Shown here: positions 1 to 64,000 of the stretch, piece by piece
Numbering within the stretch: the stretch's first letter is position 1
How the letters are laid out: the number at the start of each line of letters is the position of its first letter
NCBI RefSeq assembly: GCF_024498195.1
Contig: NZ_CP101824.1
Span: 1,860,001-1,924,000 of the forward strand
Source: Halovivax cerinus
GTDB lineage: Archaea > Halobacteriota > Halobacteria > Halobacteriales > Natrialbaceae
DNA length: 64,000 nucleotides
Reading direction: 5' to 3'
Made by a program: the position numbers and the translations under genes
The notes under the pieces: model-generated
Database searches by the model: none
Told to the model about the DNA's origin: nothing
Seen by the model: only the letters and a program-made list of their open reading frames with translations

Positions 1-1
1 C

Positions 2-2314
2 ATCCTCGCGGTCGTCCTCGTTATCGGCCTCGTGGGTGGAGTCAGTTACGTACAGGCCGATCAAACGGTGCGGGCGGACTCGAACGAACAGCTACAGTCG
101 ACGGCGGAACTGCAAGCGAGTTCGATCGGGGACTGGGTCGAGACGATGGGCGTCCAGACACGGACGATTTCGGCCGCGGAGTCGCTCCGGTCGGGCGACG
201 TTCAGGAGGTACAGGCCCACATCGTCGAGGAACAGGCACGAATGTCGGTCGACGTTCGCGCGATTCACTACGTCGACGTGGAAACGAACGAGATCGTCAC
301 GAGTACGACACCGTCCCAGCGTGGAATCGCCCTCGACGAGATCGACGAACCGTGGGCCCGTTCCGACATCTCGTCGTCTCTCGCGTTCGACGACGACGTC
401 TGGCACACGGAGACGTCCTACGAGGACGACGTTCTCGAGGATCAGGTGATGGCGTTCGCGAGCCCGGTCAACGAGCGGTCCGACCGCGTCGCCGTCGTCA
501 TCGGCACGCTCGAGTATCGCGTCGAACAGCTACATCAGCCGTCGTCGGCTTCTTCGACGCGCATCGTCGATGCGAGCGGCGATCCAGTGTTCGAGTCCAC
601 AGACGAGGCCCAGCAGATGACCGTCGATCAGCAGTCACTCGCCGCGGCGATGGCCGGCCAGTCGACCGTGGATGACACTGGCGATCCGGTTGCGGCGTAC
701 GTCCCGGTTCCCAACAGTGAGTGGGTTGCAGTGACGACTGTCCCGGCCGAAGAGGCATACGGTGTCGCGAATTCGGTCGGGTGGAACGTCCTCATCCTGA
801 TCTCCCTGAGTCTCGTCTCACTCGGGGTGATGGGAGCGATTCTGGGCCGGCAGACGGTTCGTCCACTCAGCCGACTTCGCGACCGGGCAGCGGCCATGGA
901 AGACGGAGATCTGGACGTCGATCTGGAGACCGACCGGGTCGACGAGATCGGGCGGCTGTTCGAGGGCTTCGACAGCATGCGGACGTCGCTGAAAGCCCGG
1001 ATCGACGAGGCGACGACGGCCCGTGACGACGCTGAAGACGCTCGCGCCGAGACCGAAGCGATGAATCGCCACCTGGAGGCGACGGCCGAACGGTATCGTG
1101 CGGTGATGGCCGACTGCGCCGAGGGTGACCTCACCCGCCGGCTCGACCCGTCGAGCGAGAACGAGGCGATGAACGAGATCGCCCGTGCCTTCAACGACAT
1201 GATCGCCGACCTGGAGGAGACGACGGCGCGCGCCCAGGCCTTCTCGCGGATCGTCGCCGAGGCCAGTCAGGACGTCACGGGGAGTGCGGAGGAGGTCAAG
1301 TCTGCCTCTAGCCAGATGAGTCGCTCGGTTCAGGAGATCTCGGACGGCGCCGAGAAACAACACGAGAACCTTCGCTCCGTCGCTGGCGAGATGGAGGGGC
1401 TCTCGACGACGACCGAGGAGATCGCCGCCTCTTCGAACGAGGTGGCGGACGTTGCCGAACGGACGGCCGAGACGGGTACCGAGGGACGCCACGCTGCACA
1501 GGACGCGATCGACGGGATGCGCGAGATCGAAGCCGACTCGGCGGATGCGGTCGCCGCGATCGAGCAACTCGAGGCGGAGATGGCCCAGATCGACGAACTG
1601 ATCGAGTTCATCTCGACGCTCGCTGGCGAGACGAACATGCTGGCGCTGAATGCCAACATCGAGGCGTCTCGAAGCGGGGACGGCGGCGGCTCGGGTGACG
1701 GCTTCGCCGTCGTCGCTGACGAGGTCAAACAACTGGCCGCCGAGACGAAGGAGGCGGCCGAGGACGTCGAAGAACGCCTCGACAGTATCAAGTCCGAGAC
1801 CGAAAGCGTCTCCGAGGCGGTTCAGCAGACCGCCGACCGGGTGACCGAACACGTCGATTCCGTCGAGAACTCGGCGAGCGCGCTCGAACAGGTCGCCACG
1901 TACGCGGCCGAGACGAACGACGGCGTCCAGGAAATCTCCGCGGCGACGGAAGAACAGGCCGCCTCGACCGAGGAAGTCGTCGTGATGGTTTCCTCGGCGA
2001 CAGAGATTTCGGAAGAGACGTCGGACGAAGCTCAGCAGGTCGCTGCGGCGGCCCAAGAACAGACCTCGGCGATCACCGCCGTCAGCCAGCGGGCCGACTC
2101 GCTGTCTGCACAGGCCGAGGAACTGAGTGGCGCTCTCGACGGGTTCGACACCGACGTCGACATCGACGTGCAGGGCGTTGAGACGACGGCTGACGAATCC
2201 GCGTCGTCCGGTGACGAATCGAGCGTGGATGATCCCGATTCGATGACGTGGGATCCCGCCGAAGAGGCCGAAGAACCGGGACACTTCACGTTCGACGACT
2301 CGACGGACGCCTGA
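2..2314 (+). CDS. Methyl-accepting transducer protein (Htr type), 5'-truncated by window edge
   Basis: The reading frame is open from base 2, and its first residues ([13 protein letters not shown]) are the end of a transmembrane helix, so the true start lies upstream. An extracellular sensor region of about 240 residues follows, then a second membrane helix ([17 protein letters not shown]), a HAMP domain, and the long cytoplasmic coiled coil of methyl-accepting proteins. The conserved hairpin tip ([14 protein letters not shown] then [10 protein letters not shown]) lies near residue 542 of the visible protein. The C-terminus is a disordered acidic tail. By family, it binds an extracellular signal and controls CheA kinase at the membrane. 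The ligand cannot be told from sequence. No che genes are nearby. Confidence 0.93.
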
Positions 2315-2370
2315 CCGAGGACTCGGCGTCGTCGATCGTGGTTGTCGATCGCGCCGACCATCGTGTTGCC

Positions 2371-2482
2371 GGCAGTCCACGTCGGCCCATTTCAGGCAGG
2401 CAGTCCACGCCGGAACATTTTGGGCAGGTAGTCCACGCCGGCCCGTTTCGGGCAGGCAGTCCACGTCCGCACCGGTCGGGAA
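2371..2482. repeat. Tandem repeat, 28-base unit x 4
   Basis: Four head-to-tail imperfect copies start at 2371, 2399, 2427 and 2455. Each begins GGCAGTCCACGCCGG or a one- to few-base variant (third copy GGTAGTCC) and most end near GGGCA. The array fills the gap between the transducer and the prenyl synthase. There are no unique spacers, so it is a minisatellite and not a CRISPR. Confidence 0.85.
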
Positions 2483-2569
2483 GGTAGGCTGCGTCGGTGG
2501 CTCTCGTGCCGACTGCCCGGGTCGCCGACATTCGTCACGTACTTTTTCGTCCCATCCCACTACCCGGTA

Positions 2570-3412
2570 ATGGAGCGCCCAGTCCGCCGGCAAGCACTGA
2601 TCGACGATCGGCTCGAGGCGGCCGTGACAAACGTCGAACCGCCGGCCCTTCGCGATCGTGTATCCGACACGGCGCTCGTCGGCGGCAAGCGAGTCCGTCC
2701 AATGGTGACGGTCCTCTCGTGTGAACTGGTCGGCGGAACGCCGGCCGACGCGCTCGACTTCGCCGTCGGGATCGAACTCGTTCACACGGCGTCGCTGGTG
2801 GTCGACGACATCATCGACCGGTCGCCGATCAGGCGCGATTCGCCAAGCGCCTGGAGTGCGTTCGGACACGACGCCGCCATCGTCACCAGCGACGGGTTAC
2901 TCGGCGAGGCGTTCGCCCTGTTCTCCGCCGATCCGACGGCCATGCGAACGGTGACGGCGGCGATGGTCGAACTGGGCGAGGGGGAGGCGATGGAACTCGT
3001 CGCGACGCCGTCGACCGAGGCCGAGTACATGACGCTGGCCCGGCGAAAGACGGGCGCACTCTTTCGGGCGGCCGCCGCTCTCGGTGCGATAGCCGCCGAT
3101 GCGGACCCCGAGACCGTCGACGCCCTCGGGGAGTACGCAGAGCGCGTCGGTGTCGCGTTCCAGATCCGCGACGACGTCCTGGACGCCGTCGCCGACCCGG
3201 AAACACTCGGAAAACCGACCGGGCGTGACGCCTCGCTCGATCGCCCTTCGCTGTTGCAGGTGACCGACCTTTCGCCGGACGCCGCGAACGAGCGTGCGCG
3301 CGAACAGGTCGACCTGGCTATCGACGCACTCGAACGCGTCGAACCCGTCGACCGGGACGCGCGGGCGTATCTCCTCGAACTCGCCGAGTTCGTCGTCGAG
3401 CGAGAACAGTGA
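2570..3412 (+). CDS. Polyprenyl (geranylgeranyl-type) diphosphate synthase
   Basis: This 280-residue protein is an isoprenyl diphosphate synthase: it condenses isopentenyl diphosphate with allylic diphosphates, in haloarchaea feeding archaeal lipid or quinone side-chain synthesis. Both Asp-rich Mg-diphosphate motifs are present: DDIID near residue 78, followed by RSPIRR, and DDVLD near residue 200, followed by GKPTGRD. The GGKRVRP substrate motif is near residue 38. It is somewhat short for the family (usually 300-350), mainly at the N-terminus. Product chain length is inferred, not shown. An A/T-poor intergenic repeat precedes it; its own promoter region reads GTACTTTTTCG about 35 bases upstream. 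Confidence 0.92.
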   Translation: MERPVRRQALIDDRLEAAVTNVEPPALRDRVSDTALVGGKRVRPMVTVLSCELVGGTPADALDFAVGIELVHTASLVVDDIIDRSPIRRDSPSAWSAFGHDAAIVTSDGLLGEAFALFSADPTAMRTVTAAMVELGEGEAMELVATPSTEAEYMTLARRKTGALFRAAAALGAIAADADPETVDALGEYAERVGVAFQIRDDVLDAVADPETLGKPTGRDASLDRPSLLQVTDLSPDAANERAREQVDLAIDALERVEPVDRDARAYLLELAEFVVEREQ

Positions 3413-3448
3413 CCGCGGCGCGGGAACTCGATTCGTGTCGCCGTGCCG

Positions 3449-4786
3449 TCAGTCGGAGTCCGTCGTCTCGCCGGGGCTGACGATCACCGAGGTGATCCGG
3501 TTCCCGTCGACGGCGTCGACGGTGAGGGTGCGGTCGCCGACGGTGACGTCGTCGCCGACGTCCGGTACCTGGCCCAGTCGTTCGAGCACGGTGCCGCCCA
3601 CGGTATCGACTTTGTCCGCCGCGATCTCCGTGTCGAGGCGGTCGTTGAGGGCCGTCACGGTGACGCCTCCGTCGACGACGTACGTCCCGTCAGAGCGCTC
3701 CCGGATCGAGGGCTCGTGTTCGTCGAACTCGTCGCGGATGTCACCGACGACGACCTCGACGACGTCTTCGACGGTGACGATTCCCTCGAAGGCGCCCCAC
3801 TCGTCGACGACGGCCGCCAGTTGTCGTCCCTCTGTCTGGAACTGCGCGAGCACGTCGGTGACGCGGGCCGTCTCCGGGACGACGGGGAGATCGCGGGCGA
3901 GTTCCCTGGCAGTCGTCTCCGGGGTGGCCGCGTCTGGTTCCATGATGCGCACGATGTCCTTCGCGTCGACGAAGCCGACGATTCCGTCAGCGTCGCCGTC
4001 CTCGTCGAGGACGGGGTATCGTGTGTGGCCGATCTCGACGACCGTCCGTCGCATGGCCGCCAGGTCGTCGTCGGCGTCGAGGCTGGCGACGTCTGGTGCG
4101 GGGATCATGATCTCGCGGACGCTGACGTCGTCGAGGTCGAACACGCGGTGGATCATCTCGACTTCGTCCGGATCGACGTGACCTTTTCGACCCGACTGCG
4201 AGAGGATGGCGAGCAGCTCCTCTTCCGTGAACGTCTCCTCGCTCTCGGAGGCCGGCGGGACCCCGAGTAGGCTCGTGAAGCCGTTGGCCGCACCGTTGAA
4301 GACGACGATACCGGGGTACAGGACGTAGTAACTCATCTTCATCGGGAGCGCGACGAAGAGGGCGATCCGTTCCGTCTCGGCGATGGCGAACGTCTTGGGG
4401 GCGAGTTCGCCGAATACGACGTGTAAGAACGTGATGATCGAGAACGCGATGGCGAACGAGACGAGGTGGACCGTGCCGGCGGGCAGGAGCTCTCCGAGGA
4501 TCGGTTCGATGAGTGCGGCGACGGCCGGTTCGCCGGCCCAGCCGAGCCCGAGCGAGGCGAGCGTGATGCCCAGCTGCGTGACGGCGAGGTAGTTGTCGAG
4601 ATTCTCCATCGCCTCGTCTAGGATCCCGGCCCCGGTTCGACCCTCGTCGACGAGACGATCCACCACACTCGGTCGGATTCGAACGAGCGCGAACTCTGCG
4701 GCGACGAAGAACCCGTTCAGTGCTACCAGAATCAGTGCGATTCCAAATCGGCCGAGGGAGACGGCGATGTCTACCATCCGTTCCAC
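3449..4786 (-). CDS. CNNM/CorC (hemolysin C-like) membrane protein with CBS pair
   Basis: This 445-residue protein has the three-part family architecture. A DUF21/CNNM membrane domain covers about residues 1-190 (several hydrophobic helices, motif NGFFVAAEFALV). A CBS-domain pair follows at about 205-330, including VREIMIPAPDV and GIVTVEDVVE. A C-terminal CorC/HlyC domain spans about 345-435 (VDGGVTVTALNDRL). Family members are linked to Mg or Co transport or efflux, with CBS domains sensing adenine nucleotides. The exact substrate here is unknown. It converges on the prenyl synthase with a 36-base gap. A start six or so residues later (MVDIAV) is equally possible. Confidence 0.92.
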   Translation of the reverse strand: MERMVDIAVSLGRFGIALILVALNGFFVAAEFALVRIRPSVVDRLVDEGRTGAGILDEAMENLDNYLAVTQLGITLASLGLGWAGEPAVAALIEPILGELLPAGTVHLVSFAIAFSIITFLHVVFGELAPKTFAIAETERIALFVALPMKMSYYVLYPGIVVFNGAANGFTSLLGVPPASESEETFTEEELLAILSQSGRKGHVDPDEVEMIHRVFDLDDVSVREIMIPAPDVASLDADDDLAAMRRTVVEIGHTRYPVLDEDGDADGIVGFVDAKDIVRIMEPDAATPETTARELARDLPVVPETARVTDVLAQFQTEGRQLAAVVDEWGAFEGIVTVEDVVEVVVGDIRDEFDEHEPSIRERSDGTYVVDGGVTVTALNDRLDTEIAADKVDTVGGTVLERLGQVPDVGDDVTVGDRTLTVDAVDGNRITSVIVSPGETTDSD

Positions 4787-4898
4787 CCGGATCCGATCCG
4801 TCGGGTCGGTGCGTCGGTCATACCGGTAGATGGACGTACCGACCTCCTAACCCTTTTCGTGTGCGTCGACGGTTCGTCGGAGCGGTCGGTTCCGGATC

Positions 4899-6005
4899 TT
4901 ACTCGCCGACGTCCATCGTTCGTTGCGATGCGTCGGCGACGACGCGGGATTCGACGATCGCGAAGGTGAGCGTACTCAGGATGGCGAGGAGGGTTCCACC
5001 CGTCAGCGCCGTCGCGAGGGCCGTGACCGACGTGCGGCCGATGAAGAACCCGCTCACGGCGAAGAGGACGACGGCCATCGCGATCACGTAGAACGGTGCG
5101 TTGAGGTAGCGCCACTCCAGTCTGCCCCCGATGTACGCGTCGGTGAGCTGGCCGAGGCTAGTCGTGAGTGCGGCGGCCCCGTACCACTGAATCGACCCGT
5201 AGAGGAAGGCGGCAGCCCCGACCGGCAGCGAGACGGCGTTCTGGTCCGATCCGACGGTTCGTATCGTCTCGATTCCGCTCTGGCTCCCCAGGACGAGGAG
5301 GGCGATCGCGACCACGTACGCGATGATCGTCATCCGCCCCGCGTAGAGCGACCGGCGGAGGCTCTCGGCGGCGCCGTCGACGTACTCGCCTAGACCGAGC
5401 CCCCGCGAGATGAGGTAGAGACCGAGCAGGGTCGAGACGGAACCGATGACGAGTCCCGGGTACTCCAACAGCGCGCCGACGAGGGCGAGCGGATAGATGA
5501 GTAGCAGGATGCCGAGCGGGATCAGGATGGTCCCGCGGGTTTCCGGATCGGCCATGACCTGCTTGATGGTGTAGTACATCGACTCCAAGTTCTGTGCCTG
5601 TCGGACGACGACCCGGCGGACGCCGTCGACCGGCACGCGGGCGCGGATCACTGGGAGGACGGATTCGTCCTGCGCCCCGTCCGTGACGACGACGGTCGTG
5701 ACGTCCTCGCCGGTCGAGAGACTCGCGAGCACCGTATCGACCTCGTCTCCGATCTCGCGACTCGCGCTGACTTCACCCTCCTCGTTTCCGGTCACGGCGG
5801 CGACTTCGACGCTCTCTCCACGGGCGTCGATTTCGTCGTAGACGTGCAGCCCCTGGAAGATCACGTTCGCATCCGAGTCCTCGGGATCGGCGGTCGCCAG
5901 TGCAACGGCGGCCTCCTCCACCGGTTCGCGTCCGATAACCGGCGTGGTAAAGCCGGTCTTGCGGCCGAGGTCGTCGTCCAGGTCGACGCAGAGGACCAGC
6001 AGCAT
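4899..6005 (-). CDS. DUF373 family archaeal membrane protein
   Basis: The protein has 368 residues. A soluble N-terminal part of about 170 residues starts with LLVLCVDLDDDLGRKTG and carries TTVVVTDGAQDE. Five or so hydrophobic helices follow (for example ILIPLGILLLIYPLALVGALL). This pattern matches the archaeal DUF373 family, which is conserved but has no assigned function. It sits alone on the minus strand between the CorC-like gene and the histidine kinase. Function is not assigned. Confidence 0.85.
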   Translation of the reverse strand: MLLVLCVDLDDDLGRKTGFTTPVIGREPVEEAAVALATADPEDSDANVIFQGLHVYDEIDARGESVEVAAVTGNEEGEVSASREIGDEVDTVLASLSTGEDVTTVVVTDGAQDESVLPVIRARVPVDGVRRVVVRQAQNLESMYYTIKQVMADPETRGTILIPLGILLLIYPLALVGALLEYPGLVIGSVSTLLGLYLISRGLGLGEYVDGAAESLRRSLYAGRMTIIAYVVAIALLVLGSQSGIETIRTVGSDQNAVSLPVGAAAFLYGSIQWYGAAALTTSLGQLTDAYIGGRLEWRYLNAPFYVIAMAVVLFAVSGFFIGRTSVTALATALTGGTLLAILSTLTFAIVESRVVADASQRTMDVGE

Positions 6006-6122
6006 CGGGTGGCTGTACGAAAGCCGGCTATATCCGTCTTCGGGGATCGTCGAACCGGGTTAGGGGTACGGATCGCGACCGCGGCGCGACCGTTCGGGTA
6101 TCGCTGGAGTCGCGGTACCGTT

Positions 6123-6182
6123 CCGGCTGTACCGACCGAGCCGAGTCGCACTCCGGCTACACCGGTCGAGCCGAGTCGACGC
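6123..6182. repeat. Two-copy 30-base direct repeat at the kinase 3' end
   Basis: The blocks at 6123-6152 and 6153-6182 are similar (CCGGCTGTACCGACCGAGCC and CCGGCTACACCGGTCGAGCC, both continuing GAGTCG). The second copy holds the kinase stop codon, so the last residues of the protein come from repeat sequence. Confidence 0.6.
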
Positions 6183-8039
6183 CATCGATCTCGAACCGCG
6201 CGCCGCCCGATGTACTTTCGCCGACCGTCAGGGTCCACCCGTGTGCCTGGACGATCTCCCCGACGATGGCGAGGCCGATTCCAGTTCCGTCCGGCTCGGT
6301 CGTCACCCCTGCGTCGAGAACGTCCGCGTCGGGGAGGCCTGGGCCGTCGTCCTCGACGAAGAACCCGGGTGACCCCGTTGGTCGGTTCGACCCCGATTCG
6401 AGCCAGCCGACACGAATCTCCCGTGCCGACTCGTCCCTCGACCGGTCGGCGTCTTCCACCGCGGACGAGTCGCGGTCGGTCGGGCCGCGATCGTCGGTGA
6501 TAGCGTGCTCGACGACGTTTCGAAACAGGTTCGTAAAGAGCTCGCACAGTCTGCTTCGATCGGCCGATAGGGTCCCGGAGACGTCGCGACGCAGCTCGAC
6601 CGGTCCCTCGACGACGGCCCACGCCTCGTCGACGACGGCCTCGAGGTCGACCCGCTCGACGTCTCCGACGGTGTCGCCCTGTCTGGCGAGTGTCAACAGA
6701 TCGTCGATCAGCCTCGCCATTCGATCGAGCGCCCACGATATCTCGGCGGCCGAATCGTGCTCGACGGCGTCTTCGAGGAGTTCTGCGTGCCCCTGTGCGA
6801 CGTTGAGGGGATTCCGGAGGTCGTGGCTCACCAGGCTGGCGAACTGCTCGAGCCGGTCGTTCTGTCGCTCCAGTTCGTGCTGGTATCGGCGTTCGTCGGT
6901 GATCTCGCGGAACGCGTTGACGGTGCCCGTAAACGCCCCGTCGTCGAGCGGCAACAACGCCAGTGTCGCGCGGTAGATCTTCGTCTCGCAGTCGCGCGTG
7001 TGAAGTTTCGGTTCGTGTGTGATCTCCGAGACGTCAGTGTCGTCACTGAGCAGTGTGCGGACACGCTCGACGTAGGAGTCGGTCTCCTGGGGGTCGAAGT
7101 AGCCCCGCTCGACGAACGTCTGGAAGGGCTCGCCGACGATCTCGTCGGCCGCCTCCGAGAACGGCGCGACGAACTCGTCGTTCGCCCAGGTGATCGTCCC
7201 GGTCTCGTCGAGGGCGAAGAGGCCGATCGGTGCTGTCTCGACGATCGTCCGATAGCGGGCGAGTTCTCGCGTTCGCTGTGCCCGTTCCGAGACGTCTCGT
7301 ACCACCCCGACCGACCCGAGTACGCGATCGCCAGCCGGTACCGGCGCGACGGTGGCCTCACCGACGCGCTCGTCTCCGTCCCCCGTTTCCAGGGTAAACT
7401 CGAACCTGTCGGGCGCCTCGTCGCCCGTCTCGAGCGCGGAGAGCAGTTCACTCGCTCGCTCGAAGTCGTCCCGTCCCACGAACGAACTGGCGTGCGATCC
7501 GACGAGATCCTCGCGGTCGTACCCCGAAAAGCTGGCCAGCGCGTCGTTGGCGAGAACGCACCTGCCGGTCGAGTCGAGCACGTACATCGGATCGACGGCC
7601 CGTTCGACGACCGTCCGGTATCGCCGCAGCCGGGTCGACTCGACCGACTCGGTCGACGGCGGCCGTGTCGCGTTCGCGTCGACGACCGATCCGATCCGTC
7701 GCGCGACGAGCGCCGGCGTCGCTCGGACCGTCTCGCGTCGGAAGACGTCAGCGGCCCCGTGGCGAGCGCCGCGGAGTCGTCTCCGTCGTCGGGGATAGTG
7801 GCGATCGTGGGGACGGCACCGACCCCGTCGGAGATCAGGCCGGCGAGTTCGTGGCCGTCGCACTCGACGACGAGGCAGTCTGGCCGCCCGTGAACCGCCC
7901 CCACCGATCCCGCCTGCCAGTCGTCGAGGGACCCGACGGTCAGGTCGAGCGGCGGTGACGCCGCCTCGATCGCGGCCCGCGTCTCAGACACGGCTCGCGG
8001 TTCGTCACCCACCCAGTTCACCCGGAGCGGCTCACGCAT
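6157..8039 (-). pseudogene. PAS sensor histidine kinase with a single-base frameshift
   Basis: The N-terminal part (start MREPLRVNWVG at 8039) and the rest of the protein lie in two different frames that join cleanly if one G is added to the GGGG run (minus strand) at 7755-7758. The join then reads ALATGAADVFRRETV, and the restored protein is 627 residues. Order of parts: a receiver-like N-terminal domain (about 1-125); PAS 1 (VVERAVDPMYVLD); PAS 2 (IVETAPIGLFALDETG); the HisKA phosphoacceptor SHDLRNPLN; and HATPase with N-box NLFRNVVEHA and G-boxes DDGPGLP and GTGIGLAIV. The kinase core is downstream of the break and intact. It is either a sequence error or an inactivated or re-initiated gene. 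No partner response regulator adjoins it. Confidence 0.9.
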
Positions 8040-8309
8040 GCTGTTCGGAGAGGGTCTCTCGTCCCAAAAAGTTTCAGGCCGACCGAACGTCTCGACAGTC
8101 CGGGGGTTTCTCGTTCGAGCGCCACTGTGCCGACCGCTATCCTCGACTCCCGAGTTCGGCCGAGTGTCGTGGCTCGAAACCGCCGAGTTCGCGTCCGACG
8201 GAAACGGAACCGTCTCCGACCTGACCGCGTTGCTCGTCCGAGGGCAGACACCCTCGACAACCACAATCCGAGTCGTTTTTGCCCGTCGGGACGCAATCTC
8301 GCCCACTGA

Positions 8310-9305
8310 ATGATCTCGAAGGGCTGCGAGCAGTGCGCCAACGGCGGCAAGATGGTGCTGTTCGTCTACGGCTACTGCGACCAGCGCGACTGCTTTTACT
8401 GCCCGCTCGGCGAGAATCGCAAGAACGTCACCGACGTCTACGCCAACGAACGCCTCGTCGAGTCCGACGACGACGTCATAGAAGAGGCCCACCGGATGGA
8501 CGCCCTCGGAACCTCGATCACCGGCGGCGAACCCCAGGAGGCCTTAGAGCGGACCTGCCACTACCTCTCGCTGTTGAAAGACGAATTCGGCGAGGATCAT
8601 CACACGCACCTCTACACCGGCATCCCCGGCGGCCGCGAGAACATGCGCCGTCTCTCTGAGGCCGGCCTGGACGAAATCCGTTTTCACCCACCGCTCGAAC
8701 TGTGGGGCGACCTCCACGGCACGGAGTGGGAGGACATCCTCCACGTCGCCCGTGAGGAAGGTCTCACGCCCGCCTTCGAGATCCCCGGTATTCGACCCGA
8801 GACGGAATTTCTCGACTTTCTGGACGAAGGCGCCGCCGACTTCTGTAACGTAAACGAGTTCGAGATGTCCCAGGGGAACTACCGCCGGATGCAGGAAGAA
8901 GGGTTCGAACTCAAGGAGGACCACATGAGTGCCGTCGACGGTTCGCGCGAGGAGATCCTCGACGTGATGGGCGACCACGAGAAGGTCTACTTCTGTACGT
9001 CAGTCTTCAAAGACGCCGCCCAGCACCGTCGACGCCTCAAGCGCATGGCCCGCCAGATTCGACGCGAGTTCGACGACGTCACCGACGACGGTACCCTCGT
9101 CTACGGTAAGACACGGGCCGATCCGGAACGCTTCGACGCCCTCGGCGTCCCCGAGGAGTTCTACACCGTCAAGTCCGAACACGTCGAGGTCGCCTGGTGG
9201 CTCCTAGAGGAGATGATCGACGAAGGCGACCTCACGGACGGCGAAATCGTCGAGCAGTATCCGACCTACGACGGCCAGGTTGTGGAACGGACGCCCTTGG
9301 CTTGA
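8310..9305 (+). CDS. Radical SAM protein, COG2108-like
   Basis: This 331-residue protein has a radical SAM signature near the N-terminus, CDQRDCFYC (residues 23-31), followed by PLGENRKN. The spacing is CX4CX2C and not the usual CX3CX2C. An extra CEQC pair sits at residues 6-9. The TGGEP motif after the signature and the TIM-barrel-like alternation fit the family related to pyruvate-formate-lyase activating enzymes (COG2108), whose substrate is unknown. It should bind a 4Fe-4S cluster and S-adenosylmethionine. A T-rich element lies about 30 bases before the ATG. Its last 20 codons are duplicated downstream. Confidence 0.88.
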   Translation: MISKGCEQCANGGKMVLFVYGYCDQRDCFYCPLGENRKNVTDVYANERLVESDDDVIEEAHRMDALGTSITGGEPQEALERTCHYLSLLKDEFGEDHHTHLYTGIPGGRENMRRLSEAGLDEIRFHPPLELWGDLHGTEWEDILHVAREEGLTPAFEIPGIRPETEFLDFLDEGAADFCNVNEFEMSQGNYRRMQEEGFELKEDHMSAVDGSREEILDVMGDHEKVYFCTSVFKDAAQHRRRLKRMARQIRREFDDVTDDGTLVYGKTRADPERFDALGVPEEFYTVKSEHVEVAWWLLEEMIDEGDLTDGEIVEQYPTYDGQVVERTPLA

Positions 9306-9452
9306 CCGCGAGCGAAGCGAGCGGCCTTTTTTGGTGCAGATTTTTGGAGGAGGGTGAGCGGAGCGACCCCGACGACAAAAAGGTGCGCGCAGATCGTCGA
9401 GCAGTATCCGACCTACGACGGCCAGGTGGTGGAACGGACGCCGCTGGTGTAG
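9244..9452. repeat. Duplicated gene 3' end flanking a small dispersed-type repeat
   Basis: About 58 bases at the end of the radical SAM gene (from 9246, ATCGTCGAGCAGTATCCGAC) recur 147 bases downstream (from 9393) with only a few changes. The second copy encodes the same C-terminal sequence, ending TPLV and a TAG stop. Between them, 9305-9392 holds GCGAGCGAAGCGAGC, T-rich blocks and GGTGAGCGGAGCGACCCC. This looks like a small non-coding mobile repeat inserted with a target duplication. Confidence 0.75.
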
Positions 9453-9478
9453 GCACCCTTCGACGCGAGCAAAACGAC

Positions 9479-10228
9479 CTACTTCTCGACTATCCACACC
9501 TGTTCCTGACCCCCGCGCTCGAGCGGTTCGCCATCGAACCCGGCGTACACCGTCCAGTCGGACCAGCCGGTCGTTTCGCACAGGAGCTCGAACTCGCGTT
9601 TCGTAACCAGCTTGAGCCGGTACGCCGATTCGCTGACAACCGTGCCGTCGTGTTCGACGGTTCGGCGCTCCCTGACGATCCACTCGACGGCATCTTCGAG
9701 CTCGGCGAGCGTGGTGATCTGGTACGTCTGGCCGTCTCGCTCGAGCACTTCCGTCTGCGGTTCGCCGTAGCGCTCGGCGATCCAGTCGATGTCTGGGGTA
9801 AAGAAGTTGAGTACGAGTCGTCCGCCTGGGGCGAGCGCCTCACGGAGTGTTCGAAGTGCTGCCTGTTGATCCTCGAGGCGTATAACGTGGAGGAACGCGC
9901 GGAACGGGACGATGACGAGGGCGTAGTTGCGTTCCGGTTGGAAGTCGGTGACGTCCGCCTGGCGGACGTGTGGCGAGCCGTCGATGTCTTCGGCTCGCTC
10001 TCGGAGGACGTCGAGCATTTCTCTGGAGACGTCGATCCCGTACGCATCGACGTCAGCATGGAGCAATTCGAGGTAGATCCGGCCGGTTCCGCAGCCGACC
10101 TCGAGGACGGGACCGTCAGCCTCCCGGGCGAGTTCGACGTAGAACTCTCGATCGCCGATCTCCTGATCGGCGTAGTAGTCGTCGTAGATGCCGGCCCAGT
10201 CGTCGAAATGTTCCTTTGCAGGATGCAT
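9479..10228 (-). CDS. Class I SAM-dependent methyltransferase
   Basis: This 249-residue protein has the Rossmann-type methyltransferase fold. Motif I is VLEVGCGTGRI near residue 41, the acidic residue of motif II follows in YGIDVS, and motif post-I/IV is near LVIVPFRAFLHV. The start HPAKEHFDDWAGIYDDYY is typical of small-molecule methyltransferases of this group. The substrate is unknown. It converges on the radical SAM gene and its duplicated tail, and is separated by 121 bases from the HTH regulator gene on the same strand. Confidence 0.9.
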   Translation of the reverse strand: MHPAKEHFDDWAGIYDDYYADQEIGDREFYVELAREADGPVLEVGCGTGRIYLELLHADVDAYGIDVSREMLDVLRERAEDIDGSPHVRQADVTDFQPERNYALVIVPFRAFLHVIRLEDQQAALRTLREALAPGGRLVLNFFTPDIDWIAERYGEPQTEVLERDGQTYQITTLAELEDAVEWIVRERRTVEHDGTVVSESAYRLKLVTKREFELLCETTGWSDWTVYAGFDGEPLERGGQEQVWIVEK

Positions 10229-10349
10229 ACCTCAATTCGTACTGTTACCGAGTAATACATTTCGGCGAGTTCTCCCGAACCCGTTCGAGGTGGTGGCCGG
10301 CCCGGCAATACGTCGCCCCGCCGGCGTGTGGATCTCCCTTCGATCAGTG

Positions 10350-11522
10350 TCACTCGATCTGCGTGGGATCGACGTCCGGGAGCGTGATGAGGTTCTCGCG
10401 GCCGATCCGGAGTTTCTCTATCTCGTCGTCGTCGTCCATCTGCGAGAGCAGTTGCGAGACCTTCGCGTTGGACCAGCCGGTCTCGTCCACGATCGCGGCC
10501 TGTTTCATACGGCCGCCGTTTTCGGTGAGCATGTGGACGACGCGCTCTTCGTCGCTCAAGAGCTCCGGATCGACGTCGCTCGTCTCCGCTTCGGTCGTCG
10601 TCTGTTCGACGGGGTCGTCTGCGGGCGGCGTCGACGGCCCGCCAGCGTCACCGTTCGACGATCCGTCGAGGAGCCGCTGGATCCGGTCCGGGAAGGCTTC
10701 GCTCGCCGGCCACCAGTCCGGCAGGGGCGCGTCGTCGTCCCACTCGTCGTCCCTGGTCCGAACGTACCAGATGAGGCCGCCCGCGACGGCGACGAGCGAG
10801 AGGCCGCCCAGGAGCAAGGGCCACGACCCACGGAGGAATCCCAGGACGCCGGCACGAGAGACGAGGACGATGTCGTAATCGTCGGGGCCGAGGAGTGTCG
10901 GCCCCTCCCAGACGATCCGGTTGTTGTCGATCCCGTGTGGTGTTCTGACGAAGTCGTGATTCTCCGGCGCCTGAAGGACCAGTCGCTGATTCGATCCGAC
11001 CTCCGAGTACCAGGGGTCACCGGACGCGGTCAGGAACGTATCCTGCAGTCGGAGGTGACTGCCGTCTACCTCCGCGAAGTTCGTCCACGTGAAGCTGAAT
11101 CTGAGGGTACCGACCTGCGTCTCGTTCGAGTAGGCCGTGGCGTTGTACCCGGCCACGTCGGACACCGGCCGCACGGTGGGGCGGTCCCAGCTGGCGTCCT
11201 GGATCGCCATCTCGCGTCCGGTTCGCTCCTCCGCGTACGGGAGGAACTGTGCGAACGTGGAGCGATCCGTCCTGACGTCGCGCTCGCCGGATCGGACTTC
11301 GTCGGCGAAGGTCTGGAACTGTTCGCGCTCGGACTCGTTCGCGAGGACGCGGTGATACTCGACCGTCCAGATGGCGTCCCCATCGTCCTGGAGTTCGATC
11401 ACGATATCCTGTCGTTGGTCGTCTCGTTGGTCGTGGTCGTCGAGCGCAACCGCTGTCGTGGGGCCCACGGAGAGCAGGAGGGCAACGACGAGGGAGACCA
11501 GGAGGGCGGATCGGACCCGCAT
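10350..11522 (-). CDS. Membrane-anchored winged-helix regulator with exported sensor domain
   Basis: This 390-residue protein starts at 11522 with a signal-like helix (ALLVSLVVALLLSVGPT). A polar region of about 220 residues with extracytoplasmic character follows, then a membrane helix (LLLGGLSLVAVAGGLIWYV) and an acidic linker. A C-terminal MarR/ArsR-like winged helix ends the protein (DEERVVHMLTENGGRMKQ, then VDETGWSNAKVSQLLSQM). The order matches haloarchaeal one-component membrane regulators whose outside domain is of unknown function. By inference it senses something outside the cell and regulates DNA inside. It is divergent from the exported protein gene at 11755 across 232 bases, so that gene is a likely target. 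A longer in-frame extension upstream was not used because the signal helix marks the start. Confidence 0.82.
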   Translation of the reverse strand: MRVRSALLVSLVVALLLSVGPTTAVALDDHDQRDDQRQDIVIELQDDGDAIWTVEYHRVLANESEREQFQTFADEVRSGERDVRTDRSTFAQFLPYAEERTGREMAIQDASWDRPTVRPVSDVAGYNATAYSNETQVGTLRFSFTWTNFAEVDGSHLRLQDTFLTASGDPWYSEVGSNQRLVLQAPENHDFVRTPHGIDNNRIVWEGPTLLGPDDYDIVLVSRAGVLGFLRGSWPLLLGGLSLVAVAGGLIWYVRTRDDEWDDDAPLPDWWPASEAFPDRIQRLLDGSSNGDAGGPSTPPADDPVEQTTTEAETSDVDPELLSDEERVVHMLTENGGRMKQAAIVDETGWSNAKVSQLLSQMDDDDEIEKLRIGRENLITLPDVDPTQIE

Positions 11523-11754
11523 TGATGTGTTTCGGTGCGAGCCGGGGTCAAAAAACCCTTTCCATACGATCATGTTCACGCATCCGGCGTGAACTCCTCG
11601 CTGAACCGCAGAACGCTTCCAGGCCCGATCCATCGGTCCGACGCGGGTCGCGACGGTCGTGATCGTACTGGAGGACGGCAATCGCGTTCGGTGGTCACCC
11701 GGCCGAACGAAAGGACGACTGGTTTTTGTACCTGGACCCGAAACGACGGAATCG

Positions 11755-12987
11755 ATGAGGTCCGCGCTACCCATCGTGATCGTCGCCCTCCTCGTCTCCT
11801 CACTCCTGTCCGTGGCGGTCGTCGCCGAGATGGGCACACCGGGCGCAGCGATCGACGAGGACGACAGACCGGCGTCGGTCGATGACCAGAGCCAGGTCGC
11901 GTTTCAGGCCGATCCCGCCGATACGACGAGCCGGCAGCGGCTCACCGGATCCTCCGTGAACGCCTATACCACGATGGGTCCGGATCTCGGGACGACACTC
12001 GCCGCCTCGAACGACGAACTCGACCAGGAGTGGCGGTTCCACGGCCTCGAGTACGAGTGGGACAGCCTCTCCCAGGAGGAACGGACGAAACGCGTCACCG
12101 CCTACACCGACCGTCTCTTGCAGCGCTCGGACGAACTCACCGAACGCGATCGGGCCGTCGTGCGTGCGATGGCAGACGGAGACGCCACCCCCGACCGAGT
12201 CGTCCGCACATTCGCCCGGAGTGATCACGAAGCCGAAATTATACTGGAGAATCTTGATCGCCTCTCCCAAACCGCCGCGTCTGTCCCCGATCTCAAAACC
12301 ATCATCCGGCCTGTGAGAGGCACTATCGAAACACATGGAGGGCCCGTTAGGAGTTCCGCGTATAACACGCTTTCAGCAGCTGGATCGTCCGACGCGTCCA
12401 CTATCATCCTCGTTGAGGTGGCAGAGTCAGGCGCCGTCGTCTCCACGGTGTCGGGTCAGTCCTACGCTCGGGGATCGCACCGGTTTGACAACCGTGCTTC
12501 GTCCGGCCCGGATCAAATCACGGATATATCCGGAGGAACCAACCGGCTCAATGTTCTGTACCCATGGGCTCGGAGCGACGAAGTGGATACTTCGAACTCC
12601 TACGATCAGTTCCTCTCGCAACATTTGTATTCATTCGAAATCCACCACGTTCAGGGCCGCCTCAGCGTCTATATGGACAGCCGGACGACCGACATCTTTC
12701 GCGAGGTGCAAGAGCTCCGACTGGACGAGGTGCCGAGCGAACCCATTGGTACCTGGTCCGGCGAATCGGCGGTCGTCTCGGTAAACGCTACCCCGTCGGG
12801 TGGGCCCCTCCACTTCAACGTGACCAATTCGACCGGCCACCCGGTCAACGCCACGATCCTGGCCGACGACCAGCCGATCGCCGAAACGGGTGAGGACGGG
12901 TCGACGTGGGTCGTCAGGCCGATGTCGGGCCAGGAGTTTACCGTCCAGGCCGAAGCGGAGACGATAGCCATCGATCCTGATAGCTAG
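11755..12987 (+). CDS. Exported haloarchaeal protein of unknown function
   Basis: The protein has 410 residues. The start at 11755 puts a signal peptide at the N-terminus (ALPIVIVALLVSSLLSVAVV). The mature part is acidic with mixed helices (QEERTKRVTAYTDRLLQRSD). A variable middle part follows, then a C-terminal beta-rich segment (GPLHFNVTNSTGHPVNATIL) like a small Ig-type domain. There is no C-terminal anchor. GTTTTTGTACC about 30 bases before the ATG is a plausible TATA element. Bases 12230-12660 are visibly less GC-rich than the flanks. Function is not recognised. Its divergent neighbour encodes a membrane regulator, which suggests a sensing or cell-surface role (inference). Confidence 0.75.
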   Translation: MRSALPIVIVALLVSSLLSVAVVAEMGTPGAAIDEDDRPASVDDQSQVAFQADPADTTSRQRLTGSSVNAYTTMGPDLGTTLAASNDELDQEWRFHGLEYEWDSLSQEERTKRVTAYTDRLLQRSDELTERDRAVVRAMADGDATPDRVVRTFARSDHEAEIILENLDRLSQTAASVPDLKTIIRPVRGTIETHGGPVRSSAYNTLSAAGSSDASTIILVEVAESGAVVSTVSGQSYARGSHRFDNRASSGPDQITDISGGTNRLNVLYPWARSDEVDTSNSYDQFLSQHLYSFEIHHVQGRLSVYMDSRTTDIFREVQELRLDEVPSEPIGTWSGESAVVSVNATPSGGPLHFNVTNSTGHPVNATILADDQPIAETGEDGSTWVVRPMSGQEFTVQAEAETIAIDPDS

Positions 12988-13076
12988 GCCCTTCGACCGG
13001 GTTCGCCGTTGGATCGCTATCAGCGTTGGGACGGCCCGTCCGACGGTTCATGTAGGGAGACGCGGCGACGGGCCGT

Positions 13077-13568
13077 ATGCCTCCGGCATGTTGTGTCGAC
13101 TGTCAGTCGGACCGGTCGGTTGCGCCGATCGTGGGTCTCCTCGCGCTGCTATCGGTGACTGTCTTGCTCGGTGCCGTCGTTGCGATTGGCGTGGGTTCGT
13201 TCGATGTCGGTGGCGAGCCGTCATCCATCGTTGTGTCGGTCTCTGCGGAGAGCGAGACGAATCGGATCGTCCTGACCCATCGGTACGGGGAGCCCATCTC
13301 CGTGTCAGAGGTCGACGTCGAGGTTTCGATCGACGGCGAACCGCTCGCGACACAACCCCCTGTCCCGTTCTTCCAGGCGGACGGATTTCGGGGTGGGCCA
13401 ACGGGTCCGTTCAACGAGCGAGCGGATCCACGCTGGGAGGTCGGCGAGCGGGCTGGGTTCGCGATCGCGGCGACGAACGCGCCGACGATCGGCCCCGGTG
13501 ACGAGGTGGTCGTCACGATCGTCGTGGACGGGGACCCGATCGCACGTGCCAGTACTACTGCGGACTAA
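13077..13568 (+). CDS. Type IV pilin-like protein
   Basis: This 163-residue protein starts with a short polar leader ending QSDRS, followed directly by a hydrophobic helix VAPIVGLLALLSVTVLLGAV. This is the class III (prepilin peptidase) signal and core helix pattern of haloarchaeal pilins with the DUF1628-type N-terminal domain. The remainder is a small beta-rich domain (VVVSVSAESETNRIVLTHR). By inference it is a minor pilin or pseudopilin anchored outside the cell. No pilus assembly genes adjoin it. The leader carries an unusual CC pair near its start, and the exact start codon is uncertain. Confidence 0.75.
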   Translation: MPPACCVDCQSDRSVAPIVGLLALLSVTVLLGAVVAIGVGSFDVGGEPSSIVVSVSAESETNRIVLTHRYGEPISVSEVDVEVSIDGEPLATQPPVPFFQADGFRGGPTGPFNERADPRWEVGERAGFAIAATNAPTIGPGDEVVVTIVVDGDPIARASTTAD

Positions 13569-13660
13569 CGATCGTACGTTCGGGCGAAAAACACGGTTTC
13601 GGGTGGAGTACGCGGCCGAGAACGCGGAGTCGGGTGTCGATACCCGGCTGGCGTCGGTAG

Positions 13661-14281
13661 CTACTCCGGGGCGCGACCCACCGTCGTGATGGCGACGTCC
13701 GGATCGTACGTCGGTCCCATCAGGGCGTGCTCGACGTCCTCGAATCCCGCCTGTGTGAACATGCGGTCGGCGTCGTCTTCGTCGTAGAAGAGCATGATCG
13801 CGTCGGCGAGTCTCTGGGTGAGCGTGTTCGATGGGTAGTTGGGACCGACGACGAGCACCTGACCGCCGGGGACGAGGACGCGGCGGAACTCCCTGAGCGT
13901 CCGGACGGGCTGGGGCCAGTACTCGATCGAACCCGACGACCAGACGACGTCGAACGCGTTCGTCTCGAACGGGAGGCGTTCGGCGTCGCCGAGATGGAAC
14001 GAGACGGGCCCTCGTTTTCCGAACTTCTCGTAGGCCTTCTCGAGCTGGTGTGGACTCTGGTCGAGGGCGTAGACGTGGTCGACGTGTTCGAGGAGTCCCT
14101 CGGTACCGAACCCGGTCCCGCAGCCGACGTCGAGGACCGTCGGCTCGCCGTCGAAGTCGAGGAGCGAGAGTGCCTCTGTGCGCATCTCTTCGTTCCAGAT
14201 GAACGGATTCACCCGGTCGTAGACCCGGGAGAGGTACTTGTAGAAGAGACGGGCGCGCGTCTTGTTCTCGAGTATTCCCAT
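13661..14281 (-). CDS. UbiE/MenG-like SAM-dependent methyltransferase
   Basis: This 206-residue protein starts at 14281 (MGILENKTRARLFYKYLSR). It carries motif I LDVGCGTGFG, the acidic residue in YALDQS and the LVPGGQVLVVGP motif. The N-terminal sequence YDRVNPFIWNEEMR resembles quinone-biosynthesis methyltransferases (demethylmenaquinone or MPBQ/MSBQ type). Menaquinone methylation is therefore likely but not proven. A longer reading upstream is arginine-rich low-quality sequence and was rejected. It is divergent from the ATP synthase operon. Confidence 0.85.
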   Translation of the reverse strand: MGILENKTRARLFYKYLSRVYDRVNPFIWNEEMRTEALSLLDFDGEPTVLDVGCGTGFGTEGLLEHVDHVYALDQSPHQLEKAYEKFGKRGPVSFHLGDAERLPFETNAFDVVWSSGSIEYWPQPVRTLREFRRVLVPGGQVLVVGPNYPSNTLTQRLADAIMLFYDEDDADRMFTQAGFEDVEHALMGPTYDPDVAITTVGRAPE

Positions 14282-14455
14282 GACGTGGGGGTGGCAGGGC
14301 GCACACATAATGTCTGCTGATCGGTGCCGGTGGCTGGAATCCGATCGACGCCGATGATCGAACCGGACCGGACGGTGAAATCGACCGCGACGTCGGGCCG
14401 GCCGAGCTGTCACGAGCACGACGGATACAGGGATCGACGCCGACGAGCTTTCGCA

Positions 14456-14467
14456 ACTACCTTATAC
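14456..14467 (+). promoter_or_regulatory. TATA box of the ATP synthase operon
   Basis: CTACCTTATACG lies about 36 bases before the ATG of atpH. The predicted transcription start is near 14490, giving a leader of about 9 bases. Confidence 0.6.
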
Positions 14468-14498
14468 GGCGCCCGGCCAAGATTCGGACGATTCGACC

Positions 14499-14831
14499 AT
14501 GCCGAGGCCAGAGGTTCTCGACCGGATACAGTCGGCGGAGACAGCAGCCGACGAGATCGTCTCCGAGGCGGAAGACGATCGTGACGAACGCATCGCCGAG
14601 GCCAGGGAGCGCGCCGAGGAGATCCGCTCCGAGGCCGAGACCGAGGCTCGTGAAACCAAAGAGGCGCGTCTCGAGGAGGCCAGAGACGAGATCGACGCCG
14701 AGTGCGAGCGCATCCTCCGCGAGGGCGAGGCCGAACGAGAGGACCTCGCCGAGAGCGCGCGCGGACAGGTCGACGAGGTGACGGACTACGTCGTGACCCT
14801 GTTCAAGGAGGACGTCGATGTTCAGGCCTGA
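14499..14831 (+). CDS. atpH: A-type ATP synthase subunit H
   Basis: This 110-residue, highly charged protein is almost entirely predicted coiled coil (EIVSEAEDDRDERIAEARER and similar heptads). It is the first gene of the A-type ATP synthase cluster. Subunit H pairs with subunit E to form the peripheral stalk that joins the membrane and catalytic parts. The size fits the family (about 105-110 residues). It overlaps the start of atpI by 14 bases, which implies translational coupling. Confidence 0.92.
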   Translation: MPRPEVLDRIQSAETAADEIVSEAEDDRDERIAEARERAEEIRSEAETEARETKEARLEEARDEIDAECERILREGEAEREDLAESARGQVDEVTDYVVTLFKEDVDVQA

Positions 14832-17091
14832 ACAGATGGCGAAGGTGTCGGTGACGGGGTCGCGGGCGGTCATGCCCGCCGTCATCGAGACCGTCCACGA
14901 CCTGGGACTCGTCCACCTCTCCGATTACGACGGCTCCTGGTCGGGCTTCGAGAACGGCGACCCGATCGAGGGCGCCGACGCGACCTCGGAGAAACTCGTC
15001 ACCGTCCGGGCGCTAGAGAGTACGCTCGACGTCGATCCGGACGAGGTCGATCCGCAGGCGACCCTGCCCGACGACTGGGAGGATCGCCTCGAAGCGCTCC
15101 GCGTCCGCGTCAACGACCTGGACGACGAGCGCGGCGAGACGCGCGACCGACTCCGGCAGGTTGACGAGCGGATCGACCGCCTCGAACCGTTCGCGGACCT
15201 CGGGATCGACCTCGAACTCCTCTCGGGCTACGAGAGCATCGACCTCGTCGTCGGCGAGGGCGACGTCGGCGAAATCGAAACGGCACTCGACGCGGACGAC
15301 GCGATCGCCGCCTACGAGACGTTCGTCGGCGGCGACGTCGTCGCCATCGCCGCGGCCCCCGCCTCCGACGGGCGTCCCCGGGCCGCCGATACCGAGGGCC
15401 TGATCGCGGACGCACTCGTCAGCGTGGAGTTCTCGTCGTACGAGGTTCCCGAGGTCGCCGAGACGCCGTCGGCCTACCTCGAGGAACTGGAGTCAGAGAA
15501 GGCCGATCTCGAATTCGAACAGGCGAAGATCGACGACGAACTGGCCGAGATCGCCGCCGAGACGGGTCCGTTCCTCCGTCGGATCGAGACCGAGCTGACG
15601 ACCGACGTCGAGCAGGCCGAGGCGCCACTTCGCTTCGCGACGACCGAACGCGCGTTCGTCGCCGAGGGCTGGATCCCGGCCGAGCGCTACGACGCGTTCG
15701 AATCCGATCTTCGCGACGCCGTCGGCGACCGCGTCGAGATCGAGCAACTGGAGGTCGCCGAGTTCAGCGATCACGGCCACGACGACCACGAGGTCGGCGA
15801 ACCCGACGAGACGGACCGTTCGAAGGCCGGCGACCGCGACCCCCAGTCGCCGGAGTCGGCCGCCGAGGACGAGCCCGAACGCGCGAAGGCGACAGATGGC
15901 GGCACGACCGGCGCGGCCGCTGGCTCGAGTGGTGCGGTGACGATGGACGAGAACCCGCCGGTCGTCCTCGACAACGTATCTCCGGCGCGACCGTTCGAGA
16001 TGCTGGTTCAGATGGTCGGCCAGCCGAGGTACAGCGAGCTGGACCCGACATTCCTCGTCTTCCTCACCTACCCGTTCGCGTTCGGATTCATGATCGGCGA
16101 CATGGGCTACGGTCTGCTCTACATGGCGATGGGATACGGCGTCTGGAAAGCGTTCGACTCAGATGCCGGGAAGGCGCTCGGAACGATCGGCATCTGGGCC
16201 GGCGCGTTCACCCTCATCTTCGGCTATCTGTACGGTGAAGCGTTCGGGACGCACCTGTACAACTTAAGCGAAGCGTTCACGTATCTGCCCCTCGAAGGCG
16301 TCCTCGCGAAGGGCCTGTTGATCACCGAGTGGGCCAACTTCTGGATCCTGCTGGCGATCGTCTTCGGGCTGGTCCACCTCAATCTGGGGCTCGTTATGGG
16401 CTTCGTCAACGAGCTGGACCACGGCTTGAAGGCAGCCGTCTACGAGAAGCTCTCGTGGATCCTCGCGATGAACGGCCTGTTCGTCTGGATCTTCAGCACG
16501 CATCTCGCCGGGGGCAAACCGGACCTGCTCTTCGGCGATGGGAGTCCATTCTACAGCATGGAGGCGTTCGAACTGGGATTCACCGGCTTCCCCGAAATCG
16601 TCGGAATCGCCGGACTCGTCGTGATGGTCGTCGGTCTCGTCATGGTCGGCATCGGTGAAGGGATCGCCGGGCTCGCCGAGTCTCCGGCGTACATGTTCGG
16701 CCACGTGCTGTCGTACCTTCGACTGACGGCTGTCCTGCTCGCGAAAGCGGGGATGGCCTTTGCCGTCAACCTGCTGGTGTGGGGCGCGTACGAACACGAC
16801 GGTTCGACGGTATTCAACTATCCCACGTACGACGTCACACACGGCGGTTACGAGCAGGTGTTCCCCGGACTGATGCACCTCGGTGATGGCCCGCTCGTCT
16901 CGGCAATCGCCATCGTCGGCGGCGTGCTCGTATTCGTCCTCGGTCACGTCCTGGTTCTGGTGCTCGGCATCACCGCGGCGGGTATCCAGATGCTCCGCCT
17001 CGAGTACGTCGAGTTCTTCCAGAAGTTCTACGAGGGTGGTGGCGAGGAGTACGAGCCGTTCGGTCGAGACGGCGCGCCGACAGCAGACTGA
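14818..17091 (+). CDS. atpI: A-type ATP synthase subunit I (a-like)
   Basis: This 757-residue protein combines a soluble N-terminal half, rich in coiled coil, with a C-terminal membrane half of about seven or eight helices (FLVFLTYPFAFGFMIGDMGY, GHVLSYLRLTAVLLAKAG). The latter contains the arginine of the proton channel region. It is the stator subunit through which ions pass against the K ring. A haloarchaeal feature is an acidic, Gly/Ala-rich linker around residues 320-375 between the two halves. The start is chosen at 14818, overlapping atpH. Confidence 0.95.
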   Translation: MFRPEQMAKVSVTGSRAVMPAVIETVHDLGLVHLSDYDGSWSGFENGDPIEGADATSEKLVTVRALESTLDVDPDEVDPQATLPDDWEDRLEALRVRVNDLDDERGETRDRLRQVDERIDRLEPFADLGIDLELLSGYESIDLVVGEGDVGEIETALDADDAIAAYETFVGGDVVAIAAAPASDGRPRAADTEGLIADALVSVEFSSYEVPEVAETPSAYLEELESEKADLEFEQAKIDDELAEIAAETGPFLRRIETELTTDVEQAEAPLRFATTERAFVAEGWIPAERYDAFESDLRDAVGDRVEIEQLEVAEFSDHGHDDHEVGEPDETDRSKAGDRDPQSPESAAEDEPERAKATDGGTTGAAAGSSGAVTMDENPPVVLDNVSPARPFEMLVQMVGQPRYSELDPTFLVFLTYPFAFGFMIGDMGYGLLYMAMGYGVWKAFDSDAGKALGTIGIWAGAFTLIFGYLYGEAFGTHLYNLSEAFTYLPLEGVLAKGLLITEWANFWILLAIVFGLVHLNLGLVMGFVNELDHGLKAAVYEKLSWILAMNGLFVWIFSTHLAGGKPDLLFGDGSPFYSMEAFELGFTGFPEIVGIAGLVVMVVGLVMVGIGEGIAGLAESPAYMFGHVLSYLRLTAVLLAKAGMAFAVNLLVWGAYEHDGSTVFNYPTYDVTHGGYEQVFPGLMHLGDGPLVSAIAIVGGVLVFVLGHVLVLVLGITAAGIQMLRLEYVEFFQKFYEGGGEEYEPFGRDGAPTAD

Positions 17092-17278
17092 CGCTGTCGA
17101 ACATCGTCTGTCTCGGACCGACGGAGCGTTCCGCTGGCGGTTCCGATAGAGTACAAATTCTTCCGAAATCGGGCTACCCAGCTTTTAGCGGTGTCGATTT
17201 CTTTCGAGGGATTTATGGGGTGTCCAGAGCCACGTACGACTGTTCACAGCCAACTGAACGTGCGGACTTCATCCAACA

Positions 17279-17560
17279 ATGATCGAAAACCTACCCGAGC
17301 TGTTCGATACGGTACTGTCGACCGCTGCACCGACCAACGACCAGGACGTCGAAGTCGCCTCGTACATGGCTGGCGCCGCGGCGGCGATCGCGGTCGGCCT
17401 CGCCGCGCTCGGTTCCGGCTACGCAGAGCGCGGTATCGGTGCGGCGGCTGTCGGCGCTATCGCCGAGGACCGGGACATGTTCGTTCCGGGTATCGTCATG
17501 ACAGTGCTGCCGGAGACGCTCGTCATCTTCGCCATCGTCGTCATCTTCCTGGTCTCCTAG
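17279..17560 (+). CDS. atpK: A-type ATP synthase subunit K (proteolipid)
   Basis: This 93-residue protein has two membrane helices (AGAAAAIAVGLAALGSGY and GIVMTVLPETLVIFAIVV). The ion-binding carboxylate is the Glu of LPETL in helix 2. It forms the rotating ring. The family varies in hairpin number; this is the single-hairpin, 8-9 kDa form. A 187-base gap separates it from atpI and contains GGGATTTATGGGG near 17208, a possible internal promoter that could raise expression of this high-copy subunit. Confidence 0.95.
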   Translation: MIENLPELFDTVLSTAAPTNDQDVEVASYMAGAAAAIAVGLAALGSGYAERGIGAAAVGAIAEDRDMFVPGIVMTVLPETLVIFAIVVIFLVS

Positions 17561-17575
17561 CGACCACCCCTCACA

Positions 17576-18157
17576 ATGAGTTTGGATACTGTCGTAGAGG
17601 ACATTCGAGAGGAAGCCCACGCGCGTGCGGAGAACATCCGCGAGGAGGGCGAAACCCGCGCCGAGGAGATCGTCGCCGACGCCGAGGACGACGCCGCGGA
17701 GATCCGCGCGGAGGCCGAGCGAGAGGCCGACCGCGAGATCGAACAGCTGCGTGAGCAGCGACTCTCCAGCGCGGAACTCGAGGCCAAGCAGGAGCGCCTC
17801 GAGGCCCGCCGCGACGTACTGGGCGACGTTCGCGAGGCCGTCGAGGAGGAACTGGCCTCCCTCGAGGGCGACACTCGCGAGGAACTGACGCGAACGCTGC
17901 TTTCGGCTGCAAGCGACGAGTTCGAGGACGGTGACGACGTCCGCGTCTACGGCCGCGCCGAGGATCGCGACCTCCTGGAATCGATCGTCGACGACTACGA
18001 CGGCTACGAGGTGGCCGGCGAGCGCGACTGTCTCGGCGGCGTCGTCGTCGAAAGCGAGGGCTCGCGGGTCAGAGTCAACAACACGTTCGACTCGATCCTC
18101 GAGGACGTCTGGGAGGACAACCTCCGCGAGATCAGCGGGAGACTGTTCGACCAATGA
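17576..18157 (+). CDS. atpE: A-type ATP synthase subunit E
   Basis: This 193-residue protein has an N-terminal coiled coil (about residues 1-95, for example EEGETRAEEIVADAEDD) and a C-terminal globular domain (RVYGRAEDRDLLESIV). Together with subunit H it forms the peripheral stalk binding the A3B3 head. It lies 15 bases after atpK and overlaps atpC by 4 bases (ATGA), so it is co-translated. Confidence 0.94.
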   Translation: MSLDTVVEDIREEAHARAENIREEGETRAEEIVADAEDDAAEIRAEAEREADREIEQLREQRLSSAELEAKQERLEARRDVLGDVREAVEEELASLEGDTREELTRTLLSAASDEFEDGDDVRVYGRAEDRDLLESIVDDYDGYEVAGERDCLGGVVVESEGSRVRVNNTFDSILEDVWEDNLREISGRLFDQ

Positions 18158-19206
18158 GTGCAGGTGCCTCGAATCCGGAGTTCGTCAACGCTCGCGTCCG
18201 GACGCGCCGAGCGACGCTGTTCGCAGACGAGGACTACCGGAAGCTGATCCGGATGGGGCCAAGCGGCATCGCGCGATTCATGGAAGAGCGCGAGTACGAA
18301 GACGAGATCAACGAACTCGGCGCGCGATTCTCGGGCGTCGACCTGATCGAGTACGCCCTCAATCGCAACCTCGCGAAGCACTTCGACGACCTGCTGGACT
18401 GGTCGGAGGGCCGACTGTACGACCTGATCGCCCGCTACCTGCGCAAGTTCGACGTCTGGAACGTCAAGACGATCCTTCGGGGCATCTACACCGACACGCC
18501 CGCCGAGGAGATCGGAACTGACCTCATCCGTGCAGGTGAACTCGACGACGCGCTCCTCGACCGGCTGGTCGAGGTCGACGACATCGAGGATGCGATCGAG
18601 TTACTCAATCGGACCATCTTTTACGACGCGCTCAGTTTGGCCTACGAAGAGTACGACAACACTGGCGCGCTCGTCCCGCTCGAGAACGCGCTCGACCGGA
18701 CGTTCTACGAGCGCCTCCTGGGTGACCTCGGCCGACCGCAGGAGGGCCCCGAGGCGATGTACGTCGAGTTCCTGCAGGCCGAGATCGACTTCCGGAACGC
18801 CCGGAACGCACTCCGGCTGGCCAGAAGCGGTGCCGACCTCGACCCCGCGGAGTTCTACATCGAGGGCGGCGCCCTCTTTACGGAATCGGAACTGCGTCGA
18901 CTGGTCAACGATCGCGAGGCGCTCGTGACCCACATCACCGAGGATCCGACCTACGGCGATCGGCTGTCGACGGCGCTCGATCGACTGCGCGAGGCAGATA
19001 GCCTCATCCAGTTCGAACACGCCCTCGACGCGGCGCTGCTCGAGTACTCCGACCGACTCTCGAGCATCTACCCCGTATCGGTCTCGGCGGTGCTATCCTA
19101 CATCCTCGCGAAGGAACGTGAGGTCGAGAACATCCGCGCCATCGCACGCGGTCGCGAAGTCGGCCTCTCGGAGGACGAGATCGAGAACGAACTGGTGGTC
19201 CTATGA
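18154..19206 (+). CDS. atpC: A-type ATP synthase subunit C
   Basis: This 350-residue, largely helical protein matches the subunit C/d family (VAC-type), which caps the K ring and holds the central stalk. Typical helical sequence includes [17 protein letters not shown] and the C-terminal [18 protein letters not shown]. Both ends overlap neighbours by 4 bases, with atpE upstream and atpF downstream. The length agrees with the family (about 350). Confidence 0.94.
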
Positions 19207-19529
19207 GCCAGGAGATCGCCGTCGTCGGCAGTGCGGAGTTCACGACCGGATTCCGACTGGCCGGCGTCAGACGCTTCGAGAACGTGCCGGACGACGACAA
19301 AGACGACGAGCTCGACGACGCGGTCGAGACCGTCCTCGACGACGAGGGCGTCGGCATCGTCGTCATGCACGACGACGACGTCGCGCACCTCTCGCGGACC
19401 GTCCGCCAGCGTGTCGAGACGAGCGTCGAACCCGTCGTCGTCACGATCGGCAGCGGCACCGGCGGCAGCGGACTGCGCGAGCAGATCAAACGCGCGATCG
19501 GGATCGACCTGATGGAGGAAGAAGACTAA
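19203..19529 (+). CDS. atpF: A-type ATP synthase subunit F
   Basis: This 108-residue protein has a Rossmann-like alternation, starting with [18 protein letters not shown] and containing [15 protein letters not shown]. It ends in the helical tail that reaches into the catalytic head. Subunit F belongs to the central rotor with subunit D. Its stop codon overlaps the ATG of atpA by one base. Confidence 0.94.
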
Positions 19530-21292
19530 TGAGTCAGGCAACAGACACGGAGGCCGTCCGGGAGGACGGCGTCATCGACAGCGTGAGCGGTCCCGTCGTG
19601 ACCGCCACGGACCTCGACGCCCGGATGAACGACGTCGTCTACGTGGGCGACGAAGGGCTGATGGGCGAGGTCATCGAGATCGAAGGAAACGAGACCACGA
19701 TCCAGGTCTACGAGGAGACCTCGGGGGTCGGCCCCGGCGAACCCGTCGAGAACACGGGTGAACCGCTCTCCGTCGACCTCGGACCGGGAATGCTCGACTC
19801 CATCTACGACGGCGTCCAGCGCCCGCTCGACGCCTTAGAGGAGAAGATGGGATCGGCGTTCCTCGACCGCGGTGTCGACGCACCGGGTATCGACCTGGAA
19901 GAGACCTGGGAGTTCGAACCCGAGGTCGCCGAAGGTGACGTCGTCGAACCCGGCGACGTCGTCGGCATCGTCTCAGAAACCGTCACCATCGACCACAAGG
20001 TGATGGTGCCGCCCGATTCGGAGGGTGGCGAGGTCGTCGCCGTCGAATCCGGCGAGTTCACCGTCGAGGAGACGGTCGTCGAACTCGACACCGGCGAGGA
20101 GATTTCGATGCACCAGGAGTGGCCCGTTCGGACCGCCCGACCGGCCGCCGAGAAACGAACGCCGACGGACCCGCTCGTCACCGGCCAACGGATTCAAGAC
20201 GGGCTGTTCCCGCTCGCGAAGGGCGGGACGGCCGCGATTCCGGGACCGTTCGGTTCCGGAAAGACCGTCACCCAGCAGCAGCTGGCCAAGTGGTCCGACG
20301 CGGACATCGTCGTCTACATCGGCTGCGGCGAGCGGGGCAACGAGATGACCGAGGTCATCGAGGACTTCCCGGAACTGCCCGACCCCCAGACCGGGAACCC
20401 GCTGATGGCCCGGACGTGTCTCATCGCAAACACGTCGAACATGCCCGTCGCGGCGCGTGAGTCCTGTATCTACACGGGTATCACGATCGCGGAGTACTAC
20501 CGCGACATGGGCTACGACGTCGCGCTGATGGCCGACTCCACCTCGCGGTGGGCCGAGGCCATGCGCGAGATCTCCTCGCGACTGGAGGAGATGCCCGGCG
20601 AGGAGGGCTACCCGGCCTACCTCGCCGCGCGACTGGCGGAGTTCTACGAGCGCGCCGGGCGCTTCGAACTCCAGAACGGCGGCGAGGGATCCATCTCGGT
20701 CGTCGGCGCCGTGTCGCCGCCGGGTGGGGACTTCTCGGAGCCGGTCACCCAGAACACGCTGCGCATCGTCAAGACGTTCTGGGCGCTGGACGCGGACCTG
20801 GCCGAGCGCCGACACTTCCCGGCGATCAACTGGGACGAGTCCTACTCGCTCTACCGTGGGCAGCTCGACCCCTGGTTCAGCGACAACGTCGCCGGCGACT
20901 GGCCGGAGACCCGCCAGTGGGCGGTCGACGTCCTCGACGAGGAGGCCGAACTGCAGGAGATCGTCCAGCTCGTCGGCAAGGACGCCCTGCCGGAGGACCA
21001 GCAGCTGACCCTCGAAGTCGCTCGCTACCTCCGCGAGGCCTGGCTGCAGCAGAACGCCTTACACGACGTCGATACCTACTGCGAACCGGACAAGACCTAC
21101 CGGATGCTCGAGGCCATCAAGACGTTCAACGACGAGGCCTTCGAGGCGTTAGACGCCGGCGTCCCGGTCGACGAGATCCAGGACGTCGACGCCGCCCCGA
21201 GGCTGAACCGGATGGGCACTGCCGAGGAGTACGACGAGTTCATCGACGAGATCGAATCTGATCTCGCCGAGCAGCTACGGGGGTTGTACTGA
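19529..21292 (+). CDS. atpA: A-type ATP synthase catalytic subunit A
   Basis: This 587-residue protein is the catalytic subunit. It carries the Walker A motif [13 protein letters not shown] near residue 238, the long non-homologous insertion typical of A/V-type A subunits ahead of it, Walker B-region sequence [15 protein letters not shown], and [12 protein letters not shown]. It synthesises ATP at the A-B interfaces. The start at 19529 ([13 protein letters not shown]) overlaps the atpF stop; upstream in-frame sequence lies inside atpF and was rejected. No intein is present. Confidence 0.96.
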
Positions 21293-21293
21293 T

Positions 21294-22724
<1,431 letters not shown>

Positions 22725-22812
22725 TCGGCGGCCCCACGCGCTTACTCGCGATCTTTCCACGTCCGATAGCGCCAGTGCTGTGGTGTCAGGGTTCGTGTTT
22801 CTCGTCCCCTTT

Positions 22813-23034
22813 TCAGTTCCAGCCGACGGATTCGTCGTCGTGGTCGTCGCCAGAGCGCTCGCCGGTCGATTCTCGGTCCACGCCGCGTCCACCACGCTCG
22901 ATCGCGCGCCGTTCGGCTTCCTCACGATCCAGAACGGGCGGGTTCGACGTCTCCCCCTCGATCAGGAGCCACAGCAGGACGAACCCGACTACCGAGCCCA
23001 CGAGTACGAGCGTGATCAGCGCGCCGGCTGCCAT
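22813..23034 (-). CDS. Small single-pass membrane protein
   Basis: This 73-residue protein starts at 23034 with a membrane helix (AGALITLVLVGSVVGFVLLWL). A charged cytoplasmic tail follows (DREEAERRAIERGG, then Asp/Glu-rich). It is antisense-oriented between atpB and atpD, and diverges from the zinc-ribbon gene across 58 bases. Function is not recognised. Longer in-frame sequence upstream overlaps the zinc-ribbon gene and lacks protein-like composition. Confidence 0.65.
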   Translation of the reverse strand: MAAGALITLVLVGSVVGFVLLWLLIEGETSNPPVLDREEAERRAIERGGRGVDRESTGERSGDDHDDESVGWN

Positions 23035-23092
23035 ACGAATACGTGTCAGTCGAATCAACAAATACTTTGTTCCTCGGCAATCACTCCCGACT

Positions 23093-23296
23093 ATGCACGA
23101 CGGCGAACGCGGCTGTCCGAAGTGCGGCCACACGAAGACGGAGACCGACGAGATCGCCACGTCCGGCACCGGGCTCTCGAAGATGTTCGACATCCAGAAC
23201 CGGAGTTTCCAGGTCATCAGCTGTACCAACTGTGGGTATTCGGAACTGTACCGCAGTCAGTCCTCGGGGAACATGATCGACCTGTTTCTTGGGTAA
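23093..23296 (+). CDS. Small zinc-ribbon protein (DUF2082-like)
   Basis: This 67-residue protein has two CxxC pairs, CPKCG near residue 8 and CTNCG near residue 45. Between them is GTGLSKMFDIQNRSFQVIS, the hallmark of the small DUF2082-type zinc ribbons. A TATA-like CAAATACTTTG lies about 30 bases before the ATG, giving a leaderless transcript. The role is unknown; nucleic-acid or protein binding is the usual guess. Confidence 0.82.
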   Translation: MHDGERGCPKCGHTKTETDEIATSGTGLSKMFDIQNRSFQVISCTNCGYSELYRSQSSGNMIDLFLG

Positions 23297-23355
23297 GTTC
23301 GAGCGACCGGAGTCGTCTGGTGACCGCTGGCCCGGGTCTGCCCGGCGCATCTGAA

Positions 23356-23367
23356 AACAGTTAACCG
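23356..23367 (+). promoter_or_regulatory. TATA box of atpD
   Basis: AACAGTTAACCG is centred about 30 bases upstream of the atpD ATG. This suggests that subunit D has its own, near-leaderless promoter apart from the main operon. Confidence 0.55.
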
Positions 23368-23392
23368 CCTGGGAGCGAAAGATGCGACCAAG

Positions 23393-24103
23393 ATGGCCAC
23401 CGACGTCAAGCCGACCCGCAAGGAGTTGATGGCGATCGAGGATCGCATCGACCTCTCCGAGCGGGGCCACGGCACGTTAGAGAAGAAGCGCGACGGGCTC
23501 ATCATGGAGTTCATGGACATCCTGGACCGCGCCCAGGACGTCCGCGGCAACCTCGCCGACGACTACGAAGCGGCCCAGCGGACCATCAACATGGCTCGCG
23601 CGATGGAGGGCGACGTCGCCGTTCGCGGGGCGGCCGCGGCGCTGCAGGAACACCCCGAGATCACGACCGAGTCGAAGAACATCATGGGCGTCGTCGTCCC
23701 GCAGATCGAGTCCTCGCGCGTCTCGAAGAGCCTGGACCAGCGCGGGTACGGCCTCATGGGCACCTCCGCGCGCATCGACGAGGCGGCAGAAGCCTACGAA
23801 GACCTGCTCGAGAGTATCATCCTCGCGGCCGAAGTCGAGACGGCGATGAAGAAGATGCTAGAGGAGATCGAGACCACGAAGCGCCGCGTCAACGCACTCG
23901 AGTTCAAACTCCTGCCCGACCTCTACGAGAGCAAGGAGTACATCGAGCAGAAACTCGAAGAGCAAGAGCGCGAGGAAATCTTCCGCATGAAGAAGATCAA
24001 GGACAAGAAGGAAGCGGAGGAAGACGAAGACGCGATCGACGGCGAGGGGGCCGACCCCTTCGTCGCCGCGGACGTCCAGGAGACGGCGGCCGGAAGCGAC
24101 TGA
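23393..24103 (+). CDS. atpD: A-type ATP synthase subunit D
   Basis: This 236-residue protein has the long N- and C-terminal helices of the central rotor shaft ([18 protein letters not shown] at the N-terminus, [19 protein letters not shown] near residue 160). An acidic haloarchaeal tail ends it. It couples K-ring rotation to the catalytic head. It is separated from atpB by 668 bases holding two unrelated small genes and has its own promoter. Confidence 0.95.
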
Positions 24104-24124
24104 CTTCGAAGTGCCCATTCTACT

Positions 24125-24514
24125 ATGGTCTGTTCGTGCGACGTGGGGCCGATCGTCTTCGCCGTCCCCGACTCGCTACGCGCGTGTGGCCCCGATAGCG
24201 CGCCAGCCGCGTCGCTGTGCCCGACCTGCCTCTCCGTCGAACCTGTTTCCGATCCGCCGACAGACGACCCCGACTTCTCGCGGGTGAGCGACGCGTTCCC
24301 CGACGGCCGCGGCGGTGTCGCGATGGCGCTCACGATCGGTCTGCTCGACTCGCTCGCACACAACCGGGCCGAGATCGAAACGACGCTCGAGGCGGCCGAA
24401 CGGGCCGGAGTGGATCCGCTGCTCGTCGTCGATCGCTTGCAGACGGACGACTCGGTCGATTCGGACATCGATCTCGAGCGCCGCCACGCGAAACTCGAGA
24501 GTTTGCTGTATTGA
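24125..24514 (+). CDS. Small haloarchaeal protein, DUF6276-like
   Basis: This 129-residue protein has cysteines in two groups (CSCDVG at residues 3-8, LCPTCL near residue 32) that may bind zinc. A helical half follows (GGVAMALTIGLLDSLAHNRAE, and LEAAERAGVDPLLVVDRL). It resembles the haloarchaeal DUF6276 family, of unknown function. It starts 21 bases after atpD and is probably co-transcribed with it. Confidence 0.7.
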   Translation: MVCSCDVGPIVFAVPDSLRACGPDSAPAASLCPTCLSVEPVSDPPTDDPDFSRVSDAFPDGRGGVAMALTIGLLDSLAHNRAEIETTLEAAERAGVDPLLVVDRLQTDDSVDSDIDLERRHAKLESLLY

Positions 24515-24562
24515 CGTCGGTCCGAGACGGAGTACCCGAACGGTGTGTGGCGTATCAGCCAC

Positions 24563-26407
24563 TCACTCATCTAACAATTCGTCCAGAATCTTTCGTTCGG
24601 CCGTTCGGATGTGCTGGTGGAAGGTCGCGGGACTGATGTCGAGCGTTTCGGCGACGTCTTCGCCGGAACTGTGACGCGGCCACTCGAAGAACCCGGCGTG
24701 ATAGCCGGCTTCGATCGCGGCGAGTTGTCGTTCCGTGAGGATGGAATCGAGGATGGACGAGTAGTGCTCACCGGTCCGACGCTGGATCGACTTCTGGCGT
24801 CTGGTGACCGGTTCGAAGTCGGGATAGCACGCCTGTATATCCTCGACCAGACGATTGATGTCGGCACCCGGTGGCAGGTGTACGCGGGTGAACATGTCGC
24901 CGTCGACGAGTTGCACGTCGTCGACGTAGCCGCCGTTTGCGCTGACGACGGAGGGAATCGGCGCGTCCGAGAGGTGGGCTTTGAAGGTCGTCTCTTCGCC
25001 GTCGCGGGAGATGACTTCGTAGGACTCGTAGTGAGGCGTCTCCTCGGCGTCGACGAGAATCTCGATGGCGGAGAGGCCACCGTCTCTGGCGTTCCCGTAG
25101 AGGACGTACGACCCGTCACCGATGGGAATCGTCTGGCGGAACGTGGCCGTCCCGGTGAACGAGGTCTCGAGTCCGAGACTCGCGAAGAACCCGCGACACT
25201 GCAGGCCGATTTCGATGACCTCGTCGCTCGTCATCGCCCGTTTGCGTTCTGCGGCGGAGATGGCGTGGCCGACCGTTTCGCCGAGTTGCCCGACGACCGC
25301 TCGTTCGTCGTCGCCGAACGCGTCAGTTCGGCTCGAGTAGACGCCGAGAAGGCCGTACAGCGTCGACCCGTGGACGATCGGGATCGCCATGCACGACGTG
25401 ATGTCGTGTGCGTCGAGTTCGTCGAGCCAGGGTTCGAACGCCGGATGCGAACAGACGTCGCGACACGCCTGGGGTTCCATCGTCCGGGCGGCGCGGCCGG
25501 CCGGTCCCTGCCCGTGTGGTGAGTCGGGGTCGGTGGAGATCGTGACCGAATCGACGTACCCGTCGAACCCACGCTCGACTCGCGGCGTCAGCTCCTCTAT
25601 GATCGGGTCGACCTCGGCGACCCACGTGGCGACGTACGCGTCGGATGCGACCAGCCGATCACAGACCGCACGCTCGATCTCGTCGCGGGTCGATCCCTCG
25701 AGGGCGGCGGCCGTCACGTCGCGCACCACGTCGTTCAGGCCGTTCAGGACGGCCAGTCGTTCCTGCTGTCGCGCGAGCGTCGCCTCGCGTTCGTGGCGGT
25801 CGCGTTCGTCTCGCACGACACCGACCGCACCCAGCAGGTTCCCGTCATCGCCCCGCCAGGCCCCGAACGACGCCGATACCGGAACTGCAGAGCCGTCGGC
25901 CGTCTCCAGTTCGAACTCGAGGCAGAGGTCGATGCTCGTCGTCTCGTCGTCGGCCGACTGGAGCCGTTCGTCGATTCGATCCACGACGTCGTCGGGGCCG
26001 ATCGTCGAGAGCGGACGACCGTGTACGCTCTCTCTACCGTACCCGACGAGTGTGGCGAACGCCTTGTTGACGGCCACGACCGTTCCGGCCGCGTCGATCT
26101 CCAGGACCGGTTCACCGATCACCTCGACGACGCGTCGGGCGAGCGACCCGGAGGCTTCGAACGACTCCCGGTCGTCGCTTTCGGATTCGATCGACGAGCG
26201 CCACCAGATGCGGTCGGAACCGTCCAGCGGCTTCGACTCGACGCGACTGTCGGTCGCGAGTGATTCCAGCCGATCGGCGACGACCTGTGGGTCCCGATCC
26301 AGTCGCGCTGCGATCTCGGTCGTCGTTACCGGCTCACCGGTCCCGACCGTCGAAAACATCGCACACAACTCGGCGTCGACGCCGTTCTCGTCGACCGGTG
26401 ACGACAT
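24563..26407 (-). CDS. Bat-type regulator (HTH-PAS-GAF-HTH_10)
   Basis: This 614-residue protein belongs to the bacterio-opsin activator-like family. Order of parts: an N-terminal winged-helix segment (TTTEIAARLDRDPQVVADRL); PAS (IGEPVLEIDAAGTVVAVNKA); GAF (about residues 240-390); a beta-rich linker domain; and the C-terminal HTH_10 (LTERQLAAIEAGYHAGFFEW, then LDISPATFHQHIRTAE). It is a DNA-binding transcription regulator with small-molecule or redox sensing. The start at 26407 is preferred because a TATA box at 26431-26440 lies 28 bases upstream; an in-frame ATG at 26428 is too close to it. Confidence 0.88.
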   Translation of the reverse strand: MSSPVDENGVDAELCAMFSTVGTGEPVTTTEIAARLDRDPQVVADRLESLATDSRVESKPLDGSDRIWWRSSIESESDDRESFEASGSLARRVVEVIGEPVLEIDAAGTVVAVNKAFATLVGYGRESVHGRPLSTIGPDDVVDRIDERLQSADDETTSIDLCLEFELETADGSAVPVSASFGAWRGDDGNLLGAVGVVRDERDRHEREATLARQQERLAVLNGLNDVVRDVTAAALEGSTRDEIERAVCDRLVASDAYVATWVAEVDPIIEELTPRVERGFDGYVDSVTISTDPDSPHGQGPAGRAARTMEPQACRDVCSHPAFEPWLDELDAHDITSCMAIPIVHGSTLYGLLGVYSSRTDAFGDDERAVVGQLGETVGHAISAAERKRAMTSDEVIEIGLQCRGFFASLGLETSFTGTATFRQTIPIGDGSYVLYGNARDGGLSAIEILVDAEETPHYESYEVISRDGEETTFKAHLSDAPIPSVVSANGGYVDDVQLVDGDMFTRVHLPPGADINRLVEDIQACYPDFEPVTRRQKSIQRRTGEHYSSILDSILTERQLAAIEAGYHAGFFEWPRHSSGEDVAETLDISPATFHQHIRTAERKILDELLDE

Positions 26408-26430
26408 ATGGCTATCCAGTACGGTCATCG

Positions 26431-26440
26431 GTTTAATAAT
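26431..26440 (-). promoter_or_regulatory. TATA box for the Bat-type regulator
   Basis: ATTATTAAAC on the minus strand is centred 28 bases before the ATG at 26407, the spacing of a leaderless haloarchaeal transcript. Confidence 0.65.
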
Positions 26441-26478
26441 TCTGCCGTTCGACGCCACCTCTGGCTACTATCTTCGGC

Positions 26479-27738
26479 TTACACGCCGGTCGAGTAGCGA
26501 AGGATCCCGGCGAATCCGCCGAACGCGTCGTAGAGCTGTTCGCCCTTCTCGAAGTCCGTCGAGATGAACTTCGTCTCGGTGCCTCGCTGTTCGGCGATCT
26601 CGATGAGGTGTTCGATCGCGTCCTCGCGTTCGGCCTCGTCGGTGGGTACCTCGCTTCCGCACTCACTGCAAGTGTGTTCCGGCGTCGACGTCCGTCGATC
26701 GATGACGTCGCGGTCAGTGGTGTCACACTCTGGACACTCGTAGCTGACGACGTCCTTGCGCAGATCTTCGCTGATCAGCAGCGTCTCGACCGAGCCCATG
26801 ACGAGATTCCGTCTGGTCTCTTCGAAGCCGTAGGTCGCGAGGTCGCCCGCGTTGAGTTCCTCGAAGAAGGTCTCCATCTCACGTTTGTCCTTCATCACCT
26901 CGGCGTCGGCCAGGGCGTCTTCGGCGTTGTCGACGAGTTCTCGGAGGCCGGATTCGTCGGTGTAGGAGACGTCGAACTTGCCGATGACCGAATCCTGCAG
27001 TTCGTGGTGGAGGTAGTCGCCGTCCAGGAACTCCTCTTTGGTGGGAGACGGGCCGCCGACGAGGATGCCCTCGATGTCGTGTCGTTTCGGGACGAACAGG
27101 TCGTTCGCCATGCCGGCGACCTCCTGGTAGAAGTTGTCGATTGCCTCGAGTCGGAGGCGGGCGAATCGCTGGGCGGACTGGCCACCCTTGCGCTGTTTGC
27201 CGGGGACGAGCGAGGACGCCGACTTGACGGGTTCGATTCGCTTGCCCTTGAGCCACCCGACGTTGGCCTCTCGACGGTCGAGGACGACCAATCCGTAGAG
27301 ACCTTGGTCGGTCAGCATCTCCTCTAACGGCTCCGTCAGGAAGTCCGAATCGCAGTGATAGCGGAACGACTCGACTGGCTGTGGGGGTCCTTCGAGCACC
27401 TGCGTGACCATCTCGGTCTGGCCACCGCCGGAGTCGACGGCGCCGGAGAAGAGCACCATGCCGTTATCAGGCGGATAGGTGTCGTAGTACTTGAGACGGT
27501 CTTTGATACTCGTCAGCGCGTCCTGGACGTTCGTGCGGGTCTGTTTCGACTTGATGTTCGAGGCTTCGGAGTGTTCCTGGGTGACGTGTGCAACGACGTC
27601 ACTGATCTGGCGGTCGTCCGGGACGTAGATCGTCACCAGTTGGGTGCCGGATCCTTCGAAGTTCTTGAGGTCCTCGATCACCTTCCGGAACTCGTATTTT
27701 TTCCGGTCGGTTTGGCCCTCGGCTCCCTCGCTACTCAT
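26479..27738 (-). CDS. prf1: Peptide chain release factor aRF1
   Basis: This 419-residue protein is the archaeal class 1 release factor. Domain 1 carries the stop-codon reading motif NIKS at residues 61-64. Domain 2 carries the peptidyl-hydrolysis motif GGQ near residue 183 (GKQRKGGQSAQRF). The C-terminal domain has a zinc ribbon (CPEC, CSEC). It recognises all three stop codons and, by family, works with aEF1A/aIF-type factors and ABCE1. Length and motifs are complete. Confidence 0.97.
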   Translation of the reverse strand: MSSEGAEGQTDRKKYEFRKVIEDLKNFEGSGTQLVTIYVPDDRQISDVVAHVTQEHSEASNIKSKQTRTNVQDALTSIKDRLKYYDTYPPDNGMVLFSGAVDSGGGQTEMVTQVLEGPPQPVESFRYHCDSDFLTEPLEEMLTDQGLYGLVVLDRREANVGWLKGKRIEPVKSASSLVPGKQRKGGQSAQRFARLRLEAIDNFYQEVAGMANDLFVPKRHDIEGILVGGPSPTKEEFLDGDYLHHELQDSVIGKFDVSYTDESGLRELVDNAEDALADAEVMKDKREMETFFEELNAGDLATYGFEETRRNLVMGSVETLLISEDLRKDVVSYECPECDTTDRDVIDRRTSTPEHTCSECGSEVPTDEAEREDAIEHLIEIAEQRGTETKFISTDFEKGEQLYDAFGGFAGILRYSTGV

Positions 27739-27837
27739 TGATAGATCGAAACGGAGCGATGGCTAAGTACCTGTTGACACTGTTTCCGTTGGCGTTCCGT
27801 CGGACCGACGTTTCGCCGACGGCTTCGCGGGTACCCC

Positions 27838-27924
27838 GTCGTTCGTCGGTCTCGTGTCGTCCGTTCATTGGTCTCGAGTCGTCCGTTCGTCGGTTCCACG
27901 TAGTCTGTCCGTCGGTTGCGAGAC
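27838..27924. repeat. Tandem repeat, 22-base unit x 4
   Basis: Copies begin at 27838 (21 bases), 27859, 27881 and 27903. They share GTCCGTTCGTCGGTT-like sequence with several changes per unit. The array lies in the 287-base gap between prf1 and the MinD-like gene. No other feature was seen in the gap apart from the TATA-like GATTTAAGG at 27988. Confidence 0.7.
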
Positions 27925-28025
27925 GTCCTCCCAAGTGTCACGGCCGCTCCAACCGGTCGTCTGCCGTCTGTCGGACGGGTCGCCACGATTTAAGGTGATC
28001 CCGGCCCACTGTGTCGATAGTGACA

Positions 28026-28838
28026 ATGGCCCAGGAGACGGTGTACGCCATCGCGAGTGGGAAAGGTGGCGTCGGAAAGACGACGACGACGGTGAACCTC
28101 GGGACCGCGCTCGCCCAGGCCGGCGAGCGCGTCGCGATCGTCGACGCCGACCTGGGCATGGCCAACCTGGCCGGATTCGTCAGTCTCTCCCCCGGTTCGG
28201 CGACCCTCCACGACGTGCTGGCAGGTGACGCGACGATAGAGGAGGCGACCTACCGACTCGCGGAGAACATCGTGGGCGTTCCGAGCGGCAACGAGCTGGC
28301 CGACTACGCCGAGACCCAACCGGACGGTCTCGGCGACGTCGTCGACGCACTTCGCGACCGCGCCGACTACGTCCTGCTGGACGTCGGCGCCGGCGTGAGC
28401 CACGAAACGGTCCTCCCGCTGGGGCTCGCGGACGCGGTGGTTCTCGTTGCGACGCCCGAACCGGCCGCGATTCAGGACGTCAGGCGAACGATGGAACTCG
28501 TCGAACGGGTCGATGGCTCGATCGCTGGTCTCCTCGTCACCCGAACCCATCCGACGGGTGACGTCGATCCCGAGACGATCGGGGAGAAACTGGGGCTGTC
28601 CGTCCTCGGATCGATCCCCGAGGACCGTGCGGTCAGAGCCAGCGTCTACGCGGGGACGCCGCTCGTCGTCCACGCTCCGGAGAGCGACGCCGCTACCGCT
28701 TACCGCGAGTTTGCAGCGCGGCTGACCGGCGTCGAACTCGACGACCGGGTGCTCGACGAACCGGCGGCGTCGGGCGAGGACGCCGCCGCCCACGACGACG
28801 TATCGAGCGCGATCACCGACGCCGAGTCTGACGGTTGA
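28026..28838 (+). CDS. MinD/ParA-like P-loop ATPase
   Basis: This 270-residue protein has a deviant Walker A motif, SGKGGVGKTTTTVNLG, near residue 10, followed by VAIVDADLGMANLAG and the switch-type LLDVGAGVSHE. This is the MinD/SIMIBI type that dimerises on ATP and usually binds the membrane or partner proteins. No MinE or ParB partner is nearby. Haloarchaea carry several paralogues linked to positioning of motility and chemotaxis machinery, so its target is uncertain. The C-terminus is acidic and lacks an obvious amphipathic helix. The ATG at 28026 is chosen over an upstream GTG because of the TATA element ATTTAAG near 27990. Confidence 0.88.
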   Translation: MAQETVYAIASGKGGVGKTTTTVNLGTALAQAGERVAIVDADLGMANLAGFVSLSPGSATLHDVLAGDATIEEATYRLAENIVGVPSGNELADYAETQPDGLGDVVDALRDRADYVLLDVGAGVSHETVLPLGLADAVVLVATPEPAAIQDVRRTMELVERVDGSIAGLLVTRTHPTGDVDPETIGEKLGLSVLGSIPEDRAVRASVYAGTPLVVHAPESDAATAYREFAARLTGVELDDRVLDEPAASGEDAAAHDDVSSAITDAESDG

Positions 28839-28983
28839 CCGCCACCCGGCGTCGGAAGGGTATTCCTCCGACTCCCCGTCTAGCGGCGCACATCCCGCCC
28901 AGGACCGCCGTCTGAGAGCCATCCGAAGCGACCCTAAAGAGATTGGGGTAACGGTAATGGTCGTCCGACTAGAGGGATTGCGT

Positions 28984-29337
28984 ATGGGCACCCCCATCGA
29001 ACCATCTACTGCCTGTGCGCTCCTCTCTGACCCCATACGGCGGTCCCTCCTGGAACTGTTCCGGGACCAGCCGGTGTGGTCGATCCAGGAGCTCGCCGTC
29101 GAACTCGCCCCCTACGAGGGTGCGTCACCGTCCGACCCCGACCGGAGCGTCGACGGAGTGCAGATCGACCTCGTCCACAACCACGTCCCGCGGCTCGTCG
29201 ACCACGGCATCCTGGAGTGGGACACCCGATCGGGCGACGTCGTTCGGAGCGACAACTACGAGGCCATCGTACGCATCACCGATTTGACGGCAGACGACCA
29301 CGAGACGGCGCCCGCGGCGATTCCGGACCGCCCGTGA
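28984..29337 (+). CDS. Haloarchaeal winged-helix protein (DUF7344-like)
   Basis: This 117-residue protein has a winged-helix core: ACALLSDPIRRSLLELFR, then SIQELAVEL and a recognition region DLVHNHVPRLVDHGILEW, a pattern shared by many small haloarchaeal regulators. It probably binds DNA. The targets are unknown. An in-frame ATG at 28957 would add nine residues; the TATA-like CCTAAAG at 28933 does not decide between them. Confidence 0.75.
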   Translation: MGTPIEPSTACALLSDPIRRSLLELFRDQPVWSIQELAVELAPYEGASPSDPDRSVDGVQIDLVHNHVPRLVDHGILEWDTRSGDVVRSDNYEAIVRITDLTADDHETAPAAIPDRP

Positions 29338-29622
29338 CGACGACAGGCGGTCGAACTACTCCCCGGCGGGGTCGGGACTGGCTCGACGGCTCCGCTCTGG
29401 TCGAACCGGTCCCCTGTCGGTCCCGCGAGGCGACACGTCGACCGCCTCCGAAGAGGGAGGCGAGTACTCGACCGTGGGTGACGACCCGATCCCATCTCGC
29501 GGCGGCAGTTGCAGGTCACTATCGTAGACGGACTCGACCGTGTGAGTGGATGTAACTCCTGGATGTACTGATACTCCGTACGGATACGACCGCCACGCGG
29601 TCCGAAGGAACGTCGCCGTCGG

Positions 29623-31401
29623 TTACATCGATCGCGGGGCGTCGACGCCGACGACGTCGAGGGCGTTGGCGATCGTGTGTTTCGACGCACCGACGAGGGC
29701 CAGGCGAGTCGTCCGTACGTCGTCGTCGACGTCGTCGGCGAGGACCGGACACTCCCGGTAGAACGTGTTGAACGTTTCGGCGAACTCGCGCGTGTAGGTC
29801 GCCACACGGTGGGGTTCGAGGTCGTCGGCGGCCTCCTCGATCACGTGCGGGAAGCGTGCGATCGTCTCGAGCAGGTCGCGTTCGGCCCTGGTGTCGAGCA
29901 CGGACGAGTCGACCGCGTCGGTCAGTTCGATCAGGTCGTCGGTCGGATCCGTCCCCGCCTCTTCTAAAATGCCACAACAGCGGGCGTGGACGTACTGGAC
30001 GTAGGGGGCGGACTGGGCCTCGAAGTCGAGCGCTCGATCCCACTCGAAGGTGATGGCCTTCGTCGGCTGTTTGGCGACGATGTCGTACCGGACGGCGCCG
30101 ATGCCCACCTGACGTGCGATGCGTTCGACGTCCTCGTCGTCTATGTCGTCGTCGCGGATGCGATCGTCGAGGCGGTCTTCGACCTCGTCGCGTGCGCGCG
30201 AGATGGCCTCGTCTAACAGGTCGTCGAGATCGATGCCGGTTCCCGCTCGGGTGCTCATCCCTTCGCCGCCCGGCAGGTTGACCCAGGAGTAGAACAGCTG
30301 CTCGAGCTGGTCGGTGTCGTGACCGAGGAGTTCGAGGGTCCGTCGCAGCTCCTCGAACGTGAGCTCGTGATCCTCGCCGATGACGGTGACTGCGCGATCG
30401 AACCGGTCGAACTTCCACTCGTGATGGGCGACGTCGCGGGTCGTGTACAGCGAGGTGCCGTCGGCGCGCAGGAAGACGAAGGGCTTCTCCATCCCGAATT
30501 CGGTGAGGTCCAGTTGCCAGGCGTCGTCCTCGTAGAACGCCTCGTCGAGCGCTTGTAGGCGGGTGACGACGTCGTCTGTCGAGCCGTCGCGCATGAAGCG
30601 CGACTCCTTGACGAACTCGTCGAACGCCACTGGAAGGCGCGAGAGCGTCTCTCGCATCCCGCCGAGCACCTGATCGACGACCTCGCTCACGCGCTCGTAG
30701 GTCGCATCGTCCCCCGCTTCGAGTCCCTGCATGATCGACTCGATCTCGGCCTCGGCCGCCGTGGCCTCGTCCTCGGAGGCGTCTTCTAAGTACGCGTTAC
30801 CCTCGCGGTAGTAGCGGACGAGGTCGTAGTCGGCCTTTTCGCGTTCGGGCTCGCCGAGGTCTTCTTCGTCGAAGGTCTCGTAGGCCCAGGTGAAGACGGC
30901 GATCTGGCGCCCGGCGTCGTTGACGTAGTAGTGGCGTTCGACGTCGTAGCCGGCGTAGTCGAGGACGGTCGCCACGGCGTCGCCGATGATCGGGTTGCGT
31001 GCGCGTCCGACGTGGACGGGTCCGGTCGGGTTGGCGCTCGTGTGCTCGACGACGACGGACTCCTCGCGGTCGGGGTGTCGTCCGTAGGTCGACTCGCACG
31101 CCGCGTCGAGCGTCTCGGCGTAGTACTCGCGACTCGGCAGGAAGTTCACGTACGGTCCCTGCGTCTCGACCCGGTCGACGTAGGTCAGGTCGACCGGCTC
31201 GATCTCGTCGGCCAGCTCGGCGGCGACCTGCGGCGGCGCCGCACCCATCTCACCGGCGAGTCGGAACGCGACGCTCGAGGCGAGAACGCTCTCCACGTCG
31301 TCCGGTGGCTCCTCGATCCCGAGATCGTCGGTCGGCAACTCGCGGGCGGCAAGTGCCGCCTCGAGCGCCGACGCGACCTCGTCGCGTAGCGCTGGGAACA
31401 T
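29623..31401 (-). CDS. argS: Arginyl-tRNA synthetase
   Basis: This 592-residue class I synthetase carries the HIGH-type motif in [14 protein letters not shown] near residue 120 and the KMSKS-equivalent in [15 protein letters not shown] near residue 390. The C-terminal DALR anticodon-binding domain includes [11 protein letters not shown]. The N-terminal additional domain recognising the D-loop is present. The start at 31401 ([13 protein letters not shown]) gives the expected length; 30 extra in-frame residues upstream lack support. Confidence 0.96.
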
Positions 31402-31515
31402 ACTCGCCCGTTTTCGCGGCGCGGGTATAGGAATGTCGGGTTCGACGTCCTCGTCGGTGATGGGGGTTGTCGTGAGTACCCCGTCGAACAAGGTACTGGG
31501 AGCGTCGTCGGTGCC

Positions 31516-32691
31516 TCAGAGCGTCTTCAGCCCGGAGCCGGTCAGCGGGACGACGATGTCTTCGTCCGCGTCGAGTTCACCCAGCTCGCGCAGGTGTGCC
31601 AGGGCGGCGGGGGCGACCGCCGTCGTCGGTTCGACGTAGAACCCGCCGCGGTGGAGTCGATCGAGGGCGTTTTCGACCGGACCGTCGCCGACGGCGATGG
31701 CCGTCCCGCCGGTCGCCTCGATCGCGTCGACGATCTGGCTCCCCCGTGCCGGCTCGCGAATCTGGATCCCGTCGGCGATGGTGGCGCGCTCCTCGTCGTC
31801 TTCTACGACGCGCTCGCCGCCGACGACGGTGACGATCGGGTCGTAGCCGACGGACTGGACGCCGATCAGGCGGGGCATCGCGTCGGTGATCCCCGCCTCG
31901 CGCAGGAGTTCGAATCCGCGATAGGCACCGAGGAAGAGCGTGCCGTGGCCGATCGGGAGCACGAGCGCGTCGGGGGCGGTCCACCCGCGCTGGGCGGCGG
32001 CCTCGAAGGCGAACGTCATCGTGCCGGCGTAGAACGCGGGGTTCCAGGCGTGACTGGCGTACCAGCCGGACCCTCGCTGGTAGGGGGCGTTCGGGTGGGC
32101 GTCGTCCTCGTCCCTGCCTTCGGGCGGGCCCTCCCCGTCGGTCCCTTCGACGGCGTCGATGCAGGCGGCGGTGACGTCCTCGCGGGACCCGGGGACGCGA
32201 ACGGGGCGGGCGTCGACGCGCTGGATCGCCATCAACTTCGATTGTTTGACGTCTTCGGGGACGTAGACGTCCGCGGGGAGCCCGGCCCGCGCGGCGTAGG
32301 TGGCGATCGCGGCGCCCGCGTTGCCGGAGGAGTCTTCGATCACCCGCTCGACGCCGAGTTCGACGGCACGAGAGAGCGTCGTCGTCGCGCCGCGGTCCTT
32401 GAACGAACCCGTCGGGAAGACGTACTCCAGTTTGAAGTCGGCGTTCCAGTCGGGTGCGGAGACCAGCGGCGTAAAGCCCTCGCGGAAGGTGACGTGCGAT
32501 TCGATCGGGAGGAACTCGAAGAACGTCCAGAGTCCGCGGGTGGTGTCGAGGCTCGAGAGTGGCCGGGGCTGACCCTCGGGATAGGGGCGATCGACGAACT
32601 CGAGGGCGTGACCGCAGCCACACCGCCAGGGCTCGTCGGGACCGGCCGCGTAGACCGCCCCGCAGTCGGGGCAGGTGAGATCGGACGCCAT
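31516..32691 (-). CDS. thrC: Threonine synthase
   Basis: This 391-residue PLP enzyme has an N-terminal zinc-ribbon-like segment (CPDCG, CGCG), as in archaeal threonine synthases. The PLP-binding lysine is in FPTGSFKDRGA near residue 100, followed by SSGNAGAAIATYAARAG. It converts O-phosphohomoserine to threonine. Its ATG overlaps the stop of the upstream AstE/AspA-like gene by one base, so the two are translationally coupled. Homology to cysteate or other PLP synthases cannot be excluded, but the ribbon and motifs favour ThrC. Confidence 0.9.
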   Translation of the reverse strand: MASDLTCPDCGAVYAAGPDEPWRCGCGHALEFVDRPYPEGQPRPLSSLDTTRGLWTFFEFLPIESHVTFREGFTPLVSAPDWNADFKLEYVFPTGSFKDRGATTTLSRAVELGVERVIEDSSGNAGAAIATYAARAGLPADVYVPEDVKQSKLMAIQRVDARPVRVPGSREDVTAACIDAVEGTDGEGPPEGRDEDDAHPNAPYQRGSGWYASHAWNPAFYAGTMTFAFEAAAQRGWTAPDALVLPIGHGTLFLGAYRGFELLREAGITDAMPRLIGVQSVGYDPIVTVVGGERVVEDDEERATIADGIQIREPARGSQIVDAIEATGGTAIAVGDGPVENALDRLHRGGFYVEPTTAVAPAALAHLRELGELDADEDIVVPLTGSGLKTL

Positions 32692-33671
32692 CAGACCGTG
32701 TCGACCTCCGTTCCGACGGAGCAGACGTACTCGCCGGTCGCGACCTGCGGCAGTCGACGCGTCCGCCAGACGATCCCGTCGGACTCGGCGTGGACCGTGG
32801 CCTTCGGTTCGCCGAACGGCGTCGTCACCGTAAACAGTTCGTCGCCGGCCTCGACCGTCTCCCCGAGGTCGCGGGCGAACGCGACCAGCCCGCCCGCCGG
32901 GGCGCTGTACTGGGCGAAGTCGTCGGCCCGTGTCTGGGGCTCGATCGTCGCCTCGCCGTCGAGAAAGCCGTAGTACCGGAGGACGTTGAAGACGCCCTCG
33001 ACGCCGGTCCGGATGCTCGATTCGTCCCAGCCGACACAGCCGCCCAGTTCGGGATCGACCGTCGGCACCCCTTCGTCGGGGCCGACCCGGGCGAGCTGAC
33101 CGTCCGGGCCCTTCTGATCCAGGATGTGCCCGGCGCCGAAGACCCGCGCGAGTCGCAGGCACTCGTCGTGGAGTCGGTGGCGCCGGCCACACCTGACGCG
33201 AACTTCGTCGATCATCCGACTCGTCGATCCCTGGTGGAGGTCGAGGATGAGGTCGGCGTCCCGTGCGATCTCGAACGTGGCAGCGGCGATCCGCTCGCTC
33301 GACGTCCCGGACTCGTCGCCGGGGTACGTCCGGTTCATCTTGCGGTCGTCGATGGGATTTCGGTGTTGTGCGACCTGATAGGCGTGGTAGTTGACGATCC
33401 CGACGAGGTAGATCGTGCCGGCGAGCTCCGCGGGGTCTATCTGTGGGACCACGCGCTGGAGGACGCCGACGCCGTTCAACTCGTCGCCGTCGCTCGCCGC
33501 CTGCACGTAGAGGGTCGGTCCGGATTCGGCGCCGTTTACCACGGCGACGGGAAGCCCGAACGGTGCACCGTCCCGGGTCTCGCCGACCTCCATCCGGCCG
33601 GTGTCGAGTTCCCCCGGGGCCGCAGAGGCCGTTCCCAGCGTCGTCATGGGATGGACGATGGGGGCGGCCAT
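32691..33671 (-). CDS. Succinylglutamate desuccinylase/aspartoacylase-like metallohydrolase
   Basis: This 326-residue protein belongs to the M14-like AstE/AspA family. It has GPTLYVQAASDGDELNG near residue 58 and the second metal-ligand motif ILDLHQGSTS near residue 145. In most members the first motif reads HGDE; here it is DGDE, so one Zn ligand is Asp. A biotin-like beta domain forms the C-terminus (GGLVAFARDLGETVEAGDEL). By family it cleaves an N-acyl amino acid or related amide; the substrate is unknown. It is coupled to thrC and divergent from the MFS gene. Confidence 0.82.
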   Translation of the reverse strand: MAAPIVHPMTTLGTASAAPGELDTGRMEVGETRDGAPFGLPVAVVNGAESGPTLYVQAASDGDELNGVGVLQRVVPQIDPAELAGTIYLVGIVNYHAYQVAQHRNPIDDRKMNRTYPGDESGTSSERIAAATFEIARDADLILDLHQGSTSRMIDEVRVRCGRRHRLHDECLRLARVFGAGHILDQKGPDGQLARVGPDEGVPTVDPELGGCVGWDESSIRTGVEGVFNVLRYYGFLDGEATIEPQTRADDFAQYSAPAGGLVAFARDLGETVEAGDELFTVTTPFGEPKATVHAESDGIVWRTRRLPQVATGEYVCSVGTEVDTV

Positions 33672-33802
33672 CTTTACTGGTTCGGTCTCTCCGACTCGAT
33701 CGGTGTCTGCCGGTCACCCGAACCGCCGTCTACGGACCGGTGTCACAGGGTAACCGCACCCGGGGAGAACAGACAAGTATCGGTGACGTACACGCAACAC
33801 AC

Positions 33803-35200
33803 ATGAGCGTCGACGAGGGGGTGACGGCGGACGAACCGGACCCGTTCGATCCGATCAAACAGTTCTTCGCGCTGGAACGGGACGTGCTCGTCCTCTCGCT
33901 GGCGATGTTCGCCTTCAGCCTCGGCTTCCAGATGACGGGCCGATACATGGCCGAGTACCTGTTCGCGCTCGGCGCCGGCGGTATTACAGTCGGGCTGTTC
34001 GGCACCGTCGGGAACGTCATCTCCGCGGTGTATCCCTATCCGGGTGGGGCGATCTCGGATCGTATCGGATCCCGGTACGCGCTGACGGCGTTCGGGCTGG
34101 TCTCGACGCTCGGATTCGGTATCTGGCTCGTCGCGCCCCTGCTCGCCGACGTCTCCGTCGGGCCGACGTCGCTCGCGATCGTCGCCGTCTTCGTCGGACT
34201 CGTCTTCTCGCAGGCCTGGAAGTCCTTCGGCCTCGGGGCCACGTTCGCCATCGTCAAGCAAGCGGTCCCGCCGTCGCGACTCGCCGCGGGCTTCGCGAGC
34301 ACCGAGACCTTTCGCCGGACGGCGTTCCTGGTCGGTCCGTTGCTCGCCGCGTTCGTCTTCCTCGCGTTCGGCGAGCCCACGGCGGTTGCGCTCGACTCGG
34401 AGACGGTCGTCACCGCGTTCCAGTGGATACTCGGGATCGCGATCTGCTTCGGCGTGCTCGGAACCGTCGCACAGCACCTCCTCTACGACGCGACGGACGA
34501 CAGCGTCGGCGCGTCGTTCGAGGGCCTCGATCGGATCGTTCGCGACCTCCGCAGCCTTCCCGACCCGTTGAAACCGCTCCTCGTCGGGGACGCGCTCGTT
34601 CGGTTCGCCAACGGGATGGTGTACGCATTCTTCGTCCTCGTCGTCACGCGGGAACTCGGCGTCGGCCTCTCCCTCCCGGTTTCGGTGCCCGTCATCGGCG
34701 GCGGTCTCTCGCCGCAGGCGTTCTTCGGCTTCTTGCTGGCGCTCGAGATGGTCGTCGCCCTCCTGGTCATGGTTCCAGCCGCGAAACTGGCCGAACGCGT
34801 CGGACTGAAACCCGTCGTGACGCTCGGGTTCGCCGTCTACGCGGTCTTCCCGATCCTCCTGATCTCGGCGCCCGCCGACGCCGGTGTCGTCGCCGCGCTC
34901 TTTGCGTTCTCCGGACTCAGGTTCGCCGGCTTGCCCGCCCACAAGGCGTTGATCGTCGGGCCCGCAGAACGGGGTGCCGGCGGTCGGGTCACCGGTTCGT
35001 ACTACCTCGTCCGGAACGTCCTCGTGATTCCGAGCGCGGCTCTCGGGGGTCTCATCTGGGACGGCGTCTCGAATCCACTCACCGGGGAGACGCTCTTCGT
35101 CGGCGCACCGTCGCTCGCGTTCGGGATCGCCACCGTGATCGGGCTCGCCGGAACCGGGTACTTCCTCGTCTTCGGGCAGGAGTTCGAGGCGTACGCCTGA
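33803..35200 (+). CDS. MFS transporter
   Basis: This 465-residue protein has about twelve hydrophobic helices (VLVLSLAMFAFSLGFQMTG, SLAIVAVFVGLVFSQAWKS and others). The loop after helix 2, YPGGAISDRIGSRYAL, has the MFS signature between helices 2 and 3. A long cytoplasmic loop lies near residue 220. It is an inner-membrane secondary transporter; the substrate is not predictable. The start at 33803 is preceded by 130 bases shared with the divergent AstE-like gene. Confidence 0.9.
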   Translation: MSVDEGVTADEPDPFDPIKQFFALERDVLVLSLAMFAFSLGFQMTGRYMAEYLFALGAGGITVGLFGTVGNVISAVYPYPGGAISDRIGSRYALTAFGLVSTLGFGIWLVAPLLADVSVGPTSLAIVAVFVGLVFSQAWKSFGLGATFAIVKQAVPPSRLAAGFASTETFRRTAFLVGPLLAAFVFLAFGEPTAVALDSETVVTAFQWILGIAICFGVLGTVAQHLLYDATDDSVGASFEGLDRIVRDLRSLPDPLKPLLVGDALVRFANGMVYAFFVLVVTRELGVGLSLPVSVPVIGGGLSPQAFFGFLLALEMVVALLVMVPAAKLAERVGLKPVVTLGFAVYAVFPILLISAPADAGVVAALFAFSGLRFAGLPAHKALIVGPAERGAGGRVTGSYYLVRNVLVIPSAALGGLIWDGVSNPLTGETLFVGAPSLAFGIATVIGLAGTGYFLVFGQEFEAYA

Positions 35201-35277
35201 AACGGGACGCGAGGGGAGGCTCACTCGGGCCGTGAATCGCTTCGGGCGTCGCCGCTGAATCGAACCGTTAGGCCTCC

Positions 35278-36765
35278 TCAGAGGAACGGACGCCAGTAGT
35301 ACGGACTGACGAACCCCTCGATCAGCGCGGCGATGGCGAGGAGGAGGCCCACGCCGAGCAGGACCCAGAACGCCCGCTCCAGCGCGTCGGCCAGGTCGAC
35401 GCGACTCCCGGCGCCGCGCCAGGTGCGTACCCAGGTCGTCCCGAGGAAGATGCCGACGGCGCCTGCGACGACGATGGCGGGAATTTCGAACACGCCGTGC
35501 GGTGCGACGAAAGCGAGGAGTTCGAGCGGCGCGACTTCCGTCCGCGCCAGCGCACCGATGACGATCCCGTTGTACGCGAGCTGGGTCAGTGCCGGGACGA
35601 CGGCGAAGAGTCCGCTGAAGCCCATCGTCAGCGCGACGGTCCAGTTGTTGCCGAAGAACGTGGCCGCCGCGACCGGTGCGGTGTGTCCCACGAGCCGACC
35701 GGCGATCGAACTCTCGAAGACACCCTCGAGCGGGCTCGCGAGGTACCAGCCGAGCAGGAGCCCGCCGACGAGCGTACTCGCCGCTACGACGTGCGTCCCC
35801 GGTCGTTCACGGACGAAGCCGGCGAGTTCGCGCACGCTGCGTCGAGTCCCGTCGCGAACCCGAGATCGGAACGGGCGGTTGGGGAACGTCTCGACCGGAC
35901 CGATCACTCCACGGCCGCCGGCGTAGAGGGCCACCTTGAGGAGATGCAAGAAGGGCGTGACGGCGAGGGCGCCGACGAGACCGGGTCCGGCCGCGACGCC
36001 GACGACACCGAGGGTGGACACGATCACGCCGAACCCGACGTAGGCGACGAACGCGGTCACGATGTACAGCCCCGCCTCGACCGGCCGGTGTCGGAGGAAA
36101 CTCGCGGCGTATCGCACGCCGCGGACGGCCGTGGTCTCGTCGACGACGACCGCCACCGGTGCGAACGCGAAGACGGTGGCGATCAGGAGCGCGCCGACGA
36201 GCCAACCGACGAGTCCGACGAACACGCCCGCGGGGCCGGCGACCGAGAGGAGCAAAGCGACGACCGTGATCCCGGTCCAGGCCGCCAGTTCGAGGAGGGA
36301 GAGACCGACGAACGAGAGCCAGTACCGGCGCGCGCCGGCGACTCCGTCGACGAGTCCGCGTCGATCGCGCAGTCGGCCCAGACAGGCCGAGAACTGGGCG
36401 GCGCCGACGGCCGCCGACACGAGCGCGACGACGACGATCGTCAGGGTCACGACGAACCCGACGATTACGACGACGGCCGGCGTCGCCAGCGGTTCGAGCG
36501 CCGCGAGCACCTCGTCGACCCACACCTCGAACGCGCCGGGCGTACTCTCCGGATCGGGCGGTTGATCGAGCCCACTGAGGTTTCGTCGTATCTCGGCGAG
36601 TCCACCGGTCACCGAGAGGTACAGTGCGACCGTCCCGATCCCGAGCAGCATGCCGACCTGCACCAGGCCCTGGACGGCCGTCGAGAGGAGGTACAACGGG
36701 AGGAGATCCGACGGCCGACCGAGCAGCGTCCGCCAGGCGGTCGAGAGGACGCGTCCGAATCGCAT
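35278..36765 (-). CDS. SpoIIM-family (DUF95) membrane protein
   Basis: This 495-residue protein has two membrane halves. The N-terminal half carries several helices of a DUF975-like or unassigned type (SDLLPLYLLSTAVQGLVQVG). The C-terminal half has the stage II sporulation protein M signature: FFGNNWTVALTMGFSG, then PHGVFEIPAIVVAGAVG and FVSPYYWRPFL. In archaea SpoIIM-like proteins are not linked to sporulation, and their role is unknown. The fusion of an extra membrane half makes it longer than simple SpoIIM proteins (about 200-320). Confidence 0.85.
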   Translation of the reverse strand: MRFGRVLSTAWRTLLGRPSDLLPLYLLSTAVQGLVQVGMLLGIGTVALYLSVTGGLAEIRRNLSGLDQPPDPESTPGAFEVWVDEVLAALEPLATPAVVVIVGFVVTLTIVVVALVSAAVGAAQFSACLGRLRDRRGLVDGVAGARRYWLSFVGLSLLELAAWTGITVVALLLSVAGPAGVFVGLVGWLVGALLIATVFAFAPVAVVVDETTAVRGVRYAASFLRHRPVEAGLYIVTAFVAYVGFGVIVSTLGVVGVAAGPGLVGALAVTPFLHLLKVALYAGGRGVIGPVETFPNRPFRSRVRDGTRRSVRELAGFVRERPGTHVVAASTLVGGLLLGWYLASPLEGVFESSIAGRLVGHTAPVAAATFFGNNWTVALTMGFSGLFAVVPALTQLAYNGIVIGALARTEVAPLELLAFVAPHGVFEIPAIVVAGAVGIFLGTTWVRTWRGAGSRVDLADALERAFWVLLGVGLLLAIAALIEGFVSPYYWRPFL

Positions 36766-36920
36766 GTTCGTTCCTTCGCGAGAGTAAAGTTAAATCGTCC
36801 GACTCGTTCGGTGACGGGCCGACGCGGTCCGCTCCCGACGGGAGCTTGGTCCGTCGGCGTCAGGGCTTCGCGGACGGGTTCACCTGGTCGCCGCGACGTC
36901 ACGGGCGCCCCCTGGGCCTC

Positions 36921-37060
36921 GTCTACACCGACGTTTCCCGGCCGCTTCGACGACACCGACGTTTCCGGGTCACGTCGTCTACACCGACGTTTCCCGGCCG
37001 CTCCGACGACACCGACGTTTCCGGGTCACGTCGTCTACACCGACGTTTCCCGGTCACGTC
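36921..37060. repeat. Compound tandem repeat, 56-base unit
   Basis: A 56-base unit (36921-36976 and 36977-37032) is followed by a further 28-base unit (37033-37060). Each 56-base unit holds two variants (30 and 26 bases) of the core ACACCGACGTTTCC(C)GG, giving five cores in all. The array sits in the 469-base gap between the SpoIIM-like gene and citrate synthase. The rest of the gap shows no gene. Confidence 0.9.
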
Positions 37061-37234
37061 GTCTACACAGGTGCTCGACGGTGTCTCGGCTACGCAGGCA
37101 CCCCACGACGATTCCCCGACCCACTGGCCTGATCCGTCCGGGGAGGGACGCTCGCCCGCCGAACGCTGCCAATTTCGCGGTAGTCTCCCCCGGGAACGGC
37201 AACTCTTTTCCACTACCGACCGAAAGTCGATGGT

Positions 37235-38383
37235 ATGGCTGACGAGCTCACCAAAGGGCTGGAAGGTGTACTCGCCGCGGAATCCGAACTGAGCTCGATC
37301 GACGGCGATGCAGGCCGGTTGATCTACCGCGGCTACGACATCGAGGACCTGGCGGCCGAAGCGAGTTTCGAGGAGGTACTCTTCCTCCTGTGGCGGGGGC
37401 ACCTGCCGACCCGTGCCGAACTCGACGACTTCACCGACGCGATGGCCGACGAACGGGCCGTCGACGACGCCGTCGTCGAGACGATCCGCTCGCTCGCCGC
37501 GGCCGACGAGGCGCCGATGGCCGCCATGCGAACCGCCGTCTCGATGCTCTCGGCGACGGACACTGACGCCGATGCGGCGGCCGACGATCGCGACGCCGCG
37601 CGCCGAAAGGCCCGCCGTATCGTCGCGAAGACCCCCACGATCCTCGCGGCCTACGACCGCGTCCGCCGAGACGAGGAGCCGATCGACCCGGATCCGACTC
37701 TGGGGCTCGCCGCCAACTTCCTCTACATGCTCACCGGCGAGGAACCGGACGCGGTGGCCGCCGAGACGTTCGACCAGGCGCTGATCCTCCACGCCGACCA
37801 CGGCCTGAACGCCTCGACGTTCACCGCGATGGTCGTCGGCTCGACGATGGCCGACATGTACTCGGCCGTCACGGCCGGCGTCGGTGCCCTCTCCGGCCCG
37901 CTCCACGGCGGGGCGAACCAGGACGTCATGGAGGTCCTCTTCGAGATCGAAGAGAGCGACCTCGACCCCCGCGAGTGGGTCGAGCAGGCGACCGACGAGG
38001 GCCGGCGCATCCCCGGATTCGGCCACCGCGTCTACAACGTCAAGGACCCGCGTGCGAAGATCCTCCAGGCCCGGAGCGAGGAACTCGCCGCCAACGGCGA
38101 CGACACGTGGTACGAGATCACGACCGCCATCGAGTCCTACCTCACCGACGAGAAGGGCCTCGTCGAGAAGGGCATCGCGCCGAACGTCGACTTCTACTCC
38201 GGGTCGGTCTACTACCAGCTGGGCATCCCGATCGACATGTACACGCCCATCTTCGCGATGAGTCGCACCGGCGGCTGGACCGCTCACGTCCTGGAGTATC
38301 AGGCCGACAATCGTCTGATCCGGCCACGCGGACGCTACATCGGCCCGGATGCCCGCGAGTACGTCGCGATCGACGAGCGATAG
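37235..38383 (+). CDS. citZ: Citrate synthase
   Basis: This 382-residue type II-like archaeal citrate synthase has catalytic residues in place: His in GPLHGGANQDV near residue 225, His in GFGHRVYNVKDPRA near residue 265, and Asp in NVDFYSGSVYYQLG near residue 320. It condenses oxaloacetate with acetyl-CoA for the TCA cycle (2-methylcitrate synthase activity is also possible in this family). It is followed at 85 bases by a small membrane protein gene. Confidence 0.95.
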   Translation: MADELTKGLEGVLAAESELSSIDGDAGRLIYRGYDIEDLAAEASFEEVLFLLWRGHLPTRAELDDFTDAMADERAVDDAVVETIRSLAAADEAPMAAMRTAVSMLSATDTDADAAADDRDAARRKARRIVAKTPTILAAYDRVRRDEEPIDPDPTLGLAANFLYMLTGEEPDAVAAETFDQALILHADHGLNASTFTAMVVGSTMADMYSAVTAGVGALSGPLHGGANQDVMEVLFEIEESDLDPREWVEQATDEGRRIPGFGHRVYNVKDPRAKILQARSEELAANGDDTWYEITTAIESYLTDEKGLVEKGIAPNVDFYSGSVYYQLGIPIDMYTPIFAMSRTGGWTAHVLEYQADNRLIRPRGRYIGPDAREYVAIDER

Positions 38384-38468
38384 CGGCCTGTTGGCTGTCC
38401 TGCCCGTCGCCGTCGCCTGGGCCCGCGAGCGGCGACACGCCTATTGTCGACCGCCTGCACGTACCGGT

Positions 38469-38711
38469 ATGGCCTCCGAGCGCCCGGTCATCGAGTCGCG
38501 GTCGCGACGCCTCCTCGCGTACCTCCGGTTCAATCGCGCTCGGATCGTCACGGACGTCTCGTTGCTCCTCGTCTGGATGTTCGTCGCGTCCGCGACGTTC
38601 GACTGGCTCGAACAGCCGCCCTGGTTGCTCTACGTCGTCACGTTCACGGGCGTCGTGCTGTACACGCGGGTGACGCCGACCTGGGAACGACCGTATCGAA
38701 GCCCCGACTGA
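38469..38711 (+). CDS. Small haloarchaeal membrane protein
   Basis: This 80-residue protein has a basic N-terminus (ESRSRRLLAYLRFNRAR) and two hydrophobic helices (VSLLLVWMFVASATFDWL and PWLLYVVTFTGVVLYTRV). It probably sits in the cell membrane with both ends inside. The start at 38469 is chosen for composition. Family and function are not recognised. It follows citrate synthase on the same strand. Confidence 0.72.
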   Translation: MASERPVIESRSRRLLAYLRFNRARIVTDVSLLLVWMFVASATFDWLEQPPWLLYVVTFTGVVLYTRVTPTWERPYRSPD

Positions 38712-38765
38712 GCGTCCGACACCGTCGTCCCGAGACGCGAGGGTGGTGAACCCGGACCGACGCGT

Positions 38766-40031
38766 TCAGACGCCGAGGTATCGAAGCAACGGGATAGCCA
38801 TCGCCGCGGTCCACAGCAGGGCCCCGGTTCGGACGTGTCCCGGCTCCATCACCGGCGACCGGGCGGTCTGTGAAGCGCCAGCGGCGACGAACCCGAGCGC
38901 CGCGGCGAGTGCCGCCGTGTGGATGAACGTGTTGAGCGGGAGCGTGGTCACGCCCATGCTCGAGTAATCGAGAAACATGGCGACGACGAACCCCAGCGTG
39001 GAGGCGGTGAATGCGTGCGTCGCGGAGAGGTGGCGCGACCCGAGGTAGGTGACGACGGGGAGCCCGACGACCAGCGACGGGTAGAGGACGGCGACGATCG
39101 CCTTCGGCGGGGCGTCGGCGAAGAACTGTTCGGCTTCGACGCCGAGCACCCTGATCAGGGTGTAATAGGCGACGATGGCCGTCACGACGAGGAGCGCGGT
39201 GACCGTCTCCTGGACGGTCTCGTCGTTCCACCAGGCGGAGACGTTTCTTCGCTGGACCGTCCCCCAGCCGATCGAACCGAGCAGGAGAGCGGAGAGGACC
39301 GCAGGGATCCCGCTCCCGCGAAGGTGGACCACACTCATCCAGCCGTTCGCGTCGGCGCTTCGGTCGTTGCCGACGTTCGTACGGCTCAGTTCGTCGACGA
39401 ACCACCGATCGGTGAACTCGGCGTCGACGTACGACTGCGATCGCTCGACGCCGTGGACGGTGTGGCGTAACTGAAACCAGTCCCAGTGCTCGTGGTGAGC
39501 CTGCATCGCCGTCCAGTTGCCGCTCGCCGGGTCGGTGTACGCCCGAATGTGGTGACGCGCGCCGAGATAAGTGCCGTCCTTGAGCTGGTACGACTCCGGG
39601 AGCCAGTAGCCGTTCCCGGACGGCGTCTCGACGTAGGTGTAGCGGTCGGCTCCGGCGGCCTGTCCCCAGGCGGTGGACGGCGTCTCGTTTCCGATCGGGA
39701 CGGCTTCCCCGTCCGGGCCGACGTCGGCGTCTTCCGTCTCGAGTTCCTCCCAGTCGCCGATCGAACGCTCTCGCAAGTAGCGCTCAGTCACGTCGGCGTC
39801 GCCGTAGACGATCACGTTGAGCGCGAGCGTTCGCTGACTGGTCGTCTCGCCGCGGCTCGTGTACGGCCAGAGCTCGGACCCGTCTTCGAGCGTCTCCGTG
39901 GTGATCTCGGGCTCGCCGCGATCGGGCTCGTCGAGATCGGAACTCGCGATCGACCCGCCGACGGTCACGAGTAAGACGGCGAACAGGAGTGCGACCGCCG
40001 TCTGGGGCCGAATTTCGATCCGCACGGACAC
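38766..40031 (-). CDS. Membrane protein with large exported domain, unknown function
   Basis: This 421-residue protein has an N-terminal signal or anchor helix (TAVALLFAVLLVTVGGSIA). A hydrophilic extracytoplasmic domain covers about residues 30-225, with many aromatic and His residues (MQAHHEHWDWFQLRH). Five or so C-terminal helices follow (PAVLSALLLGSIGWGTV, FVVAMFLDYSSMGV). The His/Trp cluster could bind metal or substrate, but no family is recognised. It stands alone and converges on the small membrane protein gene. Confidence 0.75.
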   Translation of the reverse strand: MSVRIEIRPQTAVALLFAVLLVTVGGSIASSDLDEPDRGEPEITTETLEDGSELWPYTSRGETTSQRTLALNVIVYGDADVTERYLRERSIGDWEELETEDADVGPDGEAVPIGNETPSTAWGQAAGADRYTYVETPSGNGYWLPESYQLKDGTYLGARHHIRAYTDPASGNWTAMQAHHEHWDWFQLRHTVHGVERSQSYVDAEFTDRWFVDELSRTNVGNDRSADANGWMSVVHLRGSGIPAVLSALLLGSIGWGTVQRRNVSAWWNDETVQETVTALLVVTAIVAYYTLIRVLGVEAEQFFADAPPKAIVAVLYPSLVVGLPVVTYLGSRHLSATHAFTASTLGFVVAMFLDYSSMGVTTLPLNTFIHTAALAAALGFVAAGASQTARSPVMEPGHVRTGALLWTAAMAIPLLRYLGV

Positions 40032-40204
40032 GTGTATGGCGGCCTCCGTCGAAAGCTTTTCCCACGGACGAGTCGGCTGTCACTCCCTCCCTCCTCCACT
40101 ATCTGGATATAGAGAACGATAGGTGGAACTACCGAACTGACCTGTCGTACCCGTCCGGCCGGTGGCAACTGATCGAATCGCCGAGGTAGCGAGTCAGTGC
40201 ATAC

Positions 40205-40606
40205 TCACTGCGATACATACGGGTGGAGCGCCTCATCCGATTCGATGACGACGATGAGTGAGTACGTATCGCCCTGTGCCTCCGCAGTCACCGGAATCGT
40301 GACTTCACCATCCCGAGTCGTTATCGTGACTTCGAACGTTCCGGTCCGACGCTCGAGTCGGTCGATGACCTGTTTCGTTCCTGCATCGAACGCATCAGCC
40401 GCCGGCACTTCGATATCTGTCTCTACTGCCGTTTCGGCATTCCTCGTTATTTCTACCGCGGCTCTGACTCGTTCACGTCGTTTGTTAACGAGGAGGAAGT
40501 CATTGAACACTCGGTCGTTCGATTGGGGCGCAGCATTCTTCGAACAACCGGCGCTACAGGTGGTCAATCCGCAAACGATGCTGGCCAGCGTGTTCCGTCT
40601 ATCCAT
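40205..40606 (-). CDS. Putative lipoprotein, unknown function
   Basis: This 133-residue protein starts with MDRRNTLASIVCGLTTCSAG, a short signal with a possible lipobox ending at Cys 21 (SAGC) or Cys 17 (LTTC). The mature part is small and beta-rich (TFEVTITTRDGEVTIPVTAE). It is probably lipid-anchored outside the cell. Bases 40080-40800 are clearly less GC-rich than their neighbours, so recent acquisition is likely. An alternative start is at 40621. Confidence 0.65.
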   Translation of the reverse strand: MDRRNTLASIVCGLTTCSAGCSKNAAPQSNDRVFNDFLLVNKRRERVRAAVEITRNAETAVETDIEVPAADAFDAGTKQVIDRLERRTGTFEVTITTRDGEVTIPVTAEAQGDTYSLIVVIESDEALHPYVSQ

Positions 40607-40613
40607 CACGATT

Positions 40614-40763
40614 TTATACAAACAGTTCGCGTGACCAAACTTCGATCGCGTCCACCTCTATTCCATACTTTTGCAGCATTCGTTTCTTCTCCTCTACTTT
40701 CTTGACCGACTCCGTATTATTAAGGCTTATGTCTGAGGGCGATGTAAGTAAAACTACTGTATT
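40614..40763 (-). pseudogene. 3' remnant of an unidentified gene in an AT-rich island
   Basis: A 49-codon open stretch with protein-like composition (SLNNTESVKKVEEKKRML, then YGIEVDAIEVWSRELFV before the TAA) ends 7 bases before the lipoprotein start. It follows a TAA codon and has no start codon apart from an internal ATG that would leave 21 residues. It looks like the surviving C-terminus of a lost gene. The parent family is not recognised. Confidence 0.5.
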
Positions 40764-40801
40764 TTAAAGAGGTTTGGGTAGCCATCCGCCTCGTACTGGG
40801 C

Positions 40802-42187
40802 TTATCTCTTTTTGTTGGGACGTTCTCGTTCGTCCATCATCCGAGCCGCCGTGCCCGCCCAGTCGCCGTACTGGAACCCGGCGACGACGACCAGGAGTGC
40901 CCAGGCGTAGTAGGCGACGATTCCCGCTCCGACGCCGATCACGCCGTAGTCGAGCACGATGGCGGCGACGTACGATCCACAGAGGTAGAACAGGAAGAGT
41001 CCGCTCGCCCGGGCGACGAACGGTATCTTCGTCTCGCCGGCTCCCTGTAACGCCCCGGCGATGACGATGTACGCGACAAGGAAGGGCGCGCTGATACCGT
41101 AGGTGACGGCGAAGGTGATCGCGTGGTCGACGGTCGTCGGATCGTCGGTAAAGATCGCGACGAACGCGTCGGCGCGGATGGCGAGGACGAATCCGATGAG
41201 GCCGACGGTCGCGAGGCCGAGCGCGGCGATCGACCAGCCCTCGAACCGCGCCTGGTCCGGCTTCCCCGCCCCGAGCGACTGGCCGACCACGACGCTCGCG
41301 GCGACGTTGTAGCCGCGGCCGAGCGGGCTCGTGATCTGCTGGTACACCCGTCGGCCGACCTGGTAGCCCGCGTTCACTTCCGTCCCGAGGAGCAACAGGA
41401 GCGAGTTGAACGGGAACTCGATGGCCGTCGCGACCATCCCTTCGGCCACCCGGGGCGTACTCACCGCGACGAGTTGCTTCGCCACGACCGGGTTTCGGGG
41501 GCGGACGAGACTGCCCTGGCGGAACGGACTGGCGATGACGACCACGAGGACGACGGCCGTGAACACGTTCGCGACGGCCGTCGCGATGCCGACGCCCACG
41601 ATCTCCATCCGGGGGGCGCCGAAGAGCCCGAGCCCGAGGACGACCGACCCGGAGACGTTCGCGACGTTCGCGAGGACGTTGACGACCATCGGCGTCACGG
41701 TGTCGCCGGTCCCCTGCAGTGCGCGGGCGGCGATCAGGCCGACGTGGCGCGCCGGGGCCGTCACCATGACGATCGCCAGGTAGACGGCTCCGTACGCGAC
41801 GACGTCCGCGTTGGCCCCCAGCACCCGGATGGCGAACTCGGGGAGTCCGAGCCCGAAGACGACGAACGGAAGCCCCGTGATCGCACCGAGTGCGATCGCC
41901 TGGGTGATGGCCTCGTCGCGGGTCGCGTCCGCGTCGCGGCCGGTGTCCTGACTCGACAGCGCGATCGCTCCGCCGCCGAGCCCGAGCCCGATTCGCAGCG
42001 GAAGACGTGCGTAGAGGTCCGCCAGCCCGATCGCCGTGATCGCCGCCGGCGAGAAGAACCCGCTGATGATGATGTCGACCGTCCGCATGAGCGTCCGCGT
42101 CGTTTGCTCGGCCATGATCGGCCACGCGAGCCCGAGCACGCGCCGCCAGACGGCGAACATTCGCGCGCGAACGCCCCGATCGCTCAT
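40802..42187 (-). CDS. MATE-family efflux transporter
   Basis: This 461-residue protein has about twelve membrane helices arranged as two homologous halves (LAWPIMAEQTTRTLMRTVDI at the start, and SPLGRGYNVAASVVVGQSLG at the start of half two). This is the MatE pattern. Members export cationic compounds or other small molecules in exchange for Na or H ions; the substrate here is unknown. The start is taken at 42187 (MSDRGVRARMF), divergent from the cyclotransferase-like gene. Confidence 0.92.
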   Translation of the reverse strand: MSDRGVRARMFAVWRRVLGLAWPIMAEQTTRTLMRTVDIIISGFFSPAAITAIGLADLYARLPLRIGLGLGGGAIALSSQDTGRDADATRDEAITQAIALGAITGLPFVVFGLGLPEFAIRVLGANADVVAYGAVYLAIVMVTAPARHVGLIAARALQGTGDTVTPMVVNVLANVANVSGSVVLGLGLFGAPRMEIVGVGIATAVANVFTAVVLVVVIASPFRQGSLVRPRNPVVAKQLVAVSTPRVAEGMVATAIEFPFNSLLLLLGTEVNAGYQVGRRVYQQITSPLGRGYNVAASVVVGQSLGAGKPDQARFEGWSIAALGLATVGLIGFVLAIRADAFVAIFTDDPTTVDHAITFAVTYGISAPFLVAYIVIAGALQGAGETKIPFVARASGLFLFYLCGSYVAAIVLDYGVIGVGAGIVAYYAWALLVVVAGFQYGDWAGTAARMMDERERPNKKR

Positions 42188-42259
42188 ACGAATCGAAATA
42201 TTGGTGGCGATTTTAGTGTGCCGATAACGGAAAGACGGTGGACGCACTCGCTTCGGGTA

Positions 42260-42703
42260 GTGACCGCTGCACACGTCTGTTTCGTCTACGGAACGCTGAC
42301 GGATCCGGACCGCGTCGCGACCGTTCTCGGATCGGACGAGCCGCTCGGACGCGACGCGGTCGACGCCATCGTCCGTGGGGACGCCACCCTCGAGGGACTC
42401 CACCGCGTCGAGGGCGAGTACCCGACGCTCGCTCCCGGTGGCCGTGTCGATGGTCGATTGCTCGTCGTCGACGACACCGGCCTCGACGCGCTCGACGAGT
42501 ACGAGGGGGTCGATCGCGGACTGTACGCCCGCGTCGCCGTTCCCTGTTCGCATCCGATCGTCGAGGACGAGCGCGTCTGGACGTACGTCGGTGACCCGGA
42601 GCGCCTCGACGCAGACGCCGCGTGGCCGGGCGACGGTTCGTTCGCTTCTCGGGTACGCGCCGATCTCGACGATCGGGACGTCGTCGTGGGAATGCGTCGC
42701 TGA
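42260..42703 (+). CDS. Gamma-glutamylcyclotransferase-like (AIG2 fold) protein
   Basis: This 147-residue protein starts at a GTG (TAAHVCFVYGTLTDPDR). The FVYGTL motif binds substrate in the AIG2/GGCT fold, and the catalytic Glu is expected in LDEYEGVDRG near residue 78. By family it may cyclise gamma-glutamyl groups and release 5-oxoproline. The start is the weak point: no ATG fits the fold's beginning. Confidence 0.8.
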   Translation: MTAAHVCFVYGTLTDPDRVATVLGSDEPLGRDAVDAIVRGDATLEGLHRVEGEYPTLAPGGRVDGRLLVVDDTGLDALDEYEGVDRGLYARVAVPCSHPIVEDERVWTYVGDPERLDADAAWPGDGSFASRVRADLDDRDVVVGMRR

Positions 42704-43020
42704 CCTTCCAGCCGGAGACACCCTGTCGGCTTCGCCGAGGCGCTGGGCGACCGACAGCTGGCTGCCTAATCGGTGCTGGTCGTCGTCACGCAATTCGACG
42801 GAGCGTATCCCCATCGGCCGGTGTCCCGACCGATCGGCTCTCCTCAGGTCGTTGCCGACGCGTTTCGACCCTGCTCTCGTAGCACCCTCGTGATCTGTCC
42901 CTCTATTACCGTTGCGAATGACGAGCGTCTGCTAGGCGTCTGACGCCGCGGATACCCCGACGCAGTCGTGCGGTTACACTTTCACTCCGGGTCCCCTACG
43001 TTTATGGTTCCCCCGTTCCC
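42704..43020. other. Gap with no recognised gene
   Basis: I see no protein-like open frame, tRNA, SRP RNA or RNase P RNA motif here. A TATA-like element, TACGTTTATGG, lies at 42998-43008. Repeat structure begins immediately after it. Confidence 0.5.
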
Positions 43021-43060
43021 GAATACGGATGCACGTCACACGCCGTGCATCCCAGTATTC
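43021..43060. other. Long imperfect hairpin upstream of ilvA
   Basis: GAATACGGATGCACG (43021-43035) pairs with CGTGCATCC plus GTATTC (43044-43052 and 43055-43060) across an 8-base loop. The stem has 15 pairs and one 2-base bulge. It lies 134 bases before the ilvA start. It could be an RNA element, a terminator or a protein-binding site. Confidence 0.7.
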
Positions 43061-43138
43061 CCTCTCGACCGTACCCGGCCCGAATCCTGTCTGTCCCGGG
43101 TCACCGCGATTGGGGTGGGCGCACCCGGCGAACGTCGG

Positions 43139-43183
43139 GTCGACGCCCGCGTCGACTACAACCCTTAACACACACCTGTGTGT
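43139..43183 (+). promoter_or_regulatory. ilvA core promoter with two palindromes
   Basis: A TATA-like CCCTTAACA (43162-43170) is about 28 bases before the ATG at 43194, which implies leaderless transcription. GTCGACGC-CC-GCGTCGAC (43139-43156) lies just upstream of it. ACACAC-CT-GTGTGT (43170-43183) lies between the TATA box and the start. Both positions are usual for archaeal operators. Confidence 0.6.
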
Positions 43184-43193
43184 ACTCCAATTT

Positions 43194-44405
43194 ATGCTCG
43201 AGTTCGACGACATCGAGGCCGCCCGGGAGCGCGTGGCCCAGACCGCTCGTGGGACGCCGCTTGCGTACTCGCACACGTACAGTGCGATGACCGGCGCGGA
43301 GGTCCACCTCAAACACGAGAACTTCCAGCGAACCGGTGCGTTCAAGATCCGCGGCGCGACCAATCGGATCGCCACGCTCTCGGCCGAGGCGAAGGAGAAA
43401 GGCGTCGTCACCGCCAGCGCGGGTAATCACGCTCAGGGCGTCGCCCTCGCTGCGACGCGCGTCGGCGTCGATTCGACCATCGTCATGCCCGAACACGCGC
43501 CGACAGCGAAGGTCAAAGCCACGGAGAACTACGGCGCCGAGGTCGTCCTCCACGGCGCGAATTACGACGCGGCCGCCGAACGCGCACACGAGATCGAGCG
43601 CGAGGAGGATCGCACCTACGTCCACGCGTTCGACGACGAGATGGTCATGGCTGGACAGGGCACCCTCGGACTCGAAATCGTCGAGGAGTGCCCCGACGTC
43701 GAGACCGTCGTCGTCCCGATCGGCGGGGGCGGGCTCATCAGCGGTATCGCTACTGCCGTCAAAGGCCTCGACCCCGACGTCCGCGTGATCGGCGTCCAGG
43801 CCGCCGGTGCATCCAGCGCCGCACCGTCGCTCCAGAAAGGCGAGCGCGTCGTCATCGACGAGGTCGAGACCATCGCCGACGGCATCGCCACGCGCTCCGT
43901 CGGTGAGCGCACCTTCGAACACATCCGAGAACACGTCGACGAAGTCGTCACCGTCACCGAGGCCGAGATCGCCGTCACCATGGTCTACCTTCTCGAGCGA
44001 TCGAAGACGGTCGTCGAGGGCGCCGGCGCCGTCGGCCTCGCCGCAACGATCTTCGAGGCGTTCGACTACGACGAGGGCGAGGTGATCGTCCCCCTCCTCT
44101 CGGGCGGCAACGTCGACATGAACACCCTCACGACCGTCATCATGCGCGGCCTCGTCGAAATGGGACGCTACCTCAAACTGCGCACCGTCCTCCCGGACCA
44201 GCCGGGCTCGCTCGAGAAGCTCCTCGCCATCGCCGCGGGTCGCGGCGCCAATATCTACTCCATCCACCACGACCGCACCTCCCGCGAGATCGACCTGGGC
44301 GACGCCGAGATCGAACTCGACCTCGAAGTTCGCGGGCACGACCACGCCGACGCCCTCGTCGGCGCCCTCCGCGACGCCGGCTACGACGTCGAACGACTGG
44401 CCTAA
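43194..44405 (+). CDS. ilvA: Threonine ammonia-lyase (threonine dehydratase)
   Basis: This 403-residue PLP enzyme has the Schiff-base Lys in FQRTGAFKIRGATNR near residue 47, the phosphate-binding glycine loop PIGGGGLISG near residue 180, and a C-terminal ACT domain (about 330-403, starting LPDQPGSLEKLLAIAAGRGA). It deaminates threonine to 2-oxobutanoate for isoleucine synthesis, or for threonine breakdown. The ACT domain suggests control by amino acids. The start at 43194 matches the TATA spacing; further in-frame sequence upstream is the promoter region. Confidence 0.94.
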   Translation: MLEFDDIEAARERVAQTARGTPLAYSHTYSAMTGAEVHLKHENFQRTGAFKIRGATNRIATLSAEAKEKGVVTASAGNHAQGVALAATRVGVDSTIVMPEHAPTAKVKATENYGAEVVLHGANYDAAAERAHEIEREEDRTYVHAFDDEMVMAGQGTLGLEIVEECPDVETVVVPIGGGGLISGIATAVKGLDPDVRVIGVQAAGASSAAPSLQKGERVVIDEVETIADGIATRSVGERTFEHIREHVDEVVTVTEAEIAVTMVYLLERSKTVVEGAGAVGLAATIFEAFDYDEGEVIVPLLSGGNVDMNTLTTVIMRGLVEMGRYLKLRTVLPDQPGSLEKLLAIAAGRGANIYSIHHDRTSREIDLGDAEIELDLEVRGHDHADALVGALRDAGYDVERLA

Positions 44406-44437
44406 CTCCGAACCGACCGTTTACGCTACTCTCTCGT

Positions 44438-44453
44438 CGCGCCGCACGGCGCG
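44438..44453 (+). terminator. GC hairpin after ilvA
   Basis: CGCGCCG-CA-CGGCGCG forms a perfect 7-base stem, 33 bases after the ilvA stop. It is a possible transcript end, although archaeal termination mostly relies on T-tracts, which are lacking here. Confidence 0.35.
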
Positions 44454-44540
44454 TCGACGTTCGGTACTCAAACTCATCATATCCTGGACAAAAACGCGAT
44501 TCAGGGAACGGTTTTGGTACTCTCTCTGGTACTCGATCGT

Positions 44541-46388
44541 ATGGCATCAGATGCGAGCGAGACCGGGGCGGACGGGTTCGTGCCGGTCGTGGACGCTGCG
44601 GAACTCGAATCGGAGGGGCGGACACTCGTCACGCCCGAGGGGACGGCGATCGCGCTTTTTCACCACGAAGGGGAGGTGCGGGCGGTGGACAACCGCTGTC
44701 CGCACATGGGGTTCCCGCTGTCTGCGGGCACGGTCGACGAGGGCATCCTCACCTGTCACTGGCACCACGCGCGGTTCGAACTGTCCTGCGGGGACACGTT
44801 CGACCCGTGGGCGGACGACGTGCGGACGTACCCCGTCGAGATTCGAGACGGGACGGTCCACGTCGACCCGAACCCGCCGCTCGATCGCCCGCCGGCCGAT
44901 CACTGGGCTGACCGGCTGGAGAGCGGCTTACAGGAGAACCTGCGACTCGTCGTCGCGAAGGCGACGATCGGGTTACTCGACGCCGGCGTCGACCCGCAGG
45001 ACCCGATCACGACGACGCTCGAGTTCGGTACGGCGTATCGCGACGACGGCTGGTCGTCGGGGCTGACCATCCTCGGTTGCATGCCTAACGTACTGGAACC
45101 CCTGGCGCCCGAGGACCGAAAACGGGCGTTGTACACCGGCGTTCGACACGTGGCGGCCGACTGCGCGGGCCAGCCCGCCACATTCGCCCAGCCGTCCTTC
45201 TCGACAGCCGACGTCTCGCTCGACCGGCTTCGGTCCTGGTTTCGCGACTGCATCGAGGTCCGCGATCGGGACGGTGCAGAGCGCTGTCTGCGGACCGCCG
45301 TCGCGGCCGGGTACGACGACGCGGCCCTCGCGGACGTCGTCTTCACCGCGGCGACGGATCACCCCTACCTCTCGACGGGCCACACGCTCGACTTCGCGAA
45401 CAAGGCGTTCGAGAGCCTCGACGCGGTAGGGTGGCCGGACGGTGGGCGGGTCGGAACGGGCGACTCAGCGACTGTCGCCGCCAGTGGTGACGGCCTCGTC
45501 GCGGACACCCTCGCCTCGCTGGTCGATCCACTCGCGAGCGCGACGCGCAGCGACGAGACCTCGTCGTGGCGCCAGCCGGTCGACCTCGTCGCCCTGCTCG
45601 CCGAGATCTACGGCGGCGACGTGACCGACACGAGCGGGCTGGAGACGCTCGTCGAATCCGGCCAGGACGAGTCGTGGTCCCGACCGGATTCCGTCAGGGA
45701 AACGCTCCTCGGCGACGATCCGGAGGCGATCGTCGCGGCACTCGGCGACGCGGTGCGAAACGGCGCCACGTCGGCGCAACTCGCGGCCGAAGTCGCCCGC
45801 GCTGCCACGACGCGCGTCGCTCGGTTCGGTACCGCGAACGAGTTCGGCGACTGGAACACCGTCCACCACACGTTCACCTACGCGAACGCGGTCCACCAGG
45901 CCGCGCGACGGACCGACGCGGTCGCGCTCTACCGTGGCGTCTTCGACGCGGCGACGAGCGTCTACCTCGATCGGTTCCTCAACACGCCACCGGCGCCGAT
46001 TCCGGAGCCCGGCGACAACGAGACCGGTCGTGATCCGGACGCCATTCTCGACGACCTCCTGGCGACCTTCGACGAGGAGGGCCGGGTAAACGAGGCGGGC
46101 CGACTCGTCGCCGAATTCGTCGACTGTGGCGGTGACGAAGACGCCCTCCGGCGGACGCTCGGCCACGGGCTCCTCCGAGAGGACGCCGGTTTCCACACCC
46201 TCCAGAACGTGGAGGCTGCGTTCCGACAGCACACCCTCGCCGAGACCGAGGCAGACAGCCGCCTCCCGCTGATCGCGACGGCTCGCTACCTGGCGGCCCA
46301 CTTCCCGACACGGCGCGAGGCCGAACAGACGTTCTCGATCGCCGCCCGCCTGAACCGTGGCGAGCGAATCCACGAGGCCGAGGACTGA
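44541..46388 (+). CDS. Rieske 2Fe-2S domain fused to a large helical domain
   Basis: This 615-residue protein has a Rieske ferredoxin-like domain at about residues 10-105. The cluster ligands are all present: Cys 53 and His 55 in RCPHMGFPL, Cys 72 and His 75 in TCHWHHARF. Residues of about 115-615 form a long helical region with repeated His-containing segments (TGVRHVAADCAGQ, ATDHPYLSTGHTLDFANKAF, DWNTVHHTFTYANAVHQAA, GFHTLQNVEAAFRQH). No ring-hydroxylase catalytic domain is seen. It has no signal peptide, so it is cytoplasmic. Function is unknown; the His clusters suggest a second metal site (inference). It lies between ilvA and an M20 peptidase. Confidence 0.85.
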   Translation: MASDASETGADGFVPVVDAAELESEGRTLVTPEGTAIALFHHEGEVRAVDNRCPHMGFPLSAGTVDEGILTCHWHHARFELSCGDTFDPWADDVRTYPVEIRDGTVHVDPNPPLDRPPADHWADRLESGLQENLRLVVAKATIGLLDAGVDPQDPITTTLEFGTAYRDDGWSSGLTILGCMPNVLEPLAPEDRKRALYTGVRHVAADCAGQPATFAQPSFSTADVSLDRLRSWFRDCIEVRDRDGAERCLRTAVAAGYDDAALADVVFTAATDHPYLSTGHTLDFANKAFESLDAVGWPDGGRVGTGDSATVAASGDGLVADTLASLVDPLASATRSDETSSWRQPVDLVALLAEIYGGDVTDTSGLETLVESGQDESWSRPDSVRETLLGDDPEAIVAALGDAVRNGATSAQLAAEVARAATTRVARFGTANEFGDWNTVHHTFTYANAVHQAARRTDAVALYRGVFDAATSVYLDRFLNTPPAPIPEPGDNETGRDPDAILDDLLATFDEEGRVNEAGRLVAEFVDCGGDEDALRRTLGHGLLREDAGFHTLQNVEAAFRQHTLAETEADSRLPLIATARYLAAHFPTRREAEQTFSIAARLNRGERIHEAED

Positions 46389-46576
46389 CCGTTCGGTGAC
46401 CCCAGCCGCTCGCTTGCCCCGACCGGGAGTCCTTTTTGTTGGGACCGCTTCACACGCGCCATGGCTATACCCTTCACCGGGAAGTCCGCTCCGGACGCAT
46501 CGAGAGCCGTGACCCCACTGCGCCCGACCCCACTTCGATCGACCCTGCGTGGACGATCGCGACCGAGGTGGCGACG

Positions 46577-47938
46577 GTGACCGCGGACGCGCTCGCCGCG
46601 ACGATCGACGAGACCGAGGCGTCCTACCGGGACGACCTGTTCGACCTGCTCGCTCAGCCCAGCGTGAGCTCGACGGGTGACGGCGTCGACGAGTGCGCCT
46701 CGTTGCTGTCCTCGATCCTCGACCGACGGGGCTTCGACGAGGTACGCCAAATCGAGACGGACGGCTACCCGATCGTCTACGCGGAGCGGATCGTCGACGA
46801 GTCGCGTCCAACCGTCGTCTTCTACGGGCACTACGACGTCCAGTCGCCGTGGCCCGACGAGGAGTGGTCGTCGCCACCGTTCGAGCCGACCGTGCGCGAC
46901 GAATCGATCTATGCCCGCGGCAGCGGCGACAACAAGGGACAGCACCTCGCGCACGCGTTCGCCGTCGACGCGCTGGACGCGGCCGTCGACGGACCGCCGG
47001 TGAACGTCACGATGCTCGTCGAGGGTGGCGAGGAGAGCGGTAGCGTCGGCCTGATCGAGTACCTCACCGGCGACCCGGTCGACATCGCGGACGCCGACCT
47101 CGTCTACGTCTCCGACGGACCGATGCACGCCTCGCGACGGCCGACGATCATCTACGGGAACCGCGGGATCATCTCGGTCGAACTGACGCTCCAGACCGCG
47201 AACGCGGACCTCCACTCCGGCAACTTCGGCGGTCCCGTGCCGAACGCGGCGAACGAACTCGTCTCACTGCTCGCATCGATGTACGACGGCGACGAGGTGA
47301 CGATCGACGGCTTTCACGACGCTGTCGCGATCGCACCCGACGACCGCGATATGGCCCGGCAGATCCCGTTCGACGAGGCGACGCTCGCTGCCGACCACGG
47401 GATCGACCGTCTCGCGACCGATCGGTCGTACTACGAGCGACTCCTGCTCGAACCGACGCTCACGATCAACGGCGTCTCGAGCGGGTACGACGGCGAGGGG
47501 ATGAAGACCATCATTCCGAACCGGGCGCGGGCGAAGATCGACTGTCGGCTGGTCCCCGACCAGGACCCCGCCCGAATCTTCGATCGCATCCGCGCCCACG
47601 TCGCGACCCGCCATCCCGACGTCGAGGTGACGAATATGGGGATGGCGCCACCGATGAAGACGCCGCTCGACACGCCCGCCGCTGACCCGCTCGCCGATGC
47701 GATGGCCGAGGTCTGGGACGTTGAGCCGGTCGAGATGCCGCTGCTCGGCGGGAGCCTCCCGGCGGCGTACTTCCGATCCGAACTCGACGTTCCCGTCCTC
47801 GTCGTACCGTACGCGAACCCCGATCAGGGGAACCACTCGCCGGACGAGCACCTCGACCTGGCGTGCTTCCGGAACGGCATCGAAACGACCGCCCGGTTCC
47901 TGACTCGCCTCGGCGAGAACACCGGGGACGATCCGTAA
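46577..47938 (+). CDS. M20-family metallopeptidase
   Basis: This 453-residue dinuclear zinc hydrolase has metal ligands in VVFYGHYDVQ, GSGDNKGQ and VEGGEESGS, with further ligands in VYVSDGP and GNHSPDEHLD. A dimerisation domain is inserted in the middle. It is a carboxypeptidase or dipeptidase-like enzyme; the substrate is unknown. The start is taken as GTG 46577 (TADALAATIDETEAS). A 39-codon frame from ATG 46461 ends overlapping this GTG and may couple translation. Confidence 0.88.
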   Translation: MTADALAATIDETEASYRDDLFDLLAQPSVSSTGDGVDECASLLSSILDRRGFDEVRQIETDGYPIVYAERIVDESRPTVVFYGHYDVQSPWPDEEWSSPPFEPTVRDESIYARGSGDNKGQHLAHAFAVDALDAAVDGPPVNVTMLVEGGEESGSVGLIEYLTGDPVDIADADLVYVSDGPMHASRRPTIIYGNRGIISVELTLQTANADLHSGNFGGPVPNAANELVSLLASMYDGDEVTIDGFHDAVAIAPDDRDMARQIPFDEATLAADHGIDRLATDRSYYERLLLEPTLTINGVSSGYDGEGMKTIIPNRARAKIDCRLVPDQDPARIFDRIRAHVATRHPDVEVTNMGMAPPMKTPLDTPAADPLADAMAEVWDVEPVEMPLLGGSLPAAYFRSELDVPVLVVPYANPDQGNHSPDEHLDLACFRNGIETTARFLTRLGENTGDDP

Positions 47939-48007
47939 CTGGCCCAGCAGGCCACTCCGAAACTGGAACCGTACCGTCTTGGTTCTACGGCGGGTACCCT
48001 CAGGCGG

Positions 48008-48508
48008 ATGGAGGTCCACGTCTACTACGAGGGCGACGACGACCCGAAGAAGTGTACGGCTCGGCGGCTAGAACGCTTCGACGAGACGATACTCCATCGC
48101 TCGATGGGGGGCGTGCCCTACGGCGTCGTTCTCAACCCACACGCGGAGCAGGCCCTCTCGCCGGCGGATCGTGAGGAGGCGATCACCACTCTCGTCGCCC
48201 TCGATTGCTCGTGGGAGTCCGCCGGCGAGGCCGCATTCTCGATGCCCGGCGAACACCGTGCGCTCCCGTTCCTCGTCGCGGCCAACCCGGTCAACTTCGG
48301 TCGGCCGTTCCGGCTGACCACCGTCGAAGCGCTCGCGGCGGGCCTGTGGATCCTCGGCGACCCGGACCACGCCGAGGATCTCCTCGAGCCCTTCCGCTGG
48401 GGCGAGACCTTCCTCGAACTGAACGAAGAGCCCTTGCGACGGTACGCCGACTGTCGGGACTCGACCGAGGTGGTGGCCGTCCAGGACGAGTATCTCGTCG
48501 AGGAGTGA
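48008..48508 (+). CDS. tsr3: 16S/18S rRNA aminocarboxypropyltransferase Tsr3
   Basis: This 166-residue protein has the Tsr3 (DUF367) signatures: [13 protein letters not shown] near residue 12, [10 protein letters not shown] near residue 64, and [19 protein letters not shown] near residue 86. A glycine-rich helix follows ([15 protein letters not shown]). Tsr3 transfers the 3-amino-3-carboxypropyl group from S-adenosylmethionine to a modified uridine in small-subunit rRNA. The size is typical of archaeal Tsr3 (about 165-180). Confidence 0.93.
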
Positions 48509-48577
48509 GTGGCTGTGTCGGTGTGCTCGCACCGATCGACCCGGACAATTATCATTGTGGAGTCATATATTTCGGGT

Positions 48578-48766
48578 ATGGTGAGCCTCGGCCACCGTCC
48601 CTCCTCTACGATCGGAACCGTACTGGGCGCCCTCGTCGCACTCGTTGCCGTCGTCGGTACCCAGTTCCTCGGCTGGGAATGGGGCGACGGCCAACTCGTC
48701 CCGACAGTGATCGGGGCCATCGCAGCAGCTATCGCGATCGTGCTGATAACCCGACAGTACCTCTAA
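48578..48766 (+). CDS. Small membrane protein
   Basis: This 62-residue protein is almost entirely two hydrophobic helices (TIGTVLGALVALVAVVGTQF and VIGAIAAAIAIVLITR). The start at 48578 has the TATA-like ACAATTATC about 30 bases upstream. Function is unknown. Confidence 0.65.
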   Translation: MVSLGHRPSSTIGTVLGALVALVAVVGTQFLGWEWGDGQLVPTVIGAIAAAIAIVLITRQYL

Positions 48767-48848
48767 TCCGTTCCCTACGAACCGGTCGCGGCCCGCGTTC
48801 ACGGTCAGCGAAAAAACGGTCGCGTCCCGAACCCGTCCGTGACGTCCG

Positions 48849-49475
48849 TCAGGCGGTCGCTTCGAGTTCGTCCAGACTCTCCAGGGCCTGGATGACGGCC
48901 TGCCGGTAGTTCTCGACCGGGGAGTCGTACTCCTCGCGGGCGAGCTGGGCGTACTCGTTCGTCGGCGCGGTCGAGGCGCCTTCGGGGTCGTCACGCTGGT
49001 CCGCCCACTCCTGGAAGGACTCGATTCGATCGAGGGTCCGTTCTGCGGTCTCGACGACCCAGCGGTCGCGTGTCGCCTCGTCGGCGACCGAGATGGACTC
49101 CGGTCGGAGCGAGACGGTGATCGAGCCGTCATCGGGCTCGTAGGTTCGCGGCTTGCCGACGACGGCGACGTATTCGGGCGGCTCGGCCTCGCGGAGCACG
49201 GCCGCGGCCTCCGGCTGGTACTGGCCCGCGTACGCGAAGAACGTCCCCGTCGGATCGACGATGCGCCCGCGCCAGTACTCCGAATCGTCACCGACGTCCT
49301 CGGTTTCGGTGAGGGTGCCGACGGCGAAGACGCGGTTGGCGCGCTCGCCCGTGGGTAAGAGCGCGTAGTTGGGCGCGCGCTCGTCGTCCGATTCCTTGAA
49401 CGTGTACGTCGCGTCGTTGAATTCCGTGGCGAAGACGCGGCGGGCGACTTCGCGCGAGAGTTCTGCCTGGCTCAT
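48849..49475 (-). CDS. rpap3: RPA3-associated protein
   Basis: This 208-residue protein starts MSQAELSREVARRVFATEFN, with an OB-like segment (RVFAVGTLTETEDVG, GRIVDPTGTFFAYAGQY) as in haloarchaeal COG3390 RPA-associated proteins. It lies directly after rpa3, in the same order and strand as the conserved rpa3-rpap3 pair. It works with RPA3 in single-strand DNA binding for repair and replication, by family. Confidence 0.9.
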   Translation of the reverse strand: MSQAELSREVARRVFATEFNDATYTFKESDDERAPNYALLPTGERANRVFAVGTLTETEDVGDDSEYWRGRIVDPTGTFFAYAGQYQPEAAAVLREAEPPEYVAVVGKPRTYEPDDGSITVSLRPESISVADEATRDRWVVETAERTLDRIESFQEWADQRDDPEGASTAPTNEYAQLAREEYDSPVENYRQAVIQALESLDELEATA

Positions 49476-49476
49476 G

Positions 49477-50406
49477 TTACATCGACCTCGCTCTGATCAG
49501 CAGGGGATCCGGATCCGCCGGCTCGGCGAGTTCCGAAACGTCGTCGGCGAGGACGTATCGTCCGAACGTCGGCCCCTCGATACGGTAGTAGGTTCCGATG
49601 ATTTCGTCACCGATCTCGTCGGCGACGATCGTCGTGTCGAGGGCGTCCATCGCCATCTCCTTTGCCTCCTCGAGCGAGATACCGGTGAGCGCCTCCGTCG
49701 CGTCCTGGTCGAAGATGACCTCGTGGGCATCGATCCCGTCGTCGACGACGCCCTTGATTCGGAGGTCGAATTCACCCTCGACGTCGCCGTGTTCCGAACA
49801 GCGGCCGTTCTGGAGGACGCGCGTGCAGTCGTCCTCGGGACAGCGCTTGATCAGGCCGGAGCCGCTCTGCATGGCGACCATCGCCCCCTCGATCTCGGAG
49901 GTGTCGGTTCCGACCTCGATATCGTCGTCGAGTTCCTCGATGACGGTCGTCTTGTTCAGCTTCACCGAGTACCGGCCCTGGTACTCGTCCGTGACGACGT
50001 TCTCGAGGCGGTAGACGCCGCCCTCGTCGAGCGACGGGAGGTCGGACTTGGCCCACTTCGTGAACTTGATCGTCCCGCTAGGATCGCCGAGCAGACCGAC
50101 CTGCGCGACGGAATCGCTGCGTGGCTCCCAGAGCTCGATCACCTTTACGGTCACGTCGACCCACTGTTCGGGCTCGTCGATCTCGGCGAGTTCGACGGAT
50201 TCGCTGCCGCCGCTCGCGATGTCCTCGCGTTCGAGGCCCGCCTGTTCTAGGTAGTGATTGGTAACGCTTCGTCGGGCCTCCTCGACGGGGACCTTGTACT
50301 CGTCGACGAGCGTCGTGAGTCTGTCCTCGACGTCGGAGACGTCGACGTCTATATGGTCTGAAAACTGCTCGTGTATGTCCGCTGCGTGTTGGCTAACGTC
50401 GCTCAT
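49477..50406 (-). CDS. rpa3: Replication factor A (RPA3-type) single-strand DNA-binding protein
   Basis: This 309-residue protein has an N-terminal helical domain (about 1-60), an OB fold (VDVTVKVIELWEP and following), a zinc finger CPEDDCTRVLQNGRCSEHG (C-x4-C-x8-C-x2-H) near residue 185, and a C-terminal domain. The single-OB plus zinc finger form and length (about 310) fit RPA3 and not the longer RPA1. It has its associated protein right downstream, one base away. Confidence 0.93.
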   Translation of the reverse strand: MSDVSQHAADIHEQFSDHIDVDVSDVEDRLTTLVDEYKVPVEEARRSVTNHYLEQAGLEREDIASGGSESVELAEIDEPEQWVDVTVKVIELWEPRSDSVAQVGLLGDPSGTIKFTKWAKSDLPSLDEGGVYRLENVVTDEYQGRYSVKLNKTTVIEELDDDIEVGTDTSEIEGAMVAMQSGSGLIKRCPEDDCTRVLQNGRCSEHGDVEGEFDLRIKGVVDDGIDAHEVIFDQDATEALTGISLEEAKEMAMDALDTTIVADEIGDEIIGTYYRIEGPTFGRYVLADDVSELAEPADPDPLLIRARSM

Positions 50407-50594
50407 GGTGCTCGCCTCCTCTTGTGTTCACTGGGAGGCATACGTCGGTTGGGTCCCGATGGTATTTAAAGTGCCGTAACCGGGGCGGAAGTGATTCACT
50501 CTGGCGATTCGAGACGTCCACCCTGCCAGTGCAGGGCGTCGGTAACCGTCGGCGACGGGCCTATGTCGATCCCCGTCGAAGCACGCCCATCGAC

Positions 50595-50906
50595 ATGTCC
50601 AATCGGCGACGCCTGAAACGACTCCTCCGGCAGAAACTGCGGGCGGCCGGTCGCCAGTACGAATCGTTGCGACGCTCGACGGACGACCAGCTCGCCGAGG
50701 CCCGTGAGTCCTACCAGCACGCCAGGAATGCACGCGGCATTCCGTCCGACGAGGAGGGGCGAGCCAAAATCGTCTGCCGACGCTACGCGGAGCGCCGCGC
50801 GGCGCTACTCGACGAGGAGTTCCGTCCCGCCTGTTACGAGGCGGGCCATCCCGACTGCGACGGCTGCGCGGAGGACGTGCGAGACGGACGCATCGAGACG
50901 TGGTAA
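50595..50906 (+). CDS. Small basic haloarchaeal protein, unknown function
   Basis: This 103-residue protein has a strongly basic N-terminus (SNRRRLKRLLRQKLRAAG) followed by a helical region and three C-terminal cysteines with His (CYEAGHPDCDGC), which could bind zinc. It may bind nucleic acid. It is divergent from rpa3. The family is not confidently recognised. Confidence 0.72.
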   Translation: MSNRRRLKRLLRQKLRAAGRQYESLRRSTDDQLAEARESYQHARNARGIPSDEEGRAKIVCRRYAERRAALLDEEFRPACYEAGHPDCDGCAEDVRDGRIETW

Positions 50907-51060
50907 ACGGGATGCGGCGATCAGAGTCCGTGGTGGTGACCAAACTGACGTGGCGGTCGAACCCGTTCGAACGCCGGAACACGCACGCCGACAGCCACGT
51001 CGCAGTGACGAACCCGTCTGACGAAGTGTTAAGTGGATTCGCGCGCCAATAGCTGGCAGG

Positions 51061-51453
51061 ATGGGCAACAAGAACAAGACGATCTCGTTCCGGGTCAACG
51101 AGGAGGCGTTCGCGGCGCTCCAGGAAATCGCCGAAGAACGCGACATCTCGTTGTCCGCCGTCTTTCGGGACTACGTCGACACGCTCATCGAACACGACGG
51201 ACAGGTCGCGGTCGTGCCGGAGGACGAACTCGGAGAGAGCGACGACGAGAACGCGTTCCCGCCGACCGTGGAGGTCCCGAAGAGCTTCTTGCGCGAACAC
51301 GAGCGGCTCGAACTCGAAACCGAACACCTGCGCGAGCAGTTAGAAGAGCACAAAGCCTACGTCACCGACCTCCGGGACCGCGTCGACGACGACGAAGAGG
51401 AGGTCCTCCTCCTCGACGACCTGGACGAAGACGAACCCTACCAGCTCGGGTGA
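51061..51453 (+). CDS. Ribbon-helix-helix DNA-binding protein with coiled coil
   Basis: This 130-residue protein starts with the RHH fold KTISFRVNEEAFAALQEIAE, followed by RDISLSAVFRDYVDTLIE (CopG/MetJ type). An acidic linker leads into a C-terminal coiled coil (HERLELETEHLREQLEEH) and an acidic tail. It is a dimeric DNA-binding protein; its target is unknown. TATA-like GTGTTAAGTGG lies about 30 bases before the ATG. Confidence 0.85.
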   Translation: MGNKNKTISFRVNEEAFAALQEIAEERDISLSAVFRDYVDTLIEHDGQVAVVPEDELGESDDENAFPPTVEVPKSFLREHERLELETEHLREQLEEHKAYVTDLRDRVDDDEEEVLLLDDLDEDEPYQLG

Positions 51454-51479
51454 CCGGCCGCGCTCGGTTACCGCCCGCC

Positions 51480-51935
51480 TCACCTCGCCAACTCGTTTTT
51501 CGCCTCGCGGATCTCGGCCTGCGTCTCCCGATCGCCGTCGACACCCGCCAGCGCTTCGGCCGCTTCGAGCGTTCGAACGCCACTGTCCAGGAACGAGAGC
51601 ACGTCGCCCGCGTAGGCGTAGACCATGTAGTCGTCGCTCATCACGTCGACGATCGCGTCGGGGCCGAGCCCCTGTGCCCGGAGATCGAGGAGGTATCGAA
51701 CGAACTTCCGCTCCGGGCAGCCGCAGTAGGGGTTGTCGTCGCAGTCGCAATCGAGGAAGTCACCCGCGAAATCGAGCACCCGATCGCGAGTCGCGTCGTC
51801 TAATTTCTCCAGTCCCTCCCCCTGGAAGAGCAAGTCGAGCGTCGCTCCCTTGAACGCCCCCTTCGGTACGTTCGTCTCGAGCTGGGAGGCGAGCTGGCGG
51901 TGATTCTTGACGTAGATCTTGTCGGTGATGGCCAC
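51480..51935 (-). CDS. DUF5814-like haloarchaeal protein
   Basis: This 151-residue protein has a cluster of Cys residues (LDCDCDDNPYCGCPERKF) that may form a small metal site, and helical segments (KFVRYLLDLRAQGLGPDAIV). It resembles the haloarchaeal DUF5814 family, which is also found attached to helicases. Function is unassigned. It converges on the RHH gene and sits 160 bases from tRNA-His. Confidence 0.75.
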   Translation of the reverse strand: MAITDKIYVKNHRQLASQLETNVPKGAFKGATLDLLFQGEGLEKLDDATRDRVLDFAGDFLDCDCDDNPYCGCPERKFVRYLLDLRAQGLGPDAIVDVMSDDYMVYAYAGDVLSFLDSGVRTLEAAEALAGVDGDRETQAEIREAKNELAR

Positions 51936-52052
51936 GCGTTGGCCGAGCTAGCGGCCGCCCGGCGAAAAGTCGTTCGGGTCGGCGCCGGCCCGGCCCGAAT
52001 CGGTCGGAGTTTCCGATACCGTGCGGAGATATCGCACACCTGCGACGAGGCG

Positions 52053-52063
52053 AAATGTATATC
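52053..52063 (+). promoter_or_regulatory. TATA box of tRNA-His
   Basis: AAATGTATATC is centred about 38 bases upstream of the tRNA, giving a 5' leader of about 10 bases. Confidence 0.6.
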
Positions 52064-52096
52064 AGGCCCTCAGCGGGTAGTTGTGAACGCATACGT

Positions 52097-52169
52097 GTCC
52101 GGGTTGGGGTAATGGTTATCCTTCAGCCTTGTGGAGGCTGAGAAGCGGATTCGATTTTCGCACCCGGAC
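52097..52169 (+). tRNA. tRNA-His (anticodon GTG)
   Basis: The cloverleaf closes fully. The acceptor GTCCGGGT pairs with ACCCGGAC, including the G-1 to C73 pair that marks histidine tRNAs. The D arm carries GG at 18-19. The anticodon arm is CAGCC-TTGTGGA-GGCTG, with anticodon GTG. The T arm is GCGGA-TTCGATT-TTCGC. CCA is not encoded, as usual in haloarchaea. The T stem has A53-U61 in place of the nearly invariant G53-C61, and a G-U next to it. AT-rich sequence and an HNH gene follow. Confidence 0.9.
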
Positions 52170-52253
52170 TCATAATATTTCTTACATTTTCACGGGCAGC
52201 CTCGGCGATGCGACAGCGCACAATTATCGGAAAACGGAAATCACCCCGCCAAC

Positions 52254-52265
52254 ATTTACTATAAT
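52254..52265 (+). promoter_or_regulatory. TATA box of the HNH gene
   Basis: ATTTACTATAAT is centred about 26 bases before the ATG at 52285, supporting that start. Confidence 0.6.
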
Positions 52266-52284
52266 TCGATCGGATACTGAATCG

Positions 52285-53134
52285 ATGTATCCGTGTCCGA
52301 CATGTGAACGAACGTTCGCAACCAAGCGGGGGGAGGGCTGTTCACCACACGAGTGTCCACGACGAGCGCCTCCCAAATAGAACGTGCAACTACTGCGGCA
52401 ACGAATTCCACTCTCCGTACGAGAAGGCGTACTGCTCCGATGAATGTCTCTCGAAGGCGGACTCGTACGCCGGTGAGAACAATCCAAACTTCCGCGGCGG
52501 GAAGGATGAAACCGAATGTGATCTCTGTGGCACGTCCTTTTCCTATTATCCATCCGAGAAAAAGGGTCACTATTGCGCTGAGTGCGTAGAGACTGCTGAA
52601 TGGCGTGAGATGCCGCCACTCACGGGCGAGAATAATCCCCGCTGGTCCGGCGGCAAACGCGCGTTCGAGTGCGCCGTCTGTGCCGACCCGGTCGAACGCT
52701 ACCCCAGCAACGCCACGGGCGAGGCGGTCCTCTGTAGCGAAGACTGCCGCCGAACGTGGCTCTCCGAGTCGTTCACCGGCGACGGCCATCCCAACTGGAA
52801 GGGCGGCGGCAACGAACCATACGGCGAGGGCTGGGCCGCGACGCGACGGGCGGCGCTCGAACGCGACGGCTACGCCTGCGTCCGATGTAGTACCGACGCC
52901 GACGCGCTCGGCCGCAACCCCGACGTCCACCACATCGTTCCAGTCCGACACTACATCGAGGCCGACGATTTCGAGAAGACCGACGCCCACACGCTGCAAA
53001 ACGTCGTAACACTCTGCCCACCCTGTCACCGGAACGCCGACTTCGGTCACGTGTCGGCCGGGACGTTGCGGGAGCTGATCGCCGTCGATCCGCCGCCGAG
53101 GGTTCCCGCCCCGCCGGACGCGGTACCCGGCTGA
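52285..53134 (+). pseudogene. C2H2 zinc-finger/NUMOD3-like HNH endonuclease with a frameshift
   Basis: The frame from ATG 52285 (YPCPTCERTFATKRG) must shift by one base to continue as AVHHTSVHDERLPNRTCNYC. Removing one G from the run of six at 52328-52333 restores a C2H2 finger and a 282-residue protein. Further parts: CNYC/CSDEC, CDLC/CAEC and CAVC/CSEDC zinc pairs; three NUMOD3-like motifs (GENNPNFRGG, GENNPRWSGG, GDGHPNWKGG); and a C-terminal HNH nuclease (CVRCSTDADALGRNPDVHHI, then HTLQNVVTLCPPCH). It resembles free-standing homing-type endonucleases. The first half is AT-rich, the HNH half GC-rich. It may be active if the shift is a sequence error. Confidence 0.85.
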
Positions 53135-53159
53135 GCGCCAGACTGGCGGGTACGCTACG

Positions 53160-54341
53160 TCAGTCGGCGAGGCGTTTGTTCATCGGCGATACCGACCCAC
53201 TCTGCTGAACCACGTCGAGCGCGGTCATGACGTCCGACTGGGAGATAATGCCGATCAGGTCACCGCCGTCCGCTCCCCAGTCCGCTTCGGGCGTGACGAC
53301 GAGTAGCTGGCCGACGCCCGCCTCGCGCATCCGTTCGATCCCGGTCATCACGTCGGCGGTCGGTTCGATCGTCGTCGGCTCGTCACGCATGATCTCTTCG
53401 ACCGTGTAGGCGTCGCGCTCTACCTGTTTGACGTTCCGCGCATCGGAGAGCGTGACCATGCCGACGAGTCGGCCGCCGTCGATAACGGGGTAGGCGGTGT
53501 GGCGCTCCTGGAACATGCGCTGGACGAGTTCCTGGACGGTGGTGTCCACACCGACGGTTTGCAGTCGATCCGCTGGCGTCATGATATCGGCCACCGTGAC
53601 GTCCTGGAAGGCGGCTTTCATCGTCACCTGCTGTGATTCGCCGGAGGCAGCGATGTAGACGAACAGTGCCACGGCGATCAGGACCGGATTCCAGGCGAAC
53701 AGGCCGAACAGCCCCATCAGAACGGCGAAGAATTTTCCGACGGTGGCCGCCTGTCGGGTGGCTTTCGCGTACGGCTGGTTGCGCGCAAGTAGCGCTCGAA
53801 GGACGCGCCCGCCGTCCATCGGAAACGCCGGAAGCAGGTTGAATATCGCGAGTACGACGTTCAAAATTGCCAGGTAGGCGAACGTAAAGCGGAGTCCGGC
53901 TTGCCCGCCGGGGGTGATCTGGAACGCGACGAACGAACCGATCCCAATCAACACGGAGACGATCGGTCCGGCGATGGCGATCGCGAACTCCTGGCGCCAG
54001 TTCTCCGGCATATCCGAGAGCGACGCGATGCCGCCGAGCAGCCAGAGCGTGATCGAGTCGATCGGATAGCCGAAGCGCCGGGCGGTCAGCGAGTGGCCCA
54101 GTTCGTGTAACACCACGCCGGCGAACAGGCCGATCGCGGCGACGAACCCCCAGAGGTACGGCGTTAGCCCGCCCGTGAGGGCGGCGACCTCGATACCTGC
54201 CCCCACCTCGTTTAAGATCTCCACCACCCCCTCGATCTGGCGACCGATGATGATCGCGAACACGGGGAGAATAAGCAAGAACGTGACGTCGAGCTTGATG
54301 GGAATCCCGAAGAGCGATCCGATCCGAAAACTCTTCCACAT
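53160..54341 (-). CDS. Site-2 protease family M50 metalloprotease with CBS pair
   Basis: This 393-residue protein has about six membrane helices. The zinc motif HELGH (VVLHELGHSLTARRFG) is near residue 85 and the third ligand is in FNLLPAFPMDGGRVLRAL near residue 170. A cytoplasmic CBS pair covers about residues 245-380 (VADIMTPADRL, VEEIMRDEPTT). It is an intramembrane protease, possibly gated by nucleotides through the CBS domains. The substrate is unknown; membrane-anchored regulators are the usual targets. Confidence 0.94.
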   Translation of the reverse strand: MWKSFRIGSLFGIPIKLDVTFLLILPVFAIIIGRQIEGVVEILNEVGAGIEVAALTGGLTPYLWGFVAAIGLFAGVVLHELGHSLTARRFGYPIDSITLWLLGGIASLSDMPENWRQEFAIAIAGPIVSVLIGIGSFVAFQITPGGQAGLRFTFAYLAILNVVLAIFNLLPAFPMDGGRVLRALLARNQPYAKATRQAATVGKFFAVLMGLFGLFAWNPVLIAVALFVYIAASGESQQVTMKAAFQDVTVADIMTPADRLQTVGVDTTVQELVQRMFQERHTAYPVIDGGRLVGMVTLSDARNVKQVERDAYTVEEIMRDEPTTIEPTADVMTGIERMREAGVGQLLVVTPEADWGADGGDLIGIISQSDVMTALDVVQQSGSVSPMNKRLAD

Positions 54342-54551
54342 ACCGACTCCTACCGTCGGTGGCCCCTTAAACTGTCCGCCGATTCGCCGCGAAGCGCCCG
54401 CGTAGCGGTCGAGGCTGGGCTGATTCGGCCACCGCCTGTGTCGGCGCTGGCGACTGGATGGACGACGACCGTGGACACCGATCGCACGGCATCTGCGGTT
54501 CGAAGCCTTTATCCGCGTTCTGGGCTTCGGTTCCGGTAAGTAACCACAACC

Positions 54552-55082
54552 ATGTCCGACAAACCCGCCTCAATGTACCGGGATATCGACAAGCCGGCGT
54601 ACACGCGACGCGAGTACATCACCGGCATCCCGGGTTCGAAGATCGCACAGCACAAGATGGGCGACACTACAGCCGAGCCGGAGGACTACCCCGTCCAGAT
54701 CAGCCTCGTCACCGAAGAGGCGGTCCAGATCCGCCACGGGAGTCTCGAAGCGTCCCGCCTCTCCGCCAACCGACACATGATCAAGAACGCCGGCGAGGGT
54801 AACTACAAGATGATCCTGCGCAAGTTCCCCCACCAGGTCATTCGGGAGAACAAGCAGGCGACCGGCGCCGGCGCCGACCGTGTTTCAGACGGCATGCGCC
54901 AGGCGTTCGGCAAGATCGTCGGCACCGCCGCACGCATCGACCGTGGTGACCGCATCTTCACCATCTGGTGCGACGTCGAGGACGCTGCCTTCGCCAAGGA
55001 CGCCCTCCGCCGCTCGTACAACAAGATCACGCCACCGTGTCGGATCGTCGTCGAGAAGGGCGAGCAGAAGCTCATCTCCTAG
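54552..55082 (+). CDS. rpl10e: 50S ribosomal protein L10e (L16)
   Basis: This 176-residue protein matches archaeal L10e throughout ([19 protein letters not shown] at the start, then [19 protein letters not shown], and [18 protein letters not shown] near the end). It lies at the tRNA-binding side of the large subunit. A TATA-like CCTTTATCC lies about 40 bases upstream. A GC hairpin follows. Confidence 0.97.
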
Positions 55083-55102
55083 GAACCGAACTTTTGCTCT
55101 GC

Positions 55103-55121
55103 GGGGCGCCTGGGGCGCCCC
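55103..55121 (+). terminator. GC hairpin after rpl10e
   Basis: GGGGCGCC-TGG-GGCGCCCC forms a perfect 8-base stem, 21 bases after the rpl10e stop. The rest of this 322-base gap holds a smaller GATCGC-TGCC-GCGATC hairpin at 55267-55282 and the T-rich element of the next gene. Confidence 0.45.
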
Positions 55122-55404
55122 TCGGCAAAACTTCGATGAAACGCACTCCTCCTTCCGTTTCGGGCGCGTAGCGCCCTTCATATCAGTCGTCGGCCCGCTC
55201 ACTCGGCTAGGGCCTCGTTCACGGTACGGAACTAGTGTAAACCAGCCTTCCCCGTGCTCGCACGTGGATCGCTGCCGCGATCACGCGCTCCCGGCCATCA
55301 GGATCGGCATGGCGATGTTGGGTACCCGTGTTGGTCCCCGAGAGTGATCCACGTCCCGGTGCCGCCTCGGATACCTTTTTGCGCTCGCGCTCGCTCGTTC
55401 GGGT

Positions 55405-56280
55405 ATGCTGGAGCTCGCGGTGGCGAATCGGGAGGAGACGTTCGAGCGGATGCGAGCGCCGCTGGCGGAACGGGGTATTCGGGCGAATCACGTGCCGGTG
55501 AGCGAGCGGGTCGTTCCGCTGGGTGACGGTGCGTCCATCGACGCGGGCGCGTACGACGTCGGCTTCGTGTACCCGGGACGGTTGATGGAGGGCGGCGTGG
55601 CCGACGCGATGCTCGACGTACCGTGGCTGAACGGGCTGTCGGCGGTGGCGACGTCGCGGAACAAGGCCGGCGTGCTGACGCGACTCGATCGGGCGGGTCT
55701 GCCGGTCCCCGACTCCGTGTACGTTTCGAACCCGGTCGACGAGGGAGACCTCGTCGACGTGTACGAGCGTTTCGAGCCGCCGGTCGTGGTCAAACCCAAC
55801 TCGACGACCCGCGGCGTCGGCGTCGCGAAGGCTCACGACCGCGATTCGTTCCTCGGAATCTGTGACTACCTCGGGCTGGTCCAGGACTACAAGGCGACGG
55901 GCGACAAATCCTTCCTCGTCCAGGAGTACCTCCCCGACGCGACCGATTACCGGGTGATGGTTCTGGAGGGTGCGTACGTGGGGGCGGTCGAACGCCGGCT
56001 TTCCGATACGGCCCGCGAGGCTGGCCAGTGGAAACACAACGTCCACCGAGGGGCCACGGCGAGTGGCGTCTCCCTCTCAGACGACCTGCGAGTGATCGCC
56101 GAATCGGTCGCTGAAACGCTCGAGATCGACCTTTTAGGGGTCGACCTCCTCGTGACCGACGACCGCGTCCTCGTCAACGAGACGAACGCGAGGCCGACCA
56201 TCGACGCGGCGACGAAGTACGAACCCGACTTCTACGACCGACTCGCGGACGCGATCGAGCGGCGGGTCGCGTCGGCGTAG
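55405..56280 (+). CDS. RimK-like ATP-grasp ligase
   Basis: This 291-residue protein has the ATP-grasp fold. A pre-ATP-grasp domain (about 1-90) is followed by VVKPNSTTRGVGVAKAHD near residue 130, FLVQEYLPDATDYRVMVLEG, and the metal-binding end VNETNARPTIDAATKY near residue 258. RimK-type ligases add amino acids such as glutamate to proteins or small acceptors. The acceptor is unknown. T-rich CCTTTTTG lies about 28 bases before the ATG. Confidence 0.88.
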   Translation: MLELAVANREETFERMRAPLAERGIRANHVPVSERVVPLGDGASIDAGAYDVGFVYPGRLMEGGVADAMLDVPWLNGLSAVATSRNKAGVLTRLDRAGLPVPDSVYVSNPVDEGDLVDVYERFEPPVVVKPNSTTRGVGVAKAHDRDSFLGICDYLGLVQDYKATGDKSFLVQEYLPDATDYRVMVLEGAYVGAVERRLSDTAREAGQWKHNVHRGATASGVSLSDDLRVIAESVAETLEIDLLGVDLLVTDDRVLVNETNARPTIDAATKYEPDFYDRLADAIERRVASA

Positions 56281-56342
56281 TCGGGGACCAGGCCGTGATA
56301 CCGCGGGTCAGAAAAGAAAAAACGAACGCGACGACGCGTCGG

Positions 56343-56741
56343 TCACTCGAGACTAATTCCGGAACTCTGTTCTGCGGGTTCGAAGACGACCTCGAGGACG
56401 CCGTTGTTGTAGGTCGCGCTCGCGGTGTGTTCGTTTACCCGGCGCGGCAGGGAGACGCGCTCGTCGTACTCCCGGTGTTCGCTCTTGGCCGAGATGGTCA
56501 GCGTCTTGCCGTCACACTCGAGTTCGATGTTTCCCTTCTCGACGCCCGGAAGGTCGGCCACGACGCGAATCTCGTCGGCCGTATCGTGGATGTCGACGTG
56601 GGTGTCGGAGCCGAACCCGTTCTCGACCGTCGTCGCCGAGGAGTCGAACTCGACGTTCGCACCCTTCATCATGTCGTTCATCATCCGCTCGATCTCGCGA
56701 AAGAGGTCGTCGAAGGGTTCGTCGCGGTCGTCTCGTCTCAT
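56343..56741 (-). CDS. Hsp20/alpha-crystallin family small heat-shock protein
   Basis: This 132-residue protein has a short N-terminal arm (RRDDRDEPFDDLFREIERMM) and the alpha-crystallin domain (EIRVVADLPGVEKGNIELEC, then YDERVSLPRRV, and YNNGVLEVVFEPAE). It holds unfolding proteins. AAAGCTTTT about 30 bases upstream is a candidate TATA box. It sits 98 bases downstream of gap on the same strand. Confidence 0.93.
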   Translation of the reverse strand: MRRDDRDEPFDDLFREIERMMNDMMKGANVEFDSSATTVENGFGSDTHVDIHDTADEIRVVADLPGVEKGNIELECDGKTLTISAKSEHREYDERVSLPRRVNEHTASATYNNGVLEVVFEPAEQSSGISLE

Positions 56742-56839
56742 GACGGTAGGTTGCGCCCGCCCGTGCAAAAGCTTTCTGTCGGCGAACGGGTTCGACGGCG
56801 TCCCACCAGCGGGTTCGCCAGGCGCGGTCGGCGCCCGTC

Positions 56840-57853
56840 TCAGAGGCCGATTCCCATCGCGTCGTTCGTCGTCTCGACACTCTCCTCGGCATCTGCCGCA
56901 CCGGTGACGGCGCGGATCGCGTCCACGTTTTCGGGGACGACGTCCGACTCCTGGTGGATGGCCTGGAAACAGTAGAGGTCGCGCCCTTCGGTCGAGACGG
57001 ACTCCTCCCAGATGCAGTTCTCCCAGAGGTCGCCTCGCGGTCGGCCGACGTCGTGGGCGTACTCCTTCAGTTTGCCGGCGCCGTCGATGTCGAACTCGTC
57101 GGAAACGAGGAAGAGTCGGTCCTCGCCGGCGAACAGGTCCCGGACGTCGGCGGCGTCGACGGCCGTTTCGAGCGTCACGTTGAGGCTGTGGACGTGCATC
57201 AGGGTTGCCGGGACTTTCAGCCCGAGGGTGTCGACGTCGACGTCGGGGAAGATGGTGTTGACGTCGGGTCCGTGGTGGGAGGGCACCGTCACCGGGTTCG
57301 GGAGGATGTCGTTGATCGGGCCGCGGGAGGTCTGGCCGGGGTCGCCGCCGCGACGAACCAGCGTCGCGCGTACCTTCTCGATACCATAGGTCTCGGACAG
57401 CGGTGCGATGACTCGCGAGAGACCGGTCGTGTTGCATGAGACGACGCGCACGTGATCGGCGTCTACGGCGTCGGCGTAGTTCGATCGCGCGTTGAAGCTC
57501 ACGTCGGCGACGTCGGCGTCCTCGCCCCCCTGGTAGAGCGCCGGGGTGTCGTACTCCTCGTAGAGGGTTTTGTTCTTCGCGCCGATGCCGCTCGGGGTAG
57601 CGTCGACGACGACGTCGGCCGCCTCGACGAGCGCTTCGACGGGTCCGGCGATCTCCATCCCGGCGTCGTCGAACTGGTCTGCGCGCTCTTCGACCGCCGC
57701 GTACAGCGGGTAGCCGCGATCGAGCGCCGCCTGGGCTTCGAAGTTGGGTCGCGTCTTCGCGACGCCCAGCACGTTCATGTCCGGCTGAGCCCGGACGGCG
57801 TCCGCGACCCGTTTGCCGATCGTTCCGTAGCCGTTTACCGCGACCTGTATCAT
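56840..57853 (-). CDS. gap: Type II glyceraldehyde-3-phosphate dehydrogenase
   Basis: This 337-residue protein is the archaeal GAPDH. It has the NAD(P)-binding start [17 protein letters not shown] and the catalytic Cys in [12 protein letters not shown] near residue 140. Conserved [17 protein letters not shown] and [12 protein letters not shown] follow. It oxidises glyceraldehyde 3-phosphate to 1,3-bisphosphoglycerate or runs in reverse in gluconeogenesis; haloarchaea often use this type for the gluconeogenic direction. Confidence 0.96.
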
Positions 57854-57955
57854 ATGCGCGACTCTCCACCAGCGATGGGGTTAATCGTTTCGAGGTCTCC
57901 GTGCGGTGCGATGACGCGACTCGTTCCGTCGATCGTCTCCCGCGTTCCGACCGTT

Positions 57956-58011
57956 GGCCGACGGAACCCGGCCCGTGTTCTTCGGCCGACGAAACTCGGC
58001 CCGTTCCTCCG
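57956..58011. repeat. Two-copy 28-base direct repeat
   Basis: GGCCGACGGAACCCGGCCCG (57956) and GGCCGACGAAACTCGGCCCG (57984) begin two adjacent 28-base units between gap and the aminopeptidase-like gene. Confidence 0.6.
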
Positions 58012-58132
58012 TAAACCGTGACCCGATCCAGTGATCTGTGGAGTGTTCGTGCTCGTGCGACCGAAATCTGACCGTCTCTCGGCCCGGTCGCGATTGAGAA
58101 CATCTTTCCGCGGGCCGTACCCATACGACCGC

Positions 58133-59095
58133 ATGGAAACCGATTCGTCTCTGGAGGATCCCGCTCGAACCGCGGTCACGCAGTGTCTCGCCCTCGATCC
58201 GTCGGAGTCGTGCGTGATCGTCACGGACGAGAAGCGCCGTCAGATCGGCGAGGCCCTCTACGAGGTGGCGAGCGAGATCTCGGACGACGCGGTGATCGCG
58301 AGGTACCCGCCGGGTGACACCCACGGTAGCGAGCCGCCGGCACCGGTGGCTGCCGCGATGGCCGACGCGGACGTCGTGCTGGCGCCGACGACGAAGAGTT
58401 TGAGCCACACGCGCGCTCGCGGCGCGGCCAACGAAGCCGGCGCCCGGGTGGCGACGCTGCCCGGGGTCACACCGGCGGTGTTCACGACCGGTCTCGACGC
58501 GGACTACGACGAGATCGCCGCCCGATGTGCTGACGTCCTCGAACAGGTCGACGCGGCCGACGAAGTCCGCGTGACGGGCGACGGCGGGACCGACATCACG
58601 TTCGACGTGGCGGATCGCGAGTGGAACGCGGATACGGGTATCGTCCACGAACCCGGCGAGATGTCGAACCTGCCGGCGGGAGAGGTGTTCGTCAGTCCCG
58701 AGTCGGCCACGGGTACGTACGTCGTGGACGGGACGATGATGCCCCACGGACTCCTGGCGGACGGACGGACGCTCACGTTCACGGTCGAGGACGGACTCGT
58801 CACAGACATCTCGGACGACGACATCCGCGAGACGGTCGAGACGGCGGCCGAGGAGGTCGGCGACGCGGCGTACAACGTCGCGGAACTGGGCATCGGGACG
58901 AACGTCGCAGTCACCGAACTGGTCGGGTCGGTCCTCTTGGACGAGAAGGCCGCGGGGACGATCCACATCGCCATCGGCGACGATGCGGGAATCGGGGGCG
59001 ACGTCGAGGCGCCGATCCACTTAGACGGGATCGTTCGCGACGTGCAGGTGTTCGCAGACGGGGCCGAGGTCTCGTTACCGGACCCCGACGTGTGA
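58133..59095 (+). CDS. Aminopeptidase T/M29-like protein
   Basis: This 320-residue protein resembles COG2309 aminopeptidase-like proteins. It begins DPARTAVTQCLALDPSE, with VVLAPTTKSLSHTRAR near residue 85. A C-terminal metal-site region contains NLPAGEVFVSPESATGTYVV and ELGIGTN, then IHIAIGDDAGIGG. The family includes M29 peptidases and NicX-type ring-opening dioxygenases, so peptidase activity is likely but unproven. The start at 58133 is chosen over in-frame sequence upstream for composition. Confidence 0.85.
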   Translation: METDSSLEDPARTAVTQCLALDPSESCVIVTDEKRRQIGEALYEVASEISDDAVIARYPPGDTHGSEPPAPVAAAMADADVVLAPTTKSLSHTRARGAANEAGARVATLPGVTPAVFTTGLDADYDEIAARCADVLEQVDAADEVRVTGDGGTDITFDVADREWNADTGIVHEPGEMSNLPAGEVFVSPESATGTYVVDGTMMPHGLLADGRTLTFTVEDGLVTDISDDDIRETVETAAEEVGDAAYNVAELGIGTNVAVTELVGSVLLDEKAAGTIHIAIGDDAGIGGDVEAPIHLDGIVRDVQVFADGAEVSLPDPDV

Positions 59096-59221
59096 GCGCT
59101 CTCACGTAGGGTGACGGCAGTAGGGTGACGCCACTCCAGCGGTCCGTCACTCGCGTTTCAGCGCACACTCGATCACTCGCGCTTCAAACCCCTTTTACGC
59201 GCGTAGATTGTATCCGTCGTC

Positions 59222-59875
59222 ATGAGTGACGTCGAGGATCGACGGGCCGTTCCGTGTCCGTCGTGTTCACCGGAGCTGGAGACCGTCCACGAGGTACTCT
59301 CGGGAGGCGGCGGCTCCCTGACGGTTCGGTGTGGCGAGTGCAGTCACGTCCACAAGGTACAGCCGACGAACGATCCCGAGGTGACGCTAGACGTCGTCGT
59401 CTCCCAGGGCGGCGAGTCGACGACGGCGAACGTGACGACGCCGGCGGACGAGCCGATCGCCGTCGGTGACGAGTTCCTGCTTGAAACCGACGAGATGCTC
59501 GCGACGGTTCGCGTGACGAGCGTCGAACTCGACGGACACCGACGCCGCGAGGAGGCGTCGGCCGACGACGTCCAGACCGTCTGGACGCGCGAGGTCGACA
59601 ACGTCGCCGTCAACGTGACGATCCACCCGCAGGACGGCAGCCGAGACGACAGCCGCGCGATACCGATCCACGTCCCCGGCGATTACGAACTCGCCGTCGG
59701 CGAGACCGAGACGTTCGGCGACGACGAGTTCACGATCGACGCGGTCGTCGTTCGCGACGACGCCGACGACTACGACCGCGACCGCTACGAGATGGAGGGT
59801 GACACCGTCCTCGCCAAGGACGCAAAGCGCGTCTACGCCTGGGACGAGGCGTCGACGGCGTGGTCGGCCTGGTGA
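59222..59875 (+). CDS. HVO_0476-type zinc finger protein
   Basis: This 217-residue protein has two CxxC pairs near the N-terminus (CPSCSPELETVHEVL and RCGECSHVHKVQ). A beta-rich remainder follows (VTLDVVVSQGGESTTANVTT, then VAVNVTIHPQDGS). It matches the haloarchaeal HVO_0476 zinc-finger family, of unknown role. Its place just upstream of pcm is also seen in other haloarchaea, as far as I recall. Confidence 0.82.
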   Translation: MSDVEDRRAVPCPSCSPELETVHEVLSGGGGSLTVRCGECSHVHKVQPTNDPEVTLDVVVSQGGESTTANVTTPADEPIAVGDEFLLETDEMLATVRVTSVELDGHRRREEASADDVQTVWTREVDNVAVNVTIHPQDGSRDDSRAIPIHVPGDYELAVGETETFGDDEFTIDAVVVRDDADDYDRDRYEMEGDTVLAKDAKRVYAWDEASTAWSAW

Positions 59876-59935
59876 GAGCGCGAGTTTCGCTGGATCGTCG
59901 TTCCGCGTCGAACTGATCGGTGTTTCCGCACGCCC

Positions 59936-60023
59936 GTTCGCCTGCCACCTCCGACCTGTTCGCCTGCCACCTCCGAGCTGTTCGCCTACCTCCTCCGAGC
60001 TGTTCGAGTACCTCCTCCGACCT
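59936..60023. repeat. Tandem repeat, 22-base unit x 4
   Basis: Units start at 59936, 59958, 59980 and 60002. Typical units read GTTCGCCTGCCACCTCCGAC or close variants and end CT. The remaining 270 bases of this 420-base gap contain no recognised gene. Confidence 0.9.
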
Positions 60024-60295
60024 GGTCGGCGGTCTCGCTCGACGCGGTCGGTTTGCTACCCCCTCACCGGGTCCGGGGTACGTCGGCGAGGGAATCTCAG
60101 TCGACGAGCTGACGGGCTCAGTGAGCGATCTTCTTGCAAGCAGGGGCGTCGGACACTGTCGAACTCTGAGCCGCACTCACGCACTGCCGGTCCCTACGTG
60201 TGCGGATTGTCGCTTACTGCGGCCGGGAACTGCGAAAATAGCGTCGCCGTCGACGCAAGCGCGTCTTTGATAGTGGTCCATCGGATAGCCGACGT

Positions 60296-61023
60296 ATGGA
60301 TCGTGCCGTCCTCAGGGAGGACATGGTCGACAGCCTCCAGCACGAGACGAAGGCGGTCCTCTCGAACGAGGCCGTCGCCGTGGCCATGCGCGACGTCCCC
60401 CGTCACGAGTTCCTCCCCGAGTCGGTCGACGCCTACGCGGACCGCGCCTACGAGTACGAGGGGACCCGGATTCTCTCGCCGAGTGTCGTGGCACGGCTCG
60501 TCCAGGCGCTCGACCCGGATCGGGGCCACTCGGTACTGATCGTGGGCGCCGGCGTGGGCTACACGGCGGCCGTGGTCGCGGAGCTGGTCGGCGAGACGAA
60601 CGTCACGCGGTCGACATCTCGCGGCCGATGGTGTACGCGGCCCGTTCGAACCTCGCGAGCGCCGGGTACGACGGCGTCCTCGTCGACTGCCGGGACGGGT
60701 CGCGTGGACTCCCGACCTACGCCCCGTTCGATCGGATTCTTCTCGAAGCGGCGGCGATCGAACCGCCGTCTGCGCTCCGTTCGCAACTCACCGCTGGCGG
60801 CCGACTCGTCTATCCTGAGGGGTCGACGGGTCAGCGCCTCGTCGTCGAACACGGCGAGGAGCGAACCGACCTCGGTCCGATCTCGCTCGCCCCGATTCTC
60901 GTCGACGGCGAACAGTCCGGGGCGATCGAGAGAAACCGGATGGCCCGCGAGGATACCGAGTACGCACGCCGTCGAGCCGAGCGACGCCGTGGCTGGCAAC
61001 TCGACTGGATCGACTGGGAGTGA
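60296..61023 (+). pseudogene. pcm: Protein-L-isoaspartate O-methyltransferase with a frameshift
   Basis: The first 103 codons (DRAVLREDMVDSLQHETK to AELVGETNV) and the rest (RPMVYAARSNLASAGYDG onward) are in different frames. Adding one C near 60604 joins them as ETNVHAVDISRPMVYAA, a perfect SAM-binding motif II, and gives a 242-residue protein. Motif I is LIVGAGVGYTAAVV and the family start RHEFLPESVDAYAD is present. The enzyme would methylate isoaspartyl residues for protein repair. The gene is broken as written; a sequence error is possible. Confidence 0.88.
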
Positions 61024-61444
61024 CTGCGACGTCGCACCTGGGGGTCCGGTCGGTCGCCTACTGGGTGCTCGGTCGGGAAAGATCGGTGGTGTGTGGGGGT
61101 CCACCGAATAAGGGATTGGGGGGTGGGGTGGGTGGCGACTAGTACCGTCGTAGCGCCACTTACTGGTATAGCGGCGAGGGAGTTAAGAATAACCCCTAAC
61201 TGTATATGGTAGTCAAATATATTACACTAATTGATTAAACCGTCCCGTGGCCCACCACTCACGATCGGTGCAGTCCATTACTTGTAACCGTTACGCACAC
61301 CCTCGCTCACACCCGTTCAGTCCACTCGTCACTCGCCGCTTCTACTCGACCGCCCGTCCACTCGCCGCTTCTAGCTCACTCTCACCGCGTCCGGTCGGCC
61401 GCCTGCGCGACCGGAGAATCCCACGGTACCGTTCGTCGGCGTAC
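61024..61444. other. Gap with G-rich tract and AT-rich segment, no gene seen
   Basis: A G-rich run (GGG-ATT-GGGGGG-T-GGGG-T-GGG at 61112-61132) lies about 90 bases after pcm. Bases 61180-61240 are AT-rich (GTATATGG, ATATATTACAC) and look like promoter DNA without a matching gene. Further on, ACTCGCCGCTTCTA occurs twice (near 61326 and 61357). Confidence 0.55.
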
Positions 61445-63586
61445 TCACCCCTTGCTGTCCGGTCGGCCCTCGAGCACGCGATCGATGAGTTTCCGCTGTG
61501 CCGCACGAAGGTGGTAGTGGAACGTGGGAGGAGAGATGTCGAGGGCCTCCGCGAGGTCTTCTCCCGTGCTCTCGCGTGGCCAGTCGAAGAACCCACTGTA
61601 GTGAGCAGACTGGAGCGCCTCGAGTTGTTTGTCGGTCAGGACGTCGGTCAGTCGACCCGGGAACCGTCCGCCCGCCAGTTCGCTGGTGTGCTCCCTGCGA
61701 GCGGTCAGTTCGGTGTCCGGATACTGGTCCTGTACAGCTTCGACGAGCGATCGGGTCTCTACGTGCGGCGGAACGACCACTGTCACGGTCGTCTCGCCGG
61801 CGTTCGCGACCGCACCGGTCAGGCGCGCGTCGAACTCGGCGAGGGTTTCGAGCACGTTCGTCGAGGAGACGGTCACGTCGAGCAACGTGGACTCGTCCCC
61901 GCTCGAGATGACCGAGACGGACGCGACGGCTGCAAGCTCGTCGACGAGCGAGTCGATAGCGGTCGGTTCGTCGTCCGCCAGACGAACGAACAGTGACCGT
62001 TCTCCCCGCGTCCGCTCGAGGATCCCTTCGAGGTGGAGCTGGCGGTCGAGGATTTCACACAGCCGATTGAAGAGAAAGAGCTCGTCGCGACAGACGAGTT
62101 CGAGCTCGATTCGCTGGTCGGTTACCATCGCTCGCATACGCTCTGCGGTCCTGATCGCGTGGCCGATCACCTCTCCCAGCTCTCTGAGGACGTCCCGCTC
62201 TCGCTCTGCGACGGCGTCCACGGCGGTCGCGTAGATCACGACTGCCCCGTATCGGCGCTCGCGTCCGGTCAGCGGCACCGCCAGCACCGTCTGGAACCCG
62301 TGCGTGAGCGCGATCGTCCGTCGGGGATTCCACGACGGGTCGTCGAGCACGTTCGAGACGACTCGCACCCGTTCTTCGTCGAGGGCGGAATTGACCAGTG
62401 AGACCTCGGGCGCCGACTCGCCGTCGGCGCGGATCCGATCGGCGTACGCCTCGTCGATTCCGGCCCAGGCGGATGGGTCCGACGGATCGCGGTCGGGCGC
62501 GAGCCAGGCCGCGATGTACCGATCCCCTCGCGCGAGTCGTGCGCACACGGTCTCTTCGATCTCGTTCCGGGTCGTCGCCTGCGCGACACCCTGCGTAATG
62601 TCCCTGACGAGCTCGTTCGTGTGGTCGAGTCGTGTCAGCTCCTCGTTCTTGCGCGTCAACCGCCTATCGTGCTCGCGGAGCAACTGTTCGCGTTCGGCCC
62701 GGTCGAGTGCGGCTTCGGTGTTCGCGGCGAGTATCTGGATGAGTTCGGTCATCGTCTCGTCGAACCCCTCGCGAACCTCGCTTCCGGTCACGAGCACCCC
62801 GTGTGATCCCAGCGGAACGATCACTTCGCTCCGTCGACGCAGCTCGTCGGTTCCCTCCCGGTCGGCGCTCGCGTCGGGAACGTACGTCAGTTCACCGCTC
62901 GAGAACGCCGCCCAGATCTCTCCGTCACCCTGTTCGTACCTCCGATCGGAATCGAGCGTGTCCGAAGAACCGGGCGACGAGGCAACGTGTTCGAGCGCGG
63001 CCGTGGTCGGTTCGAAGCGATACGTCGCCACGATCGGCACGTCGAGGATGTCCCCTGCAGTCTCGACGAGGGCGCGATATATCTCCTCTTTCGTCCCGGC
63101 GCGCATCAGGTCCCGCGTCGTCTCGTGGAGGCCGGTGAGCGTCCGCTCGTAGCGTTGTTCGCTCTGGCGTAACTCCGTCTCGGCGCGGTACTGGGCGACG
63201 GCGTTTCGGATCTGATTCGCCAGCAGGGTGTACTGTTCGCGACCGGACTTCTTCTGGAGGTAACCCGTGACGCCGGCGGCGATGGCCTCGCTCGCGATCT
63301 CCTCCGAGCCCTTCCCGGTAAAGAGGACGAAGGGCAGGTTCTCGTCTTGCTCTCTGACGGCCTCTAGGAGTTCGAGCCCGGTCATCGTGGGCATGTCGTA
63401 ATCACTGACCACGCACTCGACACCGCCGTCTTCGACCGCGGCGAGCGCGTCCGGGGCGGTGGTGACGGTCGTCACGTCGAACGATTCGTCGGTCCGGGAG
63501 AGCATCTCCGCCGCGAGCTGGACGAAACTCGGCTCGTTGTCCACGAGCAACACGGAGATGCGTTCGGTCGAGGTGGGCGCTGACAC
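61445..63586 (-). CDS. Bat-type response regulator (REC-GAF-GAF-HTH_10)
   Basis: This 713-residue protein starts with a receiver domain: LLVDNEPSF, phosphoacceptor Asp in CVVSDYDMPTMTG, and Lys in FTGKGSEE. Two GAF domains follow (about 160-290 and 325-480), then a beta-rich Bat linker, and C-terminal HTH_10 (LTDKQLEALQSAHYSGFFDW, LDISPPTFHYHLRAAQRK). It should be phosphorylated by a histidine kinase and bind DNA. No intact kinase adjoins it. A near-perfect 22-base palindrome covers its TATA region. Confidence 0.92.
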   Translation of the reverse strand: MSAPTSTERISVLLVDNEPSFVQLAAEMLSRTDESFDVTTVTTAPDALAAVEDGGVECVVSDYDMPTMTGLELLEAVREQDENLPFVLFTGKGSEEIASEAIAAGVTGYLQKKSGREQYTLLANQIRNAVAQYRAETELRQSEQRYERTLTGLHETTRDLMRAGTKEEIYRALVETAGDILDVPIVATYRFEPTTAALEHVASSPGSSDTLDSDRRYEQGDGEIWAAFSSGELTYVPDASADREGTDELRRRSEVIVPLGSHGVLVTGSEVREGFDETMTELIQILAANTEAALDRAEREQLLREHDRRLTRKNEELTRLDHTNELVRDITQGVAQATTRNEIEETVCARLARGDRYIAAWLAPDRDPSDPSAWAGIDEAYADRIRADGESAPEVSLVNSALDEERVRVVSNVLDDPSWNPRRTIALTHGFQTVLAVPLTGRERRYGAVVIYATAVDAVAERERDVLRELGEVIGHAIRTAERMRAMVTDQRIELELVCRDELFLFNRLCEILDRQLHLEGILERTRGERSLFVRLADDEPTAIDSLVDELAAVASVSVISSGDESTLLDVTVSSTNVLETLAEFDARLTGAVANAGETTVTVVVPPHVETRSLVEAVQDQYPDTELTARREHTSELAGGRFPGRLTDVLTDKQLEALQSAHYSGFFDWPRESTGEDLAEALDISPPTFHYHLRAAQRKLIDRVLEGRPDSKG

Positions 63587-63615
63587 GATCGGTCGTACTC
63601 GACCGATGAACGCCT

Positions 63616-63637
63616 GTATACTAATATATTAGTGTAC
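63616..63637 (-). promoter_or_regulatory. Palindrome over the TATA box of the REC-GAF-HTH gene
   Basis: GTATACTAATATATTAGTGTAC is symmetric at 10 of 11 pairs and centred 40 bases before the ATG. It includes the only TATA-like sequence for the gene, so a bound protein would block or shape initiation. Confidence 0.65.
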
Positions 63638-63796
63638 GTCGTACCGTCCGGCGTGTCGGCGGCCACTACTGGCCCCGCGTCGCGTCAGCTAGTGGTCACG
63701 CGTCGGGCGCCACTAGAACAGTTCGTTCGACACCGGGGTCGGGTTCCATGCTCTCGCAGGTCACGTCTCTATTCCGCTATTCGCGGTTCGTGCGGT

Positions 63797-64000
63797 ATGG
63801 TGGGCGACGAACCACTGTTCGATTTCACCAGAGACGTTTCGAGACGCACCGTCATGCGAGCGGGCGGCGGACTGGCCGTCTTCGGCATCGCCGCCCCGGC
63901 CGAGGGGTCCTTCGTCCCGGAAGACTTCGACGTCACGCCGTTACAGGAAATGGAGGAGGTCGACGTCGAACCAGAGGGCCTCCAGTACTTCACGATCCAG
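63797..64000 (+). CDS. Tat-exported protein, 3'-truncated by window edge
   Basis: The first 68 residues are visible. After a short acidic lead comes a twin-arginine motif and hydrophobic region, SRRTVMRAGGGLAVFGIAA, then an acidic linker and LQYFTIQ at the edge. The pattern resembles haloarchaeal gluconate 2-dehydrogenase subunit 3-like proteins, but too little is visible to be sure. It is probably exported folded by the Tat system. Confidence 0.6.
   Translation, partial: MVGDEPLFDFTRDVSRRTVMRAGGGLAVFGIAAPAEGSFVPEDFDVTPLQEMEEVDVEPEGLQYFTIQ

Follow-up and report, generated by a model that had tools for sequence, protein, structure and literature searches.

The window, as the whole stretch of DNA analysed is called here, comprises 64,000 nucleotides from the 3.9 Mb genome of the halophilic archaeon Halovivax cerinus, and contains a gene whose product joins a Rieske [2Fe-2S] domain to a long helical domain. 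The start and the length of this 615-residue fusion agree with those of its relatives. The features of the gene, and the two genes downstream of it that are considered here, are as follows (positions are those of the window).

44541..46388, + strand: Rieske-helical fusion gene, 615 amino acids (open frame and translation; ATG start, stop included)
44580..44834, + strand: Rieske [2Fe-2S] domain of the soluble ferredoxin type, residues 14-98 (PF00355, PDB relatives)
44697..44705, + strand: cluster ligands C53 and H55 (CPH), invariant in 101 relatives
44754..44765, + strand: cluster ligands C72 and H75 (CHWH), invariant in 101 relatives
44880..46364, + strand: all-helical C-terminal domain, about residues 114-608 (AlphaFold2; no sequence match)
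45357..45413, + strand: motif 1, D273-H274-x6-H281-x2-D284...E291, with H281 a candidate metal ligand aligned with the second questin-oxidase His
45438..45485, + strand: loop modelled with low confidence, residues 300-315, missing in most relatives
45837..45887, + strand: motif 2, N433-E434-x2-D437-W438-x3-H442-H443-x5-N449, with H443 (or H442) a candidate ligand at the third questin-oxidase His
46179..46205, + strand: motif 3, E547-D548-x3-H552-x2-Q555, falling on the questin-oxidase HxxK, which in BTG13 is His374-Lys377
46299..46316, + strand: H587-x4-R592, noted for its conservation
46562-47938, downstream: M20 peptidase gene, flanked by the fusion gene and the Tsr3-type gene
48008-48508, downstream: Tsr3-type ribosome biogenesis gene (PF04034 and PF04068)

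Upstream of the fusion gene lies a gene for a PLP-dependent enzyme (PF00291), and a DUF5814-family gene is found at 51480-51935. In many Natrialbaceae the Rieske fusion gene is followed at a short distance by the Tsr3-type gene. The M20 peptidase gene has no match at locus L034, where the other neighbours are syntenic, and thus looks inserted or lost. Among the loci of Halobacteria no conserved functional partner gene was seen.

The N-terminal part of the protein carries both marks of a Rieske [2Fe-2S] protein, namely the CxH...CxxH ligands and a PF00355 match, which spans residues 14-98 and scores 57 bits (cut-off 20.3; E 1.8e-15). In an alignment of 101 full-length relatives C53-P-H55 and C72-H-W-H75 do not vary, so that the four ligands counted by an earlier note on this DNA, made from the sequence alone, are all in place. 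The closest relatives of the Rieske part in the PDB are the ferredoxins of naphthalene, biphenyl, and toluene oxygenases, on which the N-terminal 110 residues superpose with TM-scores mostly of 0.76-0.90 when normalised to the ferredoxin. In two relatives (L057 and L085) the Rieske motif lacks its first half or has it out of frame.

The remainder of the protein is modelled by AlphaFold2 as helices throughout, with a pLDDT of 92.9 and a pTM of 0.92 when the C-terminal domain is folded alone. The full protein gives a pLDDT of 92.3 and a pTM of 0.91, the latter value implying a confident prediction of how the Rieske and helical domains are placed relative to each other. In the full-length model pLDDT falls below 50 at residues 302-315, and residues 300-307 are a gap in at least 93% of the relatives. 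No family of Pfam, NCBIfam, or PADLOC was matched by the C-terminal ~500 residues, no PDB chain was matched by sequence or profile, and a Foldseek comparison of the model with viral models returned nothing at E <= 0.001 and nothing informative. Carboxymuconolactone decarboxylase (CMD) and MgsA_C were matched weakly by 5 and 18, respectively, of 70 family members, and these similarities have been set aside as generic to helical proteins since the window protein matches neither; 2r9g, which had been a further reason to consider them, reached a probability of 0.47 in the Foldseek search with the C-terminal model.

The catalytic domain of ring-hydroxylating Rieske oxygenases is of the SRPBCC type. 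The partner domain of the fusion is not of that type, being all-helical and without a Pfam match, and the PDB matches to Rieske oxygenases are limited to the Rieske part. The earlier note had described a Rieske domain fused to a helical domain of about 500 residues and of unknown function, the partner being neither a ring hydroxylase nor a cytochrome b-type protein. The frame, the coordinates, and the confident all-helical model agree with the first of these statements, and the second is borne out by the lack of both an SRPBCC-type catalytic domain and a cytochrome b. Of the steps that it had proposed, a search with the C-terminal 500 residues alone found no Pfam, NCBIfam, or PDB sequence match, and structure prediction for this part gave the confident all-helical model (pLDDT 92.9) described above.

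Within the helical domain, H281, H552, and H587 are present in 70 of 70 close relatives and H274 in 68; D273, D284, E547, and Q555 are likewise found in all 70, and R336, E339, W343, R425, N433, D437, W438, R582, and R592 are among the further residues kept without exception. Positions 442/443 read HH in 78 of the 101 sequences, HN in 18, and LH in 5, such that at least one His is present in every one. In a wider set H281, H552, Q555, and the acids are retained in all members but one degenerate planctomycetal paralog (L175), in which Q281, R443, P552, and L555 mark the loss of several candidate ligands; nearly all Rieske-fused members have R592, and H587 is confined to the close family. The repeated, conserved-looking His motifs of the earlier note are therefore real, as H281 and H552 attest, but they are not of equal weight: H274 and H587 were at first considered as ligands and were then rejected, several wider-family members having lost these residues. 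In 17 bacterial relatives, for example L079, L080, L083, and L088, H443 is replaced by Asn with H442 retained (DWDTVHNTLTAANALH), a natural variant that bears on which of the two histidines matters. Three Rieske-less relatives from Chloroflexota (L145-L147), of about 490 residues, have lost most of the candidate ligands.

A possible identity for the helical domain is offered by its fold. When the C-terminal model was compared with the PDB by Foldseek, the sole match with a probability above 0.5 was chain A of 8yxs (AflY), entitled ‘non-heme iron dioxygenase from Aspergillus brunneoviolaceus’, with a probability of 0.95, an E-value of 0.064, and TM-scores of 0.35-0.39, values that make it weak as a fold match; BTG13 and PaD were absent among the matches listed. 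Questin oxidases form a family of iron enzymes from fungi and bacteria, and a profile of bacterial questin-oxidase-like proteins recovers 8yxs (AflY) together with 8z4q (PaD, a hydroquinone dioxygenase) and 7y3w/x/y (BTG13), which identifies the Foldseek match as a member of this family. Taken by itself the match to AflY is suggestive of kinship and not proof of it. A direct profile comparison (hhalign) between the window family and questin oxidases gave a probability of 1%, and PF14027 was matched neither by the window protein nor among the families found in its 70 relatives. By the tests made, the window protein is outside PF14027 as well as outside the ring-hydroxylating Rieske oxygenases.

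A bridge between the two families emerged from searches of Planctomycetota and Chloroflexota with the window-family profile. One group of intermediates (L179-L182) consists of planctomycetal Rieske-fused proteins with CPHEGY motifs, and a further Rieske-fused pair (L177 and L178) is closer to the main family than these. A second planctomycetal group (L184-L188 and L192) is Rieske-less and secreted-looking, with an N terminus resembling a twin-arginine (Tat) signal and a domain that belongs to no Pfam family. Against the window-family profile the planctomycetal Rieske-fused proteins score 77-98 bits and the Tat-signal Rieske-less proteins 19-38 bits; in HMM-HMM comparison with a profile of the main and mid groups the E-values are 1e-35 for the Rieske-fused group and 1.7e-16 for the Tat group. 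Among 21 intermediates the near-invariant positions are H73 (19/21), H182, H306, H417, and K420 (19/21), besides some Gly, Ala, Leu, Ile, and Thr, and the two exceptions at H73 and K420 are Gly and Gln, as in the L177/L178 pair.

When the Tat and Rieske-fused intermediates were combined and compared with bacterial questin oxidases, scores of 41.5 (E 1.7e-4) in local and 37.8 (E 4.5e-7) in global mode were obtained, against 26.6 and 20.5, respectively, for the best of 40 block-shuffles and an E-value of 0.18 or worse for reversed questin oxidases. Neither intermediate group was clearly above the controls when compared alone, so it is the combined profile that carries the bridge. When the profiles are aligned globally, all four questin-oxidase histidines and the HxxK lysine are paired with the His and Lys of the intermediates. 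One might object that the likeness is a matter of convergence among helical repeat proteins, and that the fusion represents an oxidoreductase that is new and unrelated, or else a scaffold for redox sensing. The weak fold match and the absent direct profile match are what this would predict, and the chance-level matches to MgsA_C (18/70) and CMD (5/70) show how readily such helices fit generic profiles; nevertheless, the intermediate profile places all four His together with the Lys in matching order, at scores above the reversed and the 40 shuffled controls, and the sole credible fold match, which was obtained independently of the sequence comparison, falls in the same family. Convergence is accordingly regarded as unlikely, and the profile comparisons point to a remote kinship, beyond the controls and via the intermediates, with the questin-oxidase superfamily in a wide sense.

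If this kinship holds, the active site of the window’s branch appears to have been altered. Profile alignment via the intermediates places H281, H443, and H552 of the window family on questin-oxidase His 2, 3, and 4, and by homology to questin oxidases the conserved histidines would be expected to cluster in space. The first His is replaced by a residue of Ser/Gly type, and the lysine of HxxK, which is Lys in the intermediates, is Gln555 in 70 of 70 close relatives. Counted in the alignment this lysine is residue 377 of the BTG13 chain, and Lys377 of BTG13 is the carboxylated lysine ligand of the iron, in a site made up of four His and this Lys. This residue set is thus incomplete in the window family, where three His are kept, the first is lost, and Gln stands in place of Lys. 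The first-His correspondence is itself uncertain, because in bacterial questin oxidases this His aligns at BTG13 residue 55, one helical turn before His58, the position at which 7y3x differs from 7y3w. The loss of the first His and the change from Lys to Gln co-occur on the branch leading to L177 and the main groups; such a joint loss would be expected if both residues served one site, but it represents a single event. The newly invariant acids D273, D284, E339, D437, and E547 lie mostly in the His motifs.

These same changes admit another reading, in which a protein of questin-oxidase descent has dispensed with its catalytic metal, and its conserved pocket, made up of H281, D284, H552, Q555, and the acids, takes up an organic substrate or a different cofactor, to which the Rieske cluster passes electrons directly, in reductase or quinone-like chemistry. 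The passage from four His and a Lys to a smaller set with Gln is how the loss of a site would look, as is the Asn found at position 443 in 18 of 101 sequences, and the invariant Trp, Asp, and Arg residues suggest a substrate pocket. Yet H281 and H552 are kept in 70 of 70 close relatives and a His at 442/443 in 101 of 101, and acids in the very same motifs have become invariant, observations that are better explained by remodelling of a site than by its loss; moreover, the Rieske domain has been kept almost without exception. Loss of the metal is thus considered doubtful, though it is the foremost of the alternatives to a remodelled metal site.

The distribution of the family is broad. The helical domain was found in 36 of 61 sampled relatives, in 13 of 247 genomes taken from the archaeal phylum, in 31 of 201 genomes of Chloroflexota (a few being of the Rieske-less distant kind), and in 25 of 246 genomes of Planctomycetota, with further carriers among Armatimonadota, Lentisphaerota, Cyanobacteriota, Pseudomonadota, and Bacillota. 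Many Halobacteria carry the fusion, as do bacteria from seven other phyla, and with few exceptions the proteins of the main family have the Rieske domain attached. In Chloroflexota PF14027 itself is rare, being present in 1 of 301 genomes. Fusion genes are found as tandem copies on two planctomycetal contigs or genomes, with L172, L189, and L193 on contig G547 and L175 and L190 on G517. In a quick tree, rooted on the distant Tat group and with long branches flagged, the Halobacteria come out as a single group lying within the bacteria, a placement that tentatively suggests transfer of the fusion from bacteria to Halobacteria. Public annotation describes the family members as ‘Rieske (2Fe-2S) protein’ only.

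Gene neighbourhoods in bacteria provide some indication of chemistry. A gene for an alpha/beta-hydrolase lies on the same strand and within 2 kb of the fusion gene at 13 of 86 loci. Ten of the 13 belong to Chloroflexota and the others to Alpha- and Betaproteobacteria and a cyanobacterium, whereas no locus from Halobacteria among the 86 has such a neighbour; some Chloroflexota loci also carry genes for a luciferase-like monooxygenase and an amidase. The hydrolase neighbours would suit an oxidation that is followed by a hydrolysis. The neighbourhoods also bear on the notion that the fusion serves a separate oxygenase as its Rieske ferredoxin, the helical domain being a docking or stabilising module only. 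This would be consistent with a Rieske domain that is closest to ferredoxin components, but no gene for a Rieske-type oxygenase was seen to travel with the fusion gene at the loci examined, where some bacterial neighbours are instead hydrolases, amidases, or flavin monooxygenases, and polar and charged residues of the helical domain are strictly invariant across phyla, as is seen in catalytic domains. A mere docking role is therefore viewed as very improbable.

The architecture, its conservation and distribution, the intermediate bridge, and the residue correspondence by profile alignment, all shown by computation, lead to the proposal of a soluble Rieske-fed oxygenase or oxidoreductase built on a remote, remodelled questin-oxidase-like helical scaffold, a reading to which a probability of about 0.5 is assigned. 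In this proposal the N-terminal Rieske domain, of the dioxygenase-ferredoxin type, would take electrons from a separate reductase, and its cluster would hand them on to an active site in the C-terminal domain, which would represent a remote Rieske-fused branch of the questin-oxidase-like helical non-heme iron superfamily. His281, His443 (or His442), and His552 would hold three of the four His positions of that superfamily and presumably bind metal; with the first His lost and Gln555 in place of the lysine carboxylated in BTG13, one of the newly invariant acids could complete a two- or three-His/carboxylate site. Activation of O2 for the oxidation of an organic substrate is the most likely chemistry, and in some bacteria the oxidised product may pass to the alpha/beta-hydrolase. 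The more elaborate scenario of a separate class of Rieske-fed non-heme iron oxygenases, on a helical questin-oxidase-type rather than SRPBCC scaffold, in which a three-His (or two-His-carboxylate)-plus-Gln site arose after Rieske fusion and the class spread from bacteria to Halobacteria, is put forward tentatively, as a possibility somewhat short of even odds.

The second metal centre fed by the Rieske cluster that the earlier note had envisaged thus gains from the three conserved His that fall on questin-oxidase His positions, and is weakened by the remoteness of a link that needs intermediates and by a site that has been altered. A clear match to a characterised enzyme family, which the note had held would speak against its view, was not found by sequence, and by fold there was only the weak match to AflY (probability 0.95). 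Its suggestion of an undescribed oxidoreductase stands with respect to the literature searched, in which queries on questin oxidases (with iron and Rieske), BTG13, AflY, and SAR202 Rieske proteins turned up no paper on this family. A SAR202 pangenome paper discusses COG4638 ring-hydroxylating dioxygenases, and its sole mention of Rieske concerns the alpha subunit of these enzymes (PMC6946804).

The findings suggest that there is a widespread, undescribed kind of Rieske-fed oxygenase whose catalytic part does not resemble that of the known Rieske oxygenases, and the main domain of this widespread family is nonetheless without a Pfam or NCBIfam model. In the Rieske oxygenases known to us, the cluster feeds an iron held in an SRPBCC-type domain. 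If the proposal is correct, the fusion would provide a second, unrelated fold with a fused Rieske domain, implying that this module for electron delivery has been combined with O2-activating scaffolds on more than one occasion, and would offer spectroscopists a new two-centre enzyme. The intermediates, moreover, would allow a direct test of how a site of four His and a carboxylated Lys is converted to another ligand set.

Among known systems, the soluble Rieske ferredoxins of naphthalene, biphenyl, and toluene dioxygenases and monooxygenases share the fold and the motif of the N-terminal 110 residues, but they are stand-alone proteins of about 105 residues, whereas in the window protein the Rieske domain is followed by some 500 fused residues. 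The alpha subunits of ring-hydroxylating oxygenases resemble the fusion in uniting, in one chain, a Rieske domain and an enzyme domain that possibly holds non-heme iron; their catalytic domain is of the SRPBCC type, in contrast to the all-helical domain found here. With the questin-oxidase family (PF14027; BTG13, AflY, and PaD) the window protein shares an all-helical scaffold and, through the intermediates, the alignment of three conserved His, yet questin oxidases are without a Rieske domain, and the positions held by Gly/Ser and Gln555 in the window family are occupied in them by a further His and the HxxK lysine. The planctomycetal Rieske-fused proteins (L179-L182) and the Tat relatives (L184-L188 and L192) have the same helical domain as the window protein but keep the four His and HxxK, the Tat relatives differing further in that they carry no Rieske domain.
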